From: an uncultured Pelagibacteraceae bacterium
GTDB lineage: Bacteria; Pseudomonadota; Alphaproteobacteria; Pelagibacterales; Pelagibacteraceae
Assembly: GCA_902560245.1 (NCBI GenBank)
Contig: CACELK010000002.1
Span: forward strand, 1-64,000
DNA: 64,000 nt
Direction: 5' to 3'
The position numbers and the translations under genes were made by a program. Below the pieces are notes generated by a model. The model made no database searches and was not told where the DNA came from. It saw only the letters and a program-made list of their open reading frames with translations. This document shows positions 1-64,000 of this stretch, in pieces; positions within the stretch are counted from its first letter, which is position 1, and each line of letters opens with the position of its first letter.

Positions 1-1
1 A

Positions 2-328
2 AGGGATGAACAATTTGAAAATAAATATATTAGAACACCCTTAGGAGGATTTTATAATCATTCTGATGCACCAACAGTCGTAAGAATGGTAACAGACACG
101 TTACCAAAACTTAAATTTGGAGATATATTAGATGTTGACTCTAATACAAAAAAATTTCCAGGAAACGATAATGATGGAGAAAATGTATTTTTTAACTTAC
201 AAGAAAAACCTGATGCAAAATATTTTTTTATGGTTGCTGCAAAAGATATAAAGGCCGGACAAGAATTAACAGCCAATTATAATTTATATACTTACCCAAA
301 AACTGGCATTGGTTTACAAATGTTGTAA
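2..328 (+). CDS. SET-domain protein, 3' part only (5' end outside window)
   Basis: The reading frame is open from base 2, so the gene starts upstream of the window. About 108 C-terminal residues are visible. They contain two hallmarks of the SET fold: an NHS motif (bases 56-64, in GGFYNHSDAP) and, near the end, DIKAGQELTANYN, which corresponds to the usual I-x-x-G-E-E-L-T-x-x-Y segment that closes the S-adenosylmethionine/lysine channel. Bacterial SET proteins of this size are probable protein-lysine methyltransferases, but the substrate cannot be read here. An internal ATG at 86 would cut through the NHS region and is not the start. No post-SET cysteines are present. Confidence 0.75.
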   Translation, partial: RDEQFENKYIRTPLGGFYNHSDAPTVVRMVTDTLPKLKFGDILDVDSNTKKFPGNDNDGENVFFNLQEKPDAKYFFMVAAKDIKAGQELTANYNLYTYPKTGIGLQML

Positions 329-500
329 ACATTTAAAGAGATTTCACTGCATAAAACTAATAATTTTTTAGGACAGTATTTTTAGCTGGTTCTGAGAAAT
401 AATTAAAATTTTTAAAAAAATATTTTTTTAAATCAAAGTTTTTTAATTTATTATTTTTATTAATAACATATAGTTATATAAATAATGTAATTTATCACAT

Positions 501-1541
501 ATGAAAATTGCCATTATAGGAGCTGGTTTTTTTGGAACTATTTGTGGAATAAGGTTATCTAATAAACACGAAGTCCATATATATGAAAAAAATAAAGATA
601 TTCTAAAAGGAGCATCATTAGCAAATCAATTAAGATTTCATTTAGGTTATCATTATCCTAGATCACAAAAAACTGTTAAAGAAATTAAAAAGCACTATAA
701 AGATTTTATAAAGTTTTTTGGTCAAAATATTTTTGGTAAAACAAAAAATTTTTATGGCATTTCTAAAGAAAAAAGTAAGGTTAGTTTCAAAAAGTACCTT
801 CTATTTCTTAAGAAAAATAATTTAAAATATAAAAAAATAAAAACAAAAAAATTTAGTAATAAAATAGAAGGCCAAATACTTTCCTATGAAAAAAATCTTA
901 ATTATTTCAAAGCAAGAAATATTATCAAAAGACAGCTTAAAAAAAATAAAGTAAAAATCTTTTATAATACAAAATTTAATAAAAAATTAATTAAAGATTA
1001 TGATAAAATAATCGTAGCTACTTATGATCAAAATAATACAGTTATTAATAGCTTGGGACTAAAAATTAAAAATAACTACAAGTATGAGCTTGTAGAAAAA
1101 ATTATAATTAAACTTCCAAAAAAATATAAAAATATAAGCTGTATGGTAATTGACGGAAAGTTTGTTTGCTTAGACCCATATATTGGTACGAAATATCATT
1201 TATTAAGCGATGTTAAAAATTCAAAATTGGAAGTTTTAGAAAATAAATATCCTAAATTTAAAAATAGAAACAAAAAATATCTTAATTCAGGTATTGTTAA
1301 AAATATTAAAATATCAAAATTCAAAAATTTCATAAAACATGGTTCTTTATATTTACCATTTCTCAAAAATTCTAAATATATTGGATCTTTTTTCGTCACT
1401 AGAGTAATCAAAATTCATAAAGAGAAAACTGATGAAAGGTTAAATGAAATTACAAAAGTAAATAAAAAAATAATTTCAATATTTTCAGGAAAATGGAATA
1501 CATGCATTGGAATAGCTAAAAACTTAGAAAATATTATATAA
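501..1541 (+). CDS. FAD-dependent oxidoreductase (DAO-like) of the sugar cluster
   Basis: The 346-residue protein begins with a Rossmann dinucleotide motif (IIGAGFFGTICG, residues 4-15) and an acidic residue ending the second strand (IYEKN), typical of FAD-binding amine-oxidase/DAO or UDP-galactopyranose-mutase-like folds. The rest is lysine- and asparagine-rich and I do not recognise a specific family. It overlaps the next gene by one base (ATG at 1541) and is followed by Gfo/Idh and DesII-type genes, so it probably oxidises or rearranges a nucleotide sugar or surface glycan. The gene is unusually A-rich even for this genome, as expected in a variable surface-polysaccharide locus. The substrate is unknown. 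Confidence 0.7.
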   Translation: MKIAIIGAGFFGTICGIRLSNKHEVHIYEKNKDILKGASLANQLRFHLGYHYPRSQKTVKEIKKHYKDFIKFFGQNIFGKTKNFYGISKEKSKVSFKKYLLFLKKNNLKYKKIKTKKFSNKIEGQILSYEKNLNYFKARNIIKRQLKKNKVKIFYNTKFNKKLIKDYDKIIVATYDQNNTVINSLGLKIKNNYKYELVEKIIIKLPKKYKNISCMVIDGKFVCLDPYIGTKYHLLSDVKNSKLEVLENKYPKFKNRNKKYLNSGIVKNIKISKFKNFIKHGSLYLPFLKNSKYIGSFFVTRVIKIHKEKTDERLNEITKVNKKIISIFSGKWNTCIGIAKNLENII

Positions 1542-2269
1542 TGATAAAAAAAAGTGTTGGCGTAATAGGATGTGGAAAGTGGGGCAAGATAATTATTCGA
1601 GAATTAAAAAAAATTTCGAATATAAAATTCATTTTCAGAAGTAAAGACAATTATAAAAACAATTTTAAAAAAATCGATTGGGTTTTTGTGCTAACACCAA
1701 ATGAAACTCATTATAAAATAGTTAAGTATTTTCTAAAAAAAAAAATAAATGTTTTTTGTGAAAAACCTCTAACTCTTGATGAGGCAAAAGCAAAAGAGCT
1801 TCTTAATATCTCAAAGAAAAAAGGTGTTAAAATGTATATTGATGACATTGAAAAATATAAAAAAAAAAAGTTAAAAATATCAAATGTTAAAAATTATATT
1901 TTAAGAACAAAAAAAGACAAAGGTTCTTCATTATCTTTGTTAAATAGGCTTGCATATCATGATTTATATTTACTAAATGACTTTATTTTAAATAAAAATA
2001 TAAGAAAAATTAATACTAGCATAAATCAAAAAAAACTTGAATTTCAAATAGTATTAAAAAATAAATGTATTTTTGAATTTTATTATAATATTGATAGTGA
2101 GTATAAAATTCATAAGATAAATAATACTAGATTTGACAAATTTAAAAATAATCCTGTTAAAGATATGTTATTGAATGTCATATATTCTAAAAGAAAAAAT
2201 TTTGATAAAAATAATTTAAAAGCCGTAAATTGTATTAAGTTAATTAATAGGATAAAAAAGAATATATGA
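1541..2269 (+). CDS. Gfo/Idh/MocA-family NAD(P)-dependent oxidoreductase, short
   Basis: An N-terminal Rossmann motif (GVIGCGKWGKI) and the family's EKP signature (FCEKPLTLDEAKAKELL, about residue 72) place this in the Gfo/Idh/MocA dehydrogenases, which oxidise or reduce sugar carbons with NAD(P). At 242 residues it is about 80-100 shorter than most members, and the C-terminal substrate domain looks reduced. It is translationally coupled at both ends: start overlapping the FAD oxidoreductase, stop overlapping the radical-SAM gene by 4 bp (ATGATAA). Inference: it acts on the same sugar nucleotide as its neighbours, for example reducing a 3-keto-dideoxysugar made by the DesII-like enzyme. Confidence 0.8.
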   Translation: MIKKSVGVIGCGKWGKIIIRELKKISNIKFIFRSKDNYKNNFKKIDWVFVLTPNETHYKIVKYFLKKKINVFCEKPLTLDEAKAKELLNISKKKGVKMYIDDIEKYKKKKLKISNVKNYILRTKKDKGSSLSLLNRLAYHDLYLLNDFILNKNIRKINTSINQKKLEFQIVLKNKCIFEFYYNIDSEYKIHKINNTRFDKFKNNPVKDMLLNVIYSKRKNFDKNNLKAVNCIKLINRIKKNI

Positions 2270-3786
2270 TAAATAATAAAATTATTGAAAATTGTAAAGA
2301 CGAACTAAAAAATTATTACAATAATTATATAAAAGAAAAAAAATCGAATAATATCTATTTAGAAGATAAATATTTTAATTATTTTCTTCAAATTATTGAT
2401 CGTTTTTCAAAACAACCTCTTTCTACTCAAGAAGAAATATTTAATTTTTTAGGTTTGTCTAATAAAAATGATTTAGTTTTTTTAAATGATGCAATTAGAG
2501 CTTCTTCTATTGCTCAAAATTTAATTACAAAATCTGGGATAGGAAAAAAATATTGGAATACTATAATGCCTTTTGCAAAAACAACAGAACAAACTCTAGA
2601 GAATAATTATCAATTTCCACAAAGAATAGCTCTTTTTCCAGGAGTCTCGTGCATGTTCTATTGTGGTTTTTGTGGAAGAAATCAATCAGAGAAATATCCA
2701 ACTTCTATATTAAATGAATCAAAATTAACTTTTGATAAACTTTTCTCTCAAATTCGAAATTCAACAGCCCTATCTATTTCTGGAGGGTTGGAACCATTAA
2801 CAAACCCAAAAATAGGTGAGATTATTTCATCAGCAAGAAATAATGATATCAGAGTTCCGTTAATTACAAATGGTTACTCTTTAACAGAAAACTTTCTTAA
2901 AAGAACTCCAGGTATTTGGGATTTGGACTCCTTAAGAATTTCTCTTTATGGTATTGATAAGGAAAGTTACAAATTTATAACTAGAGTTGAAAAAAGTTTT
3001 GATATTGTTAAAAAAAATACAATTTCCTTTTTAAAATTAAGAAATATTAATAATAAAAATTTAAAATTTGGATTTAATTTTATAGTAATTCCAGAAAACG
3101 TAAATCAATTGAATGGTATTTTAGAGTTAGTTAAAAGTATTAATGAAAATGTAGATAATGGAAGAGGTGTAGATTTTTTGACTTTGAGAGATGATTACCA
3201 AAGTGTAACGGGAAATGACGATAAGTTTGATGAAGAAAGAAAATATAAATTAAGTACCAAAATGGATACAAAGGTAAGGAATATATTAATAGATAAACTT
3301 GGAGAGTTTGAAATAAATAAATCTAAATTATGCCCAGAGTTATATGTAGATTATGGGTATTCTTTGGAAGCGCTCTATAAAAATATTTTTGATAAACAGT
3401 TGATCAAAGTAACTCATAAGGAAATGAGAAATTTTGGGTTTACTCAAATGTCAGTTGCTATAGATCTATATGGAGATGTTTTTGTATACAGGGAGGCTGG
3501 ATTTTTAAACAGAAAAGGAAATAAAAAATTCATAATCGGAAGAATTAATAAAAATAATAGCTTAGAAGATGTTATTAAAAAATTTTTAAAAAATAAAAAA
3601 CCAATTAATTATGAATTTCAAGATGAACGTTTTATGGACTCATTTGATCACGTACTTACATCATTAGTAAATCAAGCCGAGAAAGACCAAAAATTTGATA
3701 TTCCTTTCAAAAAAGGCCCAATACTAGGAAGAATAATGAGCAATGAAATAAACTTAGGAAACAATTGGTATACAGAAAAAAATTAG
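2266..3786 (+). CDS. DesII-family radical SAM deaminase (dTDP-4-amino-4,6-dideoxyglucose ammonia-lyase-like)
   Basis: The 506-residue protein carries the radical-SAM cluster motif CX3CX2C (CMFYCGFC, about residue 130) and an SGGLEPLTNP motif. As I recall the DesII sequence from desosamine biosynthesis, several blocks match in order: YW-N-T-x-x-P before the cluster, LRISLYGID, GFNFIVIPEN, the DFLTLRDDYQ segment, DLYGDVFVYREAGF, and FMDSFDHVLT near the end. DesII deaminates dTDP-4-amino-4,6-dideoxy-D-glucose to the 3-keto-4,6-dideoxy sugar. Length is close to DesII (about 485). No DesI-like 4-aminotransferase is visible in the window, but an RfbB (first step) lies at 15.4 kb. The exact substrate is inferred from family only. 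Confidence 0.85.
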   Translation: MINNKIIENCKDELKNYYNNYIKEKKSNNIYLEDKYFNYFLQIIDRFSKQPLSTQEEIFNFLGLSNKNDLVFLNDAIRASSIAQNLITKSGIGKKYWNTIMPFAKTTEQTLENNYQFPQRIALFPGVSCMFYCGFCGRNQSEKYPTSILNESKLTFDKLFSQIRNSTALSISGGLEPLTNPKIGEIISSARNNDIRVPLITNGYSLTENFLKRTPGIWDLDSLRISLYGIDKESYKFITRVEKSFDIVKKNTISFLKLRNINNKNLKFGFNFIVIPENVNQLNGILELVKSINENVDNGRGVDFLTLRDDYQSVTGNDDKFDEERKYKLSTKMDTKVRNILIDKLGEFEINKSKLCPELYVDYGYSLEALYKNIFDKQLIKVTHKEMRNFGFTQMSVAIDLYGDVFVYREAGFLNRKGNKKFIIGRINKNNSLEDVIKKFLKNKKPINYEFQDERFMDSFDHVLTSLVNQAEKDQKFDIPFKKGPILGRIMSNEINLGNNWYTEKN

Positions 3787-3836
3787 TTATCTATGAAACA
3801 TATCTTTAAAAACAATAATTAACTTTTAAATTATAT

Positions 3837-6281
3837 ATGGATCAGACTTTGCCAAAAAATGTAAAAGTAGTAGTAATAGGCGGTGGAATTGCCGGATGTT
3901 CTTGCGCTTATCATTTAGCAAAATTTGGATGGAAAGATATAATCTTACTTGAAAGAGACCAATTAACATCTGGTACTACTTGGCACGCTGCAGGATTGGT
4001 TGGACAACTTGGAGCAAGCCAAACAATTACCAAATTAAGAAAATATTCTTTGGATTTATATAAAGAACTTGAAAAAGTAACTGAGCTTTCTACTGGTTTG
4101 AAACAAAATGGCGCAATCACTATTGCTTCTTCAAAAGAAAGAATGCAAGAACTTTTAAGGCAGGCAACTACTGCACAACTTTCAAATGTTGAAGTTCAAG
4201 TTTTAAATAAAAAACAAACCAAAGAGCTGTATCCAGTAATTGAAGATAGAGATATTCATGGAAGTGTATATATGCCTAATGACGGTCAAGCCGACCCCGT
4301 AGGCGTAACAAACGTGCTTGCTAAAGCTGCTAAAATGGAAGGTGTTAAAATTTACGAGAACACACCAATTAAAAAAATTCTTGTTAAAAATGGAAGAGTA
4401 GAAGGTGTAGAAACTAATAATCAAAAAATTGATTGTGAATACATAGTTTTAGCAACCGGTATGTGGTCTAGGCAAATTGGTGAGGAAATAAATGTAAGTA
4501 TTCCTTTATACCCTAACGAACACTTTTACATAATAACAGAACCCATGAAAGATTTGCCAAAAAATTTACCTGTTTTAAGAGATTATAATGCATGTTTATA
4601 TTTAAAAGAGGATGCTGGAAAAATGCTAGTTGGTATCTTTGAACCAAACGCTAAACCTGCTTTTAAAGATAAAGGATTTGTTCCCGAAGATTTTTCATTC
4701 GGAGAGTTCCCAGACGATTTTGATCACTTTGAACCTTATTTAGAAAAATCTTTTCATAGATTGCCAATTTTAAAAGATGCTGGAATAAGAAAATTTTTTT
4801 CAGGTCCTGAGTCTTTTACCCCTGATACTCAATATCTTTTAGGTGAAACCCCTGAAGTTAAAAAACTTTATACTTGTTGTGGTTTTAACAGTATTGGCAT
4901 AGCAAGCGCGGGCGGGGCAGGAAGAGCAACAGCAGAATGGATGATCAATGATCATATAAACGAAGATTTATTCTCATTAGATATAAAAAGATTTCAGAAG
5001 TTTCATTCTTCGAAAAAATTTATAATGGAAAGAGTGACAGAAACACTTGGTGATCTATATGGAATGCATTGGCCCTATAAACAACATACAACCTCAAGAA
5101 ACCAAAAAAAATCAGCTATCCATGAAGAGCTCAAAAATATGGGAGCATGTTTTGGTGTAGCTGGAGGTTATGAAAGACCAATGTGGTTTGCTATAAATGG
5201 AAAAAAACCTATATACGAATACAGTTTTAATTATCAAAATTGGTACCCATCTGCAGAATTTGAAACGATTAATACATCTAAAAATGTTGGCTTTTTTGAA
5301 ATGAGCTCGTTTTCTAAATTTGATTTAAAAGGAGAAAACATACATGAAGAATTGCAGAAAATTTGCACAGCAAATATTAAGAATGATCCTGGCAAATCAA
5401 CTTATACTCAAATGCTAAATAAAGATGGAGGCATAGAAACTGACCTTACAACAATTTGTTTAAAAAAAAACTATTTTAGAATTGTAACCTCTGCCGCAAA
5501 TAGAGAGCATGATAAATATCATATTAAAAAATATTTATCTAATGATATTGAATTTAAAGATGTTACTGACGAAATAAGCTGTTTTGGCATTTTTGGCCCA
5601 AAAAGTAGAAATTTAATTTCAAAACTAACCACAGATGATATTTCAAAAAAAAGTTTAAAATTCGGTCATGGAAAATATTTAAATATTAAAGAGATAAAAG
5701 TTTGGGCTCAAAGATTATCTTATGTAGGAGAACTAGGTTTTGAATTATATACAAGTGTTAAAGACGCAAAAAAATTATACGAGGAAATTATTAATGAAGG
5801 AAAAAATCACAATCTTTCGCTTTGTGGGATGCATGCAATGGATATTATGAGAATGGAAAGTGGTTTTTTACACTGGGGGCATGATATTTCACCTGAAGAA
5901 AATCAATATGAAGCAGGTTTAGCTTTTGCCATTAGTTATAAAAAAAATATAGACTTTATTGGAAAGGATAAGTTATTAAAAATTAAAGATAAGAAACCAT
6001 CAAAGAAATTTGCAATGTTTTCTCTTAAAAACTCAAAACCAGGCGAACCTTTGTTGTTACATGAAGAACCTATTTATCTAGAAAATAAAATAATTGGCAG
6101 AAGTACCTCAGGTAATTATTCGTTTAATTTTAATAAAAATTTATCTTTCGGATATGTGAATTCTGAAAATTCAATAGAAGAATTAAAAAATAAAAAATTA
6201 TATATAGAAGTTGAAAAAATAAAATATCCTATTAATATTGAATTAAAACCTTTGAAAGATAAAAATATTAAACTTTCTTAA
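3837..6281 (+). CDS. Dimethylglycine/sarcosine dehydrogenase-like flavoprotein with GcvT domain
   Basis: The 814-residue protein has the full DMGDH/SDH architecture. An N-terminal FAD domain (VVVIGGGIAGCSCAYHLAKF) is followed by the SGTTWHAAG segment whose histidine carries covalent FAD in the mammalian enzymes, then a central FAO_M region (about residues 380-440) and a C-terminal folate-binding GcvT aminomethyltransferase domain (about 450-800, with YVGELGFELY). Such enzymes oxidatively demethylate methylated glycines and hand the one-carbon unit to tetrahydrofolate. SAR11 bacteria are known for one-carbon oxidation from osmolytes. The exact N-methyl substrate cannot be assigned. The gene ends 4 bp inside the convergent regulator gene. 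The ATG at 3837 lacks a clear Shine-Dalgarno site. Confidence 0.88.
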   Translation: MDQTLPKNVKVVVIGGGIAGCSCAYHLAKFGWKDIILLERDQLTSGTTWHAAGLVGQLGASQTITKLRKYSLDLYKELEKVTELSTGLKQNGAITIASSKERMQELLRQATTAQLSNVEVQVLNKKQTKELYPVIEDRDIHGSVYMPNDGQADPVGVTNVLAKAAKMEGVKIYENTPIKKILVKNGRVEGVETNNQKIDCEYIVLATGMWSRQIGEEINVSIPLYPNEHFYIITEPMKDLPKNLPVLRDYNACLYLKEDAGKMLVGIFEPNAKPAFKDKGFVPEDFSFGEFPDDFDHFEPYLEKSFHRLPILKDAGIRKFFSGPESFTPDTQYLLGETPEVKKLYTCCGFNSIGIASAGGAGRATAEWMINDHINEDLFSLDIKRFQKFHSSKKFIMERVTETLGDLYGMHWPYKQHTTSRNQKKSAIHEELKNMGACFGVAGGYERPMWFAINGKKPIYEYSFNYQNWYPSAEFETINTSKNVGFFEMSSFSKFDLKGENIHEELQKICTANIKNDPGKSTYTQMLNKDGGIETDLTTICLKKNYFRIVTSAANREHDKYHIKKYLSNDIEFKDVTDEISCFGIFGPKSRNLISKLTTDDISKKSLKFGHGKYLNIKEIKVWAQRLSYVGELGFELYTSVKDAKKLYEEIINEGKNHNLSLCGMHAMDIMRMESGFLHWGHDISPEENQYEAGLAFAISYKKNIDFIGKDKLLKIKDKKPSKKFAMFSLKNSKPGEPLLLHEEPIYLENKIIGRSTSGNYSFNFNKNLSFGYVNSENSIEELKNKKLYIEVEKIKYPINIELKPLKDKNIKLS

Positions 6282-7234
6282 TTAATTCGAATTAAATTTA
6301 CTACTTTACAGCAGAAAACTGATAATAGTTGGATAGCTCTTGTGTTTAGGTCTAAATGTTTTTTTAAATCTCCTTTACCGGGATAATAAAGTTTTTTTTC
6401 ATCCACTGTTAATAACTTTTTTTTTAACAATTTATTTATTTTTCTAACAACAGTCGCTCTTGGTATTCCAGATAATTCAGATACTGTCATGGCATTTATT
6501 CCAAAATTTTTTTGAGATAGCATATTCTCTATAAGTTCTTCTCTACCTTTAAAGGAATTATAAACTTTTTCATTTTTAAAACTGTCTTGTGTAGCTATAA
6601 TTCCCCATATATGCCATGTCTCGAAATCACCAAAAGATTTTTTCCAACCCAAAACTAGGGGTATTTGCATTTCATAAAACAATCTCCAACAATTAGTAAA
6701 ATTCTTTCTAATATAATTTTCTATAAATTCTTTTGAATATTTTTTATCAATATCTCCACTTTTATATAAAATACCAGTAATTCTTGATAAGAAAGAAGAA
6801 ATTCCTCCAATAGATTTATCAGGTTTTTGAAAATCTAGTTTTTTTCTGTCTAAAATTATTTTTTTTTTATCTCTTTTTAAAACACCAATTTTTTCAAGTT
6901 CTAAAACTTTTCTTCGCGCTGTTTCTTTAGTAATAAAAAGATCTTTAGAAATATTAATAATATTGAAGTTTGAAATTTCAATTTTATCTTTTAAGTAATA
7001 GTTATCATAATCTAATTTAACTAAATTATTCGAAAAAAATTTCATAGTTTTGTGGACTAAATAAATAATTATTAAATATTTGTCATGGTCTTTAAAAGAA
7101 AAATAAGCTGAACGTAACCATTCCATTTGAAAGTTAAACCATGGATTGGTGACTTCAGAGAAATTTTTGTTTATCGATGCAAACATTTGCTCTGATGTAA
7201 GTTGTTTTGATATACTCGGAAAATCTGTTTTCAT
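6278..7234 (-). CDS. Two-winged-helix transcriptional regulator (putative)
   Basis: The 318-residue protein contains two helix-turn-helix-like segments of similar pattern: ISKDLFITKETARRKVLELE (about residues 97-116) and MTVSELSGIPRATVVRKINK (about 246-265), each followed by a basic or beta-wing-like stretch (VLKRDKKKI; LTVDEKKLYY). That suggests two winged-helix domains flanking an all-alpha middle region. I do not recognise a named family. The gene runs tail to tail with the dimethylglycine dehydrogenase-like gene (4 bp overlap). Its own upstream region holds two perfect palindromes (7240-7253 and 7276-7292), so autoregulation or control of the divergent gene at 7343 is plausible. DNA binding is inferred from HTH patterns only. 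Confidence 0.65.
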   Translation of the reverse strand: MKTDFPSISKQLTSEQMFASINKNFSEVTNPWFNFQMEWLRSAYFSFKDHDKYLIIIYLVHKTMKFFSNNLVKLDYDNYYLKDKIEISNFNIINISKDLFITKETARRKVLELEKIGVLKRDKKKIILDRKKLDFQKPDKSIGGISSFLSRITGILYKSGDIDKKYSKEFIENYIRKNFTNCWRLFYEMQIPLVLGWKKSFGDFETWHIWGIIATQDSFKNEKVYNSFKGREELIENMLSQKNFGINAMTVSELSGIPRATVVRKINKLLKKKLLTVDEKKLYYPGKGDLKKHLDLNTRAIQLLSVFCCKVVNLIRIN

Positions 7235-7239
7235 TTTAA

Positions 7240-7253
7240 TTGATATATATCAA
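7240..7253. promoter_or_regulatory. 14-bp palindrome, candidate operator
   Basis: TTGATATATATCAA reads the same on both strands. It lies 5 bp before the regulator start codon at 7234 on the minus strand, so a protein bound here would cover its promoter or ribosome-binding region. The AT-rich centre means chance palindromes are common in this genome, so only moderate weight is given. Confidence 0.4.
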
Positions 7254-7275
7254 ACCCATTATGGACACAAATCAT

Positions 7276-7292
7276 TTTGGGTCAAACCCAAA
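7276..7292. promoter_or_regulatory. 17-bp inverted repeat, candidate operator in divergent promoter
   Basis: TTTGGGT-CAA-ACCCAAA is a perfect inverted repeat with 7-bp arms and a 3-bp spacer, in the 108-bp gap between the minus-strand regulator (start 7234) and the plus-strand small gene (start 7343). A second partial copy of the right arm (ATCAAACCCA) sits at 7249-7258. The GGG/CCC blocks are unusual in this AT-rich DNA, which makes a specific binding site more likely than chance. Confidence 0.5.
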
Positions 7293-7342
7293 TTGGTTAA
7301 CGCAAATATTGTTTCTTAGGCAAAATCATGTTTTAATTAATC

Positions 7343-7576
7343 ATGAGTGGAGAAAGATTAGCAGAAACTGAACAACATATTGAGACCCCAAATACTAATG
7401 ATGTTGTTAAAATTGTTAATCCTTACTCAAAATCTAAAATCTCTAACAAGGTAGATATAAACAATCTTATGTCAAGAGTTAGGGAAGAAGAGAAAAAGCA
7501 AAAAAAAGAAAATTTAGTATTTTTTGGTTTAATTAGTTCAGTAATAGTAATTACTGGAATTATAGCATCTTTATAA
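7343..7576 (+). CDS. Small C-terminally membrane-anchored protein, unknown function
   Basis: The 77-residue protein has a polar, charged N-terminal two thirds (EEEKKQKKEN just before the membrane) and one hydrophobic segment at the C-terminus (about residues 58-77). That is the topology of a tail-anchored inner-membrane protein with its soluble part probably in the cytoplasm. I do not recognise a family. It is divergent from the two-HTH regulator and shares the palindrome-containing upstream region, so it may be a regulatory target. It is convergent with the thermonuclease gene, 2 bp away. Confidence 0.6.
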   Translation: MSGERLAETEQHIETPNTNDVVKIVNPYSKSKISNKVDINNLMSRVREEEKKQKKENLVFFGLISSVIVITGIIASL

Positions 7577-7578
7577 AT

Positions 7579-8031
7579 TTATAATTTTCTAAATTCCCAA
7601 GGGTAAATAAATTTCATCGACCAGAGACCTAATTTATTCTTTTTTGCATAATCTTCATCCTTTATAAATTTTTTTGAATATTTTCTGAAAGCAAAAGCGT
7701 AACCATTTCTTACTAAAAATCTTGATAGGCTTTTTCCATTAACAAAACATTCTGCCAAAATCCTTTTATATTTATCTTGCCCTTCGCTAATGCATTTCGG
7801 AATGTTATTGCCAATTTTTTTTTTGAGAGCTTTTTTAGCCAAAATCCCACAAAGTATTTCCTCACCATTTTTGAAACAAATTTGTTTAAGTTCTGGAGCA
7901 TCTATTCCTGAAAATCTGATCTTGTGATTTCCAATCCATAAAGTATCGCCATCGATAATCTTAATTGCATCAGAATAGGCAAATTTTCCGTTTAAAATAG
8001 TTAAAATTATAATAAAAACAATTTTTTTCAT
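7579..8031 (-). CDS. Secreted thermonuclease-like protein (SNase domain)
   Basis: The 150-residue protein starts with a hydrophobic signal peptide (about residues 1-20, ending AYSDA) followed by a compact staphylococcal-nuclease domain: IIDGDTLWIG, then IRFSGIDAPELKQ (the R and D/E of the active site), and the DKYKRILAECF segment equivalent to the conserved Y-G-R region. It is predicted to cleave DNA and/or RNA in the periplasm or outside the cell, possibly for phosphate and nucleoside acquisition. Length matches single-domain SNases. A frame-shifted shadow at 7713-7901 is not a gene. Confidence 0.85.
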   Translation of the reverse strand: MKKIVFIIILTILNGKFAYSDAIKIIDGDTLWIGNHKIRFSGIDAPELKQICFKNGEEILCGILAKKALKKKIGNNIPKCISEGQDKYKRILAECFVNGKSLSRFLVRNGYAFAFRKYSKKFIKDEDYAKKNKLGLWSMKFIYPWEFRKL

Positions 8032-8098
8032 TTTAATTTATTTTATATCAATTAAATTAAAATTTAAAAAATTATTAAAAAAAAAGCTTAATAAAATT

Positions 8099-8944
8099 AT
8101 GGAATTTGTAAAATTAGTTGGACCATTTGCAATTTTTTTTATTATGTTTTCACTTGGTTTAAAATTAAACTTTATAAATTTTTTTGAATTATTAAAAAAT
8201 CCAAAAAACCTTATTTGTGGTCTTATTTGTCAGCTAATTTTTTTACCATTAATTGGTTTAATTATTGTCAGTTTTTATCCTATGCCTAATGAATTAAAAG
8301 TTGGTATACTTTTACTTTTGTTATTACCATCTGCAACTATTTCAAACTACGCTGCAAGATTAGTTGACGGAAGCATCTCACTTTCTATTGCCATAACTAC
8401 TATTTGTAGCTTGATGTCTATAATAACTATTCCTATTGGGTTGTCAGTATTATTTGAATTAATTATGCACGAACCAATAAAAAACTTTGAAATTAAAAAT
8501 ATAAGTTTTAAAATTTTTATTATTATAACAATACCTACAATATTAGGAATTTTAACAAATAAATATTTTAATATATTTAAAAAACGGTTTGTTCTTTTAT
8601 TTGACAAAATATCAATGGTTCTTTTTTTATTAATTATTTTAGTTGCTGTATATCAAGAAAGGATGAACCTGGGTGGATATTTTCAATACGTAGGCATAGT
8701 TGCACCTATAATTTTATTTTTTGTACTTTTTGTTTCTATAATCTTTACAAAATTTTTTATTGATGGAATCGACTCTCAGAGGACAGTCACAGTTGAATGT
8801 TTATTACAAAATGGTGCAATGGGTTTTATTGTTAGTGCGCAAGTTTTTAGTGAAATTTCGTATGTAACACCTATTGCTTTGTATGCATTGTTACAATATT
8901 TTGTACTCGCTTTTTATGTCGCTAATATAAAAATTGTAAAATAG
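8099..8944 (+). CDS. Bile acid:sodium symporter (BASS) family transporter
   Basis: The 281-residue, highly hydrophobic protein has about nine membrane segments. It has BASS-family features: an N-terminal MFSLGLKL segment, a LPSATISNYAARL region with polar residues in the first crossing helix, and a C-terminal VECLLQNGAMGF segment corresponding to the conserved E-x-G-x-Q-N-x region of sodium-coupled organic-anion transporters. Substrates of this family in bacteria include organic and keto acids and pantoate, and none can be chosen here. It is slightly short for the family (usually 290-330). A surface-glycan gene follows 13 bp downstream. Confidence 0.8.
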   Translation: MEFVKLVGPFAIFFIMFSLGLKLNFINFFELLKNPKNLICGLICQLIFLPLIGLIIVSFYPMPNELKVGILLLLLLPSATISNYAARLVDGSISLSIAITTICSLMSIITIPIGLSVLFELIMHEPIKNFEIKNISFKIFIIITIPTILGILTNKYFNIFKKRFVLLFDKISMVLFLLIILVAVYQERMNLGGYFQYVGIVAPIILFFVLFVSIIFTKFFIDGIDSQRTVTVECLLQNGAMGFIVSAQVFSEISYVTPIALYALLQYFVLAFYVANIKIVK

Positions 8945-8957
8945 TGTCATTTAAATT

Positions 8958-9836
8958 ATGAAGATTTTTGATTGCACAACCTATTATGATGAGCCATTAC
9001 TTATGGATGTAAGGTTTAACATATTAAATCAATATGTAGAGAAGTTTATTGTAGTTGAGGCACTTTTTTCACATGCTGGTCACCAAAAAAAATTAAATTT
9101 TGATATTAATAATTACAAAAAATTTAAAGATAAAATTATATATCTTGTAATTGATAAAGAACCAACAGATCTAATTGTAAAAGACGAATTAGATTTAGGT
9201 GAAAAAAGAATGAATAGTATAAAACGTATTGAGCAATCTTATAATTTTATGCAAAAAGGCTTAAAACAAGCAGCAGATGAAGATCTAGTAATAATGAGTG
9301 ATAATGATGAAATACCAAATTTAAATTCAAATCAATTCAAAAAATCAAAAAAAAAAGTTATAATTTTTCAACAATTATTTTTTTATTATAAATTTAACTT
9401 ATTTTTTGATAAAATGTTGTGGCATGGTAGCAAAGCATGTAAAAAAAAAAGTCTGATATCTTTTTCTTGGTTAAGAAATATTAAAAACAAAATATATCCT
9501 GCCTGGAGGCTAGATAGATTTTTTTCTAAATACAAGTTATCTAATTTAGAAATAATAAAGGATGGAGGTTGGCATTTTACCAATCTAAAAACACCTGAAG
9601 ATTTATATAAAAAAAGCATAAATGGGGGTCATCATAATGAATTTGAAAGCAGTGGTATAACCCTTGAAGAAATAAAAAAAAAAATTCAAAACCATGAATT
9701 GATATATGATCATTTTTTAGATAAGTCGGACCCTAACAAACATACTTCAAACTATAAGTTGCAAAAAATAAAATTAGACTTATTGCCTAGTTATATAAAG
9801 GAAAATCAATCTTCTTTTAAGGATTGGATTGTTTAA
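8958..9836 (+). CDS. Glycosyltransferase family 17-like protein
   Basis: The 292-residue protein opens with MKIFDCTTYYDEPLLMDVR and FIVVEALFSHAG, the pattern of GT17 proteins (beta-1,4-N-acetylglucosaminyltransferase III-like). In that family the N-terminus reads F-D-x-F-x-F-N-E-x-D-L-L and V-E-x-x-x-T-F-x-G. An acidic metal/nucleotide-sugar motif follows (VIMSDNDEIP, about residue 113). It is cytoplasmic with no membrane segment, and is the first gene of a glycan locus that continues to 17.4 kb. Donor and acceptor are unknown. Confidence 0.82.
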   Translation: MKIFDCTTYYDEPLLMDVRFNILNQYVEKFIVVEALFSHAGHQKKLNFDINNYKKFKDKIIYLVIDKEPTDLIVKDELDLGEKRMNSIKRIEQSYNFMQKGLKQAADEDLVIMSDNDEIPNLNSNQFKKSKKKVIIFQQLFFYYKFNLFFDKMLWHGSKACKKKSLISFSWLRNIKNKIYPAWRLDRFFSKYKLSNLEIIKDGGWHFTNLKTPEDLYKKSINGGHHNEFESSGITLEEIKKKIQNHELIYDHFLDKSDPNKHTSNYKLQKIKLDLLPSYIKENQSSFKDWIV

Positions 9837-9858
9837 AAATAAGCTACAATAAATTCAT

Positions 9859-10731
9859 ATGGATTCATCAAAAGTTACTGCAGTACTAATTTTGTATGAA
9901 ACAACTGAGGAGGTTTTAAAATGTTTAGAAAGTTTAAAAGATATAAAGTTTATAATTGTTGATAATGGGAAAAATGATAAATCAATTATTAATCAAATAA
10001 AAAATTATAAAAATTTGTCAGAATATATTGTACCAAAAAAAAATCTTGGTTTTGGGAAGGCCTGCAATCAAGCTTTTAATTTAGTTAAAACTGAATTTAC
10101 ACTCTTTATTGAGCCAGATGTAACGATGTCTATTAAGGATATTTATTCATTAATTAAAACCTTAGAAGAAAATCCTAATGCTGCATTTTCTGTGCCTTTA
10201 TTAATAGACAACAATAAAAAAATAATTGATAAATTAGAAAATTTACCAGAATTTTATTCAAATAGTGAAAATGAAAAAATTAATGAAATAAACCAAAATT
10301 TATATAACGCTTTACCAGAAGGAGATATGTGTGTAAATTTTTCTTGGGCAGCAGTTTTCATGACTAATAATAAAGTGATTAAAAAACATGGATTATTTGA
10401 TGAAAAATATTTCATTTATTGGGAGGATTTTGATTTATGTAGAAAATATAGATTTTTGAAAATTCCTGTTATTAAATCTTTTGACTCAAGAGCAGAACAT
10501 AAAATTGCAGGCTCAACTAAAAAAAATATTAAAAATTATTTTATATTGCAAAAACATCATATTTTATCATCTTATATTTATTTTAAAGTTAATAAAAAAA
10601 GTTTTTTCATTTATAAAAGATTTTTTACATTTTTATTTAGATCACTTTCAAATTTATTTATTTTTAATTTTAAAAAATCTATAAAAAATTTTGCACGGGC
10701 TACTGCTGTAATAACTTACATAATTTCATGA
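9859..10731 (+). CDS. GT2 glycosyltransferase (rhamnosyltransferase-like)
   Basis: The 290-residue GT-A glycosyltransferase has an N-terminal strand VTAVLILYE, a DNG turn, NLGFGKACNQAF (the conserved N-x-G-x-G-x-A-x-N motif), EPDV in place of a DXD motif, and YWEDFDLCRKYR, the E-D catalytic-base region typical of rhamnosyltransferases. The C-terminal quarter is basic and hydrophobic and probably membrane-associated. It lies between a GT17 gene and a Gfo/Idh gene in the surface-polysaccharide locus. The sugar transferred is not determinable. Confidence 0.85.
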   Translation: MDSSKVTAVLILYETTEEVLKCLESLKDIKFIIVDNGKNDKSIINQIKNYKNLSEYIVPKKNLGFGKACNQAFNLVKTEFTLFIEPDVTMSIKDIYSLIKTLEENPNAAFSVPLLIDNNKKIIDKLENLPEFYSNSENEKINEINQNLYNALPEGDMCVNFSWAAVFMTNNKVIKKHGLFDEKYFIYWEDFDLCRKYRFLKIPVIKSFDSRAEHKIAGSTKKNIKNYFILQKHHILSSYIYFKVNKKSFFIYKRFFTFLFRSLSNLFIFNFKKSIKNFARATAVITYIIS

Positions 10732-10804
10732 CAATGATAAAAGGAATGAATGACTATTTTAATTTCTGTTAATTTATATATAAATAATATGTTTCATATT
10801 TAAA

Positions 10805-11824
10805 ATGTTAAACTGGGGCATAATAGGTCTAGGAAGAATCGCAAATAATTTTGCTTTAGGAATTGAAGATGTTAGCAATGCAAATCTTTTAGGCATAGCC
10901 AGTAAAACAGAAAAGAAATTATTAGATTTCAAAAAAAAATTTAATATTGATGAAAGATATTGCTTCTCTAATTATGAAGATCTAATTACGTGCAATAAAA
11001 TTGATATTATTTATATAGCTTTACCTCATAATTTTCATTTTAAGTGGATAATGAAATGTTTAGAAAACAATAAAAAAGTTTTGACAGAAAAACCTGCGAC
11101 TACATCTTTAGCGGATATGAAAAAAATTAATGAAAAATTAAATAACAAAAAAATTTTTTTTGCTGAAGGTTTTATGTATCGCTTTCATCCACAAACATCA
11201 AAAGTAGTTTCATTAATTAAAAGTAAAGAAATTGGTGAGTTGATTTCTATGGAGTCAAATTTTGGAATGAATCTAATGGAAAAAAGAAATATATTTGGTT
11301 TTAAAAAAATTAAATTTAATAAAGAAAGCAGATTGTTTAACAAGTCTTTAGCTGGTGGTTGTATATTTGATCTTGGTTGTTATCCCTCATCTTTTAGTAT
11401 TTTAATTGCTAAGTTAAAAGACCCAAATAATTTAGAGATAGATTTAAAGAATTCTAAAATTGAGTATTCCTCAACAGATGTTGATATTGATTCGTATACA
11501 GAGATTAATTTTTCAAATAATTTTAAATCTTATGTAAGTTGTTCATTTAAAAGAAATTTAGGTAAAAAAACAAAAATAATAGGATCAAAGGGATCAATTG
11601 AAATTGAAGATAGTTGGCATTGTTCACCAATGAAAATAACAGTCAATAATAAAAAAATTTTTGAGGATAAGTTTGTTTTTCCAAATATTTTTTCTTATGA
11701 AATTGAGTCAATAGTAAATTCAATATTAAATAATAAAACTGAACCAGAATATCCAGCTATTTCAAGACATGAAAGTGAATTAAATATTAAGATATTAAAC
11801 AATTGGATAAATAAAAAAAATTGA
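10805..11824 (+). CDS. Gfo/Idh/MocA-family oxidoreductase
   Basis: The full-length (339-residue) dehydrogenase has the Rossmann motif GIIGLGRIANNF at the N-terminus, TEKPATTSLADM (the EKP signature, about residue 96) and FAEGFMYRFHPQ, a segment seen in the 1,5-anhydrofructose reductase/dihydrodiol dehydrogenase-like branch. The C-terminal alpha/beta domain is intact, in contrast to the short paralogue at 1541. It is predicted to oxidise or reduce a sugar or sugar nucleotide using NAD(P) within the surface-glycan locus. A 73-bp gap precedes it, so it may have its own promoter. Confidence 0.85.
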   Translation: MLNWGIIGLGRIANNFALGIEDVSNANLLGIASKTEKKLLDFKKKFNIDERYCFSNYEDLITCNKIDIIYIALPHNFHFKWIMKCLENNKKVLTEKPATTSLADMKKINEKLNNKKIFFAEGFMYRFHPQTSKVVSLIKSKEIGELISMESNFGMNLMEKRNIFGFKKIKFNKESRLFNKSLAGGCIFDLGCYPSSFSILIAKLKDPNNLEIDLKNSKIEYSSTDVDIDSYTEINFSNNFKSYVSCSFKRNLGKKTKIIGSKGSIEIEDSWHCSPMKITVNNKKIFEDKFVFPNIFSYEIESIVNSILNNKTEPEYPAISRHESELNIKILNNWINKKN

Positions 11825-11855
11825 TTGTAATATCTTTATAGTCTAATAGGTAAAA

Positions 11856-12914
11856 ATGAAACTTAATCCTAAATTAGTAAATATTATAAAGTCGAATATT
11901 GGAATTTTTTTATTTATTACTTTGTTTATAATTTTATATAGAGATTTTTTATATACATATAAAATTCAATTAGAACAATCTATTCCTTATTATCTTTATC
12001 AAAATCACATAGAATATTATCTCACAGGAGATAAACAGTATGATGTTGAGGCTCCAGCAAACCTTAGATTTTTAGGTTTATGGCTTCAATTCGCAATTTA
12101 TAAAATTTTTCCGTGTATAGAGCTATCAAGAGAAATTAATTTCCCAGTACCATATGATAATTATATTTGCACAACCTTCAGCAGTGCGCTCATGAATTAT
12201 TTTTGTTTGTGTAGTTTTTTATCTTTAAGTTTCTTATATTCTTACAAAAAATTGCGTCTGGATTTACCTACAAGTATTTTGACCTCAATGCTCTCATACA
12301 TATTTATTTCATATGTTGAGGCTTTTACGCTAGATAGACTAGCAGTTTTATATTTTTTGATAGTTTTATACTTTTTAGACAATTTTAAACTTGGGTTAAT
12401 ATTAATAGTTTTAGCAGCGTTTGTTAATGAAAAAGTAGTTTATATGCTTTCTGTATTATTTTTTATAAGATTTTTTTTAAATAAAAAAAAAGAATATCTC
12501 CCCTTTTTTATTTCATCAGTAGTTAGTTCTGTATTAGTTATTATGACTTTTGTTTTTTACGCTTTTGTATTAAACCATGGTTATCATGAAAGCGATCTTG
12601 GTTCTGAAGGAATTTATAACAAATTCTTTACCCACGGGTTTGCAAGAATTTATTCTATGTTCATGTTTAGACAGGGTTATTCAAATAGTGTAATTCCACT
12701 TGCATTTACATTATTGCCATATCTTTTATCTTTTTTTATAAAATTAAAAAAATCAAAATACTTTTTTTCTAAACTGGATATTTTGATACCTATTTCTTTG
12801 TTACTTTTTACGGCAGGTGCAAGCATGGAGCAAACTGGTCGATATGTGATGCTGTCAATGCCATTGTGGTTGCCAATTCTTTCACAACAAGTTATATTTT
12901 TCTTAAGGAGATAG
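11856..12914 (+). CDS. Polytopic membrane protein of the polysaccharide locus, unknown function
   Basis: The 352-residue protein has about nine or ten predicted membrane helices. A long periplasmic-looking loop after the first helix carries acidic and aromatic residues (HIEYYLTGDKQYDVEAPANL). Hydrophobic helices then alternate with short loops, including LSYIFISYVEAFTLDRL and AAFVNEKVVYML. The position between a Gfo/Idh dehydrogenase and a DPM1-type GT2, and the acidic first loop, fit a GT-C-type glycosyltransferase or a polymerase/ligase-like protein. I do not recognise a family and the role is inferred from context. Confidence 0.6.
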   Translation: MKLNPKLVNIIKSNIGIFLFITLFIILYRDFLYTYKIQLEQSIPYYLYQNHIEYYLTGDKQYDVEAPANLRFLGLWLQFAIYKIFPCIELSREINFPVPYDNYICTTFSSALMNYFCLCSFLSLSFLYSYKKLRLDLPTSILTSMLSYIFISYVEAFTLDRLAVLYFLIVLYFLDNFKLGLILIVLAAFVNEKVVYMLSVLFFIRFFLNKKKEYLPFFISSVVSSVLVIMTFVFYAFVLNHGYHESDLGSEGIYNKFFTHGFARIYSMFMFRQGYSNSVIPLAFTLLPYLLSFFIKLKKSKYFFSKLDILIPISLLLFTAGASMEQTGRYVMLSMPLWLPILSQQVIFFLRR

Positions 12915-12935
12915 ATTAAAACTTATTCTTCAAAT

Positions 12936-13892
12936 ATGAAAAAAATATCTATAATCGCGCCTTGTTATAATGAGAAGGATAATATTCAAATATTTTATGA
13001 AAAAATTAAAAAAATATTTGAAAATGATTTAAAAAATTATTCTTTAGAATTGATAATTGTAGATAATAATTCAACTGATGGTTCAATAGATATTTTAAAA
13101 AATATTTCAAAATCAGACAAGGATCTAAAAATTATTTTAAATAAAATGAATTATGGACTATGGAAATCTACTTTTAATGCAATTAATTACGCTAAAGGTG
13201 ACGCATTAATACCAATGTTGCCTATAGATATGCAAGATCCTCCGGAGCTTATAGTTGACTTCATTAAGGAATGGGAAAATGGTTTCGAAGTTGTTTATGG
13301 AATAAAAAAAGAAAGAAATGAAAATTTTTTCCTAAAATCTTCAAGAAATATTTATTACAAGTTAGTATCGAAAATTTCAGATATTGATATACCACCATAC
13401 GTTGGCGAATTTCAATTAATTGATAAAAAAATTTATAAAGAACTACTTAATTTTGATGATTATTATCCATATACAAGGGGTTTAATCTCTACTTTATCAA
13501 CAAATAAAATAGGCATTAATTACACCTGGCAAAAAAGAACAAAAGGAAAATCAAAAATGAATTTATTCAAAATGTTTGATGTTGGTATTAACGGAATAAT
13601 TTCTTTTAGCAATTTTCCTATAAGAATATTTTCAATATTTGGTTTTATTTTAGCTATTGGAAGTTTTTTATATATGTTTATACCAATTTTTACTTATTTC
13701 TTTTTACCAGAGAGAAATGTTGGTGCTGGAATATCAACCATTATAGTTGCAATTTTCTTTTTTTCCGGTGTTCAACTTTTATTTCTAGGAATTGTAGGAG
13801 AATATATTGCAGCAATACACAGACAAGTTAGAAAACCTAAAAAAAACGTAATTGTCAAAGAATTGATAAACTGTGATAAAAATCAAGATTAA
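12936..13892 (+). CDS. GT2 glycosyltransferase with C-terminal membrane anchor (polyprenyl-phosphate sugar transferase type)
   Basis: The 318-residue protein has the DPM1/GtrB/ArnC plan. A GT-A domain comes first (APCYNEKDNI; DNNSTDGS; a DMQDPPELI motif about residue 101 for metal/UDP binding; RTKGKSKMN), followed by two C-terminal transmembrane helices (about residues 232-257 and 270-295). Enzymes of this kind load a sugar from a nucleotide onto undecaprenyl phosphate at the inner membrane, for periplasmic use by GT-C transferases. That agrees with the polytopic membrane protein directly upstream. The sugar is unknown. Confidence 0.88.
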   Translation: MKKISIIAPCYNEKDNIQIFYEKIKKIFENDLKNYSLELIIVDNNSTDGSIDILKNISKSDKDLKIILNKMNYGLWKSTFNAINYAKGDALIPMLPIDMQDPPELIVDFIKEWENGFEVVYGIKKERNENFFLKSSRNIYYKLVSKISDIDIPPYVGEFQLIDKKIYKELLNFDDYYPYTRGLISTLSTNKIGINYTWQKRTKGKSKMNLFKMFDVGINGIISFSNFPIRIFSIFGFILAIGSFLYMFIPIFTYFFLPERNVGAGISTIIVAIFFFSGVQLLFLGIVGEYIAAIHRQVRKPKKNVIVKELINCDKNQD

Positions 13893-13923
13893 AAGAAATA
13901 ATTAGAATTTCTTTTTAGCTTTT
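13891..13923 (+). terminator. Weak AT-rich hairpin plus T-run after the GT2 gene
   Basis: AAAAGAAAT (13891-13899) and ATTTCTTTT (13907-13915) form a 9-bp stem with a 7-nt loop, followed by TAGC and a run of seven T. The stem starts at the stop codon of the GT2 gene and precedes the tRNA promoter. It is almost GC-free, so it would be a weak intrinsic terminator at best. Confidence 0.35.
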
Positions 13924-13987
13924 TTTTGAAACCGTAAATTTAACCTTACTCACATATGACACAATAAAAAGGGAAATTAGACAATTC

Positions 13988-14016
13988 TTGATTGCTTAAA
14001 AAATAAAAAGTATTAT
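13988..14016 (+). promoter_or_regulatory. Sigma-70-type promoter of the tRNA-Met gene
   Basis: TTGATT (13988-13993) and TATTAT (14011-14016) are separated by exactly 17 bp, each one or two mismatches from consensus. Transcription would begin near 14023, about 13 nt before the mature tRNA 5' end at 14036. Confidence 0.65.
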
Positions 14017-14035
14017 ATATCAATACGAATTGAAT

Positions 14036-14112
14036 GGCGGGGTAGCTCAGTTGGTTAGAGCGCGGGACTCATAAGCCCGAGGTCAGTGGTTCGATCCCAC
14101 TTCCCGCTACCA
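14036..14112 (+). tRNA. tRNA-Met (anticodon CAU), elongator type
   Basis: The 77-nt cloverleaf is complete. The acceptor GGCGGGG pairs with TCCCGCT (G1-U72 and G7-U66 wobbles). The D stem is GCTC/GAGC, the T stem AGTGG/CCACT with loop TTCGATC, the discriminator is A, and CCA is encoded at 14110-14112. The anticodon loop CTCATAA places CAT at 14070-14072. The absence of the initiator's C1-A72 mismatch and of three G-C pairs next to the loop argues for elongator tRNA-Met. The anticodon stem CGGGA/GCCCG has an A31-G39 mismatch next to the loop. A CAU tRNA-Ile2 is an alternative, but the overall shape is that of tRNA-Met. Confidence 0.93.
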
Positions 14113-14121
14113 TAATTTCTT

Positions 14122-14754
14122 TTAGGTTTTTTTGTAAGTTTTATTAATTTCTGCTTTTATCAATCGAGTAATCGAACCAATAAAACTTCTTTTGATTATG
14201 ATTGGTTTATTATTTTTAATCTCTACCCTATATTCGGTATTTTTTTTAAGTGGTAATCTCCAACTTTTGCCGTATAAAAATTTTAAAAGTGATTTGGGTT
14301 TGTTTGGTATTGATAATGATTTGAATTCTTTGTGTTTTCGAATTGGAAAAATCATATTATTTGGAAAATGTAAGGCAAAGTTACCATCATTAATATGTGC
14401 AAGCCAGTTATGTCTTTCGATAATAAAATTTTTCTTAAAATTTTGAGTAAAAAAATAAAAATCTATAAAACTTGAAATATTATTTTTTTTTTTAATGAAT
14501 TGGGCAAAATATTTATTAGATACTTTTTTGTTAAATTTAAAAGTTTTATTTTGCATCATTATTTTTAAGACTTTATTTTTATCTTTAATATTAACCATAA
14601 TATCAATATCATCATCTCCAGGAATTATATTTTTTTCTCTTATAAGACCAAGTAGTGTCCCATAAAAAATAAAATGTTTAATATTCTTTAATAATGCTGA
14701 TACTTGAATAAGATTTTGAAAATTTAATTTTTGAATTTTTTTTATTTTAGTCAT
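14122..14754 (-). CDS. LicD-family protein (phosphocholine/nucleotidyltransferase-like)
   Basis: The 210-residue protein contains FYGTLLGLIREKNIIPGDDD followed by IDIMV, the hallmark of LicD/fukutin-type enzymes: a G-T-L-L-G-x-x-R segment, then G-D-D-D-I-D with the catalytic acidic pair. LicD transfers phosphocholine or a similar phospho-group to surface glycans. The C-terminal part is basic. It overlaps the upstream methyltransferase gene by 8 bp and is read opposite to the tRNA. The transferred group is unknown. A modification of surface polysaccharide is the likely job. Confidence 0.8.
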   Translation of the reverse strand: MTKIKKIQKLNFQNLIQVSALLKNIKHFIFYGTLLGLIREKNIIPGDDDIDIMVNIKDKNKVLKIMMQNKTFKFNKKVSNKYFAQFIKKKNNISSFIDFYFFTQNFKKNFIIERHNWLAHINDGNFALHFPNNMIFPIRKHKEFKSLSIPNKPKSLLKFLYGKSWRLPLKKNTEYRVEIKNNKPIIIKRSFIGSITRLIKAEINKTYKKT

Positions 14755-15385
14755 TAAATTTAAAAATCATTCTTGACAAATTTGGGTTATCACTTTTTAA
14801 AACTGATAGATTAATACCTGATTTTTCATAAATAATTTTAGAGCTTGTTTTTTTTAAGAATTTTTTCTTGAAAATTTTGGCATCAATAATTCTTCTGAAA
14901 TGACCTTTTTCATATTCACAGACTGTATTATGAGTTTTTTTGGCAAAATTTTTAAAAATTTTATCTTTGTTATTTCTAAATTCAAAAAATACAAATGTTC
15001 CTTTTTTTTTTGATTTTTTAATCAAGTTTATCAAGCTATTTTCTAAATTTTTATCTATAGCATGCAGGAAAAATCTACAATAAATTATATCAAATTTTTC
15101 TCTAAGTAGATTTTTTCCAATATTAAATCTTTTAAATTTTATATTTTTAATTTTATATTTTGAGTTTTTTTGTATTGCTTTTTTAGATATGTCGATGCCT
15201 GTAACTTTGAAACCTTTCTTACTAAAAAAGAAACTATCTCTACCATTTCCACAACCGATATCTAAAATAGTATTTTTTTTTAAATTTATTCTTTTTAAAG
15301 TAAAACTTGCAAAACTTGACTCTTTTTTGATAAGTCCTTTTTTATAAAATTTATCCCAATATTTCGTAAGAATTTTATCTTTCAT
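14747..15385 (-). CDS. Class I SAM-dependent methyltransferase
   Basis: The 212-residue protein has the Rossmann methyltransferase motif I TILDIGCGNGRDSFFFSKKG (about residues 38-57), motif II VTGIDISKKA, and a motif IV-like stretch FDIIYCRFFLHAI. No membrane segment is present. Its place between RfbB and LicD genes on the minus strand suggests a sugar or glycan O/N/C-methyltransferase, but the substrate is not visible in the sequence. Confidence 0.85.
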   Translation of the reverse strand: MKDKILTKYWDKFYKKGLIKKESSFASFTLKRINLKKNTILDIGCGNGRDSFFFSKKGFKVTGIDISKKAIQKNSKYKIKNIKFKRFNIGKNLLREKFDIIYCRFFLHAIDKNLENSLINLIKKSKKKGTFVFFEFRNNKDKIFKNFAKKTHNTVCEYEKGHFRRIIDAKIFKKKFLKKTSSKIIYEKSGINLSVLKSDNPNLSRMIFKFND

Positions 15386-15395
15386 TTTTTTTGAT

Positions 15396-16421
15396 TTATT
15401 TTTTTAAACCAATTCTTTTCGTCGCATCTTTTAAGTTAATAGAAGAGTAGTAATCAATATTATTTAGATACCACATGAAAGTTTTTTTTAAACCATTCGA
15501 AAGGTTTGTCTTTGGTCTCCATTTTAATTCATTAATTAACTTATTACTATTCAATGCATATCTTACATCATGACCAGGTCTATCTTTTACAAATTTTATT
15601 TTCACATTTTTTCCTAATTTAATTCTTGTTTTTGCAATTTTTATTAATTTTTTACATATTTCTAAATTAATTTCGTTTTTATTTGATCCAATATTATAAA
15701 AATTACCAGTTTTACCTTTTTTAAAAATTTTTAATAAAGCTTCACAATGATCATTAACATATATCCATTCTCTTGAATTTTTACCTTTTCCATAAATAGG
15801 TAGTTTTTTATTATTTATGATATTAAATATAAGTTTTGGTATTAATTTTTCTGGGTGTTGTTTTGGTCCATAATTATTTGAGCAGTTTGTGACGATAGCA
15901 GGAATATTGTAGGTTCTGACGTAGGAATAAACCAAATGATCAGAAGAAGCTTTACTTGCGGCATATGGAGAGCTTGGTTTGTAAGAATAATTTTCGTCGC
16001 TTCTTCCATTTAAAACATCTCCAAAAACTTCATCGGTAGAAATATGTATTAATTTAGTATTAAATTTTTTTGAATATTTTTTAAATACTTCTAACAAACA
16101 ATAAACGCCTAGTATATTGCTTTTAATAAAATTTTTAGGATTGTCTATAGATCTGTCTACATGCGTTTCGGCAGCTAAGTTAAATACTCCAGATGGTCTA
16201 AATTTTCGAAAAATTTTTTCTAACTTATTTTTATTATTTAGATCACATTGAATAAATTTATATTTTTTATTTTTCTTAAATTCTTTAGTATTATAAAAAT
16301 TTGAGGAGTAAGTGATTTTATCTAGATTAATTACTTCAAATTTTTTATTAAGCAATAAATCAATAAGATTACTCCCAATAAAACCTAAGCCTCCAGTTAC
16401 TATAATTCTTTTTTTGACCAT
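15396..16421 (-). CDS. rfbB: dTDP-glucose 4,6-dehydratase
   Basis: This is an extended short-chain dehydrogenase (341 residues) with the GGLGFIGSN NAD-binding loop, AAETHVDRSIDNP, HISTDEVFGD (the T-D-E catalytic trio of the dehydratase) and YAASKASSDH with the active-site YxxxK. These motifs together are specific for RfbB/RmlB, which converts dTDP-D-glucose to dTDP-4-keto-6-deoxyglucose, the common precursor of 6-deoxy- and dideoxy-sugars. No rfbA, rfbC or rfbD is in the window. It could supply the substrate chain that ends in the DesII-like enzyme at 2266. Confidence 0.93.
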   Translation of the reverse strand: MVKKRIIVTGGLGFIGSNLIDLLLNKKFEVINLDKITYSSNFYNTKEFKKNKKYKFIQCDLNNKNKLEKIFRKFRPSGVFNLAAETHVDRSIDNPKNFIKSNILGVYCLLEVFKKYSKKFNTKLIHISTDEVFGDVLNGRSDENYSYKPSSPYAASKASSDHLVYSYVRTYNIPAIVTNCSNNYGPKQHPEKLIPKLIFNIINNKKLPIYGKGKNSREWIYVNDHCEALLKIFKKGKTGNFYNIGSNKNEINLEICKKLIKIAKTRIKLGKNVKIKFVKDRPGHDVRYALNSNKLINELKWRPKTNLSNGLKKTFMWYLNNIDYYSSINLKDATKRIGLKK

Positions 16422-16472
16422 TATTTAAATTTATATATATATTCATTTATTTATATACTAAATAAATTATCA

Positions 16473-17366
16473 ATGAATAATCTTAACGATTTAACAGTAA
16501 TTATTGTTACATACAAAACAAAAGAGGAAATTTTATTTAACTGCATAAATTCAATAAAAAAAGAAATAAACATTATTAATGTTGAAAATTCAAGCGATGA
16601 GAATCATAAGAAAAAAATAGAAAACAAATATGACAATGTAAAAGTTATTCTTTCTGGTAGAAATTTGGGCTATGGATCTGCAAATAACTTAGGTTTACAG
16701 AATGTTAAAACCCGATATGTTCTCATTTCTAATCCAGATGTAGAGTATAATAAAGATTTTTTCGATAAAATTACTTTTTATCTTAATGGAGATATTAACT
16801 TCGGCGTTATTGGTCCATCTTATAATGATGAGACTATACATAAATCCTACGGAAGTCTTGATGGAACTATAATAAAAGATGAATTTGATAAATATTTTCT
16901 TAAAGAAGTTGGTTATGTAATTGGTTGTTCAATGTTATTAGATACAAAAAATATAAAAACAGATTCTTTTTTTGATGAAAATTTTTTCTTATATTTTGAA
17001 GAAGCAGATTTTTGCAGAAGAGTTAAAATGTCTGGAGGTAAGGTATTTAATTCGTCAAGGCTACTTTTAACTCATTTAGGAAATCAAGGTTCAACTTCAA
17101 CAAATCCTAAATACGAAATCGAGTCTGAAATGATTAGAAGTTGGCATTGGATGTGGTCAACTTTTTATTATCACAAAAAACATAATGGATATTTTAAAGC
17201 ATTTTTTTTGATGTTTGGCAAATTATTACGTTCATTTTGTAAAATGATAATATTTAGTTTTTTTTATAATAAAAAAAAAAAATTAATGTATTACGCAAGA
17301 TTTTCTGGACTACTGAATTCAATGATTGGAAGAAAATCTTGGTTTCGAATTGATAATCTCGAATAA
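16473..17366 (+). CDS. GT2 glycosyltransferase, paralogue of the one at 61927
   Basis: The 297-residue rhamnosyltransferase-like GT2 has VIIVTYKT at the N-terminus, NLGYGSANNLGL, SNPDVEYN, FEEADFCRRVK, and a C-terminal block WSTFYYHKKHNGYFKAFF with basic, membrane-associating residues. The C-terminal FYYHKKH-x-G block and the following hydrophobic region recur in the GT2 at 61927-62808, so the two are probable paralogues in two glycan clusters. It ends 1 bp before the convergent apt gene and closes the polysaccharide region. Confidence 0.85.
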   Translation: MNNLNDLTVIIVTYKTKEEILFNCINSIKKEINIINVENSSDENHKKKIENKYDNVKVILSGRNLGYGSANNLGLQNVKTRYVLISNPDVEYNKDFFDKITFYLNGDINFGVIGPSYNDETIHKSYGSLDGTIIKDEFDKYFLKEVGYVIGCSMLLDTKNIKTDSFFDENFFLYFEEADFCRRVKMSGGKVFNSSRLLLTHLGNQGSTSTNPKYEIESEMIRSWHWMWSTFYYHKKHNGYFKAFFLMFGKLLRSFCKMIIFSFFYNKKKKLMYYARFSGLLNSMIGRKSWFRIDNLE

Positions 17367-17367
17367 T

Positions 17368-17895
17368 TTAATGGCCAGGAAAATTAATTAAATTTTCAAC
17401 TTTGTAGTTTTTTTTTATAAGCTTATCACATCCATTTAAGTCAAAAAGATTAATTACAAATATAAATCCAGCTACTTTACCATTAGCCATTTCAATTATT
17501 TCAGCTGCAGCCTCGGCGGTACCACCAGTTGCAATTAGGTCATCTATTATTAAAATTTTATCATTCTGAGAAACCGAGTCTTTATGCATTTCGATTGTTG
17601 CTGTACCGTATTCAAGCTCAAAATCAACAGAGTATCTTTCAGCAGGTAATTTATTTTTTTTTCTTAAAAGAATGAAAGGTTTTTTAAGCATATAGGAAAC
17701 TGCGGAGGCAAACACAAAGCCTCTAGATTCAATTGCAGCAATTTTTTCAAAATTAAATTTTTTAGATCTTTCAATAATTTGATTTACAGTCTCTTCAAAA
17801 GCTTTTTCATTTTTTATAAGGGTTGTAATATCTCTAAATAAGATACCTTTTTTGGGATAGTCGGGTATTGATCTAATATATTCTTTTAAATCCAT
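17368..17895 (-). CDS. apt: Adenine phosphoribosyltransferase
   Basis: From ATG at 17895 the protein is 175 residues, beginning MDLKEYIRSIPDYPKKGI, the usual Apt N-terminus. An upstream in-frame start at 17943 would add 16 unrelated residues and overlap the divergent gene, so it is rejected. The PRPP-binding motif ILIIDDLIATGGTA is intact, as is FRDITTL. Apt converts adenine plus PRPP to AMP in the cytoplasm. It is divergent from mtaP with only 41 bp between the starts. Adenine is exactly the product of MtaP, so the pair forms a purine-recycling step for methylthioadenosine. Confidence 0.95.
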   Translation of the reverse strand: MDLKEYIRSIPDYPKKGILFRDITTLIKNEKAFEETVNQIIERSKKFNFEKIAAIESRGFVFASAVSYMLKKPFILLRKKNKLPAERYSVDFELEYGTATIEMHKDSVSQNDKILIIDDLIATGGTAEAAAEIIEMANGKVAGFIFVINLFDLNGCDKLIKKNYKVENLINFPGH

Positions 17896-17936
17896 ATTAA
17901 TTTGATTTATATAAATAAATAAATTATTTTTTGTAT

Positions 17937-18809
17937 ATGGCAAACAATAAATTAGCTATAATTGGTGGAAGTGGTCTTTATGACGTTGAAGAATTTAAAG
18001 ATAGGGAATTATTGGATCTTGATACACCCTGGGGTAAGCCTTCTGATAAAATTTTAAAAACAGCTTATAATAATAAAGAAGTTTATTTTCTCCCAAGACA
18101 TGGACGTGGTCATTTTATAAACCCTTCAAATATTAATTTTAGGGCAAATATTGATGCTCTTAAACAATTAGGAGTTACAGATATAGTTTCAGTTTCAGCA
18201 GTTGGCTCTTTAAAAGATGATTTGCCACCAGGAAAATTTGTTATTGTTGATCAGTTTATAGATAGAACTTTTGCAAGAAATAAAACTTTTTTTGATGATG
18301 AGATAGTTGCCCATGTTTCAATGGCACATCCAACATCAAATGGACTAATGAATGCATGTGAGGAAGCTATTAAAAATGAAAAAATAGAACATCAAAGAGG
18401 AGGCACATATGTAGTTATGGAGGGCCCTCAATTTTCTACATTAGCAGAGTCCAAATTGTATCGATCTTGGAAAGCAGATGTAATTGGAATGACTAATATG
18501 CCTGAAGCTAAATTAGCAAGAGAAGCAGAAATTAGATATGCATCTGTATCAATGGTAACAGACTATGATTGCTGGCATCCAGATCATGAAAATGTTGATG
18601 TTCAACAAGTAATAAAAGTTTTATTAGATAATGCAGCTAAAGCAAAAAGTATGATTAAAAACCTTATAGATAATTTTGAAAAACATATTGATCCAAAAGA
18701 CCCTACAAACAATTGTTTAGATGTAGCAATTATTACCGCTCCTGAAAAAAGAACGCAGAAAACAAAAGACAAACTCAAAACTGTAGCTGGTAGAGTTTTA
18801 AATAAATGA
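17937..18809 (+). CDS. mtaP: S-methyl-5'-thioadenosine phosphorylase
   Basis: With the ATG at 17937 (a TTG two codons upstream is less likely) the protein has 290 residues. It shows the purine-nucleoside-phosphorylase family II signature of MTAP: LAIIGGSGLYD, PRHGRGHFINPSNINFRAN, MTNMPEAKLAREAEI and VTDYDCWH. It cleaves MTA with phosphate to adenine and 5-methylthioribose-1-phosphate. The next gene, mtnA, overlaps it by 4 bp (ATGA), indicating translational coupling, and the divergent apt takes the adenine. Confidence 0.95.
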   Translation: MANNKLAIIGGSGLYDVEEFKDRELLDLDTPWGKPSDKILKTAYNNKEVYFLPRHGRGHFINPSNINFRANIDALKQLGVTDIVSVSAVGSLKDDLPPGKFVIVDQFIDRTFARNKTFFDDEIVAHVSMAHPTSNGLMNACEEAIKNEKIEHQRGGTYVVMEGPQFSTLAESKLYRSWKADVIGMTNMPEAKLAREAEIRYASVSMVTDYDCWHPDHENVDVQQVIKVLLDNAAKAKSMIKNLIDNFEKHIDPKDPTNNCLDVAIITAPEKRTQKTKDKLKTVAGRVLNK

Positions 18810-19876
18810 AAATTGAAGGAAAAGAATATCGAACAATTTGGTTTGAAAATAATGTTGTAAAAATTATTGATCAAACAAAACTTCCACATCAATTTATAAT
18901 TAAAGATCTTAAAACAGTAAAAGATACGATCAATGCTATAAAAATTATGGAAGTTAGAGGGGCCCCTTTAATCGGAGCTACTGCTGCTTATGGATTAGTT
19001 TTATCTATTATAGAAAATAATGATCAATCTTTTTTGAAAAAATCTGCAGAAGATTTAATTAAATCAAGACCAACAGCAATAAATCTTAAATGGGCAGTCA
19101 ATAGAATGTTAAAAAAACTACAAGGTGTTAATAGTAATAAAATTTTAGATATTGCAATAAAAGAGGCGAAGGAAATTTGCGATGAGGATATAAAATTTTG
19201 TGAAAGTATTGGCTTAAACGGTTTAAAAGTGATTGAGGGTATATATAATAAAAAAAAAGATACAGTTAATATCTTGACTCATTGTAATGCAGGATGGTTA
19301 GCGACTATAAACTGGGGTACTGCAACCTCACCAATTTACCATGCACACAAAAATGGAATTCCAGTTCACGTTTGGGCAGACGAAACAAGACCAAGAAATC
19401 AAGGAGCCAATTTAACTTCATTTGAATTAAATGAAGAAGGAATTAAAAATACAATTATTGCAGATAATACTGGTGGAATTTTAATGCAGAGAGGCCAGGT
19501 TGATATGTGTATTGTTGGCACTGATAGAACTCTATCAAATGGCGATGTTTGTAATAAGGTTGGAACCTACTTAAAAGCGCTTGCGGCTTATGATAATAAA
19601 ATTCCTTTTTATGTAGCATTACCAAGTTCTACAATTGATTGGGATATAAAAGATTTTAAAGACATTCCAATTGAAGAAAGAAATTCCGAAGAATTATCTC
19701 ATGTTGAAGGTTTAGATGAAAAAAACATCATTAAAAAAGTTTTAATTTACCCAAAAAAAAGTAAAGCAATGAACTTAGCTTTTGATATAACTCCAGCAAA
19801 ATATATTACAGGACTGATTACAGAAAAAGGTATTTGTGATGCATCAAAAGAGGGATTAGCTAAATTATTTAAATGA
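18806..19876 (+). CDS. mtnA: 5-methylthioribose-1-phosphate isomerase
   Basis: The 356-residue member of the eIF2B-like fold has all the MtnA landmarks: MEVRGAPLIGATAAYGL, LTHCNAGWLAT with the catalytic cysteine, GTDRTLSNGDVCNKVGTY with the catalytic aspartate, and YVALPSSTIDW. It isomerises MTR-1-P to methylthioribulose-1-phosphate. It overlaps mtaP by 4 bp and the next gene by 4 bp. None of the genes for the rest of the classical methionine salvage pathway (mtnB, mtnC/W/X, mtnD) is in the window. A FucA-type aldolase is present instead. Confidence 0.96.
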   Translation: MKIEGKEYRTIWFENNVVKIIDQTKLPHQFIIKDLKTVKDTINAIKIMEVRGAPLIGATAAYGLVLSIIENNDQSFLKKSAEDLIKSRPTAINLKWAVNRMLKKLQGVNSNKILDIAIKEAKEICDEDIKFCESIGLNGLKVIEGIYNKKKDTVNILTHCNAGWLATINWGTATSPIYHAHKNGIPVHVWADETRPRNQGANLTSFELNEEGIKNTIIADNTGGILMQRGQVDMCIVGTDRTLSNGDVCNKVGTYLKALAAYDNKIPFYVALPSSTIDWDIKDFKDIPIEERNSEELSHVEGLDEKNIIKKVLIYPKKSKAMNLAFDITPAKYITGLITEKGICDASKEGLAKLFK

Positions 19877-20208
19877 ACCCATTAATTTTTTCATTAGTTT
19901 GTTTAGTTATGGTAGCGATATCAGCAAATTTTTTAAGTTTGATAAAGGAGAACAAAACTTTATTATATATATCAACTATCCCTTGTATTTATTTAGTTAT
20001 ATATGGCTTTTATCTAATTTTTGGATCAATCGATTTACATGAAGATGCTTCGACCAATTTTTTTAATAAAAACCCAGATGAAAAAGAATTACCAATTGTT
20101 TTTGTTATCCTTAAGTTTTACAAATATATGTTAATTTTGGTAGGTTTAATATTTGGTTATGTATTTTCCAAAAAGTTAAAAAATGACAGAAGTCGAACAA
20201 GTAATTAA
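19873..20208 (+). CDS. Small membrane protein with three predicted helices, unknown function
   Basis: The 111-residue protein has hydrophobic segments at about residues 3-20, 30-52 and 83-102, a polar loop with acidic residues between helices 2 and 3 (DLHEDASTNFFNKNPDEKE), and a basic C-terminus. Its ATG overlaps the end of mtnA by 4 bp, and the following small gene starts at the next base, so it belongs to the same transcript as the MTA-salvage genes. I do not recognise a family. Possible roles are a small exporter subunit or a membrane partner of the salvage enzymes, but that is only context. Confidence 0.65.
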   Translation: MNPLIFSLVCLVMVAISANFLSLIKENKTLLYISTIPCIYLVIYGFYLIFGSIDLHEDASTNFFNKNPDEKELPIVFVILKFYKYMLILVGLIFGYVFSKKLKNDRSRTSN

Positions 20209-20385
20209 ATGAAAAAAAATATTTTATTAGTAATTTTAATAATTATTGGAATGTTTGTTGTTCTATCATTTAGTGACCATAACAGAAATAGATCTATTTC
20301 TGCATGTATAATGGCTCAAAAAAATAAAGTAGAAAATTTTGATTTAGAAAAAGCAAAAAAGTTCTGTGAAAAAGAAATTAAATAA
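20209..20385 (+). CDS. 58-residue exported or membrane-anchored small protein, unknown function
   Basis: The ATG at 20209 directly follows the stop codon of the preceding gene, and the TAA at 20383-20385 overlaps the aldolase ATG by one base. That spacing is strong evidence for a translated gene, although it is short. The product has an N-terminal hydrophobic segment (ILLVILIIIGMFVVL) and a soluble tail of about 37 residues with two cysteines (SACIMA and KKFCEK), which could form a disulfide in the periplasm. No lipobox is visible. No family is recognised. Confidence 0.6.
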   Translation: MKKNILLVILIIIGMFVVLSFSDHNRNRSISACIMAQKNKVENFDLEKAKKFCEKEIK

Positions 20386-21050
20386 TGGAAAATTTAAAGA
20401 TAAGAGAGGATATAATTGAATTTTCAATAAAGCTTAACACGACAAATTTATCACCCCTTAGATCTGGAAACTTATCAGTAAAAGCAAAAGAGAATAATGT
20501 AGATGGGTTTTATATAACTCCATCTGGAAAAAAATATGAAGATCTTAAGCCGGCGGATATTGTATTTTTATCACTAGGAGAAAAGAAAGATTTTCTAAGG
20601 TGGTTTAATTCTGGAAAAAAACCCTCATCAGAATGGCGATTTCATCAAGACATTTATACAAATAAAGCCGAAGCAAGAGCTATAGTACACGCTCATTCAC
20701 CACACGCTACAGCAGTATCATCTCATGGAAAACCTATTCCTGCTTTTCATTATATGGTTGCATTAGCAGGAGGAAACGACATTAAGTGTGCAGATTACGC
20801 AACTTTTGGTACATCTGAGTTATCAAAAAATATTATTAATTCATTAGAAAACAGGAAGGCTTGTCTAATGTCAAATCATGGTCAGGTTGCATTTGGACAA
20901 AATCTTAAACAGGCCTTTGAACTTGCACAAGAAGTAGAAAATATTTGTCATCAATATGTAATTGCTTTAAAGTTAGGAGAACCTAAGATTCTTTCATCTT
21001 CAGAGATGGAAAAAATTTTAGATAAAGTAAAATATTATAAAAGTGAATAA
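20385..21050 (+). CDS. Class II aldolase, FucA/Ald2-like
   Basis: The 221-residue zinc aldolase closely follows E. coli FucA as I recall it: PSSEWRFHQDIY (catalytic glutamate), IVHAHSPHATAVS (two zinc histidines), IPAFHYMVALAGG, CADYATFGTSEL, and SNHGQVAFG with the third zinc histidine. FucA cleaves fuculose-1-phosphate to DHAP and lactaldehyde. In the DHAP shunt the related Ald2 cleaves methylthioribulose-1-phosphate to DHAP and (methylthio)acetaldehyde. Co-operonic mtaP and mtnA make the second role the better inference here. MtnB dehydratase belongs to the same superfamily and is the main alternative, but the sequence is more FucA-like. Confidence 0.85.
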   Translation: MENLKIREDIIEFSIKLNTTNLSPLRSGNLSVKAKENNVDGFYITPSGKKYEDLKPADIVFLSLGEKKDFLRWFNSGKKPSSEWRFHQDIYTNKAEARAIVHAHSPHATAVSSHGKPIPAFHYMVALAGGNDIKCADYATFGTSELSKNIINSLENRKACLMSNHGQVAFGQNLKQAFELAQEVENICHQYVIALKLGEPKILSSSEMEKILDKVKYYKSE

Positions 21051-21056
21051 TTTTTT

Positions 21057-22097
21057 ATGACTAAAGTTGGGGAGCATATAACATTAGACATTATTGGGAC
21101 GAAAAAAGAATACGATCCATCCTTTTATGAAAAATTAGTTTATAAAATTGCTAAAAAAGCAAAAGTCACAGTTTTGGAAATATCCAAATATAAATTTAAA
21201 CCCCAAGGCTTTACATTAGTTGCTTTGTTAGCAGAAAGTCATATTAGTTTTCATACTTTTCCAGAAAATGGGATTATAAGTTTCGATTTTTTTACGTGTG
21301 GAAGAATTTCTCCCTCTATTGCAATAGATATAATTAAAAAAGAAATTGAACACAAAAGAATTGTAAAAAAAGAATTCAATAGAGATACTATAGCTCTATA
21401 TCACGATATATATAGCTCTCCAGGATTACAAAAATCATATGTGGTTAAAAATGTGCTTGAGGACTTCACTTCAAAAGTAGGGCAGCATATTGAAATTTTA
21501 GATTTAGAACAATTTGGTAAGTCTTTATTTATTGATAATGAAATTCAAGTTGCAACTAAAGACGAGCACCTTTATAGCGGCACATTTGTTAATGCTGGAC
21601 TGAAATTAAATAAAGACAAAGAAACAGCAGCTATTATAGGAGGCGGAGATGGGGGTGTAGCTAGAGAATGTATTTCTAAAGAATTTGGGTACATAGATTG
21701 GTTCGAGCTAGATCCTGAAGTAGTCGAAGTTTGCGAAAAACATCTTGGTTCAATCGGAAATAAAGCAACAAAGAAAAACTCAGTTAAATGTATTTGGGGA
21801 GATGCATTTGAAAGTATTAAAAAAATTGAAGATGACAGATATGATAAAATTTTTGTTGATTTAAATGATGATCAATTCTGTATTGATTTAGCTGCTAAGA
21901 ATATGGATTCTTTAGTAAGAATATTAAAACCTAACGGAGTTATCACTGCTCAGGTAGGTAGCCAAGACAAGAAACCTAAACAAGTAGACAAATGGCTAAA
22001 AGTATTTAATAAAAATTTTGGAAATGCTACTCTTGATAGAGTTTATATACCTAGTTTCGACTGTTCCTGGAATTTTTCGTCTTCAATAAATCACTAG
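21057..22097 (+). CDS. Fused S-adenosylmethionine decarboxylase-spermidine synthase-like protein
   Basis: Residues 1-110 form a bacterial AdoMetDC (SpeH type). LLAESHISFHTFPE contains the E60-S61 self-cleavage site that yields the pyruvoyl group, with H66 and C81 (FFTCG) at the spacing of the Thermotoga S63/H68/C83 trio. Residues 125-346 form an aminopropyltransferase domain: GQHIEILDLEQFGKSLFID, the nucleotide motif IIGGGDGGVARE, FELDPEVVEV, and IFVDLNDDQF at the place of the usual V-D-S-S-D-P. The fusion would decarboxylate AdoMet and transfer aminopropyl groups to a diamine, releasing MTA. The altered D-x-x-D loop leaves the acceptor amine open. It is last in the MTA module. Confidence 0.88.
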   Translation: MTKVGEHITLDIIGTKKEYDPSFYEKLVYKIAKKAKVTVLEISKYKFKPQGFTLVALLAESHISFHTFPENGIISFDFFTCGRISPSIAIDIIKKEIEHKRIVKKEFNRDTIALYHDIYSSPGLQKSYVVKNVLEDFTSKVGQHIEILDLEQFGKSLFIDNEIQVATKDEHLYSGTFVNAGLKLNKDKETAAIIGGGDGGVARECISKEFGYIDWFELDPEVVEVCEKHLGSIGNKATKKNSVKCIWGDAFESIKKIEDDRYDKIFVDLNDDQFCIDLAAKNMDSLVRILKPNGVITAQVGSQDKKPKQVDKWLKVFNKNFGNATLDRVYIPSFDCSWNFSSSINH

Positions 22098-22155
22098 AAT
22101 TTTCTTTTTAATTCATCAAAATTGTGAAATAATTATTCTTTTACGGAGGGAAATA

Positions 22156-22983
22156 ATGAATACATTTAAAAAAATAATTTTTACAGTTTTAGTATCTTTA
22201 CTGTTAGCAGGAAGTGCTAATGCTGGTAAAATAAAAATTGGAACTGAAGGTGCCTATCCTCCTTGGAATTCAAAAGATGCTTCAGGCAAACTTATTGGAT
22301 TTGAGGTTGAATTAGCTTGGACGCTTTGTAGATATATTGGAGAACAGTGCGAAATAGTTGAACAAGATTGGGATGGCATGATTCCAGCTCTTATAATGAG
22401 AAAGTTTGATGCTATCATGGCAGGAATGTCAATTACTGCAGAAAGACAAAAAGCAATTAGTTTTTCTCAAGGATATGCAGATGAGGTTGCTTCATTAGCA
22501 GTCATGAAAGGTTCAAGTTTAGAGGGTATGGATACACCTGCAGGAATTAACCTTACTAAACCTAATGCAGCTGCAAAAAAAGCATTAAAAACTTTAACTG
22601 CCGCATTGGCTGGAAAAACTGTTTGTGTTCAAACAGCAACAATTCACCAGAACTTTTTAGACTCAGGTGATGTTGGAAAAGTAAATGTCAGAACATATAA
22701 AACTCAAGACGAGGTAAACTTAGATTTAGCATCAGGAAGATGTGATGCCGCTTTAGCTGCTGCAGTAGCTTTTAGCGATTATGCAGAAAAATCTGGTAAA
22801 CCAGTAGTTTTAGTTGGCCCTACTTTTTCAGGCGGTGCTTTTGGTAATGGTGTGGGAGTTGGTATTAGAAAAGATGATACGGAACTTTTAAATGCTTTTA
22901 ACAAAGCAATCGATAAGGCGAGAAAGAATGGCGACATTAGTAGAATAGCTACTAAGTGGTTCGGTTTTGACGCTTCTATGTAA
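22156..22983 (+). CDS. Periplasmic polar amino-acid-binding protein of an ABC transporter
   Basis: The 275-residue SBP_bac_3 protein has a clear signal peptide (cleavage after residue 23, SANA|GK). The mature N-terminus KIKIGTEGAYPPWNSKD and GFEVELAWTLCRYIG, then AGMSITAERQKAISFS, are typical of HisJ/ArgT/OccT lysine-arginine-ornithine-histidine binders. A strong Shine-Dalgarno (GGAGGG, about 22145-22150) precedes the ATG, in contrast to most genes here, which agrees with the high expression of SAR11 binding proteins. The ligand is probably a basic or polar amino acid and cannot be fixed from sequence alone. Confidence 0.92.
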   Translation: MNTFKKIIFTVLVSLLLAGSANAGKIKIGTEGAYPPWNSKDASGKLIGFEVELAWTLCRYIGEQCEIVEQDWDGMIPALIMRKFDAIMAGMSITAERQKAISFSQGYADEVASLAVMKGSSLEGMDTPAGINLTKPNAAAKKALKTLTAALAGKTVCVQTATIHQNFLDSGDVGKVNVRTYKTQDEVNLDLASGRCDAALAAAVAFSDYAEKSGKPVVLVGPTFSGGAFGNGVGVGIRKDDTELLNAFNKAIDKARKNGDISRIATKWFGFDASM

Positions 22984-22997
22984 TTAATTTTAGATTT

Positions 22998-23020
22998 GGC
23001 GACTATAATATATAGTCGCC
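22998..23020 (+). promoter_or_regulatory. Perfect intercistronic hairpin between binding protein and permease genes
   Basis: GGCGACTATA and TATAGTCGCC form a 10-bp perfect stem with a 3-nt loop (ATA). It begins 15 bp after the binding-protein stop and ends 7 bp before the permease ATG at 23028. No T-run follows, so it is not a standard terminator. It covers the place where a Shine-Dalgarno would be. The likely role is stabilising the upstream mRNA and/or damping permease translation, as known for binding-protein/permease junctions in other ABC operons. Confidence 0.7.
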
Positions 23021-23027
23021 AGTCTTT

Positions 23028-23720
23028 ATGGAACTTCTAGCATTTGGAAAAACTGGTTGGGGCGATGAATTATTTATTGCCACTTTAATGACAATCGCTG
23101 TTTCAATAACAGCTATGCTAATAGGTTTTCTTTTTGCTTTAATATTTACTCCTCTCAAATTATCAAAAAATAAATTATTTAATCTTATTGGAAATTCTTA
23201 CACAACGGTTGTGCGTGGAGTCCCTGAACTATTAGTAATATATTTACTTTTCTTTGGCGGAAGTGGTGCAGTAATGTTTGTTGCATCAATTTTTGGTTAT
23301 ACTGAATATATAGAAATTAATGCATTCATTACTGGTTCATTTGCAATTGGAATTATTTCTGGTGCGTATTCCACTGAGGTTTTTAGAGGAGCGATACAAT
23401 CTATTGATAAAGGTCAATTTGAAGCTGCTAAAGTAATGGGTTTGAGTAAATTTGCACAATTTTATAAAATAATACTTCCTCAAACTTTAAGATTAGCTAT
23501 TCCTAACTTGAGTAATGTTTGGCAAATTACACTAAAAGATACTTCTTTAATATCTGTAACTGGTTTGGTGGAAATTATGAGACAATCTTACATTGCTGCA
23601 GGATCTACAAGAGATCCATTATTTTTTTACTCTTTTGCAGCTGTTTTATATTTAATGCTAACATTTTTGAGCATGAAGATAATTAATAAATTAGAAGCTA
23701 AATATAGCAGGGGTTATTGA
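23028..23720 (+). CDS. Amino-acid ABC transporter permease, HisQ-like
   Basis: The 230-residue inner-membrane permease has about five helices and the EAA loop FEAAKVMGLSKFAQFYKIILP that contacts the ATPase. The N-terminal VVRGVPELLVIYLLFFGG segment is characteristic of the HisQ/OccQ branch. No Shine-Dalgarno is visible because a hairpin ends 7 bp upstream. The stop codon TGA shares a base with the next permease ATG. Confidence 0.92.
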   Translation: MELLAFGKTGWGDELFIATLMTIAVSITAMLIGFLFALIFTPLKLSKNKLFNLIGNSYTTVVRGVPELLVIYLLFFGGSGAVMFVASIFGYTEYIEINAFITGSFAIGIISGAYSTEVFRGAIQSIDKGQFEAAKVMGLSKFAQFYKIILPQTLRLAIPNLSNVWQITLKDTSLISVTGLVEIMRQSYIAAGSTRDPLFFYSFAAVLYLMLTFLSMKIINKLEAKYSRGY

Positions 23721-24394
23721 TGGATTTAGAATTAATGGCAAATAGTTTTCCAAAATTATTAAACGCTGCTGTTATAACTTTAAAACTCTTATCGGCTTCT
23801 TTAGTTATTGGATTGTTTGTTGGATTATTTTTTGCAATTCTGAGATTAAATAAAAATATTTTTCTAAATAAGTTTGCATATGGATACTCTTACGTATTTA
23901 GGGGCACACCTTTATTAGTTCAAATATTTATAATTTATTTTGGCCTGGGTCAGATTGAATACTTAAGATCAACATTTTTATGGGTCATTTTAAAAGAACC
24001 ATACTGGTGTGCAATAATTGCCTTTGCTTTAAACACGGGTGCTTACACATCTGAAATATTAAGATCTGCGTTTCAAACAATTAAACCTGGAATAGTAGAA
24101 GCAGGCAGAAGTTTAGGAATATCAAATAAGATAATTTTCTATAAAATACAAATTCCTATAGCTATTAGACAATCTCTTCCAGCATACGGAAATGAAATAA
24201 TTTTAATGATGAAAGGAACTTCTTTAGCAAGCACTGTTACAATTATGGACTTAACTGGTGTTGCAAAATATATAATTTCCACAACTTTTAAACCGATTGA
24301 GGTCTTTATTGTTGCAGGTGGTATTTATCTATTTATGACTTTTATTATACATAATGTAATTAAATTTTTAGAAAAAAAATATAGTTTTAATTAA
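23720..24394 (+). CDS. Amino-acid ABC transporter permease, HisM-like
   Basis: With ATG at 23720 (overlapping the HisQ-like stop by one base; a TTG at 23717 is the alternative) the protein has 224 residues. It has YVFRGTPLLVQIFIIYFG and the EAA loop VEAGRSLGISNKIIFYKI, typical of the HisM/OccM partner. It should pair with the HisQ-like protein as a heterodimeric channel. No ATP-binding subunit gene follows: the next gene is convergent and overlaps by 4 bp. The ATPase must therefore be encoded elsewhere. Confidence 0.92.
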   Translation: MDLELMANSFPKLLNAAVITLKLLSASLVIGLFVGLFFAILRLNKNIFLNKFAYGYSYVFRGTPLLVQIFIIYFGLGQIEYLRSTFLWVILKEPYWCAIIAFALNTGAYTSEILRSAFQTIKPGIVEAGRSLGISNKIIFYKIQIPIAIRQSLPAYGNEIILMMKGTSLASTVTIMDLTGVAKYIISTTFKPIEVFIVAGGIYLFMTFIIHNVIKFLEKKYSFN

Positions 24395-25542
24395 AGTATA
24401 ACTAAGTCTAGTTTATGATTACCAAGTCTTTCATTGCCATTTTTAGTTACTAAATATGTTTCCCCTAAATTCATAGCTAATTGATTTTCAGAGTCCATTA
24501 ATATCATATGCATAAAAAATATATTTCCTTCCTCAATCACATAAGGGTTTTCAGTATACAGCATAGGCCAGTCCATCCAATTTGGTGAAAAAGTTGCACC
24601 TAAAGAATAACCACAGGCATTCATTCTTGATTTATTGAAACCAAAATCATCAAAAGTTTTTGCATGAGCATCAAAAACTTCTCCAATTTTATTTTGTGGT
24701 TTTAATTTATTTTCACAATTTTTTAATGCTTCTAAACAAGCTTCATGCATCTTCTGATGTTCGGGATCAGCTTTTCCTATAGGAATAGTTCTAAACATTG
24801 CAGAATGATAATGTCTGTATGTTCCAGCCCACTCAATAGTTAATTGATCTTGTTTATTTAAGATTTGTTTTTCAGCTTGATATCGACAAAGAAGAGCGTT
24901 TTTTCCTGAACCAATAATAAATTCATTTGCAGGATAATCGCCACCACCTTCAAATATAACTCTATTCATTTCAGCTAATATCTTAGACTCGCTTACACCT
25001 GCTTTTGCATGTTTCCATACTTCATCTAAAGCTTTATCAGCGAGCTCAGCAGCTTTTTTTACATAAAGAATTTCTTCTTTGGATTTTACAACTCTTAACT
25101 TTGTTATTAAGTCTGACTTATCTTCAACATCACAATAATTTTCTAAAGATTTGTTAAGTCGAAGTGCATTACGACCAGTTAGTCCATAAGCTTCATATTC
25201 AACTCCTAATTTTTTTCCTTTAAGATTTAATTCGTCTAAAATGATTTTAAGATCATCAGTTGGGTTTGATCCATCTTTATCAACCCAAATTTTTATATCT
25301 TCTATGTTTGAAGTATTTTGTGCTTGTCTTAAATCAGGAGCTCTTGTTAAAAGTATTACGTTCCCATTTTTGTCTAAAACTAATGTTTGAAAAAAAACAT
25401 AACCAAAAGTATCGTAGCCAGTTAACCAATACATAGATTCTTGCCTAAACATTAAAAGAGCATCTATATTTTGCTCTTTCATTGAATTCAAAACTTTAGA
25501 TTTTCTTGATTTAAATTCTTCTTCTGAAAAGTGAAGGCCCAT
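24391..25542 (-). CDS. M24-family protein, creatinase/aminopeptidase-P-like with degenerate metal ligands
   Basis: The 383-residue protein has the two-domain M24 plan: an N-terminal creatinase domain (LLMFRQESMYWLTGYDTFGY) and a C-terminal pita-bread domain. In metal-dependent aminopeptidases the ligands are D-D-H-E-E. Here the corresponding places read TIEWAGTYRHYHSAMFRT (E and A in place of the two aspartates), ACGYSLGA (no histidine) and FFMHMIL (H in place of E). Metal catalysis is therefore unlikely, and a creatinase- or ectoine-hydrolase-like amidinohydrolase/amidase activity fits better. It abuts a DUF6165 gene and overlaps the permease gene end. Confidence 0.75.
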   Translation of the reverse strand: MGLHFSEEEFKSRKSKVLNSMKEQNIDALLMFRQESMYWLTGYDTFGYVFFQTLVLDKNGNVILLTRAPDLRQAQNTSNIEDIKIWVDKDGSNPTDDLKIILDELNLKGKKLGVEYEAYGLTGRNALRLNKSLENYCDVEDKSDLITKLRVVKSKEEILYVKKAAELADKALDEVWKHAKAGVSESKILAEMNRVIFEGGGDYPANEFIIGSGKNALLCRYQAEKQILNKQDQLTIEWAGTYRHYHSAMFRTIPIGKADPEHQKMHEACLEALKNCENKLKPQNKIGEVFDAHAKTFDDFGFNKSRMNACGYSLGATFSPNWMDWPMLYTENPYVIEEGNIFFMHMILMDSENQLAMNLGETYLVTKNGNERLGNHKLDLVIL

Positions 25543-25932
25543 TTAATAATTAGTATACTCTTTAATTTCTTTGATTGTAGATCCTGTATGATTATTGATC
25601 TCTAATTTAATTTTTGCACGATCATCATTCAGAAAATGGACATCTCTTGAAAGTTTAATAAACTTTTCCCCAAAATCATTATCCTTTTCACATTGTCTTT
25701 TGTCATCTTCAATAATCCAAAGCTTTGCGTTTATTTTTTTTAGTGATTGATAAAGATTATTGATTTTATCATCAGATTTAATATTTTTTTTATATTGATC
25801 TTTTAAAATAGAATGTTCTTTATTGATAAACTTTAGCTTTTGAGGATCTTTTATCTTTTCCTGTTTGATCTCTAAAATTGAAATCTTATCTAAGAGCTCT
25901 CCAAACGAAACTTCAATTATAATTTTATTCAT
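25543..25932 (-). CDS. DUF6165-like coiled-coil protein
   Basis: The 129-residue protein is soluble, highly charged and mostly helical. The N-terminal IIEVSFGELLDKISILEIKQ and the following heptad-like helices resemble proteins labelled DUF6165 as I remember them. Those often sit beside lipopolysaccharide glycosyltransferase genes, and here a GT9 heptosyltransferase-like gene diverges 32 bp away. The stop codon is immediately next to the M24 start codon. The function is unknown. Confidence 0.65.
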   Translation of the reverse strand: MNKIIIEVSFGELLDKISILEIKQEKIKDPQKLKFINKEHSILKDQYKKNIKSDDKINNLYQSLKKINAKLWIIEDDKRQCEKDNDFGEKFIKLSRDVHFLNDDRAKIKLEINNHTGSTIKEIKEYTNY

Positions 25933-25964
25933 AAAAATTTATATTATGCTAAGTTGTTTAAAAT

Positions 25965-26903
25965 ATGTCTAATATTTTAATTATCAAACATGGTTCTTTA
26001 GGAGATATAGCCCAAGCAAGCGGTGCAATTCAAGATATATTTGAAAATCATAAAAATTCTAAAATACACCTTTTAACCACAAAACCATATTTTGAACTAT
26101 TTAAAATGAATCCATTTATAAACGAGGTCATTTTAGACAAAAGATTATCAAGGTTTAATCTTATCTATCTTTTTTCTCTTATGAGAAAACTAAAGAGTTT
26201 TAAATTTATTAAAGTTTATGATTTACAAAATTCGTCGAGAACAAACTTTTATAAAAGAATCCTATTTCCAAATTCAAATTTAGATAAATGGTCCAGTTCA
26301 GATACAACTTTACCAAAAGGCACAAATAAAGAAGAATTTGATAAAAAATCAGTTTTAGAACGTTTTGATCATCAACTTAAAACTTCTAGTTTATCAACAA
26401 AAAATACAATGAAACCAAATTTTAACTGGTCTTGTTCAGATATTGGTGAAATAATAAATAAATTTAATTTAAAAAAATATATACTTTTATTTCCTTTTTG
26501 CTCACCACATCTAACAAAAAAAAAATGGCCTTATTATAACAAGCTAATAAATTTAATAAAAAATAATTATAAAGACGAATATAAAATCTTGATTGCTCCA
26601 GGTCCCACTGAATTAAATGATGCTAAAAATTTTGATGCAATAAATATATTAGATAATGAAAAAGCATTGGATATTTCTCAACTTTCTTCATTAATAAAAG
26701 GTAGCAGTTTTGTAATTGCAAATGATACAGGTCCAGCACATATGGCGGCCCACTTGTTATCTAAAGGTTTAGCCCTTTTTGGATCGCACACAACAGCGTA
26801 TAAGGTAAGCATTGAGAGAGAAAATTTTAAAGCTGTTCAGGTCGAGGATTTAAACAAACTAAGTCCAGAAAAAGTTTTTGAATATATAATCGAAAGAATT
26901 TAA
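25965..26903 (+). CDS. Glycosyltransferase family 9 (heptosyltransferase-like)
   Basis: The 312-residue GT-B enzyme has the GT9 N-terminus ILIIKHGSLGDIAQASG, a LFPFCSPHLTKKKWP segment, and the C-terminal ANDTGPAHMAAHLLSKGLA motif that binds the ADP-heptose phosphates. It is predicted to add heptose or a related sugar to lipopolysaccharide core at the cytoplasmic face of the inner membrane. The 3' end overlaps the convergent membrane-protein gene by 4 bp. Confidence 0.88.
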   Translation: MSNILIIKHGSLGDIAQASGAIQDIFENHKNSKIHLLTTKPYFELFKMNPFINEVILDKRLSRFNLIYLFSLMRKLKSFKFIKVYDLQNSSRTNFYKRILFPNSNLDKWSSSDTTLPKGTNKEEFDKKSVLERFDHQLKTSSLSTKNTMKPNFNWSCSDIGEIINKFNLKKYILLFPFCSPHLTKKKWPYYNKLINLIKNNYKDEYKILIAPGPTELNDAKNFDAINILDNEKALDISQLSSLIKGSSFVIANDTGPAHMAAHLLSKGLALFGSHTTAYKVSIERENFKAVQVEDLNKLSPEKVFEYIIERI

Positions 26904-27316
26904 GTATAGATTTTATCAGATAGACCGTAGCACAAAATAGCACTCAATAAAGTCAGAACTCCAGGTGCAATAATGCCTTCAATTGAAGTTTTTTCATTTG
27001 TTCCTAAATTTCCTTTTTTATGTGACCAAATTGCAAATACGAAAGCAGCTGCATTTTGTAAAAATATTAAATTAAAAAAAGCCCAAGTATTTTCTAATCC
27101 ATCTGGTCTAACAAATCCAACATAGATAGCCATTAAAACTGATCCAACAAAAATGGAACCAAAAAATCTTGTCATAATTGCTGCACCATCTCCCATTCCA
27201 TACTGGTCTACAAATTTTTTAGTAGTGAATAAGCATCTAAACGCATAAAAAGCAAAAGCAGCAAAGTGCACTAAGAATATTATAAGATAAATTATTCCAT
27301 TAAATTTAGCGATCAT
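26900..27316 (-). CDS. Membrane protein with four predicted helices, unknown function
   Basis: The 138-residue protein has hydrophobic segments at about residues 8-28, 46-66, 78-98 and 113-132, with a GMGDGAAIMTRFFGSIF stretch between helices 1 and 2. No catalytic motif or family is recognised. It is encoded 12 bp downstream of a GT4 glycosyltransferase on the same strand, so it may be cotranscribed. Single amino-acid replacements would not be informative without relatives. Confidence 0.6.
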   Translation of the reverse strand: MIAKFNGIIYLIIFLVHFAAFAFYAFRCLFTTKKFVDQYGMGDGAAIMTRFFGSIFVGSVLMAIYVGFVRPDGLENTWAFFNLIFLQNAAAFVFAIWSHKKGNLGTNEKTSIEGIIAPGVLTLLSAILCYGLSDKIYT

Positions 27317-27328
27317 AAAAACATACTA

Positions 27329-28411
27329 TCACAAAATTTTAAAATATTGTTTAATAATATTGTCCCATTCAAATTTTTTCGCAAATTCTTTAGTTTTATT
27401 TATAAAAGTTTTATAGGAATTATTTTTTAATATTAAATCTATGCTAGAATAAATCTCCTCTAGGTTATTGCCATCGCAAATTAAGCCTGTTTCATTATGC
27501 TTTATTGCGTCAGCCTCTCCACCATCTTTACCACCAATTGAAGGTAAACCATGTTGGGCAGCTTCAATATAAGCTATTCCAAACCCTTCTACAGACTTTT
27601 TATAAACAATTGACGGCATTACAAAGATATTAGATTTTACTAGTAATGCATTTTTTAATTCCTTAGTAATATTTTTTAAAAATAAAACATGATTTTCTAA
27701 GTTAAGTTCCTTTACAAGGTTTTTAATATTTTCTTCTTCTTCTCCGTAACCAATACAAACATAAAAAATATTTGGATATAATTGTTTCAAATTCCTTAAT
27801 GACATAATAATTTTTTCATGATTTTTCCTTTTTTCAAATCTTGAAACAGTTATCAATCTAGGACTTTTATTTTGAAATAAATTTTCTGCCTCCTCTAAAG
27901 ATTTTGGATCTATTTCTTTTAATGGTTCTACACCTGGATTAATTACTATTATTTTATCATTATTTACGCCACAATTAATAGCAAGATTTTTAGTAAATTG
28001 TGAATTTGAAACTACATAATCAACATTATTTAAAACTTTTAAAACTCTTTTATTTAATAAACTTCCCTTTTGGTGATTAATTTCTTTTGAATGAATTAAG
28101 CAAATTTTTTTTTTATTTGTATTTATTAATTCTAAACTTTTCCAATGATCAGCAATAACTCCCTTAATATTTTTATTATTTTTTAAAAAATCGTTTACAA
28201 GATATGCTTTCCTGTACTTTCTAATAATCTTCGGGCCACCAATTCTCTCAATTGAAAAAGAAACCGATTTATCAATATCTTTATTTTTATCACTTTCATC
28301 TGCAAAAACTTTGACCATATAATTTTTTGAAATTGTATTTGTAAGGCCCCACATTAAACTTTGCATACCTCCAGTGTCTGGAGGAAAGGATCTTGTTACG
28401 ATAAGATACAT
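27329..28411 (-). CDS. Glycosyltransferase family 4
   Basis: The 360-residue GT-B enzyme has the N-terminal TRSFPPDTGGMQSLMWGL acceptor-side loop, RLITVSRFEKRKNHEKII, and the C-terminal nucleotide-sugar motif E-x7-E in VEGFGIAYIEAAQHGLPSI. It probably transfers a sugar to a surface glycolipid or LPS. Its ATG shares a base with the stop of the upstream thioredoxin-like gene, so the two are coupled although functionally unrelated. Confidence 0.88.
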   Translation of the reverse strand: MYLIVTRSFPPDTGGMQSLMWGLTNTISKNYMVKVFADESDKNKDIDKSVSFSIERIGGPKIIRKYRKAYLVNDFLKNNKNIKGVIADHWKSLELINTNKKKICLIHSKEINHQKGSLLNKRVLKVLNNVDYVVSNSQFTKNLAINCGVNNDKIIVINPGVEPLKEIDPKSLEEAENLFQNKSPRLITVSRFEKRKNHEKIIMSLRNLKQLYPNIFYVCIGYGEEEENIKNLVKELNLENHVLFLKNITKELKNALLVKSNIFVMPSIVYKKSVEGFGIAYIEAAQHGLPSIGGKDGGEADAIKHNETGLICDGNNLEEIYSSIDLILKNNSYKTFINKTKEFAKKFEWDNIIKQYFKIL

Positions 28412-28968
28412 TAATTATTTATCCACTTAATATTACAACCCATGCTTGGAATTTGATTTTCAGGACCATTTCCAGTACTAGCAATTTTTTTCATTGCTAA
28501 ATATAAATCACTTTCCCCATCTTCAATTGGTTTAAGTTCTTTTAATTCTCTTATTCTTCCCCTGTACTGCAATTCTAAATTTTTGTTATAACCAAAGAAA
28601 TCTGGAGTACAAACTGCACCGTAGCCTTTTGCAACTTCTTGAGTTTCATCAAATAAGTAAGGGAAGTTGAAATTATGATTTTTTGAAAATTTAATCATAT
28701 TATCAAATGAGTCTTCCGGATAATTTTTTACATCGTTTGAGCAGATTGCTACTGATTTAATTCCGTTATCTTCTAATTTTTTACAGTCTTCGACAATATT
28801 TTGTATTACGGCTTTAACGTAGGGACAATGATTACATATGAACATTATCAATGTTCCATTTTCACCTTTGATGTCATTTAGTGAAATGACTTTGTTATCT
28901 GTTGATTTTAATTCGAAGTTATCTGCCTTTTTACCGAAATCACATATTGGAGTTTTGGTTAATGCCAT
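28411..28968 (-). CDS. Thioredoxin-fold AhpC/TSA-like protein
   Basis: The 185-residue soluble protein has the redox motif ICNHCPYVKA (C45 and C48), a thioredoxin-like C-x-x-C at the place of the peroxiredoxin active site, and a later CTPDFFGYN segment. Members of this family are annotated as thioredoxin-family or peroxiredoxin-like proteins and are thought to reduce disulfides or peroxides. There is no signal peptide, so it should be cytoplasmic. It is divergent from the gamma-carbonic anhydrase gene with 19 bp between the start codons. Confidence 0.85.
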   Translation of the reverse strand: MALTKTPICDFGKKADNFELKSTDNKVISLNDIKGENGTLIMFICNHCPYVKAVIQNIVEDCKKLEDNGIKSVAICSNDVKNYPEDSFDNMIKFSKNHNFNFPYLFDETQEVAKGYGAVCTPDFFGYNKNLELQYRGRIRELKELKPIEDGESDLYLAMKKIASTGNGPENQIPSMGCNIKWINN

Positions 28969-28987
28969 GTTAAGTATTATATAAAGT

Positions 28988-29500
28988 ATGTTTTACGATT
29001 TGGAAAATAAAAAACCAAAAAATTCTGGCGAAAATTGGGTCGCACCAAATGCTACGATAATTGGAGATGTAACGTTAGAAAAAAATACAAGCATTTGGTT
29101 TAATGCAACTTTAAGAGGTGATATCGAAAACATACATATAGGCGAGGGATCAAACGTTCAAGATGGAAGTGTTTTACATACAGATCCTGGTTATCCTCTT
29201 AAAATTGGAAAAAATGTAACAGTTGGACACATGGTAATGCTTCATGGATGTACGATAGGGGATAACAGTTTGATTGGAATAGGGGCTGTAATTTTAAATA
29301 ATGCTAAGATTGGAAGAAATTGTATCATTGGTGCAAAAGCTTTAATTACTGAAAATAAAGAAATTCCAGATAACTCATTAGTTATTGGTTCACCCGGAAA
29401 AGTTGTAAGAGAAGTTACTGAAGAAGAAAAAAAAGCTGTATTTGAAAATACCAAACATTATCAGGACAATTGGAAAAAATACTCAAAATCTATATTTTAA
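28988..29500 (+). CDS. Gamma-class carbonic anhydrase-like protein
   Basis: The 170-residue left-handed beta-helix protein is built of hexapeptide repeats. The zinc histidines of the gamma-CA fold are present at H64 (QDGSVLHTD), H81 and H86 ([15 protein letters not shown]), with the R-G-D at about residues 43-45 and Q58. It is predicted to be a cytoplasmic trimer that hydrates CO2 or is an inactive homologue. Many such proteins lack the Cam proton-shuttle loop, and so does this one. The tautomerase gene follows 5 bp downstream. Confidence 0.88.
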
Positions 29501-29505
29501 TCTTT

Positions 29506-29949
29506 ATGCCAACTTATACAGTAACAAGCTCAAACTTTCATTTAACCTCAAAACAACAAAAAAATTTAGCAGAAGGAATTACCAAAGTTCATAATGTTGT
29601 AACGGGTGCAAATACGTATTTCGCTCAAGTAATATTTAATAAAACAAAAAAAAATAATCATTTTATGGGAGGTAAAAAAGTAAAAGAACCATCAATATTT
29701 TTACTTGGTCAAATTAGAGCTGGAAGAACTAAAAATGTAAAAGATAAATTAATATCAGAATTAAAAAATATTTTAGTAAAAAAATCAAAATTGGATGAAA
29801 CTCAAGTATGGGTTTATATTAATGATTTACCACCCTCACAAATGATAGAATATGGAGCTGTTTTACCCGAGTCTGGTAAAGAGAGTGAATGGTTTAAAAA
29901 TTTATCCTCAAAATTAAAAAAGAAACTATCAAATATAGAAAAAAATTAA
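29506..29949 (+). CDS. cis-3-chloroacrylate dehalogenase-like tautomerase
   Basis: With ATG at 29506 the product starts MPTYTV, so after methionine removal Pro1 is the N-terminal catalytic base of the tautomerase superfamily. In this numbering H28, R70, R73, Y103 and E114 are all present (ITKVH, QIRAGR, WVYIND, MIEYG). These are the six residues established for cis-CaaD, at identical positions, and a total length of about 147 residues also matches. An upstream in-frame TTG (29470) would destroy Pro1 and is rejected. The real substrate may be a natural acrylate or enol acid. The convergent gene overlaps by 4 bp. Confidence 0.85.
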   Translation: MPTYTVTSSNFHLTSKQQKNLAEGITKVHNVVTGANTYFAQVIFNKTKKNNHFMGGKKVKEPSIFLLGQIRAGRTKNVKDKLISELKNILVKKSKLDETQVWVYINDLPPSQMIEYGAVLPESGKESEWFKNLSSKLKKKLSNIEKN

Positions 29950-30545
29950 GGAACTAACCAAGCATTTTTATTGGTTTCTAAATCAAACTTCGCTCTTCTA
30001 TGTCCTTTAGCAGCTAAATAAAGCCATTCAATAGATTTAATTTTACATTTAATTACGGTAAAATTTTTATAACCTTCTTCACTTTGCTCCATTGTATAAT
30101 CAAAATCTTCTAACTTAGATATCATGCCAGATGTCGGTTTTTCCGATTTAGTTCCTGGAGGACTATCAGTTAAATAGCACCTTCTACTTATATGTTGAGT
30201 TTTTTTCCAAGACTCCTCAGTTATTAGATTTTGATTGTTGATTTCACAATCAACCTTAACTCTTAATTGAATCTTTTCTTCTTTATCATAGAAAAGTAAA
30301 GAAGCTTTGTTATTCTTCTTTAAAATATCTACTTTCGGTGATCTAAGATCAGTATGAAACTGTAATAAATTATTTCCTCTGTCTGATTTTCTTAAAACAA
30401 CTATTCGTCCATCAATTTCATTTTGATTTGAGCACATGAAGACTGGAATTCTAAATGGTGACGCTCTGTTAGTCACTGCATCATCTAGCATTGACCAATA
30501 TTTATTTTGAATTTCATCTAAATTTTCATAGTATGCTGGTTGCAT
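29946..30545 (-). CDS. Pyridoxamine 5'-phosphate oxidase-like flavin protein
   Basis: The 199-residue split-barrel protein has IPVFMCSNQNEIDGRIVVLR and LLQFHTDLRSPKV, segments of the PNPOx/Alr4036-like FMN-binding family, then KASLLFYDKEEKIQLRVK in the barrel core. It lacks enough of the PdxH signature at the C-terminus to call PdxH itself. It probably binds FMN and oxidises or reduces a small molecule. It lies 6 bp downstream of the beta-hydroxyacid dehydrogenase gene on the same strand. Confidence 0.78.
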   Translation of the reverse strand: MQPAYYENLDEIQNKYWSMLDDAVTNRASPFRIPVFMCSNQNEIDGRIVVLRKSDRGNNLLQFHTDLRSPKVDILKKNNKASLLFYDKEEKIQLRVKVDCEINNQNLITEESWKKTQHISRRCYLTDSPPGTKSEKPTSGMISKLEDFDYTMEQSEEGYKNFTVIKCKIKSIEWLYLAAKGHRRAKFDLETNKNAWLVP

Positions 30546-30551
30546 ACAAAA

Positions 30552-31421
30552 CTACTTTCTGAATCTCTTAATTAAACTAGAAGTGTCCCAACGTTTACCA
30601 CCCATAGCTTGAACCTCTTCATAATATTTATCAACAAGTTCAGTAACCGGCAATAACGAACCATTGTTTTTAGCTTCATCCATTGCAATTCTTAAATCTT
30701 TTCTCATCCAATCAACCGCAAAACCAAAATCAAACTTATCATCAATCATTGTTTTGTATCTATTTTCCATTTGCCAAGATTGCGCAGCACCTTTTGAAAT
30801 AACTTCTATGACATCCTCCATATTTAATCCAGCTTTAAGGCCAAAGTTAATTCCTTCTGAAAGTGCTTGAACAAGACCACCAATACAAATCTGATTAACC
30901 ATTTTTGCCAACTGTCCATTACCTGCTTTACCAAGCAATTTCATTTTTTTACTGTAACAATTTATGACATCTTTAGCTTTTTCGTAATCTTTCTGGTCAC
31001 CACCTATCATTACTGTTAGTGTTCCATTTTCTGCACCAGCCTGTCCACCAGAAACAGGCGCATCTAAAAATCCCCAACCATGAGCCTTTGAAGATTGATA
31101 TAATTTTTTTGCAATTTCTGCAGAAGCAGTAGTATTATCAATATGAATAGCTCCTTTTTTTATCGTGTTGTAAATTCCATCTGCACCGATAGTTACTTCT
31201 GCAAGATCATAATCGTTACCAACACAAGTAAAAACAAAATCAGCTCCTTTTGCAGCATTTGAGGGAGTATCTTCTTTTGAACCTTTGTATTCTGTCAGCC
31301 ACTTATCAGCTTTAGAAGTTGTACGATTATAAACAGTTACATTGTGCCCAGCTTTTGATATATATCCAGCCATCGGATAACCCATGACACCAAGACCAAT
31401 AAAAGCAACCTTACAAGACAT
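30552..31421 (-). CDS. Beta-hydroxyacid dehydrogenase (3-hydroxyisobutyrate dehydrogenase/tartronate semialdehyde reductase family)
   Basis: The 289-residue NAD(P)-dependent enzyme has FIGLGVMGYPMAGYISKAGH (nucleotide binding), DAPVSGGQAGAENGTL (substrate-binding loop), and GNGQLAKMVNQ with the catalytic lysine. These are the three signatures of the family that includes MmsB and GlxR. The exact hydroxyacid is not decidable. Its start codon at 31421 and the divergent MFS start at 31427 are only 5 bp apart. Confidence 0.88.
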   Translation of the reverse strand: MSCKVAFIGLGVMGYPMAGYISKAGHNVTVYNRTTSKADKWLTEYKGSKEDTPSNAAKGADFVFTCVGNDYDLAEVTIGADGIYNTIKKGAIHIDNTTASAEIAKKLYQSSKAHGWGFLDAPVSGGQAGAENGTLTVMIGGDQKDYEKAKDVINCYSKKMKLLGKAGNGQLAKMVNQICIGGLVQALSEGINFGLKAGLNMEDVIEVISKGAAQSWQMENRYKTMIDDKFDFGFAVDWMRKDLRIAMDEAKNNGSLLPVTELVDKYYEEVQAMGGKRWDTSSLIKRFRK

Positions 31422-31426
31422 TAATA

Positions 31427-32635
31427 ATGTTTAATAAATTAAGTTTAAAAGTAATTATATTTGGTTTTATTTTTACATTTTTTTCTAGTTTTGGACAGAG
31501 TTTTTTTTTAGGTATCTTTAACGAAAGTATAAGAAATGAACTATTTATTTCTCATGGACAATTTGGCTCAATTTACGCATCAGCAACTTTATTAAGCAGT
31601 TTTGTACTTATTTGGCTAGGGAAAAAAATTGACGATATAAATATATCAAAATTTGCTTTTTTGGTGATTTTACTTTTATCATTTTCAAGTTTTTTCTTTT
31701 CAAAAATTTCTTCAATTACTTTACTTTTTATATCTATTTTTTTTATGAGGTTTTCAGGTCAAGGAATGATGTCTCTTACTGCCACAACTACAATTTCTCG
31801 TTACTTTACTAAATCTAGAGGCAAAGCTTTAAGCACTGGATGGTTTGGTCTTTCTGCAGCAGAATTTATTTTACCAGTTTTGATGATCTATTTATTAATT
31901 AAAATAGATTGGAGAACTATTTGGGTTTATATATCACTATTGGTTTTAATTATTCTTCCAGTTATATCATTTTACTTATTGAAAAATCTTAATTTTGATT
32001 CAAGAGAACAAACTTCCGAAACAATTATTAAAGATCAAAATATAAAAAGCTGGAAAAGATCTGATGTTTTACGAGATTATAGATTTTATATAATTTGCAT
32101 GAACATGTTGGCTATGCCTTGGATTGCTACAGGAGTTTTTGTATATCAATCATTTATTTTGAGTTCAAAAGGTTGGGGCCCTTACATTATTGCACAATCC
32201 TTTATGATTTACTCTATTACATCTGTAATAACCCTTTTTATTGCAGGCATATTAGTAGACAAGTTCACCAGTAGAAAAATAATTGTATATATGAATATTC
32301 CTTTTTTATTAGCATCTTTTGTTTTGTACTTTTTTGAGAGTCCATTTTCTTCTTTCGTATTTTTTAGTTTACTTGGTATATCTAATGGTTTTGCTAATGT
32401 ATTAGGTTCATCAACCTGGGCCGAGATTTATGGTGTAAAATTTATTGGCTCCATTAAATCTTTAACAACAGCATTAATGGTTTTTGCGACAGCTTTTGGA
32501 ACTGCATTATTTGGTTTTTTAATAGATAAGGGCTTATCCATAGAGCAGATCTCAATTGTATCTGGATCTTACATGGTAGTTTCAATAATTGCCGTTTTTC
32601 TAATCAGAAAAAAATTAAATCCAGTTTTTTTATAA
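31427..32635 (+). CDS. Major facilitator superfamily transporter
   Basis: The 402-residue protein has about twelve membrane helices arranged as two six-helix halves, with a WLGKKIDD segment in the loop 2-3 position, SRYFTKSRGKALSTGWFG before helix 5 and an AGILVDKFTSRKI repeat in the second half. It looks like the MCT/OFA-type branch that moves organic anions, but the substrate is open. The start codon is 5 bp from the divergent dehydrogenase start. Confidence 0.85.
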   Translation: MFNKLSLKVIIFGFIFTFFSSFGQSFFLGIFNESIRNELFISHGQFGSIYASATLLSSFVLIWLGKKIDDINISKFAFLVILLLSFSSFFFSKISSITLLFISIFFMRFSGQGMMSLTATTTISRYFTKSRGKALSTGWFGLSAAEFILPVLMIYLLIKIDWRTIWVYISLLVLIILPVISFYLLKNLNFDSREQTSETIIKDQNIKSWKRSDVLRDYRFYIICMNMLAMPWIATGVFVYQSFILSSKGWGPYIIAQSFMIYSITSVITLFIAGILVDKFTSRKIIVYMNIPFLLASFVLYFFESPFSSFVFFSLLGISNGFANVLGSSTWAEIYGVKFIGSIKSLTTALMVFATAFGTALFGFLIDKGLSIEQISIVSGSYMVVSIIAVFLIRKKLNPVFL

Positions 32636-32644
32636 AAAAACATC

Positions 32645-32671
32645 TTGATTTTAAACATTTTGAGGTATAAA
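32645..32671 (+). promoter_or_regulatory. Putative promoter of rpoZ, very close to the start codon
   Basis: TTGATT at 32645-32650 and TATAAA at 32666-32671 (15-bp spacer) or TAAATA at 32668-32673 (17-bp spacer) lie just before the rpoZ ATG at 32680. Initiation would then fall within a few bases of the ATG, giving a leaderless or nearly leaderless mRNA. The -10 is embedded in the palindrome at 32662-32677. Confidence 0.45.
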
Positions 32672-32677
32672 TACCTC
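32662..32677. promoter_or_regulatory. 16-bp palindrome over the rpoZ -10 region
   Basis: GAGGTAT-AA-ATACCTC has perfect 7-bp arms and ends 2 bp before the rpoZ start codon. GAGG could serve as a Shine-Dalgarno, but it is 15 bp from the ATG, which is too far. Overlap with a likely -10 element makes a repressor site reasonable. Confidence 0.45.
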
Positions 32678-32679
32678 GC

Positions 32680-33207
32680 ATGGCAAGGGTTACTGTAGAA
32701 GACTGTATTGATAAAGTAAAAAGTCCTTACGAATTGGTATTGGTAGCAAAAGAAAGAGCGACTCAGCTTAATTCGGGTATTGAACCAACAGTTGACAGAG
32801 ATAATGATAAAAATACAGTAATATCATTAAGAGAGATTGCGGCAGAAAATGTTAAGGTGTCAGATCTAACGGAGACTGCAGTTTACAAGTTAAGAAAACA
32901 TGTAGAGCAAGTAGAGGAAAATCCCGAGGAGGATGAGGTGGTTGGTGATGATTTTGAGAATTTATATAAAGGGGAAATTTCAAAAAGCGGAACTCCAATC
33001 CTTCCTTCAAAAAGAGCTAGAAAAGTACCTGAAAAAATAAAAGTTTCCCAAGAAGATTTAGATGAACTTAAAGGATCGACTGAAACAAAAGTCGAACCCT
33101 TAGAAGAAAGCACAGATGAGAGCGACGTATCTTTAGATGAAGTTTCTGAAGCAGAAGATCAGACTTCAGACGTAAATTCAGAGGATGCTGATACTTCAAA
33201 TAATTAA
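32680..33207 (+). CDS. rpoZ: RNA polymerase omega subunit with long acidic C-terminal extension
   Basis: Residues 1-70 are a standard omega: MARVTVEDCIDKVKSPYELV, AKERATQLNSG and the downstream ENVKVSDLTETAVYKLR. Omega proteins are usually about 70-130 residues; this one is 175. The tail from about residue 80 is very acidic (NPEEDEVVGDDFENLYKGE, then SEAEDQTSDVNSEDADTSN). Omega assembles RNA polymerase around the beta-prime subunit and in proteobacteria contributes to ppGpp binding. A palindrome covers its probable promoter. Confidence 0.93.
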   Translation: MARVTVEDCIDKVKSPYELVLVAKERATQLNSGIEPTVDRDNDKNTVISLREIAAENVKVSDLTETAVYKLRKHVEQVEENPEEDEVVGDDFENLYKGEISKSGTPILPSKRARKVPEKIKVSQEDLDELKGSTETKVEPLEESTDESDVSLDEVSEAEDQTSDVNSEDADTSNN

Positions 33208-33230
33208 ACAAATAATATAAAAAGATAATC

Positions 33231-34217
33231 ATGAATAGGAAAGTTTCTGTAGCACCTATGATGGATTGTACTGATCGTCACGAAAGATATTTTTTAAGAC
33301 TGATTAGTAAAAATGTGCTTTTGTATACTGAAATGATTGTCTCAGAAGCAATTGATAGAGGGGATAAAAAAAAACTTTTATCATTTAATTTAAATGAAAA
33401 ACCAGTAGCTCTACAGTTAGGAGGTTCTTCACCCAAACTATTATCAAATGCATCTAAAATAGGCGAAGAGTTTGGTTACGATGAGATAAATTTAAACTTA
33501 GGTTGCCCTAGCAAAAAAGTACAAAAAAATAAATTTGGCGCATGTTTAATTAAGGAACCAAATTTAGTTGCAGATTGTTTAAACGAAATGCAATCTAAAA
33601 CTAGTTTACCTGTAACGGTTAAAACAAGAATTGGTTATGATAATGTTGAAGATTATGAAAATCTTTTCAATTTTATAAATCTTTTAAAATCAACAGGTGT
33701 AAAGACTTTTATAATTCATGCAAGAAAAGCCATGCTTGGTAAGTTTACTCCAAAACAAAATTTAAATATTCCTCCTTTAAAATATGAAATGGTTTATAAA
33801 TTGAAGGAAGATTTCAAAGATCTTGAAATAATTATTAATGGTGGAATTACCTCTATAGATCAAGTTAAAAATCATTTAAATAAAGTAGATGGTGTTATGA
33901 TAGGAAGATCTATTTATCATTCGCCGTATATTTTGTCTGATATTGAAAAAGAAATTTTCCAAAATAATAATATTTTAACAAGAGAGGAAATAATAAAAGA
34001 ATTAATTCCATATGTTAAAAATGAAGTTAAAAATGGTACAAGGATGAATCAAATAATGAGACATACTTTAGGATTATTTCATGGACAAACCGGTTCAAGT
34101 TATTGGAAAAGATATTTAAGCGAAAATATGTGTGTAAGAGATGCTGATGTTAAAAAAATTGATCATATAATGGATAAAATTAAATTAGCACCTCAATCAG
34201 CAGGTCAAATTGATTAG
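33231..34217 (+). CDS. dusA: tRNA-dihydrouridine(20/20a) synthase
   Basis: The 328-residue flavoprotein begins VSVAPMMDCTDRHERYFLR and has YTEMIVSEAI, then NLNLGCPSKKVQKNKFGACL with the catalytic cysteine. MMDCTDRH with an Arg-rich continuation distinguishes DusA from DusB/C. FMN phosphate binding is seen in GVMIGRSIYH. It reduces uridine 20/20a in the tRNA D-loop. The stop codon lies inside the start of the TauE/SafE gene (8 bp overlap). Confidence 0.93.
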   Translation: MNRKVSVAPMMDCTDRHERYFLRLISKNVLLYTEMIVSEAIDRGDKKKLLSFNLNEKPVALQLGGSSPKLLSNASKIGEEFGYDEINLNLGCPSKKVQKNKFGACLIKEPNLVADCLNEMQSKTSLPVTVKTRIGYDNVEDYENLFNFINLLKSTGVKTFIIHARKAMLGKFTPKQNLNIPPLKYEMVYKLKEDFKDLEIIINGGITSIDQVKNHLNKVDGVMIGRSIYHSPYILSDIEKEIFQNNNILTREEIIKELIPYVKNEVKNGTRMNQIMRHTLGLFHGQTGSSYWKRYLSENMCVRDADVKKIDHIMDKIKLAPQSAGQID

Positions 34218-35043
34218 TTCAATTATATCTAACGAATATTCTCTTTTCATTTTATTAATGATTTTAACTGCTTTTCCAGTAGGTTTTTTTGCAGGATTAT
34301 TTGGTATTGGCGGAGGTTTAATTACTGTTCCTTTCTTGTTTTTTATATTTGAAAGTTTAAATTTTGACCCTAATTATCTTATGCATTTAGCCGTTGGAAC
34401 CTCATTTTCCATAATTATACCTACCTCTGGGGTTTCTGTTTATACGCACAAAAAACATAAAGCTGTAAACTTAAATATTATTAAGAGTTATGGTTTATTT
34501 GTAATTTTAGGAGTTTTATCTGGTACTTTATTTGCTGCAGCATTAGATACAAAATCATTGTTATTATTTTTTACAATTATAGTTTATTTTTTGGGAGCTT
34601 ATCTTCTTAATCTTAAAGACAAGACAAGTAAAATAAGAGCAAATTTTAATCTATTACCTAGAATATTTTTTGGTTTTGCATCTGGCTTTATATCGGCTCC
34701 AATGGGAATTGGTGGGGCGGTTATGAATGTACCTATATTGAGATATTTTGGGTATCCAATAAACAAAGCAATTGGCAGCGCAGCTGCTATAGGATTAATA
34801 ATAGCATCATTTGGAGCAATTGGATTTTTAATCACCGGTTCATATTTAGAATCAAATCTTCCCTTAAGTATTGGTTTTATAAATATACCTGCATTTTTAA
34901 TCTTTATACCAATAACTATGTTTATGGCTAGGATTGGAGCAAATACAGTTCATAAATTAGATAAGTCTAAAATACAAAAGTTTTTTGGAATATTTTTATA
35001 TGTAGTTGGAACTATATTTTTATATAGGTATTTAGTTATTTAA
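34210..35043 (+). CDS. TauE/SafE-family membrane transporter
   Basis: The 277-residue inner-membrane protein has about eight helices. Two internally repeated half-motifs are GFFAGLFGIGGGLITVPFL and SGFISAPMGIGGAVMNVPIL, typical of the TauE/SafE (sulfite exporter/organic anion) fold. The frame begins with TTG at 34210 and the next ATG (34258) falls inside the first helix, so the TTG start is likely. It overlaps dusA by 8 bp. Substrates in this family include sulfite and other anions. Confidence 0.85.
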   Translation: MISSIISNEYSLFILLMILTAFPVGFFAGLFGIGGGLITVPFLFFIFESLNFDPNYLMHLAVGTSFSIIIPTSGVSVYTHKKHKAVNLNIIKSYGLFVILGVLSGTLFAAALDTKSLLLFFTIIVYFLGAYLLNLKDKTSKIRANFNLLPRIFFGFASGFISAPMGIGGAVMNVPILRYFGYPINKAIGSAAAIGLIIASFGAIGFLITGSYLESNLPLSIGFINIPAFLIFIPITMFMARIGANTVHKLDKSKIQKFFGIFLYVVGTIFLYRYLVI

Positions 35044-36489
35044 TTAAATTTTTTGATCATATTTACCAATTTTACCAGTTTTTTGTAGTAATTCATCAAT
35101 GAATTCAAAGATCTTTTTCTTTCTATTATCAGAAGAAGGACTTTCGGTGACAACAACTAATGAAGGTTTGTTTGAGGATGCTCTTATTAGTCCCCATGAA
35201 CCATCTTCTAATGAGAACCTAATACCATTTACAGTTAAAATATTTGAGATATTTAGACCATCTATTTTATTATTATTATCTTTCAATTCTTTAATCTTAT
35301 TAATTAATTCATTAATGACTAAATACTTTTCATCATCCTTACAAAAAGGAGCCATTGTAGGACTTTGATAAGTTTTAGGTAAAATTTCAATTAATTCGCT
35401 TAGCTTTTTATTTTGATCATCAAGAAGGTGACAGATTTGGACTGCAGAATTTATTCCATCATCAAAGCCATATCCGATTGGACTATTAAAAAAGAAATGT
35501 CCACTTTTTTCAAATCCAGCAATTGCATTTTCGTTATTAACCTTTCTTTTAATGTAAGAATGACCAGTTTTCCAATATATTGTTTGACAATTATTTTTAA
35601 TCAAAATTTCATCTTTTTCAAATAAACCGGTCGACTTAACATCTACAACAAATTTAGAACTTTTATGTTTTTCTGAAATATTTCTAGCTATTAGCAGTCC
35701 AATTTTATCTGAAAAAATTTCATTTCCATTATTATCGATTATACCCACTCGATCACCATCTCCATCGAAACCAAAACCTACATCTGCTTTATTTTCTTTT
35801 ACACATTTTGAAATTTCATGAAGCATTTTCATGTCTTCGGGATTAGGATTATATTTTGGAAAATTATAATTTAGTTCACAATCTAATTCTATAACTTCAC
35901 AACCAATTCCCCTTAAAATTTCAGGTGCAAATATTCCTGCAGTTCCGTTTCCACAAGCTGCAACAACTTTGATTTTTCTTTTTATTTTATTTTTACTTAG
36001 TTTATTAATATAGATTTTATTAAAATCTTTTATTACTTTGTATGAACCTTCTCCAGATACAAACTTTTTATTTAATACAATATCCTTAAGTTCCAACATT
36101 TCCTCCTTGCAATGAGTTAATCCTTTTTCAATACCCATTTTAATTCCTGTCCAACCGTTTTCATTATGACTTGCTGTAATCATAGCTACCGCATCTGAAT
36201 TTAATTCAAATTGAGAAAAATATATTGTTGGAGACAAACATAATCCTATATCCTCAACATGACATCCTGTAGATATTAAACCTTCAATGAAGTTTTTTTT
36301 TACCTCTTCGCTGTATGATCTATAGTCATGCCCAACAGTGACTCTTGGTGTTTTAATTTTTTTAATTATTTGTGTTCCAAAACCTTTTCCCACATCCTTG
36401 ATTCCTTCTTTATTGATACTGTCGGGATATAACCATCTTGCGTCATATTCCCTAAAACCTAGTGGATCAATTTTTACTGAATTTTCCAT
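35044..36489 (-). CDS. Phosphomannomutase/phosphoglucomutase
   Basis: From ATG at 36489 the protein has 481 residues, which fits the AlgC-type alpha-D-phosphohexomutase. An earlier in-frame start (36603) would add 38 residues of no family similarity. Signatures are VTVGHDYR, MITASHNENGWTGIKMG with the phosphoserine, FGFDGDGDRVGIID (metal-binding DGDGD), and GFEKSGHFFF (sugar-binding loop). It interconverts hexose 1- and 6-phosphates to feed GDP-mannose and dTDP/UDP-sugar pools for surface glycans. The 155-bp upstream gap is shared with nrdA. Confidence 0.9.
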   Translation of the reverse strand: MENSVKIDPLGFREYDARWLYPDSINKEGIKDVGKGFGTQIIKKIKTPRVTVGHDYRSYSEEVKKNFIEGLISTGCHVEDIGLCLSPTIYFSQFELNSDAVAMITASHNENGWTGIKMGIEKGLTHCKEEMLELKDIVLNKKFVSGEGSYKVIKDFNKIYINKLSKNKIKRKIKVVAACGNGTAGIFAPEILRGIGCEVIELDCELNYNFPKYNPNPEDMKMLHEISKCVKENKADVGFGFDGDGDRVGIIDNNGNEIFSDKIGLLIARNISEKHKSSKFVVDVKSTGLFEKDEILIKNNCQTIYWKTGHSYIKRKVNNENAIAGFEKSGHFFFNSPIGYGFDDGINSAVQICHLLDDQNKKLSELIEILPKTYQSPTMAPFCKDDEKYLVINELINKIKELKDNNNKIDGLNISNILTVNGIRFSLEDGSWGLIRASSNKPSLVVVTESPSSDNRKKKIFEFIDELLQKTGKIGKYDQKI

Positions 36490-36596
36490 GTTGATATATG
36501 TACATTTTTTTATTTTTTTTATTGATATATTTTTCATATGTTCTATAAATGTTCTATTGATTTCTAATTTATATAGTATATTAAGGAGATCTACAT

Positions 36597-36611
36597 ACAA
36601 CATCTAGTTGT
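36597..36611. promoter_or_regulatory. Inverted repeat upstream of nrdA
   Basis: ACAAC-ATCTA-GTTGT has perfect 5-bp arms and lies 33 bp before the nrdA ATG. It bears a loose resemblance to an NrdR box but does not match the usual consensus well. TATATTAAGG also occurs twice around it (36577-36586 and 36628-36637), the second copy including the nrdA Shine-Dalgarno. Confidence 0.3.
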
Positions 36612-36644
36612 TTTACTAAAAACGTTATATATTAAGGGAGCTTA

Positions 36645-38582
36645 ATGAACAATTTTTTATCTCAGGCAATTAAGAAAGCTGTCTCTGAATACAAGCCCGA
36701 ACCCATTAAGACGACTAAAGATAAAAGACCGGATTTATTCTCATTAAGCGATCAAGCTGAATTATTCCAGAATTCAAAAGGCATAACAATTAAAATTGAC
36801 CGTAGCAGGGACGATAATTTAACTGATTTTGGAAAAGCTACTTTGAGCGATAGATACCTTGGTGAAAACGAGTCGTTTCAAGATTTGTTTGCAAGAGTCG
36901 CAAGTCATTATGCAGATGATAACTTACATGCTCAAAGAGTTTATAACTATATAAGTGATTTATGGTTCATGCCTGCAACACCAGTTCTTTCAAACGGTGG
37001 AACCAAAAGAGGATTACCTATTTCATGTTTTTTAAACGAAGCAGGGGATAGTCTAAATGGCATATTAGATTTATGGAGTGAGAATGTTTGGTTAGCTGCA
37101 AGAGGCGGAGGTATTGGAAGTTATTGGGGCAATTTAAGATCTATAGGAGAAAAAATTGGTAGAGTTGGAAAAACGTCCGGGATAATTCCATTTATAAAAG
37201 TAATGGACTCTCTTACAATGGCAATTAGCCAAGGATCATTAAGAAGAGGATCGGCAGCATGTTATTTGCCAATTGATCATCCTGAAATAGAAGAATTTAT
37301 TGAAATGAGACGTCCAACTGGAGGAGATCCAAATAGAAAAGCATTAAATTTACACCACGGTGTTTTAGTATCTGATGCTTTCATGAGAGCAGTTGAAACT
37401 GATGAGCAGTGGGCACTAAAAAGCCCTAAAGATGGATCAACACAATCAACTCTATCAGCAAGAAATCTTTGGATTAGATTACTTACAGCAAGAGTTGAAA
37501 CTGGAGAGCCATATATAATTTATATTGATACTGTTAATAGACAAATACCACAGCATCATAAATTGGCTGGTTTGAATGTTAAAACCTCAAATCTTTGCAG
37601 CGAAATTACACTTCCAACAGGATTAGACAGAGATGGCAAAGAAAGAACTGCCGTTTGTTGTTTGTCATCACTTAACATTGAAAAGTATGACGAATGGAAA
37701 GATGATAAAAACTTTATAAAAGACGTGATGAGATTTTTAGATAATGTATTAGAAGATTTTATTCATAAAGCACCGGATGAATTTCAAGACGCAAAATACT
37801 CAGCTGGTCGTGAGCGTAGTGTTGGTTTAGGTGTTATGGGTCTTCATTCATTCTTTCAACAGAAAATGATTCCATTAGAATCCGTAATGAGCAAAGTCTG
37901 GAATAAAAAAATATTTGAAAAAATCCAAAAAGAAGTAGATCAAGCCTCAAAAGACTTAGCCGAAGAAAGAGGCGCATGTCCTGATGCTGAAGAGTATGGT
38001 TTCAAAGAGAGATTTTCTAATAAAACTGCAATAGCTCCAACGGCATCAATTTCAATAATTTGTGGTGGCACATCTCCGGGTGTTGAGCCAATAGCAGCGA
38101 ACAGCTACACGCACAAGACTTTATCAGGATCTTTTAATGTGAGAAATAAATATCTTAGAAAATTACTTGCAAAATATAATCGAGATGACGATGAAACTTG
38201 GTCAAGTATTACTACAAATCAAGGTTCAGTTTCTCATTTAGATTTTTTGACTCAACAAGAAAAAGATGTGTTTAAAACTGCATTTGAACTTGATCAAAAA
38301 TGGATAGTTGAATTAGGGGCGGATCGAACACCTCATATTTCTCAAGCCCAATCTATTAATATATTTTTACCTGCTGATGTTCATAAAAAAGAGCTTCACC
38401 AAATCCATTTCCAAGCATGGAAAAAAGGATTAAAAAGTTTGTATTACTGCAGGTCTAAATCAATCCAACGAGCTGAAAATGTTAATGATGCTAAATCAAC
38501 TGACATCACAGCAAACGTTTATAAATCAACCAAAAAACAAGACGAACAACCAGAATACGAGGAGTGCTTATCATGTCAGTAA
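36645..38582 (+). CDS. nrdA: Ribonucleoside-diphosphate reductase alpha subunit (class I)
   Basis: The 645-residue catalytic subunit has the paired active-site cysteine motifs: LPISCFLNEAGDS, TSNLCSEITLPTG (thiyl-radical cysteine and flanking N/E), AVCCLSSLNIEK, and a C-terminal ECLSC redox pair. It lacks the N-terminal ATP-cone that gives overall-activity dATP control in longer NrdA proteins (about 750 residues), starting instead with a short helical leader. A Shine-Dalgarno (AAGGGAG) precedes the ATG. nrdB overlaps its last 10 bp. Together they reduce NDPs to dNDPs for DNA synthesis. Confidence 0.93.
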   Translation: MNNFLSQAIKKAVSEYKPEPIKTTKDKRPDLFSLSDQAELFQNSKGITIKIDRSRDDNLTDFGKATLSDRYLGENESFQDLFARVASHYADDNLHAQRVYNYISDLWFMPATPVLSNGGTKRGLPISCFLNEAGDSLNGILDLWSENVWLAARGGGIGSYWGNLRSIGEKIGRVGKTSGIIPFIKVMDSLTMAISQGSLRRGSAACYLPIDHPEIEEFIEMRRPTGGDPNRKALNLHHGVLVSDAFMRAVETDEQWALKSPKDGSTQSTLSARNLWIRLLTARVETGEPYIIYIDTVNRQIPQHHKLAGLNVKTSNLCSEITLPTGLDRDGKERTAVCCLSSLNIEKYDEWKDDKNFIKDVMRFLDNVLEDFIHKAPDEFQDAKYSAGRERSVGLGVMGLHSFFQQKMIPLESVMSKVWNKKIFEKIQKEVDQASKDLAEERGACPDAEEYGFKERFSNKTAIAPTASISIICGGTSPGVEPIAANSYTHKTLSGSFNVRNKYLRKLLAKYNRDDDETWSSITTNQGSVSHLDFLTQQEKDVFKTAFELDQKWIVELGADRTPHISQAQSINIFLPADVHKKELHQIHFQAWKKGLKSLYYCRSKSIQRAENVNDAKSTDITANVYKSTKKQDEQPEYEECLSCQ

Positions 38583-39580
38583 TTAAAGAAATAAAAAAAG
38601 AAATAATTAAACCAAAAAAAATGGGGTTATTAGTTGAAAATCCTGTTTATAAACCATTCAGATATCCATGGTGCTACGATGCTTGGTTAACTCAACAAAG
38701 AATTCATTGGTTGCCAGAAGAGGTGCCTTTAGGTGACGACGTAAGAGATTGGCAAAAAAATCTCTCACAATCAGAGAAAAATTTATTAACACAGATTTTC
38801 AGATTTTTTACTCAAGCAGATGTCGAAGTAAATAATTGTTATTTAAGACACTATACAACCGTATTTAAACCTACTGAAGTTCTAATGATGATGACAGCAT
38901 TTGCGGCAATGGAAACAGTTCACATAGCTGCATATTCTCATCTACTCGATACTATCGGAATGCCAGAGTCTGAGTATTCTGCATTTATGAAATACAAAGA
39001 AATGAAAGATAAATACGATTACATGCAAAACTTTAATGTTAATTCAAAAGAAGATATTGCAAAAACAGTTGCCGTATTTAGTGCTTTTACTGAAGGTTTA
39101 CAATTGTTTGCGAGTTTTGCTATTTTATTAAACTTTCCAAGATTTAACAAAATGAAAGGCATGGGCCAGATTGTAACTTGGTCAGTAAGAGATGAAACTT
39201 TGCACTGCAATTCTATGATTAGAATATTCAAAGAATTTATTAAAGAGAATCCTGAAGTGTGGACGCCAAAATTAAAAAAAGAACTTTATGAAGCTTGCAG
39301 AACAATTATTGAGCACGAAGATGCTTTTATTGATTTAGCTTTTGAAATGGGTCCAATGCAAGGCTTAACTGCTCAAGAGGTAAAAGATTATATAAGATTT
39401 ATAGGCAATAGAAGACTTACGCAATTAGGATTAGAACCTATTTATAATGTAGATAAAAATCCTCTTACTTGGTTGGATACAATGCTTAATGCTGTTGAGC
39501 ATATGAACTTTTTCGAAGGAAGAGCTACAGAATATTCAAAAGCATCTACACAAGGAAATTGGACAGAAGCTTTTAGTTAA
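38573..39580 (+). CDS. nrdB: Ribonucleoside-diphosphate reductase beta subunit (class I)
   Basis: ATG at 38573 with an AGGAG site (38559-38564) is preferred to the GTG at 38564, giving 335 residues. The di-iron ligands are visible as AMETVHIAAY (E-x-x-H with the tyrosyl-radical Tyr four residues after His), FTEGLQLF (third acidic ligand) and VRDETLHCNSM (E-x-x-H). The first acidic ligand is probably the D of TQADVEVNN. Retention of the radical tyrosine points to a classical tyrosyl-radical enzyme rather than the Phe- or DOPA-type variants. Confidence 0.92.
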   Translation: MSVIKEIKKEIIKPKKMGLLVENPVYKPFRYPWCYDAWLTQQRIHWLPEEVPLGDDVRDWQKNLSQSEKNLLTQIFRFFTQADVEVNNCYLRHYTTVFKPTEVLMMMTAFAAMETVHIAAYSHLLDTIGMPESEYSAFMKYKEMKDKYDYMQNFNVNSKEDIAKTVAVFSAFTEGLQLFASFAILLNFPRFNKMKGMGQIVTWSVRDETLHCNSMIRIFKEFIKENPEVWTPKLKKELYEACRTIIEHEDAFIDLAFEMGPMQGLTAQEVKDYIRFIGNRRLTQLGLEPIYNVDKNPLTWLDTMLNAVEHMNFFEGRATEYSKASTQGNWTEAFS

Positions 39581-39587
39581 TATTTTT

Positions 39588-40712
39588 TTATCTTTGATTT
39601 AATTGAACAACTTTTCGGTACTTACTACCTTTATAACTTGCAAGAGGTCTTATTAACTTATTTGCGGCGTGTTGTTCCATTATGTGAGCTGACCAACCAG
39701 TAATTCTTGACATTACAAAAATTGGAGTAAAAAAATCAGTATCAAAACCCATTAAATGGTAAGTTGGTCCAGTAGGGTAATCAACATTTGGATGGATGTT
39801 TTTACGATCAATCATAACTTTTTCAACAATATCGTAAATTTTCTCAAATTTTTTATCTTTTTTAATCCTAGCAACTTTACCAAAATATTCTCTCATTGTT
39901 GGAACTCTTGAATCGCCACTTTTATAAACTCTATGACCAAAACCCATAACTACTTCTTTATTATCCAGAGCGCTATTTATCCATTTTAGAGCATTTTCAG
40001 GTTTTTTTATCTTTTTCATCATATGCATTACTTCTTCATTAGCGCCTCCGTGCAGAGGTCCTTTTAAACTAGCAATAGCACCAGTAATCGCTCCATGAAT
40101 ATCAGATAAACTACTTGTAATGGTCCTAGCGGTAAATGTTGAAACATTAAAACTATGTTCCGCATATAAAATTAAAGAAACATCAAAAGCTTTAACGATT
40201 TCTTTATTAGGAACCTTTCCAAAACACATATGAAAAAAATTCTCTGACATTGAATATTTCTTTTTTGGAGGAATTATTTTTTTTCCTTTTCTTGCTCTAT
40301 AAAATGCAGCTAGTGCAACAGGAGTTTTTGCAAAAATTCTCATTGCTTTTCTCATGTTAGCTTTAGGAGAATTATCTCTAGTTTCTTTATCTTCTAGACC
40401 CATAATACTAACTGCTGTTCTCGCAACATCCATTGGATGTGCTTTCTTTGGGATTTTTTTTATGTCAGCAAGTAGAGTATTTGATAATTTTCTTTCTTTT
40501 CTTTCCTGTGTTTCGAAATTTTTTAATTGTTTTTTATTAGGGAGTTCCCCGTTTAAAATTAAATATGCAACTTCTTCAAATTTACATTTTGAACATAAAT
40601 CTTGTGCCGCATACCCTCTATAAGTAAGTGAATTTATTTCGGGCATTACTTTTGAAACCTCAGTTTCATCAACAACTATGCCAAGTAAGCCTTTTTTAAT
40701 TTCATCACTCAT
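39588..40712 (-). CDS. prpC: 2-methylcitrate synthase
   Basis: The 374-residue citrate-synthase-family protein has GPLHGGANEEVMHM, MGFGHRVYKSGDSR with the active-site His/Arg, and RITGWSAHIMEQ near the end. Short length and position in prpD-prpB-prpC point to 2-methylcitrate synthase, which condenses propionyl-CoA with oxaloacetate, rather than a housekeeping citrate synthase (about 430 residues in relatives). The start overlaps prpB by 4 bp. Activity with acetyl-CoA cannot be excluded from sequence. Confidence 0.88.
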   Translation of the reverse strand: MSDEIKKGLLGIVVDETEVSKVMPEINSLTYRGYAAQDLCSKCKFEEVAYLILNGELPNKKQLKNFETQERKERKLSNTLLADIKKIPKKAHPMDVARTAVSIMGLEDKETRDNSPKANMRKAMRIFAKTPVALAAFYRARKGKKIIPPKKKYSMSENFFHMCFGKVPNKEIVKAFDVSLILYAEHSFNVSTFTARTITSSLSDIHGAITGAIASLKGPLHGGANEEVMHMMKKIKKPENALKWINSALDNKEVVMGFGHRVYKSGDSRVPTMREYFGKVARIKKDKKFEKIYDIVEKVMIDRKNIHPNVDYPTGPTYHLMGFDTDFFTPIFVMSRITGWSAHIMEQHAANKLIRPLASYKGSKYRKVVQLNQR

Positions 40713-41605
40713 TCATGCCCCTCTGAACTAAAATTATAAATCTTTTCGTCCAAACTATTGTATTTTTCGTAGTCAACAAGTTCATATAAACGTTTTCTAG
40801 TTTGCATTTTATCGATAATATTGTTCTGATGTCCATTTGTATAAATGTCTCTTAATCCATCTTCAACATTTTTCATTGCCAGTCTCTGAGTTGTAACTGG
40901 ATAAATAACAATATTATATCCAAAATTCTCTAATTCCTTATAATTGAATAGCTTTGACTTTCCAAACTCAGTCATATTTGCCAATAAGAAACAAGATAAT
41001 TCCTTCCTGACCTTCTCAAAATCCTTTTCATTATGTAAAGCTTCAGGAAAGATTATCTCAGCTCCAGCATCAATATATGCTTTACATCTTTCAATCATTT
41101 TATCTATTCCCTCAACACTCTTTGCATCTGATCTTGCAATTATTTTAAAATTATCATCTTTTTTTGCAGAAACACATTCATTAATTTTCTTAACCATAGC
41201 TTCAGTACTTATTAACTCTTTGTTATCTAAATGCCCGCATCTTTTTCTTTCAATTTGATCCTCTATATGAACAGATGCGACTCCAAATTCTTCAAAAGTT
41301 TCTATAGTTTCTTTGCATGATTTGAAACCAGTATCTATATCTACAATCGTTGGAAGATTTGTAACTCTTGAGATTAAGTAAGATCGAGTACTAACATCTT
41401 GCAAAGTTGTTAATCCTATATCGGGAAATCCAAGATCGTTTGCCATTACTGCGCCTGAAACATAAACTGCATCATAACCAATTTCCTCAATTAGTTTTGC
41501 TGTAAGAGGGTTGTAAGCACCAGGAACTCTTAAAATTTTATTTGATTTTAATTTATTAACAAAATCTAATCTTTTTTGACTTGGTTCTTTTTCAACAAAA
41601 TGCAT
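40709..41605 (-). CDS. prpB: 2-methylisocitrate lyase
   Basis: The 298-residue PEP-mutase/isocitrate-lyase-family protein has YVSGAVMANDLGFPDIGL, a DIDTGF metal-binding segment and VHIEDQIERKRCGH with the catalytic cysteine of the K-x-C-G-H motif. In PrpB this motif reads KRCGH as here, while isocitrate lyase AceA has KKCGH in a much longer protein. It splits 2-methylisocitrate to succinate and pyruvate. Its ends overlap prpD by 1 bp and prpC by 4 bp, so the operon is tightly coupled. Confidence 0.92.
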   Translation of the reverse strand: MHFVEKEPSQKRLDFVNKLKSNKILRVPGAYNPLTAKLIEEIGYDAVYVSGAVMANDLGFPDIGLTTLQDVSTRSYLISRVTNLPTIVDIDTGFKSCKETIETFEEFGVASVHIEDQIERKRCGHLDNKELISTEAMVKKINECVSAKKDDNFKIIARSDAKSVEGIDKMIERCKAYIDAGAEIIFPEALHNEKDFEKVRKELSCFLLANMTEFGKSKLFNYKELENFGYNIVIYPVTTQRLAMKNVEDGLRDIYTNGHQNNIIDKMQTRKRLYELVDYEKYNSLDEKIYNFSSEGHE

Positions 41606-43107
41606 TAAAATATTCCTTTTTTTAAATTCTTTTTAATTTTAGATTTTATTACTTCTATATTTAATTTATTTAGTTGTCCTGATTTTAATTTTTTAAGATT
41701 TTGTACGTTTTTTAAAAATCCTGCACTCTGCTTTTTGTTTAAAATATTTTCTGTTAAAGTTAAAAACTTATTAATATAATTTTCTCTTTTAAAAGGTCTT
41801 GATCCATATGGGTGGGCATCTGCTTTTTCTTGTTGTTGTGTTATTTTTTTTCCATTTTTTAAAGTTATTACTACTTTCGCACCAAATGATTTTTTCTTTG
41901 GATTTGGGTTGTGATATTTGTTTGTCCATTTTTTATCCTCATGAGTTTTAATTGATCTCCAAATTTTAAGGGTGCTTTTTCTCTTAGCTCTTGATTTAGA
42001 GTAAGATCTAATATGATGCCAGTCACCGTCCTCAAGTGCTACGGCAAAAATATACATAATAGAATGATCTAATGTTTCCCTGCTTGCATTAGGATCCATT
42101 TTTTGAGGATCATTTGCTCCTGTTCCAATTACATAATGTGTGTGATGACTCGTATAAATATCAATTTTTTTAATCTGATTTAAATTATCTATTTTTTTTC
42201 TAAGTTTTTTTGCTAAATCAATTAGAGCTTGTGATTGATACTCTGCGGAATATTCTTTTGTATAAGTCTCTAGTATTGCTTTTTTAGTTTCACCTTTTTT
42301 AGGCAAAGGCACTTTATATAATGCTTTTTTTCCATCTAAAATCCTAGCTATTACACTATCTTCACCTTCATAGATTGGACTTGGTGCACCTTCCCCACGC
42401 ATAACTCTATCTACTGCTTCTATTGCAAGTTTTCCAGCATGAGCTGGAGCATAAGCTTTCCAGCTTGAGATCTCACCTTTTCTTGATTGTCTTGTTGAAA
42501 TTGTAGTATGCAATGCTTGTTGAATTGCCTGATAAATAGTTTCAGTTTTTAATTTAAGCATAGTTCCAATTCCTGCAGCTACACTTGGACCTAAATGCGC
42601 AATATGATCAATTTTATGTTTATGAAGACAAATTCCTTTTACAAGATTTACCTGTACTTCATAAGCGGTTAAAATACCTTTTATAAGTCTAATCCCACTT
42701 AATCTTTTTTGTTGGGCAACTGCAAGTAAAGGAGGAATATTATCTCCTGGATGACTGTAATCTGCGGCTAGAAAAGTATCGTGAAAATCTAATTCTCTTA
42801 CAGCTGTTCCATTTGACCATGCTGCCCACTCACAATCTACTTTTATTTTTGAATTGACTCCAAATAGTGTAGCACCGTTATTTCTTTTATGTTTTAATGC
42901 CATTTCCCTAGAAGAGATAACAGCTTTTCTATTTAAAGAGGCAATTGCAACAGATGCATTATCAATTATTCTATTGATAACCATGTCCACTGATTTTTTA
43001 TCAAGTTTTGAATTATCACTAGCTATTTCAGCAATTTTCCAAGCCAGTTGTTTTTTCTTTGGCAAGTGTATTTTTGATGGATAAACTTTAACTCTATGAA
43101 TAATCAA
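41605..43107 (-). CDS. prpD: 2-methylcitrate dehydratase (MmgE/PrpD family)
   Basis: The 500-residue PrpD protein has [20 protein letters not shown] near the N-terminus, [20 protein letters not shown] and the [18 protein letters not shown] core segment. These are typical of iron-sulfur-free PrpD. No ATG is near. The frame starts with TTG at 43107, preceded on the minus strand by AGGAGTT (43111-43117) at proper spacing, so TTG is well supported. It dehydrates 2-methylcitrate to methylaconitate. A PrpF or AcnD gene is not in the window. Confidence 0.93.
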
Positions 43108-43125
43108 TATAACTCCTAAAATCTA

Positions 43126-43725
43126 TTACTGTAATACAATAATAATTGCAGTTATCAAAAGTAAAATTGCTAAAAAATACTCAATAACTGCTTTAATTTT
43201 ATTATTCTTCACCAAATTTCTAATAGCAGAACCAAAAGCTGCCCAAGGTGATATTGATAAGGGACAAATCATTAGTGCAATAATTGCAATAAAAATAATT
43301 GAAAAAAATAAATTTCCATCTTTAGGAAGAAAACCAGATGCAGCCATGCTCGAAATAGTCCAAGCCTTAGGATTTACAATTTGAAATAAAGCAGCTTCAT
43401 GAAATTTTAGTGGTCTTGCATCGTCCTCCTTTATTTTACTGAAAGATCCAATAATCTTATAACCGAGATACAGCAGGTATAAAGCACACAATATTTTTAA
43501 AATATTTTGAAGTTGTGGAAAAATTTGAAATATTTTACCAAGACCTAAACACACTAGGATTAATTGTAAGACATGACCTATGGTAATTCCCGTCATGTGT
43601 GGAACTGTTTTTAAAAAACCAAATTTTAAGCCTGATGTTAAAACCATTGCATTGTTTGGTCCTGGAGTTACGTACATAACAAAATAGAAAGTAATAAGTG
43701 CGAATAAAAGCTCAAGATTAATCAT
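43126..43725 (-). CDS. LysE/RhtB-family amino-acid exporter
   Basis: The 199-residue protein has about six membrane helices and the LysE motif YVTPGPNNAMVLTSGLKFG near the N-terminus, then GHVLQLILVCLGLGKIF and a NPKAWTISSMAASGFLP segment. It probably exports an amino acid or related small molecule. It overlaps the HAD gene by 8 bp and reads towards the prp operon, from which it is separated by 18 bp. Confidence 0.88.
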   Translation of the reverse strand: MINLELLFALITFYFVMYVTPGPNNAMVLTSGLKFGFLKTVPHMTGITIGHVLQLILVCLGLGKIFQIFPQLQNILKILCALYLLYLGYKIIGSFSKIKEDDARPLKFHEAALFQIVNPKAWTISSMAASGFLPKDGNLFFSIIFIAIIALMICPLSISPWAAFGSAIRNLVKNNKIKAVIEYFLAILLLITAIIIVLQ

Positions 43726-44407
43726 TTAAATAATTTGATATAATCTTTTCAATCCCAATAAAATCTTTAACTAGATGATCATGAGAAATTTCACTAACTT
43801 TCTTCTCAGTATACCCATCCTCTAACAGAATAAATGGGACTCCAGCATTTTTGGCAGTTTCAGAATCTGTTTCACTATCACCTATCATTATACTTTTTTT
43901 TATTTCACCTTGCATAATATCAATAACATTGGTGAGATGTCTTGGATCTGGTTTGCAATAATCAAAAGTATTACTCCCTGCTATATATTCAAAATAATCA
44001 TAAACATTAATCTTTTTTAAAAGATCAACCGCTAAGTAGTCCTGTTTATTTGTACAAATACCCATCGAAATATTATTTTCTTTACACCATTTTAAAAAAT
44101 CTAATGCACCATTTAATAATTTACTTTCATTTGCAATATTATTTGAATAGAATTTTATAAAATCATTAGTCATTTCTTTTTTAATTTTATCGTCATCTAC
44201 TTTGCCAAATTCTTTTTTTGCTTGACCCCAAACAGATCTGCCTATTAAAGATTTAGCTCCTTTACCCACTAAATTTCTAATATCTTCTGTCGTTTTAGTT
44301 TCATATCCATATTTTTTCATCACATGATTGTGAGCGTTCATAAGGTCAGGCGCCGTATCAACCAAAGTTCCGTCTAGATCGAATATTATTGTTAATTTTT
44401 GAGTCAT
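43718..44407 (-). CDS. gph: HAD-superfamily phosphatase, phosphoglycolate phosphatase-like
   Basis: From ATG at 44407 (a TTG 24 bp upstream is rejected) the protein is 229 residues. It has the HAD motifs IIFDLDGTLVDTAPDL (motif I, nucleophilic Asp), GICTNKQ (motif II), KPDPRHL (motif III) and IGDSETD (motif IV). The order and cap size match Gph, which removes phosphoglycolate from DNA repair and side reactions. Other sugar phosphates are possible. It is divergent from the glmU-like gene (72 bp). Confidence 0.88.
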   Translation of the reverse strand: MTQKLTIIFDLDGTLVDTAPDLMNAHNHVMKKYGYETKTTEDIRNLVGKGAKSLIGRSVWGQAKKEFGKVDDDKIKKEMTNDFIKFYSNNIANESKLLNGALDFLKWCKENNISMGICTNKQDYLAVDLLKKINVYDYFEYIAGSNTFDYCKPDPRHLTNVIDIMQGEIKKSIMIGDSETDSETAKNAGVPFILLEDGYTEKKVSEISHDHLVKDFIGIEKIISNYLND

Positions 44408-44479
44408 TTTAAAAGTATTAATAAGAAACAATTTGTGACTTAAAGAACATTGTTACTTAACTATAAGAAAACTTAATAA

Positions 44480-45088
44480 ATGAAACAAATAAATTTACAA
44501 GACAATTTAAGAAAAAAATTCATCAAAAAAGGAGTGAAGATGATGGCTCCCGAAACAGTTTTTTTTTCTAAAGATACAAAAATAGGAAAAAATGTAACTA
44601 TAGATCCATATGTTGTAATTGGAGAAAAAGTAAAAATTCAAAATAATGTTAAAATTTTTTCATTTTCACATTTAGAAAAAGTTAAAATAGAAAATAATGT
44701 AAATATTGGGCCATATGCAAGATTAAGACCAGGCACAATTTTAAAGTCAGGTTCTAGAGTTGGTAATTTTGTAGAGATTAAAAAGAGCATAATCGGAAAA
44801 AGTTCTAAAGTTAATCATTTATCTTACATTGGAGATTCTGACTTAGGATCAAAAGTAAATGTAGGAGCAGGAACAATAACTTGTAACTATGACGGAATAA
44901 AAAAAAATAAAACAAAAATTAAAGATAAAGTGTTTATTGGCTCTAACACTTCTTTAGTTGCTCCAATTACTATCAATGAAAATAGCATTGTTGGAGCAGG
45001 ATCTGTTGTAACAAAAAATGTAGGTAAAAAATCTTTGGCATTAACCAGATCTGCCCAAGTAGAAATTAAAAATTATAAGAGAAAATAA
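44480..45088 (+). CDS. glmU: GlmU acetyltransferase domain only (truncated GlmU)
   Basis: The 202-residue protein matches only the C-terminal left-handed beta-helix half of GlmU. It begins at a KFIKKGVKMMAPETVFF segment equivalent to the linker after the pyrophosphorylase domain. NIGPYARLRPGT, VGNFVEIKKS, KVNHLSYIGDSDLG (catalytic histidine), GAGTITCNYDG and the C-terminal ALTRSAQ block follow. It should acetylate glucosamine-1-phosphate. The N-terminal uridylyltransferase domain is absent from this locus, so UDP-GlcNAc formation needs a separate nucleotidyltransferase. It is 2 bp upstream of glmS. Confidence 0.88.
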   Translation: MKQINLQDNLRKKFIKKGVKMMAPETVFFSKDTKIGKNVTIDPYVVIGEKVKIQNNVKIFSFSHLEKVKIENNVNIGPYARLRPGTILKSGSRVGNFVEIKKSIIGKSSKVNHLSYIGDSDLGSKVNVGAGTITCNYDGIKKNKTKIKDKVFIGSNTSLVAPITINENSIVGAGSVVTKNVGKKSLALTRSAQVEIKNYKRK

Positions 45089-45090
45089 AT

Positions 45091-46908
45091 ATGTGTGGAA
45101 TTGTAGGAATAGTTAGCAACAAATCTGTTTCAGCTAGTATTATAAGTGCATTAAAAAAACTTGAATATCGTGGCTATGACTCAGCTGGCATATCAACAAT
45201 AAGCAATGGACAAATAAGTGAACAGAAATGTTCAGGAAGAGTTGATAACTTAGAAAAAATTCTTTTTCAAAATCCATCAAGTGGGGATCTTGGCATCGGT
45301 CATGTTAGATGGGCAACACATGGAGTGCCAAATCAAGTAAATGCACATCCTCATTCATCAGAGGTAGTTTCTGTTGTTCATAATGGGATCATAGAAAACT
45401 CAGATGAATTACGAAAGGAGTATAAAGAAAAAGGTTACTCTTTTAAATCTCAAACAGATACTGAAGTGATCACAATTATGTTAACTGATTATCTTAAAAA
45501 AGAAAATTTAATTAACTGTATTCACAAAACATTGGAAAAATTAGAAGGAAGTTTTGCTTTGGGAGTTATTTTTAAAGATTTTGATAATTTGGTAGTTGGA
45601 GCAAGACGAGGTAGCCCTTTAGCAGTTGGTTACGGGCATAATGAAAATTTTATCGGCTCAGACTCTTATGCACTTAAATCAATGACAAATAAAATTTCAT
45701 ATCTCGATGATGGAGATTTTTGTATTTTATTTAAAGAAAAAGTAGAATTTTATAATTCTGATAAAAAAAAAATTAATAAACAAATATTTGAGTTATCTAA
45801 TGAGGATAATACAGCAGATAAAGGTGATTACAGAGATTTTATGTCAAAAGAAATTAATGAACAATCTATCACAACAAAAAAATGTATTAATGAATATTTA
45901 GATAAATCACGTAATGATATAAATATTTATAACTTACCAATCGACCCAAAAAAAATTAATAAAATTCGTTTAATAGCTTGTGGTACAGCATATCATTCAT
46001 GTTTGATGGCAAAGTATTGGATTGAGGAATTCACATCATTAGATGTTGAGGCTGATATAGCTTCAGAGTTTAGATACAGAAAAATAAAATTCAACTCGAA
46101 TGATCTTTATATCTTTGTTTCGCAATCTGGAGAAACTGCTGATACTTATGCTGCTTTAGAAAAGTGTAAAAAAAATCAAGTTAAAACATGTGGAATTGTA
46201 AATGTAGTCGAAAGCTCTATAGCTAGAATGGCAGATTTCGTTTTACCTATACATGCTGGACCTGAAATAGGAGTTGCTTCTACAAAAGCTTTTATTGGAC
46301 AGCTTATAGTTCTTTATTTATTGACTTTAAAAATATCAAAAGAAAGAAATGATATAATTGATGATGAATATTTAAAATTGATTTTAGATTTAAAGAAATT
46401 ACCCGAACTAATCGAAGAAACATTAAATAAACAAAAAGATATTCAGTTAATTGCAAGAGATTTTATTGAGGCAAAAGGGACGATGTACTTGGGTAGAGGC
46501 TACTCTTATCCAATTGCAATGGAAGGAGCTTTAAAACTTAAAGAACTTTCTTATATTCATGCAGAGGGATATGCTGCTGGAGAAATGAAGCATGGACCAC
46601 TTGCTCTTATCGAAGATGGTATGCCAGTTATCGTTTTAGCCCCCAAAGATAGATTTTTTGAAAAAACTATTTCTAATATGCAAGAAGTAATAGCTAGAGG
46701 TGGTAAAGTTTTAATGATTACAGACGATACATCGAAAACAATGAATGAAAATATTAGATTTAAATTTCAAATTCCTAAAACAAATTCAACAATAAATTCT
46801 TTTCTTTTAACTATACCAATTCAATTTTTGGCATACCACGTTGCATTATTAAAGAATTGTGACATAGATAAGCCACGAAATCTTGCTAAATCCGTCACTG
46901 TTGAATAA
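45091..46908 (+). CDS. glmS: Glutamine-fructose-6-phosphate aminotransferase (isomerizing)
   Basis: The 605-residue protein starts MCGIVGIVSNKS with Cys2 (after Met removal Cys1) as glutaminase nucleophile, then GIGHVRWATHG and VHNGIIEN in the glutaminase domain. Two SIS domains follow (IACGTAYHSC, FVSQSGETADT, GVASTKAFIGQ, and LYLGRGYSYPIAMEGALKLK). The end KPRNLAKSVTVE is the conserved GlmS C-terminus. It makes glucosamine-6-phosphate, substrate for the path to the adjacent truncated GlmU (GlmM is elsewhere). Confidence 0.96.
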   Translation: MCGIVGIVSNKSVSASIISALKKLEYRGYDSAGISTISNGQISEQKCSGRVDNLEKILFQNPSSGDLGIGHVRWATHGVPNQVNAHPHSSEVVSVVHNGIIENSDELRKEYKEKGYSFKSQTDTEVITIMLTDYLKKENLINCIHKTLEKLEGSFALGVIFKDFDNLVVGARRGSPLAVGYGHNENFIGSDSYALKSMTNKISYLDDGDFCILFKEKVEFYNSDKKKINKQIFELSNEDNTADKGDYRDFMSKEINEQSITTKKCINEYLDKSRNDINIYNLPIDPKKINKIRLIACGTAYHSCLMAKYWIEEFTSLDVEADIASEFRYRKIKFNSNDLYIFVSQSGETADTYAALEKCKKNQVKTCGIVNVVESSIARMADFVLPIHAGPEIGVASTKAFIGQLIVLYLLTLKISKERNDIIDDEYLKLILDLKKLPELIEETLNKQKDIQLIARDFIEAKGTMYLGRGYSYPIAMEGALKLKELSYIHAEGYAAGEMKHGPLALIEDGMPVIVLAPKDRFFEKTISNMQEVIARGGKVLMITDDTSKTMNENIRFKFQIPKTNSTINSFLLTIPIQFLAYHVALLKNCDIDKPRNLAKSVTVE

Positions 46909-46943
46909 TTACCAAACTTTGATAAAACACTCTTAGGTTGAAC

Positions 46944-48323
46944 ATGAAAAAATGGAAAATTAACAGTTGGAGAAATTATCCAGTAAAACACATCCCTACT
47001 TATGAGGATGAAAAGGAGTTAACTTCAGTTTTAAATAAAATTAAAACTTTTCCTCCTTTAGTTTTTGCTGGTGAAACAAGACATTTAAAACAACAACTTG
47101 CAAATGTTGTTGATGGTAAAGCATTCTTATTACAAGGAGGAGATTGCGCTGAAAGTTTTGCTGAATTTAATCCTGACAATATAAGAGACACATTTAAGGT
47201 GATATTGCAAATGTCATTAATTTTAACATATTCAGCATCTTTGCCTGTTGTAAAACTAGGTAGAATAGCAGGGCAGTTTTCTAAGCCAAGAAGTGCACCA
47301 ACTGAAATAAAAGGTGATAAAGAACTTCCAAGTTATCTTGGAGATAATATTAACGGAATTGAATTTACTGAGAAAGCAAGAAAACCTGACCCTAAAAGAT
47401 TATTCAAAGCTTATTCCCAGGCTGCCTCTACTTTAAATTTACTAAGAGCTTTTTCAAAAGGAGGTTTTGCTGATTTAAATAAAGTTCATTTATGGAATTT
47501 GGATTACATTAAAAAAAGTCCACAAGCAAAAAAATTTAAAGATCTAGAAGATAAAATTGCTGATGCTTTAGCGTTTATGGAAGCATGTGGTATTACTTCT
47601 GATTTTAATAATAGATTATACACTGTTAATTTTTGGACATCACACGAAGCTTTACTTTTACCATTTGAAGAAAGTATGACTAGAGTTGATTCAACAACAG
47701 GAGAATATCATGATACATCTGCACATTTTGTTTGGATAGGTGATAGAACTAGACAATTAGATGGTGGCCATGTTGAGTTTTGTAAAGGAATACAAAATCC
47801 AATTGGAATTAAATGTGGCCCAACATCAAAACCTGATGAAATTGCAAAAATTTGTAATGTTTTAAATCCAAATAATGAAAAAGGAAAAATTACATTAATT
47901 TCAAGATTTGGTCATGAAAAAGTTGAGAAATTTTTACCAAAATTAATTAGAGGTATTAAAAAAGAAGGACTTAATGTTATTTGGTCTTGTGATCCAATGC
48001 ATGGGAATACAATTAAATCTACTACAGGTTTTAAAACTAGACCTTTTAACAATGTTGTTTCAGAGGTAAAAAATGTTTTTGCAGTTCATCAAAGCGAAGG
48101 TTCATATGCAGGAGGTTTACATATAGAAATGACTGGTCAAAATGTAACAGAATGCACTGGTGGAGCGAAAAATATTTCTGATGCAGACTTATCAAGTAGA
48201 TACCATACACACTGTGATCCTAGATTAAATGCAGATCAAGCTTTAGAGCTTGCATTCTTAATATCTGATGAGATTAAAAAGAATTCTAATTACGCTAGAA
48301 ACGGAATTAGAGCGGCATCTTAA
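46944..48323 (+). CDS. Class II 3-deoxy-7-phosphoheptulonate synthase
   Basis: With ATG at 46944 (TTG at 46938 less likely) the protein is 459 residues. It has the plant/Mycobacterium-type class II DAHP synthase landmarks: LQGGDCAESFAEF, KLGRIAGQFSKPRS, WIGDRTRQLDGGHVEF and KCGPTSKPDEI. It condenses phosphoenolpyruvate and erythrose-4-phosphate, the first step of aromatic amino-acid synthesis. Start-codon spacing to glmS is 35 bp. Confidence 0.94.
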   Translation: MKKWKINSWRNYPVKHIPTYEDEKELTSVLNKIKTFPPLVFAGETRHLKQQLANVVDGKAFLLQGGDCAESFAEFNPDNIRDTFKVILQMSLILTYSASLPVVKLGRIAGQFSKPRSAPTEIKGDKELPSYLGDNINGIEFTEKARKPDPKRLFKAYSQAASTLNLLRAFSKGGFADLNKVHLWNLDYIKKSPQAKKFKDLEDKIADALAFMEACGITSDFNNRLYTVNFWTSHEALLLPFEESMTRVDSTTGEYHDTSAHFVWIGDRTRQLDGGHVEFCKGIQNPIGIKCGPTSKPDEIAKICNVLNPNNEKGKITLISRFGHEKVEKFLPKLIRGIKKEGLNVIWSCDPMHGNTIKSTTGFKTRPFNNVVSEVKNVFAVHQSEGSYAGGLHIEMTGQNVTECTGGAKNISDADLSSRYHTHCDPRLNADQALELAFLISDEIKKNSNYARNGIRAAS

Positions 48324-48362
48324 ACTATTGCAAAATTTTACTGTAATAATTAATTAAAAGGT

Positions 48363-49100
48363 ATGACACCCTCAGAGAAAGTAAAACATATTAGTAATTG
48401 GATATTGAATTATGTTAATTCAATGCCCAAAAAAGCTGAGTCACTTGTAATAGGAATTTCCGGTGGTATCGATTCATCTGTATCAAGTACTTTAAGCGCT
48501 CTAACAGGTTTAAAAACTATTGTTTTGTCTATGCCAATCAACCAAATAAAGTCTCAGCATGATTTAAGCATAAAACATCAAGAGTGGTTAGTAAAGAATT
48601 TTAAAAATGTTAAAGCTCATACTATTAATTTAGATAATTTGTTTAGTAGTTTTAAAAAAACTCTTTCAGATTTTGACAATGAACATGGGCTTGCAAATTC
48701 GCGAGCAAGATTAAGGATGGCTACTCTCTATCAAGTAGCTTCGTCAAATAATGGTATTGTAGTTGGAACCGGAAACAAAGTTGAGGATTTTGGCGTAGGT
48801 TTCTATACAAAATATGGCGACGGAGGAGTGGACATATCTCCAATAGCAGATTGTAATAAAACTCAGGTTTGGGAGTTAGGTAAAGAATTAAAAATATTAG
48901 ATGAGATCATAAAAGCAGAACCTACTGATGGTTTATGGGATGACGGCAGAACTGATACCGGTCAGCTAGGCTTAAAATATAACGAATTAGAAGAGGCGAT
49001 GAACAATCCTAATTCTGAAAATAGAGAAAAGTACGAAAAAATAAGAAAATTAAACTTGCATAAAATGGAATCAATTCCAGTTTGCAAGATTCCCAACTAA
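48363..49100 (+). CDS. nadE: NAD+ synthetase, ammonia-dependent short form
   Basis: The 245-residue protein has the P-loop-like VIGISGGIDSSVSS, NSRARLRMATLYQVA, GTGNKVEDFGVGFYTKYGDG and the late EPTDGLWDDGRTDTGQLG segment. The glutaminase (CN-hydrolase) domain of long NadE is absent, so ammonia or another glutaminase must supply nitrogen. It adenylates and amidates nicotinate adenine dinucleotide. A 7-bp-stem, 4-nt-loop hairpin (49105-49122) follows its stop codon. Confidence 0.94.
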   Translation: MTPSEKVKHISNWILNYVNSMPKKAESLVIGISGGIDSSVSSTLSALTGLKTIVLSMPINQIKSQHDLSIKHQEWLVKNFKNVKAHTINLDNLFSSFKKTLSDFDNEHGLANSRARLRMATLYQVASSNNGIVVGTGNKVEDFGVGFYTKYGDGGVDISPIADCNKTQVWELGKELKILDEIIKAEPTDGLWDDGRTDTGQLGLKYNELEEAMNNPNSENREKYEKIRKLNLHKMESIPVCKIPN

Positions 49101-49104
49101 TCAA

Positions 49105-49122
49105 TTAGATTAACAAATCTAA
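49105..49122 (+). terminator. Small hairpin after nadE, doubtful terminator
   Basis: TTAGATT and AATCTAA form a 7-bp stem with the loop AACA, 4 bp after the nadE stop codon. No clear T-run follows (AAATTAAAG), and the stem is AT-rich, so termination would be weak. It lies 23 bp before the cysS start. Confidence 0.25.
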
Positions 49123-49145
49123 AATTAAAGTATATTTCTATAGTT

Positions 49146-50507
49146 ATGGATAAAGATATTTTTTTAACAAATAGTTTTGGAAACAAAAAAGAAAAATTTG
49201 TACCAATTAATACCAAGAAAATTGGCATGTATGTTTGTGGCCCGACTGTTTACGATGATCCACACATTGGAAATGCTAGACCATTAGTAGTTTTTGATAT
49301 CTTGTATAAAGTTTTAAAATGTAAATACGGTAATAAATCAGTTTCTTATGTAAGGAATATTACAGATGTTGATGATAAAATTATTCAATCTTCCTTAGAA
49401 ATGAAAATATCTATTGATGATTTAACAAAAAAAATAATATTAAATTTCAATAATGATTGCGAATATTTAAATTGTGAAAAACCTAACGAGGAGCCTAAAG
49501 CAACTGATAATATTTCTCTTATGGTTAAAATGATAGAGGATTTAATCGATAAAAATTACGCATACATTAATAATAACCACGTTTACTTTGAGGTTAAAAA
49601 ATTTAAAGATTATGGAAAACTTTCAAATAAAAATTTAGAAGAATTGATTGCCGGTTCTCGGGTAGAAATATCAGAAAATAAAAAGAATGCAGAAGATTTT
49701 GTTTTGTGGAAACCATCTAAAGAAAACGAACCATCTTGGGATTCACCATGGGGCAAGGGTAGACCTGGCTGGCATTTAGAATGTTCTGTAATGTCAAAAA
49801 AATATCTTGGAACTAAATTTGATATTCATGGTGGTGGCAGAGATTTAATATTTCCTCATCATGAAAATGAAATTGCTCAATCTAGATGTGCAAACGATAC
49901 TGATACATTTGCTAATTACTGGGTGCATAATGGATTTATAACTATTTCAAATGAAAAAATGGCAAAGTCTCAGGGTAATATTTTAAAAATTAAAGATCTA
50001 AAAAAAAATATTAATGGTCAAGTTTTAAGATTGGCTCTTATAACCACTCACTATAAGCAGCCATTAGATTGGAACGATAAACTGCTTGGAGAATGTCAAA
50101 AAACTTTAAACAAATGGTATGATTGTTATATTCAAGTTAAAAAGAAAGTCTTAATTCCTGATGAGTTATTGGCACCACTTTATGATGATTTAAATACTCC
50201 AAGTTATATAGCGAATATTCATAAATTATATGAAAAGGCTCATCAAGGAAATGATCAAGACAAGGAAGTTTTTACAACTGCTTGTAACTTTATAGGTTTG
50301 CTCTCAGAAACAAAAGATCAGTGGCTTAAGTTTAAAAAAGAAAAATCTGAGATATCAGAGGAAGAAATATTATCTAAAATTAAAGCGCGTGACAAAGCTA
50401 GAAAAGATAAAGATTATAAACTTTCTGATAAAATTAGAGATGAGTTGCTTAACAAAGGTGTTTTAATAGAGGATAAAGATGGTAAAACCACGTGGAAATT
50501 AAAATGA
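49146..50507 (+). CDS. cysS: Cysteinyl-tRNA synthetase
   Basis: The 453-residue class I synthetase has the zinc/HIGH region MYVCGPTVYDDPHIGNAR (HIGN variant), WHLECSVMSKKYLG, the DIHGGGRDLIFPHHENE zinc site, and the KMAKSQGN variant of KMSKS. The C-terminal helical region is shorter than in E. coli CysS. It charges tRNA-Cys. The cimA start codon overlaps its stop (ATGA), giving the cysS-cimA-trmJ run. Confidence 0.96.
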   Translation: MDKDIFLTNSFGNKKEKFVPINTKKIGMYVCGPTVYDDPHIGNARPLVVFDILYKVLKCKYGNKSVSYVRNITDVDDKIIQSSLEMKISIDDLTKKIILNFNNDCEYLNCEKPNEEPKATDNISLMVKMIEDLIDKNYAYINNNHVYFEVKKFKDYGKLSNKNLEELIAGSRVEISENKKNAEDFVLWKPSKENEPSWDSPWGKGRPGWHLECSVMSKKYLGTKFDIHGGGRDLIFPHHENEIAQSRCANDTDTFANYWVHNGFITISNEKMAKSQGNILKIKDLKKNINGQVLRLALITTHYKQPLDWNDKLLGECQKTLNKWYDCYIQVKKKVLIPDELLAPLYDDLNTPSYIANIHKLYEKAHQGNDQDKEVFTTACNFIGLLSETKDQWLKFKKEKSEISEEEILSKIKARDKARKDKDYKLSDKIRDELLNKGVLIEDKDGKTTWKLK

Positions 50508-52105
50508 CTAAAGAAAAATTATACATATTTGATACAACGCTAAGAGACGGGGCACAAACACAGGGTATTGATTTTTCTATTGATGATAAATTAAAAATAG
50601 CTAAATCATTAGATGATCTTGGAGTTGATTATATCGAAGGTGGATGGCCAGGAGCCAATCCTACAGATACAGAATTTTTTCAGAAAAAAGTTAAATGTAA
50701 AAATTCAGTTTTAACAGCATTCGGTATGACAAAAAAAACTGGTAGAAGTGCAGACAATGATCCAGGCTTATCTGCTCTTTTAAATAGTAATTCAAAAGCA
50801 GTATGTATTGTTGGTAAATCATGGGACTTTCATGTTGATGTCGCTCTTGGTATTTCTAATGAAGAAAACTTGGAAAATATTAGCGAAAGTACAAAGCTTT
50901 TTGTTAAAGAAAAAAAAGAGTTTATGTTTGATGCTGAACATTTTTTTGACGGCTATAAAGCAAATCCAAAATATACTGTGTCATGTTTAAAAGCTGCTTA
51001 TGATAACGGTGCAAGATGGATAGTTTTGTGTGATACCAATGGTGGAACGCTACCTCATGAGGTAACAAAAATAGTTAATGAAGTTATAAAAATTATTCCA
51101 GGAAAAAATTTAGGAATTCATGCTCATAATGATACTGGAAACGCTGTATCTAATAGTTTAGCTGCTGTATTAGCTGGTGTAAGACAAGTCCAAGGAACAA
51201 TTAATGGACTGGGTGAAAGATGCGGAAATGCAAATCTTATGTCTTTAATACCAACATTTTATTTAAAAAAAGATTTTTCAGATAAATTCGAAATAAATAT
51301 TAAAGAAAAAAACATAAAAAATTTAACTCAATGCTCAAGACTTTTAGATGAGATATTAAATAGAAAACCAAATAAACATTTACCTTATGTTGGGGCAGCT
51401 GCTTTTTCTCATAAAGGAGGGTTACATGTTTCTGCAGTTCAAAAAGATCCAAAAACCTATGAACATATAAATCCTGAGGATGTTGGCAATGTAAGAAATA
51501 TTGTTGTTTCAGATCAAGCTGGAAAATCTAATATATTATCAAGGTTAAAAACTATTGGAATTGAAATTAAAGAAGATGATCCTAAAGTTAAAAAACTTTT
51601 GAGCGAGGTAAAAGATAGAGAGTTTATTGGATATAGCTATGATGGAGCAGATGCTTCATTTGAATTATTAGCTAGAAGAATAATGAGTGAAATACCAAGA
51701 TATATTTTAATTAAAGAATACGATGTATCAGTAAAAAAAAATTCCTCAGGAAAAATAATTTCATCTGCAAAGGCTCATCTAGAAGTAGATGGAGAAAAAA
51801 TTGTTTGTGAAGGTGAGGGAAATGGACCTGTTAATGCATTGGATAACGCTATAAGAAATAACGTTGATCGATTAGCAAAATATTCTAAGTATTTAAAGGA
51901 CCTTAAATTGGTGGACTATAAAGTTAGAATTTTAAATACTGGTACAGAAGCTATAACAAGAGTTTCTATAGAAAGTACAGATTCAAAAGGAAAAAATTGG
52001 TTCACAATAGGAGTTTCAACAAACATTATTGATGCTTCATTTAAAGCTTTGATTGATAGTTTGGATTATAAGTTATTTAAGGATAATGCTCCTGCAAGTA
52101 ATTAA
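50504..52105 (+). CDS. cimA: (R)-citramalate synthase
   Basis: From ATG at 50504 (overlapping the cysS stop by 4 bp; the in-frame GTG at 50492 is upstream) the protein has 533 residues. LYIFDTTLRDGAQTQGIDF is the DmpG/LeuA-family catalytic start. IHAHNDTGNAVSNSL carries metal-binding histidines, and VGAAAFSHKGGLHVSAV is typical of CimA. The C-terminal LeuA allosteric domain is present (DLKLVDYKVRILNTGTEA). It condenses acetyl-CoA and pyruvate to citramalate for isoleucine synthesis by the threonine-independent route. Confidence 0.9.
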   Translation: MTKEKLYIFDTTLRDGAQTQGIDFSIDDKLKIAKSLDDLGVDYIEGGWPGANPTDTEFFQKKVKCKNSVLTAFGMTKKTGRSADNDPGLSALLNSNSKAVCIVGKSWDFHVDVALGISNEENLENISESTKLFVKEKKEFMFDAEHFFDGYKANPKYTVSCLKAAYDNGARWIVLCDTNGGTLPHEVTKIVNEVIKIIPGKNLGIHAHNDTGNAVSNSLAAVLAGVRQVQGTINGLGERCGNANLMSLIPTFYLKKDFSDKFEINIKEKNIKNLTQCSRLLDEILNRKPNKHLPYVGAAAFSHKGGLHVSAVQKDPKTYEHINPEDVGNVRNIVVSDQAGKSNILSRLKTIGIEIKEDDPKVKKLLSEVKDREFIGYSYDGADASFELLARRIMSEIPRYILIKEYDVSVKKNSSGKIISSAKAHLEVDGEKIVCEGEGNGPVNALDNAIRNNVDRLAKYSKYLKDLKLVDYKVRILNTGTEAITRVSIESTDSKGKNWFTIGVSTNIIDASFKALIDSLDYKLFKDNAPASN

Positions 52106-52812
52106 TGTCATCTGTATCTTTTATTCTTCATAAACCGCAGTTATCTGAAAATATAGGAGCATGCGCTAGAGCTATTAAAAACTTTAGTTTTAATAAATTA
52201 GTAGTAATTAGCCCCAAACCCACATTTCCTAACGATAAAATAATTGCCACATCGGTAGGTGCAAAAGAAATTATAAAAAATTGTAAAGTTTACGAAAGTT
52301 TAGAGTCAGCTATTAAAAATATTGATTACCTTATCGCTACATCATCTAGGTTTAGAAATAAAAATATTAAACACATTACCTTAAATGAACTGTCGAAGAT
52401 CGATTTCAGTAAAAAAATTGGATTTTTGTTTGGCTCAGAGGCTTCTGGATTATCAAACAGCGAAATAGTTTATGCCAATTGTACTATGCAAATACCTACT
52501 AACCCAAATTTTAAATCACTTAATTTATCCCATAGTGTAATTATTGTCTCACAAGTAGTTTCAAGTTTAATTAAATTAAAAAGATCAAACTTTAAAAAGT
52601 CACAAAAGGTTAAATCTGCATCTAAAAAAGATATTCAATCAATGATAAATTTATGCATTTCTCAACTTGAGAGTAAAAATTTTTTTAAACCAAGTGAAAA
52701 AAAACCCATAATGTTAGAAAATCTTAGAAATATTTTTTATAAAATGGAGTTGTCCGAAAAAGAAACTCGCATTTTATCAAGTGTATTTGCCAATCTTGCA
52801 AAAAAAGGCTGA
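52105..52812 (+). CDS. trmJ: tRNA (cytidine/uridine-2'-O-)-methyltransferase TrmJ-like
   Basis: The 235-residue SPOUT methyltransferase has FILHKPQLSENIGACARAIK, then GFLFGSEASGLSNSEI and IPTNPNFKSLNLSHSVIIV, the three SpoU motifs of the TrmJ branch, with the S-adenosylmethionine knot in the last two. It would methylate ribose 32 of tRNAs. Its ATG shares a base with the cimA stop. Confidence 0.9.
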   Translation: MSSVSFILHKPQLSENIGACARAIKNFSFNKLVVISPKPTFPNDKIIATSVGAKEIIKNCKVYESLESAIKNIDYLIATSSRFRNKNIKHITLNELSKIDFSKKIGFLFGSEASGLSNSEIVYANCTMQIPTNPNFKSLNLSHSVIIVSQVVSSLIKLKRSNFKKSQKVKSASKKDIQSMINLCISQLESKNFFKPSEKKPIMLENLRNIFYKMELSEKETRILSSVFANLAKKG

Positions 52813-52840
52813 TTGACAAAGTTATGAGTAAGTTTATAAA
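52813..52840 (+). promoter_or_regulatory. Near-consensus sigma-70 promoter of rpsD
   Basis: A perfect TTGACA (52813-52818) and TATAAA (52835-52840) are separated by 16 bp. Transcription is expected near 52847, only about 7 nt before the rpsD ATG at 52854, so the mRNA would have almost no leader and no Shine-Dalgarno. Confidence 0.7.
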
Positions 52841-52853
52841 AGCGATTTATTAA

Positions 52854-53471
52854 ATGACAAAAAGATTAAATTCTAAACACAAAGTAGATAGAAGATTAAA
52901 AGTAAATCTTTGGGGAAGACCAAAGAGTCCATTTAATACAAGAGCATACCCTCCAGGACAGCACGGACAAACTAAATCAGCAAAACCTTCAGATTATGGA
53001 ATTCAATTGCAAGCAAAGCAAAAATTAAAATCTTATTATGGCAACATGAATGAAAGACAATTTAGAAATGTTTATAAAAAAGCTATAATGAAAAAAGGGG
53101 ATACAGCTGAAAATTTAATTGGGTTGTTAGAAAAAAGATTAGATGCTGTAATTTATAGATCAAAATTTTCTACTACAATTTTTGCAGCAAGACAGTTAAT
53201 AAATCACGGTCATGTGAAAGTGAATGGCAAAAAGGTTAATATTGCCAGTTATCAACTCAGAGAAGAAGAAACAGTTGAAATAAGAGACAAATCAAAACAA
53301 CTACCTTTAATAGATATAGCGCTTGCTAATAAAGAAAGAGATGTTCCCGAGTATCTTCAAGTTGATGAAAAAAATAGAAAAGTCAAATTCGTTAGGACTC
53401 CAAAATTTGAAGAAGTTCCTTATCCTGTTTTAATGGAACCAAACTTAGTAATTGAATATTATTCTAGGTAA
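52854..53471 (+). CDS. rpsD: 30S ribosomal protein S4
   Basis: The 205-residue S4 has [20 protein letters not shown] near the N-terminus and the S4 RNA-binding domain [20 protein letters not shown] with [14 protein letters not shown]. It lacks the zinc cysteines, as alphaproteobacterial S4 does. It is monocistronic here, driven by the strong promoter at 52813. The convergent grxD gene begins 5 bp after its stop. Confidence 0.97.
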
Positions 53472-53476
53472 TTAAT

Positions 53477-53809
53477 TTATTTTTTAAAATTTATTGAACT
53501 TTCTTCTAGTTTTTTTTTAAGTTCACCATTTTCGTACATTTCTTTTATAATATCACAACCACCTATAAATTCTTTTTTAATGTAAAGTTGTGGTATAGTA
53601 GGCCAATCACTAAATTGTTTTATACCTTCTCTTAATTCTTGACTTTCGAGAACATTAACACCTTGAAAGTTAACTTCTAGAATTTTTAATATATTTGATA
53701 CAGCCATTGAAAATCCACATTGCGGTGCATCAGGTGTGCCTTTCATAAACAAACAAACGTCATTATCATTTATTTTATTTTGAATTAAATTTTTAGTTTC
53801 TTCGTTCAT
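53477..53809 (-). CDS. grxD: Monothiol glutaredoxin Grx4-type
   Basis: The 110-residue protein has the monothiol motif QCGFSMAVS with the single catalytic cysteine, preceded by LFMKGTPDAP, and WPTIPQLYIKKEFIGGCDI for glutathione binding. It is adjacent to bolA (1-bp gap), with which Grx4 forms [2Fe-2S]-bridged complexes for iron-sulfur trafficking and iron sensing. It ends the purB-to-grxD transcription unit. Confidence 0.95.
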   Translation of the reverse strand: MNEETKNLIQNKINDNDVCLFMKGTPDAPQCGFSMAVSNILKILEVNFQGVNVLESQELREGIKQFSDWPTIPQLYIKKEFIGGCDIIKEMYENGELKKKLEESSINFKK

Positions 53810-54040
53810 TTATTTTTCCTTTGTTTTTATTGCGAGGGCGTGTAGTTCATTACCCATTCTTCCTTTCAAAGAGGCATACACCATTTTATGTTGCTCTATT
53901 TTACTTTTACCAGAAAATTGTGAAGAAACAACAGTAGCTGAATAGTGATTTCCATCGCCTGCTAAATCTTGAATATCAACTAAAGCGTCTGGAATTGCTT
54001 CTTTTATAAATTTTTCAATTTCCTTTAAATCCATTGCCAT
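53810..54040 (-). CDS. BolA-family protein
   Basis: The 76-residue alpha-beta protein has the BolA core DGNHYSATVVSSQFSGKSKI and QHKMVYASLKGRMGNELHAL, with the histidine next to the HALAIKT strand used for cluster ligation with Grx4. A second ATG two codons in (MDLKEIEK) is an equally good start. It lies 1 bp downstream of purL and directly upstream of grxD. Confidence 0.93.
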   Translation of the reverse strand: MAMDLKEIEKFIKEAIPDALVDIQDLAGDGNHYSATVVSSQFSGKSKIEQHKMVYASLKGRMGNELHALAIKTKEK

Positions 54041-54041
54041 T

Positions 54042-56234
54042 TTAATTATCCATATAATCCTTTAACCAAGTGTTATTAGATTTTGATAATTCATCAATTG
54101 ATATTTTTGACTTATCATCAAAAACGATATCTTTGTCTAACACAAGTCCTAATTCATCGTAATATACAGAGCTTTTATCTAATATTTCTTTTACTTCTTT
54201 ATAATTTTCTTTTTCAATTTCCACTATATATCTGCCTTGATCTTCAGAAAACATATATTGAAATTCATTTATCAACTGGTTTGTTTTTTTTATTTCTATA
54301 CCTTTGTTACCTTTAATACACATCTTAGCAATGGCTACCATTAATCCTCCTAAAGATACGTCATGAGCTGATATTATTAATTTTTTTTTAATTAAATTTA
54401 AAACTGTCTCACCGTTATTTTTTTCATTAAAAAGATTTATTTCTGGCGGAGGACCATTTTTAATATTTAAAATTTCTCTAGCAAAAATACTTTGGTCTAA
54501 ACTTCCCTCAGTTTTACCAATTATTAAAACTATACTTCCAATTTTTTTAAAGTTCATAGTTATCATATTTTTATAATCTTTGATTAGACCCACACCACCT
54601 ATTGCAGGTGTAGGCTTGATACCCTTATCTTTTGTTTCATTATAAAAAGACACATTTCCAGAAACGACAGGAAAATTTAAATATTTACTTGCCTCCCCTA
54701 TACCTTGCACACATTCTACAAATTCTCCCATATTTGTATCTTTTTCAGGATTTCCAAAATTCAGACAGTTAGTTATAGCAATAGGTTCTGCACCAACAGA
54801 GATCAGGTTTCTCCAACTTTCACAAACAACTTGTTTTCCCCCAGTTAAAGGATGAGCAAAACAATATACAGCAGACGAGTCCACAGTTGTAGCAACTGCT
54901 TTGTTAGTTCCGTGTATTCTTACAATACCGGAATCACTCCCTGGTTTTTGTATAGTATCTCCCATTACTGTATGATCATATTGTTCCCAAATCCATTGTT
55001 TATTACAAATATTAGGGTTAGATAATAATTTGTTTAAAACATTTCCAATTTTTAAATTTTTAAAATTTTCTTTACTAAACTTATTTTTTTTTGGTAATTT
55101 TGCCTTTTTCCATTTTCGATCATACATTGGAGAATTTTCAACAAGTGTATTTACTGGAATTTCAGCTACCTTTTTTTCATCAAAAAAAAGAACAATTTTT
55201 TTAGAATTAGTTGTTTTTCCAATTATAGAAAAATCTAAATTCCATTTATCAAAAATTTTTTTTGCTTCATTTTCTTTACCTTTTTCTAAAACTATTAACA
55301 TTCTCTCCTGACTTTCAGACAACATTATCTCGTAAGGTGTCATGTTGCTTTCTCTACAAGGCACATTATTTAGATTAAGCTCTATTCCTAGTTTTCCTTT
55401 TGATGCCATTTCTATACTAGACGAAGTTAACCCAGCCGCCCCCATATCTTGGATAGATATTATTGAGTCTCCAGCCATTAACTCCAAGCAAGCCTCGAGT
55501 AAAAGTTTTTCTGTAAAAGGATCACCAACTTGAACTGTTGGTTTTTTTTCTTCTATTTTTTCATCAAAAACAGCTGAAGCCATACTTGCACCATGAATTC
55601 CATCTCTTCCAGTTTTTGATCCAACATAAATAACAGGTTTATTAATCCCTGCCGCTTTTGAATAAAAAATTTTATTTTTTTTAACCAAACCCAATGTCAT
55701 TGCATTAACAAGAATATTTCCATTGTAAGATTCATCGAAAGAAGTTTGCCCACCTACTGTTGGCACACCAATGCAATTACCATATCCCCCAATTCCTTGA
55801 ACAACACCTCTTAGTAAATTTTTAGTTTTTTTATGTTGAGGAGAACCAAAGTGTATAGAATTTAAATTTGCTATAGGTCTTGCGCCCATTGTAAAAACAT
55901 CTCTCATAATTCCACCAACTCCTGTTGCTGCTCCTTGATAAGGTTCAATAAATGAAGGATGATTATGGCTTTCAATTTTAAAGACGATTGCATCATCGTC
56001 TCCAATATCTATTACACCTGCATTTTCGCCAGGCCCCTGAATTACTTTGCTTCCCTTAGTAGGAAGGTTTTTCAAGTGTAATCTTGAAGATTTATAAGAA
56101 CAATGCTCATTCCACATTGCCGAAAAAATACCAAGTTCAGTAATATTAGGAGTTCTTTTTAACAACTCACATATTTTTTTATATTCGGGCTTATTTAAAC
56201 CGTGCTCTAAAGCTATATTTTCGTTTACTTCCAT
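54042..56234 (-). CDS. purL: Phosphoribosylformylglycinamidine synthase subunit PurL
   Basis: The 730-residue protein is the small PurL form that needs PurQ and Pur[32 protein letters not shown] and [19 protein letters not shown] are the ATP/FGAR-binding start, and [18 protein letters not shown] follows in the second half. It is intact in the frame, in contrast to its partner purQ. Its ATG shares a base with the stop of purQ. Confidence 0.96.
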
Positions 56235-56916
56235 TATTTTAAATTACTTATTAAATTTTGAAAAAAAATTGAACCATCTTGACCAGATAAATAACTATCT
56301 ATCATTCTCTCAGGATGAGGCATCATTCCAAGTATATTTTTTTCTTTATTAAATAAACCAGCTATATTTTTAATTGCACCATTTGGATTAAAACTCTCTT
56401 TTATTTCACCATTTTGACTACAGTAATGAACTGCAATTTGATTATTGTCATTAATTTCATTCATTTGATCATTAGAACAGAAAAAATTTCCCTCATTATG
56501 AGCAATATGTAATTCTAAAATATTTTTTTTATATTTTTGAAATATTTATTTTCAGAATTATTAATTTTAACGAATACATTTTTGCATATAAATTTTGAGT
56601 ATTTATTTTTTAAAAGTACACCTGGAAGCAATTCAGTTTCAGTCAAAATTTGAAAACCATTACAGATGCCCAATAATAATCCTCCAGACTTTGCAAATTT
56701 GGTAACTGAGTCAATAATTTTAGATTTTGAAGCCATGCTTCCACATCTTAAATAATCGCCATACGAAAATCCTCCTGGCAAAACAACGAGATCACTTTTA
56801 GGTAATTCAGTATCATTATGCCAGACCATTTTATTTTTGAAGCCAAATTTTTTAAGAGCTACTGCCATGTCTCTATCACAATTTGAGCCTGGAAAAATAA
56901 TTACAGATGAATTCAT
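56234..56916 (-). pseudogene. purQ: PurQ glutaminase subunit, split by a single-base deletion in a poly-A tract
   Basis: The first part (ATG at 56916) encodes SVIIFPGSNCDRDMAVAL, VLPGGFSYGDYLRCG and LGICNGFQIL with the catalytic cysteine, then ends after KNIKKIF at a stop near 56515. The continuing frame (LELHIAHNEGNFFCSNDQ, then MMPHPERM with the catalytic histidine and glutamate) runs to 56234. The break is at a T8 run on the plus strand (56523-56530). One more base (T9), or a -1 slip on the A-AAA-AAA stretch, restores one 227-residue PurQ. As read, no single frame has a complete catalytic triad. Confidence 0.9.
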
Positions 56917-56922
56917 TATTTG

Positions 56923-57165
56923 TTATTGTGATCCGATAATTTTAAAGTCTTCTATTACAAGATTAGCTAAAAGTTTTTTACACATTTCTTCTGCTTTTTT
57001 CTCTGCCTTTTTTTTATCGTTTTCATCAACATCAATTTCGAAATATTTTCCTTGTCTTATTTCTTTAACATTATCAAAACCCATACCTTTTAATGCTTGT
57101 TGAACAACTTTTCCTTGTGGATCTAGAACATCTTTTTTTAAAGTAACTATTGCTGAAATTTTCAT
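56923..57165 (-). CDS. purS: Phosphoribosylformylglycinamidine synthase subunit PurS
   Basis: The 80-residue protein has the PurS pattern [39 protein letters not shown] and VIEDFKI at the C-terminus. It forms the small structural subunit that links PurL and PurQ. It overlaps purC by 4 bp and precedes purQ by 6 bp. Confidence 0.94.
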
Positions 57166-57950
57166 TTTTTTAATTTCTTTTTAAATGCACTTAGATTTGT
57201 GACATTAGAGTTCTGTACATTTGATTGTTCATGTAAAATGCCAAGTCTTTTTGCAACCTCAGTATAAGCAGGTATTAAACCTCCAAGGTTTTTTCTAAAT
57301 CTATCTTTATCTAATTTTTTTTCTGTTTTAGCATCCCATAGCCTACATGTGTCTGGGCTTATTTCATCTGCAAGTATTATATCCTTTTTACCATTCATCT
57401 TTAATCTTCCAAATTCAAGTTTAAAATCTACAAGTTTTATTCCAACACCTCTAAACATACCAATCATAAAATCATTAATTCTTAAAATCATTTTTTTTAT
57501 TTTTTCAACTTCCTTTTTAGTTGCCCAATCAAAAGTAAATATATGTTCTTCAGCAATTAATGGATCTCCCAGCTTGTCATTCTTGAGACAATATTCAATC
57601 AAAGGATTTTTTAATACTGTACCATCTTCAATTCCAAGTCTTTTTGTAATTGAACCCGAGGCAATGTTTCTTACAATAAATTCTATCGGAATTATCTCAA
57701 CAATTTTAACAACTTGTTCTCTCATATTTAATCTTTTAACTAAGTGAGTTTTAATACCTATCTGATTTAAATTTTCTAGAATATGCTCTGATATTCTATT
57801 ATTTAAAACACCTTTACCATCAATTTTAGATTTTTTTTGGTTATTGAAAGCTGTGGCATCATCTTTAAAATATTGTATAGCTAAGCTTTTATTGCTTGTT
57901 GAATATATAATTTTAGCTTTTCCTTCGTAAAGTTTTTTACCTTTTTTCAT
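57162..57950 (-). CDS. purC: SAICAR synthetase
   Basis: The 262-residue enzyme starts [15 protein letters not shown] and has [20 protein letters not shown], then [14 protein letters not shown], the canonical PurC motifs. The C-terminal end with FRKNLGG is a little longer than in E. coli PurC. It makes SAICAR from CAIR and aspartate. Its ATG shares one base with the purB stop. Confidence 0.95.
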
Positions 57951-59245
57951 TATTTAAACACTCTTCTAAAGATTAAATTTACATTTTTAAAATGTTTAGA
58001 GTAACTAAATATTGATTTTAATTTTTTTATTGGAATTTTACTCATTATATATCTGTCTGATTGAATAACATCAAATAGATCTAAATTCTCAGCAAAACAT
58101 TTTTTTGCATAACCTTGAACCATTTTATAGGATTTTTCTCTACTCAGACCAGTTTTTTGTAAGCTCAAGCATAAGTTCCTGAGAAAAAATTAAACCTTTA
58201 GTAATATTTAAATTTTTTAACATTTTTTTTGGATAAACAATCATATTATCCAAAATATTTGTTAATCTTACTAACGCAAAGTCTAATGTAATGTTTGCAT
58301 CAGGACCAATGCTTCTTTCTACACTAGAGTGAGAGATATCTCTTTCATGCCATAAAGCTATATTTTCGAGAGCAGGGGTCACCGAACTTCTTACAATTCT
58401 TGATAGGCCAGTTAAGTTTTCACTGAGGATAGGGTTTTTTTTTATGTGGCATAGCAGATGAACCCTTTTGATTTTTTTGAAAAATACTCTTGTAACTCAT
58501 AGACCTCTGTTCTTTGCAAATGTCTTATTTCAATAGCAACTCTTTCAACTGAACCAGCTATAATACCTAGTACTGAAAAATAGAAAGCATGTCGGTCTCT
58601 TGGGATAATTTGAGTTGAAATTGGCTCAACTTTCAAATTAAGTTTTTTAGCTACATGCTTTTCAACATTTGGATTAATGTTTGCAAAAGTACCAACTGCA
58701 CCAGAAATTGCACAAACCGAAACCTCATCAATTGCATCAGCTAGTCTTTTTCTATTTCTTTTAAATTCTTCATAGAAAGAAGCTAATTTTAAACCAAAAG
58801 TAATTGGTTCAGCATGAATTCCATGGCTTCTTCCCATGCAAGGTGTAAATTTGTATTTATTCGATTGTTTTTTTAAAACTTTAAGAAGCTGATCTAAATC
58901 TTTTAGAATTATTTTTCCAGACTGGACTAATTGAATATTAAAACTTGTATCTAAAACATCTGAAGATGTCATTCCTTGATGAAGATACCTTGCTTTTATT
59001 CCAGCTTTTTCTGTCACAGAGGTTAAAAAAGCAATAACGTCATGTTTAACTTGATTTTCTATTTGGTGAATTCTTTTTACATTTATCTTCGCTTTTTTTC
59101 TTACTATTGAAGACACTCCTTTTGGTATTTGTCCAAGTTTTTCCATTGCTTGAGCAGCAGCAATTTCTATTTCTAGCCAAATTTTATATTTGTTTTCTTC
59201 AGACCAAATATCTTTAAGTATTTTTCTAGAGTATCTTTCAATCAT
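57950..59245 (-). pseudogene. purB: Adenylosuccinate lyase gene broken by three single-base insertions in homopolymers
   Basis: The first 267 codons read MIERYSRKILKDIWSEENKY to EVYELQEYFSKKSKG and then stop. The conserved catalytic loop is recovered by removing one base from a T7 run (58472-58478), giving FSKNQKGSSAMPHKKN. Removing one from a T9 run (58435-58443) joins it to PILSENLTGL and ENIALWHERDISHSSVER, and one from a T6 run (58153-58158) joins LELTKTGLSREKSYKMVQGY to the end. The corrected protein is 430 residues, the normal PurB length. As read, the signature loop is out of frame, so no active enzyme can be made by standard decoding. Sequencing error is a serious alternative. Confidence 0.9.
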
Positions 59246-59251
59246 TAATTA

Positions 59252-60019
59252 TCAGTAAGGAGGCTTTAAATAACCTTTAACAGATTCTGTAAAGATTTCA
59301 TAACCATTTTCAGTAATTCCTAACGTATGTTCAAATTGTGCTGATAAAGATTTATCTTTAGTAACAGCAGTCCATCCATCTTGAAGTAGTTTAGTTTCGT
59401 ATTTTCCTGCATTTATCATTGGTTCAATAGTAAATGTCATACCAGGCTCTAATTCGGCTCCGCTATCCTTTTTACCGTAATGGAGAATGTTAGGTGGCTC
59501 ATGAAACTTGGTACTTACACCATGACCACAAAAATCTCTAACAACAGAGAAACCTTTTTCTTCTACATGAGATTGAATTTCATATCCTATATCACCAAGC
59601 TTAACTCCAGGTTTTAAAATTTTAATTGCCTTCATCATTGCTTCATATGTTGTATCTATCAAATTTTTTGCTTTTATTGGAGTTTTGCCTATACTAAACA
59701 TTCTACTTGTATCTCCGTGATGATCATCAACAATAGCTGTGACATCTACATTTATAATATCTCCATCGTTTAAAATTCTATCAGATGGAATACCATGACA
59801 AACAACATGGTTTAAAGATGTGCATAAAGATTTTTTATAACCACGATAAAATAATGGCGCAGAATATCCACCATTATCTTTTATAAATTCATAACCCAGT
59901 TCATCAATCTTCTCAGTAGAAATACCTGGTTTAATATTTTCAGTTAACATATCAAGAGTTTTGGCAGCAAGGTTACCGGCGACTCTCATTTTTTCAAATT
60001 TTTCTTTATAATTATTCAT
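59252..60019 (-). CDS. map: Type I methionine aminopeptidase
   Basis: From ATG at 60019 (an adjacent in-frame TTG is ignored) the protein is 255 residues. The five metal ligands of MAP-I can be placed in DGDIINVDVTAIVDDHHGDT (two Asp), FCGHGVSTKFHEPPNI (His), FTIEPMINAG (Glu) and the final QFEHTLGIT (Glu). It removes N-terminal methionine from nascent proteins. Its start overlaps the sfsA 3' end by 8 bp. Confidence 0.95.
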   Translation of the reverse strand: MNNYKEKFEKMRVAGNLAAKTLDMLTENIKPGISTEKIDELGYEFIKDNGGYSAPLFYRGYKKSLCTSLNHVVCHGIPSDRILNDGDIINVDVTAIVDDHHGDTSRMFSIGKTPIKAKNLIDTTYEAMMKAIKILKPGVKLGDIGYEIQSHVEEKGFSVVRDFCGHGVSTKFHEPPNILHYGKKDSGAELEPGMTFTIEPMINAGKYETKLLQDGWTAVTKDKSLSAQFEHTLGITENGYEIFTESVKGYLKPPY

Positions 60020-60698
60020 CAATTATATTTATTTTTTTTTCAATTTTAATTTCTTTAGAATTTAAAACACATCTATAAGCAATAAATTTTACACCTGCTT
60101 TTTTTGCAATTTTGTAATTTTGATAATAAATTTTATCAATATCTTTTGCTATTTTAAAATTACTTATACCTTGAATTTGAGTTAAAAATAAGACGTAAGG
60201 ATTATAATTGTTCTTAATTGAATTAGTAAGTTTTATCAGGTGTTTTGAACCTCTTGATGTAACCGCATCGGGAAATTCAGCTAAATCTTCAGATCTAAAT
60301 AAGGTTACATTTTTAACTTCAATTATATTTTTATCACAAAGAAAATCAAATCTCGTATCGTTAGTATATTTAAATTCTGGTTGAATTTTTTTGATAGTTC
60401 TAAATTCTTTAATAAGTTTATTTTCTAAACCATGCTGAACAATCCTGTTAGCTCTATGCGTATTTACTCCTATAATTTTTTTATTTGCCTCAATCATTTC
60501 TAAAGTAAATTTTAATTTTCTTTTAGGATCATCATTTTTTGTGACCCATACTTTATTTCCTTGATCCAACAATCCCATCATTGAGCCTGTATTAGGGCAA
60601 TGTGCTGTTATGATTGAATTATTTACTTTTATATCAACAAAAAATCTTTTATACCGCTTGATTAATTTGCCTTTAATTAAACTACTGGTAAATTTCAT
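60012..60698 (-). CDS. sfsA: SfsA-family protein (sugar fermentation stimulation homologue)
   Basis: The 228-residue protein has the OB-fold start LIKGKLIKRYKRFFVDIKVN, HCPNTGSMMGLLDQGNKVWV and the nuclease-like core TRFDFLCDKNIIEVKNVTLF with the D-x-x-E-x-K catalytic pattern. SfsA is described as a DNA-binding or nuclease-like protein of uncertain physiological role. It is divergent from the molybdopterin-binding-like gene (21 bp). Confidence 0.9.
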   Translation of the reverse strand: MKFTSSLIKGKLIKRYKRFFVDIKVNNSIITAHCPNTGSMMGLLDQGNKVWVTKNDDPKRKLKFTLEMIEANKKIIGVNTHRANRIVQHGLENKLIKEFRTIKKIQPEFKYTNDTRFDFLCDKNIIEVKNVTLFRSEDLAEFPDAVTSRGSKHLIKLTNSIKNNYNPYVLFLTQIQGISNFKIAKDIDKIYYQNYKIAKKAGVKFIAYRCVLNSKEIKIEKKINIIDE

Positions 60699-60719
60699 TT
60701 TAATTTATTTATATTGATA

Positions 60720-61472
60720 ATGACTAATAAAAAAGAAATTTTAGCAGGTATTATTATAATTGGTAACGAAATTTTATCAGGAAGAACTCAAGATACAAAT
60801 ACCGGAACACTATCTCTTTGGTTGAATTCACTTGGCATCAAATTACAAGAAGTAAGGATTATACCTGATATAGAGGAAACAATAATTAAAACAGTTAATG
60901 AGTTAAGAAAAAAATATAATTATATTTTTACAACTGGTGGAATAGGTCCAACACATGACGATATAACTGCAGTATCTATTTCAAAAGCATTTGGACTCAC
61001 TTATGGGCCACACAAAGAAGCAATGTCAATTTTAGAAAAATATTATAAACCCGGCGAGTTTAACAAGGGAAGACAAAAAATGGCTCATATGCCTCTGGAA
61101 GCTAAGTTAATTTTAAATCCAACAAGTGGCGCACCAGGATTTTATGTTGAAAATGTTTTTTGTCTACCAGGAGTACCATCAATATTAAAATCCATGCTTG
61201 GAGAAATGGAAAATAAATTAGTTGGTGGAGAACCTATTTTAAGCATGACAATCAATTTAAGAACTGTAGAAAGTGAAATTGCAAAATCCTTAAATGATGT
61301 TCAAGAAAACAACAAAGGAATTGAGATTGGAAGCTATCCTTTTTTTAAAGCCGGCAAACTCGGGGTTGCTATAGTTTTAAGATCCACAGATAAAAATAAA
61401 ATAGATAAATGTAATTTAGAAATCTTAAATTTTGTTAAAGAAAAAAAAATCGAAATAGTTGAAAATAATTAA
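60720..61472 (+). CDS. CinA/MoaB-like molybdopterin-binding-domain protein
   Basis: From ATG at 60720 (a TTG 6 bp upstream is less likely) the protein is 250 residues: AGIIIIGNEILSGRTQDTNT, YIFTTGGIGPTHDDITAVSI, and a FYVENVFCLPGVPSIL segment. This is the N-terminal domain type of CinA (COG1058). The C-terminal nicotinamide-nucleotide amidase domain of full CinA is missing. It may bind or hydrolyse a nucleotide (ADP-ribose pyrophosphatase activity is known for COG1058). One base of its stop overlaps the next start. Confidence 0.85.
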   Translation: MTNKKEILAGIIIIGNEILSGRTQDTNTGTLSLWLNSLGIKLQEVRIIPDIEETIIKTVNELRKKYNYIFTTGGIGPTHDDITAVSISKAFGLTYGPHKEAMSILEKYYKPGEFNKGRQKMAHMPLEAKLILNPTSGAPGFYVENVFCLPGVPSILKSMLGEMENKLVGGEPILSMTINLRTVESEIAKSLNDVQENNKGIEIGSYPFFKAGKLGVAIVLRSTDKNKIDKCNLEILNFVKEKKIEIVENN

Positions 61473-61915
61473 TGTTATACTTTGCATACGGAAGTAATTT
61501 AAATCATAAGCAGATGGAAGAAAGATGTGGTAAAGCTAAATATATTAAAAAATATATTTTAAAGGGTTATAAATTATGCTTTAGTCATAAAACAAATAGT
61601 TCAGTTTACGGACATGCCAATATAGTAAGACACACTTCTTCAGAGGTTCAAGGTGGACTTTGGAATATAAGTAAAGGAGATGAAGCAATTCTGGATGAAT
61701 ATGAGGGAGTTGATTATAACTATTATCAAAAGCAATACTTTAATGTAAGAGGAAAGAAAACTTTAGTTTATATACAAAAAAAATACTATCTTCAAAAACC
61801 AAATTCAACTTATTTACACACCATAATCCAAGGTTATAAAGATTGTTTATTAGATATAAAAAAATTAAAAAAAATAATAAGTAAATATAAAATTAATTAT
61901 AAAATTAATTGGTGA
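61472..61915 (+). CDS. Gamma-glutamylcyclotransferase-like (AIG2/GGCT fold) protein
   Basis: The 147-residue protein starts MLYFAYGSNLNHKQMEERC, the Y-G-S-N-L-x-x-x-Q-M glycine-rich loop of the GGCT fold, then WNISKGDEAILDEYEGVDYN with the catalytic glutamate in a DEYEG motif. It would release 5-oxoproline from gamma-glutamyl compounds. The substrate is unproven. It is coupled to the preceding gene by a 1-bp overlap. Confidence 0.88.
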   Translation: MLYFAYGSNLNHKQMEERCGKAKYIKKYILKGYKLCFSHKTNSSVYGHANIVRHTSSEVQGGLWNISKGDEAILDEYEGVDYNYYQKQYFNVRGKKTLVYIQKKYYLQKPNSTYLHTIIQGYKDCLLDIKKLKKIISKYKINYKINW

Positions 61916-61926
61916 AGGTTAGTAAA

Positions 61927-62808
61927 TTATTTTTTTAAAATATTTTTACTTGAAGAAGATTTTATTCCAACAATTGACGAAAAAAGACCTAAAAATCTAT
62001 ATTTATTTTTCTTAAATTTCTCTTTAGAAAAAAAATATAGAAAAATTGTACTTATTGAAAAACGCATCAATTTAGAAAAGTGTATAAAGAGGGAATATAG
62101 AAAACCGTAATGTTTTTTATGGTAATAAAATTTAGACCAATAATAATTCCAATGTCTGAAGTTTGAATATTCTTCATTAATTTTTGGGTTTACAGCTTTT
62201 GCACCCTCATGCACGATTTTTATCTTATTAAAAACAAAAATATTTTCATTTTTTTTTTTAACTCTTTTACATAAATCAATATCCTCGAAAAAGAAAAAAA
62301 AGTTTTCATCAAAAACATTTTCATTTTTAAATTTATCTAAATTTACTATAAGAGAACAGCCTTTAATCAAATCGATTTTAGTTTTTGTTTCTTGAACATT
62401 TTCATTTATATTTATTTTTGATAATTCGTTATCAAAATTATTGTTTTTATTAAAATCAATTAGATCATCATAAATTGGAGTTGCTAAAGCAAAATCTTTA
62501 TCACATTTGGATATTTCGTTTTCAATTTGATTTAATTGAATTTCACTGATTTTGACATCTGCCTCTAGTATTAAAGCATACTTACTATTAATTTTTTGTA
62601 ATCCAATATTTGCTGCTTTACCATAACCAAAATTGTCATTATTAACTATAACATTACAATTTTGATATAAATTTTCGATATTTTTTTTAATTTCATTAAC
62701 ATCAGAATTTTCTATTATTAATATTTGTCTTTTATTACCAAGGTTTGAAATACACTTTTTAAGATTTGAAAAAGATTTATATGAAATTATTATTATTGGT
62801 AAATTCAT
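61927..62808 (-). CDS. GT2 glycosyltransferase, paralogue of the one at 16473
   Basis: The 293-residue rhamnosyltransferase-like enzyme has LPIIIISYKSF, NFGYGKAANIGL, a LEADVKI acidic segment, FFFFEDIDLCKRVK and a C-terminal WSKFYYHKKHYGFLYSLF block. The FYYHKKH-x-G element is shared with the GT2 at 16473-17366. It lies 3 bp downstream of the sugar 3-dehydratase-like gene on the same strand, probably in a second glycan cluster that extends beyond the window. Confidence 0.85.
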   Translation of the reverse strand: MNLPIIIISYKSFSNLKKCISNLGNKRQILIIENSDVNEIKKNIENLYQNCNVIVNNDNFGYGKAANIGLQKINSKYALILEADVKISEIQLNQIENEISKCDKDFALATPIYDDLIDFNKNNNFDNELSKININENVQETKTKIDLIKGCSLIVNLDKFKNENVFDENFFFFFEDIDLCKRVKKKNENIFVFNKIKIVHEGAKAVNPKINEEYSNFRHWNYYWSKFYYHKKHYGFLYSLFIHFSKLMRFSISTIFLYFFSKEKFKKNKYRFLGLFSSIVGIKSSSSKNILKK

Positions 62809-62811
62809 TTG

Positions 62812-64000
62812 CTAAATTAATAGCTTTTTTTGAGACATAAATTTAGTAAATGTTTTTGATATAAAACCTAAATCTGATTTTGAGAGTCCTTGATGACAAC
62901 CTATTAACAAGCCATTTTTCATGACATTATTAGCTATGTTTTCACAAGCAAAGTGTTTTTTATAAGTTCTTCCCTTCATAACTGGTTGTCTTAAAATATT
63001 ACCTGTAAAAATAGTTCTTGTTTGTATTCTATTTTTTTCTAAAAAAATTTGGATTTCTTTTCGATTAAAATATTTATTTTCTTTTATCAGGATAGGGTAG
63101 GCAAGCCATGGGGTTTTAACACCTTTATATTGTTCTGGTAGGGTAAAAAACTTTGGATATTTTCCAAAAAATTTTTTAAGATATTCAAAATTTTTGTTTC
63201 TGGTTTTAATATTTTTTTTAAGTTTTTTTATTTGTTCTAAAGCAAATGCTGCTGACATTTCTGATGGCAAAAAATTATATCCTAAATCAGAGAATACATA
63301 TTTAGCATCATAATCAATTCCAGATATTTTTATATTAAATCTCTTCTCAATTTCTTCAGACTCATTAAATGTTGCGGAAGATCTTCCCCATCCTCTAAGC
63401 AATTTTGCTTTATTGTATAATTTAACATCATTAAAACAAACTATACCACCTGAACCAGCTCCATTTATAATGTGTGAAGCGTAAAAACTATTTGTTACTA
63501 CATCAGATAAATTGCCAGTATTCTTATTTTGAATTTTATACCCAATTGTATCTGCTGAATCCTCTATAACTTTTAATTTATATTTTTTAGCAATTTTTTT
63601 TATTTTTACCCAGTCTGCAATATTACCTAAAAGATTTGGAATCATTAAAGCAACAGTTTTTTTATTAATACATTTTTCTATTTGTTGTGGATCAGCAACA
63701 AATTTATTTTTTGAAACACCAATAAAATGGGGAATCAATCCAAGCTGATAAATGGGCGCTACAGTTGTGGAAAAAGTTAAATTTGGAGTAATAATTTCTG
63801 AACCTTTTTTAAAGTTGAATGAGGATATAGCTAGTAAATTTGCTGAGGAACCTGAATTAACCATTAGACCAAATTTTTTTCCAAAAATTTTAGCCACTTT
63901 TTTTTCCAGTTTCTTAACATTGGGACCATCTATGAGGTTTAAAGTATTTTTTTTTAATACTCTATTGACTGCATTAATCTCTTTGTTGTCATATACAGCT
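62812..64000 (-). CDS. DegT/RfbH/ColD-like B6-dependent sugar dehydratase (5' end outside window)
   Basis: The frame is open to the window edge, so the start is missing; an internal GTG at 63897 is not the real start. About 396 residues are visible. Aspartate-aminotransferase-fold elements include NSGSSANLLAISSF, IEDSADTIG (PLP aspartate) and LRGWGRSS. At the position of the PLP-binding lysine the sequence reads SFYASHIINGAGSGG, with His (codon 63472-63474) instead of Lys. This is the feature of RfbH/DdhC and ColD 3-dehydratases. The region where RfbH has iron-sulfur cysteines (after WGR) has none here, so it resembles ColD in that respect. Confidence 0.82.
   Translation of the reverse strand, partial: AVYDNKEINAVNRVLKKNTLNLIDGPNVKKLEKKVAKIFGKKFGLMVNSGSSANLLAISSFNFKKGSEIITPNLTFSTTVAPIYQLGLIPHFIGVSKNKFVADPQQIEKCINKKTVALMIPNLLGNIADWVKIKKIAKKYKLKVIEDSADTIGYKIQNKNTGNLSDVVTNSFYASHIINGAGSGGIVCFNDVKLYNKAKLLRGWGRSSATFNESEEIEKRFNIKISGIDYDAKYVFSDLGYNFLPSEMSAAFALEQIKKLKKNIKTRNKNFEYLKKFFGKYPKFFTLPEQYKGVKTPWLAYPILIKENKYFNRKEIQIFLEKNRIQTRTIFTGNILRQPVMKGRTYKKHFACENIANNVMKNGLLIGCHQGLSKSDLGFISKTFTKFMSQKKLLI

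Follow-up and report, generated by a model that had tools for sequence, protein, structure and literature searches.

DesII, the TDP-4-amino-4,6-dideoxy-D-glucose ammonia-lyase of the desosamine pathway in Streptomyces venezuelae (8hzv/8hzy), has been handled as an antibiotic-pathway enzyme, as far as the papers we searched show. Roles have been assigned to its catalytic residues, with E408 proposed as the general base and the D456A variant inactive (PMC11434129). For the Pelagibacterales, the most detailed study of an O-chain cluster that we found did not, by its own statement, analyse gene functions (PMC11898729). Here we analysed a 64,000-nucleotide stretch of SAR11 DNA (the window), in which three forward-strand ORFs overlap by 1 and 4 bases. 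The ORF coordinates and family profiles confirmed the originally predicted run of an FAD oxidoreductase, a shortened Gfo/Idh dehydrogenase and a DesII-like radical SAM enzyme (Table 1).

Table 1 Features of the three-gene module and of two further genes in the window
Feature	Position	Strand	Details
FAD-dependent oxidoreductase, DAO fold (glycine/sarcosine oxidase and G3P dehydrogenase superfamily)	501..1541	+	346 aa; PF01266
Short Gfo/Idh/MocA dehydrogenase, NAD(P)-binding domain, EKP and YHD motifs	1541..2269	+	242 aa; PF01408
DesII-like radical SAM enzyme	2266..3786	+	506 aa; TIGR04426 match, 8hzv fold match, tree
CX3CX2C [4Fe-4S] motif, residues 129-136 (CMFYCGFC)	2650..2673	+	DesII C141/C145/C148
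GGLE SAM-binding motif, residues 173-176	2782..2793	+	DesII G187-E190
Adenine/lid loop, D310 to D362	3193..3351	+	elongated; low pLDDT
E410	3493..3495	+	DesII E408 (proposed general base)
D458	3637..3639	+	DesII D456 (D456A inactive)
RfbB, dTDP-glucose 4,6-dehydratase	15396..16421	-	TIGR01181 above cut-off; candidate supplier only
DegT-family protein, RfbH/E1-dehydratase-like, His for PLP lysine	62812..63999	-	NF011936; SFYASH

The radical SAM protein matched the Pfam domain Radical_SAM (PF04055, 39.2 bits) and, over profile positions 27-456, the NCBIfam family rSAM_desII (TIGR04426, E=1.8e-99, 333.6 bits), with the runner-up NCBIfam family at 52.9 bits. The predicted cysteine motif, SGGLEPLTNP (residues 172-181) and further blocks in DesII order were all recovered, in a match far above chance. 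A PDB sequence search returned a clear match to DesII only (8hzv/8hzy, E about 6e-68). In the predicted structure, the three-domain DesII fold spans the full length of the protein, which aligned with 8hzv_A over 465 residues (Z 44.4, rmsd 2.7, 29% identity), compared with Z 20 for the second-best fold family. C141/C145/C148, GGLE, R238/S240, D323, E408 and D456 (DesII numbering) were identical in 54/54 family members and Y242 in 53/54; the window protein keeps every DesII catalytic residue, Y242 included. The lid loop of the type-A proteins comprises 50-53 residues, about 10-15 more than the 38-40 found in the other DesII-family members compared, suggesting that the substrate may differ.

Despite this similarity, the protein fell short of the NCBI-curated DesII equivalog cut-off (333.6 versus 450 bits). 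Five actinobacterial DesIIs tested against the same model scored 620.8-855.6 bits, and full-length non-actinobacterial relatives 314-448 bits. Phylogenetic analysis separated 31 actinobacterial rows from 23 others with split support of 100/100 and, in this tree without an outgroup, whose root position is thus arbitrary, placed the window protein on the non-actinobacterial side, outside the clade of actinobacterial DesII. The prediction of a DesII-type enzyme therefore stands for homology, catalytic residues and fold, but not for membership of the equivalog or of the actinobacterial clade; on its sequence, the product is a DesII homologue and not DesII proper.

The neighbouring dehydrogenase matched GFO_IDH_MocA (PF01408, 58.8 bits), with no match to the C-terminal Gfo domain models at E 0.1, although a full-length Gfo elsewhere in the window (10805-11824) does match such a model. 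Residues E74 K75 P76 and Y139 H140 D141 were invariant among 15 homologues of the short protein. Four residues before the conserved His, the Gfo/Idh family usually carries an Asp; the short protein has Arg at this position and, together with the missing C-terminal domain, this suggests that its catalysis may differ.

We next compared the distribution of the two genes. Among 397 SAR11 genomes, the short Gfo/Idh was found in 8/8 with a type-A DesII homologue and in 7/389 of the others (Fisher p=4.5e-13), making it the constant partner of these homologues. DesII and Gfo distances correlated across 15 loci (r=0.90), and the linked Gfos broadly track the DesII tree. Natural Gfo-DesII fusions were found in an Omnitrophota bacterium (867 aa) and in Gloeocapsa (907 aa), and their Gfo domains share with the short Gfo a GxG[KR]WGK-type motif absent from the other Gfos compared. 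An apparent 1938-aa fusion in another SAR11 assembly (G283, L021) was an artefact of masked Ns. Co-occurrence in SAR11 and fusion in two other phyla thus support the proposed functional link between the two enzymes.

The flavoprotein matched DAO (PF01266) at 35.3 bits (cut-off 27.9). Its AlphaFold model (pLDDT 92) was closest to 3dme, L-proline dehydrogenase, glycine oxidase and G3P dehydrogenase (Z about 27), a comparison that resolves the broad DAO fold only and not a substrate. No FAD gene was found in three type-A genomes, all of which carry the Gfo, and six genomes have the FAD-Gfo pair without DesII. The flavoprotein is therefore optional in the module: it can accompany this kind of Gfo/Idh with or without DesII, and it is not an obligate partner. 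The three-gene combination, flagged as unfamiliar, is indeed rare, but it is a recurrent SAR11 module rather than a peculiarity of this genome.

Searches of viral contigs and phages found no relatives, nor did PHROG yield matches, leaving a phage origin unsupported. Streptomyces desII genes were the only matches in a plasmid search, and no additional copies were found in 214 cyanobacterial or 193 Omnitrophota genomes. The window begins at a contig end, and no rRNA that would help to place the module in the classical O-chain cluster was found in it or in the next 20 kb.

We then examined the supply of a sugar substrate. The RfbB gene suggested as supplier is real (TIGR01181, 413.8 bits, cut-off 365.1), but it lies 11.6 kb from the module among genes for a methyltransferase, a LicD protein and a GT2. 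Nothing points specifically to a substrate derived from dTDP-glucose, and where relatives have a sugar-supply gene next to the module, it is PseB (UDP-GlcNAc 4,6-dehydratase). PseB lies directly upstream of FAD-Gfo-DesII in three loci (L048, L049 and L061); in L050 it is also upstream, at a distance of 0.7 kb, and in L056 it adjoins the Gfo gene. As a universal supplier, however, it was rejected, since it was not found in 6/9 type-A genomes (the window genome, G278, G468, G432, G283 and G017).

A search of the window genome's assembly, which is 84% complete, found no DesI-like 4-aminotransferase with a PLP lysine, the original prediction having called for one; at this completeness, the genome itself may still encode one. 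The sole PF01041 match in the assembly is the DegT protein at the far end of the window (NF011936, 305.7 bits; nearest model RfbH), which, judged by the His in its PLP lysine column, is not an ordinary aminotransferase. No DegT genes were found in G432 (84% complete) or G283 (92% complete). A DesI-type aminotransferase adjoins DesII in 28/31 actinobacterial loci, and a DegT gene in 0/17 SAR11 type-A loci, several of whose contigs end close to the gene. DegT genes do lie 8.5-10 kb upstream of the module in L048, L061 and G263; the PLP lysine is present in the DegT of G243 and of G263, the latter being nearest PseC. In the Omnitrophota bacterium, the fusion gene shares bases with the gene for a DegT aminotransferase that keeps the PLP lysine and whose best matches are LegC (252 bits), PseC (227) and DesI (170).

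Taken together, these data point to radical chemistry at C3 of an activated sugar, probably with deamination at C4. The reading that we favour, at a little short of an even chance, is that the core of the module is a two-enzyme unit, the DesII-like enzyme and the short Gfo/Idh, which some SAR11 bacteria carry as part of accessory gene sets for surface glycans. SAM would be cleaved by the [4Fe-4S] cluster, and the 5'-deoxyadenosyl radical would abstract the hydrogen at C3 of an activated 4-amino-6-deoxyhexose. The C3-OH proton would pass to E410/D458 while C4 loses ammonia, and reduction of the enol radical would give a 3-keto-4-deoxy sugar, whose ketone the short Gfo/Idh would reduce with NAD(P)H; the resulting 4,6-dideoxy sugar would enter a surface glycan. 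In the PseB-linked loci, the substrate is probably a UDP-2-acetamido-4-amino-2,4,6-trideoxyhexose and not dTDP-4-amino-4,6-dideoxyglucose. It is possible, if doubtful, that a DesII branch outside antibiotic producers deaminates such PseC/LegC-type sugars and, with its linked or fused Gfo/Idh, makes the 2-acetamido-2,4,6-trideoxy surface sugars of SAR11. Counting against the two-enzyme deamination are the failure to find a Lys-bearing DegT in the window genome's assembly or any DegT in those of G432 and G283, the lack of an adjacent DegT gene in the type-A loci, the missing PseB in several genomes, the longer lid, the truncation and Arg substitution of the short Gfo, and the ability of DesII to dehydrogenate a 4-OH substrate (PMC11434129).

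This last activity suggests another role, unlikely but to be taken seriously, in which the enzyme is a radical SAM dehydrogenase of a 4-hydroxy nucleotide sugar: the C3 radical would yield the 3-ketone with the C4 group kept, and re-reduction by the short Gfo/Idh would amount to net C3 epimerization, with no 4-deoxy sugar formed. DesII performs exactly this oxidation on TDP-D-quinovose (PMC11434129), three type-A assemblies lack a Lys-bearing DegT aminotransferase, the active-site lid differs in length, and the sole partner required, a ketoreductase, is what is found. Yet E408 and D456, proposed for ammonia elimination, are invariant, the genes for the Omnitrophota fusion and an aminotransferase overlap, and each turnover would consume one SAM. 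Direct removal of the C4-OH of an NDP-hexose by a radical diol dehydratase, with Gfo/Idh again reducing the 3-ketone, would make an aminotransferase unnecessary and so account for the missing adjacent gene, and partial dehydration of TDP-D-fucose by DesII is on record (cited in PMC11434129); we consider it improbable, however, as computations on the DesII active site, all of whose residues are kept here, find dehydration of the quinovose radical to be unfavourable in energy.

The exact pathway first proposed, chalcose-style deamination of RfbB-derived dTDP-4-amino-4,6-dideoxyglucose by the DesII homologue and reduction by Gfo/Idh, can draw on a genuine RfbB gene and on lankamycin-type actinobacterial loci that combine DesI, DesII and Gfo/Idh. 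It nevertheless appears quite improbable given the failure to find DesI in the window genome's assembly, the distance and neighbours of RfbB, the score and tree position of the window protein, and PseB, not RfbB, as the adjacent dehydratase in relatives. Finally, the six genomes with FAD and Gfo alone would fit a self-contained sugar oxidation-reduction pair with the DesII homologue as an independent chance neighbour on the island. That all type-A genomes among the 397 pair Gfo with DesII, three of them with no FAD gene found, that the linked Gfos broadly mirror the DesII tree and that fusions occur elsewhere make this very improbable.

The likely product of the module is an unusual deoxy sugar destined for the cell surface. 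The DesII family reaches SAR11 surface-sugar gene sets and, rarely, other phyla; its constant partner here is a different one, and the natural fusions point to the next pathway step. The locus may represent radical sugar chemistry redirected after loss or relocation of the aminotransferase partner, and might supply a sugar able to change phage or grazer recognition. If true, the reading in which a DesII branch deaminates PseC/LegC-type sugars would give an abundant ocean bacterium a radical way of making 4-deoxy amino sugars that has no known precedent in glycan biology.

Among known systems, S. venezuelae DesII shares with the window protein its fold, CX3CX2C, GGLE and ribose motifs and the E408/D456 equivalents. 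The two differ in identity (about 30%), in the longer lid loop and extra C-terminal stretch (LGNxWY) of the window protein, and in setting, the window locus having no adjacent DesI, a different partner gene and a glycan rather than antibiotic context. DAO flavoproteins such as glycine oxidase, sarcosine oxidase and G3P dehydrogenase share the fold and FAD motif of the module's flavoprotein, but at 16% identity or less in structural alignments and outside a sugar-island setting. The PseB-PseC and LegB-LegC pathways, which make UDP-2-acetamido-4-amino-2,4,6-trideoxyhexoses, resemble the module in that five loci have PseB adjacent or at most 1 kb away and that genes for PseC/LegC-like aminotransferases occur close to some of the SAR11 modules and, in the Omnitrophota bacterium, overlap the fusion gene; the window genome differs in that PseB was not found in its assembly. 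We know of no radical SAM deaminase step in these pathways. Lankamycin/chalcose-type loci, exemplified by S. griseofuscus pSGRIFU1 (DesI, DesII and Gfo/Idh), likewise combine DesII and Gfo/Idh in one sugar locus, which we take to serve chalcose formation. With about 325 aa, the pSGRIFU1 Gfo has full length, but not the GxG[KR]WGK motif, and its locus contains DesI and macrolide genes; the same two-step logic, DesII followed by Gfo/Idh, is plausible in both settings.

As originally predicted, the module is a run of three ORFs on the + strand (501-1541, 1541-2269 and 2266-3786) that overlap by 1 and 4 bases. The window covers bases 1-64000 of its 83.8 kb contig, one of 31 in a 1.06 Mb SAR11 (Pelagibacteraceae-type) assembly that is 84% complete, so the module sits at a contig end, with 500 known bases upstream containing a truncated SET-domain ORF; on its 3′ side lies a dimethylglycine dehydrogenase-like gene with FAD and GcvT domains. 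Further along, amid glycosyltransferase genes, a 352-aa ORF (11856-12914) had no match in Pfam or NCBIfam.

The 506-aa product of the third gene matched NCBIfam rSAM_desII nearly full length at 333.6 bits (next family, 52.9), and DesII was its only clear relative in a PDB sequence search (E 6e-68). Its predicted structure (pLDDT 87.5) aligned with DesII (8hzv) at Z 44.4 across 465 residues, while the next radical SAM enzyme reached Z 20. Using functional DesII residues from PMC11434129, we found the cluster cysteines, GGLE, R238, S240, D323, E408 and D456 (DesII numbering) to be identical in 54/54 family sequences; Y242 is replaced in a single sequence, and position 324 holds either Tyr or Phe. 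The second gene encodes a 242-aa protein that carries the Gfo/Idh NAD-binding domain, EKP motif included, but in which a domain search found no C-terminal Gfo domain. The product of the first gene (346 aa) is a flavoprotein of the DAO fold; its predicted structure (pLDDT 92) most resembles 3dme, proline dehydrogenase, glycine oxidase and G3P dehydrogenase (Z about 27).

Among 397 genomes of the order, short Gfo/Idh was present in 8/8 with a type-A DesII homologue (the SAR11 group containing the window protein) vs 7 of the 389 others (Fisher p=4.5e-13, genomes treated as independent). It adjoins or lies within 2 kb of the DesII homologue in every uncut type-A locus, and DesII and Gfo distances correlate across 15 loci (r=0.90), as co-inheritance would predict. 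The FAD gene varies in presence and position: FAD-Gfo-DesII order occurs in the window and five other loci (L047-L050, L061), other arrangements in three (L042-L044), and the gene was found nowhere in three assemblies (G278, G468, G283). FAD and Gfo also occur together without DesII in six genomes (G046, G426, G403, G428, G226, G059). The part that stays constant is thus Gfo, accompanied by DesII, by the FAD enzyme or by both. At one locus (L022, G017:C41:1554-2596), several stops split the FAD gene in two beside an intact DesII homologue.

Coordinates of Gfo/Idh-DesII fusions and of FAD-short Gfo/Idh pairs without DesII (paired genes overlapping or almost touching)
Feature	Source	Length (aa)	Locus and positions
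Gfo/Idh-DesII fusion	Omnitrophota bacterium	867	L057:8780-11416
Gfo/Idh-DesII fusion	Gloeocapsa	907	L058:759-3479
FAD-Gfo/Idh pair			L134:6868-8627
FAD-Gfo/Idh pair			L135:6333-8083
FAD-Gfo/Idh pair			L136:6839-8604
FAD-Gfo/Idh pair			L137:6751-8513
FAD-Gfo/Idh pair			L138:6891-8694
FAD-Gfo/Idh pair			L140:7896-9673

Both fusions have an N-terminal Gfo/Idh domain of about 370 aa followed by DesII. The fused domains share with SAR11 short Gfo a GxG[KR]WGK-type start, absent from the other Gfos compared, and group with it in the Gfo tree with modest support (92/83). Overlapping the Omnitrophota fusion gene is a DegT aminotransferase gene that retains the PLP lysine and scores higher with LegC and PseC models than with DesI. 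Of all the evidence, this arrangement speaks most strongly for amination, radical deamination and ketone reduction being steps of a single pathway, and for a substrate that may be a UDP-2-acetamido sugar.

PseB lies directly upstream of FAD-Gfo-DesII at L048, L049 and L061, 0.7 kb upstream at L050, and straight after Gfo at L056, from another subclade; all copies scored exceed the PseB cut-off. In six type-A genomes, that of the window among them, no PseB was found. L048, L061 and G263 have DegT genes 8.5-10 kb upstream; the PLP lysine is present in the copies from G243 and G263, the G263 copy being nearest PseC, and no DegT was found in the G432 or G283 assemblies. Elsewhere, NeuB-, HisC- and KdsB-like genes flank a SAR11 FAD-Gfo-DesII module in a nonulosonic acid-like island (L018:3510-16662).

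A search of the window genome for the 4-aminotransferase of the original prediction yielded one DegT (62812-63999), RfbH-like and with His at the PLP Lys position. Together with a CDP-glucose 4,6-dehydratase at the right end of the contig (L023:11785-12846; 329 bits, above cut-off), it suggests a CDP-3,6-dideoxyhexose route. The proposed supplier at 15.4 kb is a genuine RfbB, but its neighbours (methyltransferase, LicD, GT2) give no tie to the module. A second small tRNA-adjoining glycan gene set spans 14036-17366 (tRNA-Met, then LicD, methyltransferase, RfbB and GT2). Sugar-supply genes could lie in the missing 16% of the genome or beyond the contig end.

Building on the established family, fold, catalytic residues, gene association and fusion, we propose that a radical would abstract the C3 hydrogen of a sugar, leading to C4 deamination, after which Gfo/Idh would reduce the 3-ketone and the product would enter a surface glycan. 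Deamination in this form is our tentative reading, at a little under an even chance. The main rival, though less likely, is dehydrogenation of a 4-hydroxy sugar by the DesII homologue, followed by Gfo reduction: DesII itself dehydrogenates TDP-quinovose (PMC11434129), and no aminotransferase is required; the aminotransferase overlapping the Omnitrophota fusion speaks for deamination. Dehydration by the homologue is improbable, and the exact dTDP pathway first envisaged, from the RfbB product through dTDP-4-amino-4,6-dideoxyglucose, slightly more so.

The DesII-like family is rare. It occurs in 10/397 genomes of the order, and in none of 398 sampled genomes of the phylum apart from the window's own; scans of 214 cyanobacterial and 193 Omnitrophota genomes added no copy to the single one already known from each group. 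In the Luteitalea locus, a deoxyhypusine synthase-like gene (L059:6558-7595) precedes the DesII homologue by about 2 kb. Our literature search found no paper linking DesII to SAR11 or surface glycans; a study of Pelagibacterales O-chains (PMC11898729) does not mention DesII and, by its own account, left gene functions unanalysed.

In 28/31 actinobacterial loci, a DegT aminotransferase gene either overlaps DesII or lies no more than 1.2 kb from it; an adjacent DegT gene was found at 0/17 type-A loci, several of whose contigs end near the DesII-like gene. The 54-sequence tree, which without an outgroup gives a split and not a rooted statement, separates the 31 actinobacterial DesIIs from 23 others (17 SAR11 type A including the window's, 2 SAR11 type B, and 1 each from Omnitrophota, Gloeocapsa, Luteitalea and Elusimicrobia) with 100/100 support. 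NCBI's DesII equivalog cut-off of 450 bits coincides with this split: five actinobacterial proteins tested scored 621-856, and full-length non-actinobacterial ones 314-448. The window protein is DesII-type in family, fold and catalytic residues, but falls outside the actinobacterial clade and below the cut-off; judged by sequence, it belongs to a sister group and not to DesII proper. The D310-D362 spacing is 50-53 residues in type A alone and 38-40 in other members of the 54-sequence comparison. This stretch, partly of low confidence in the predicted structure, takes in the counterpart of the flexible DesII loop that touches the SAM adenine (PMC11434129).
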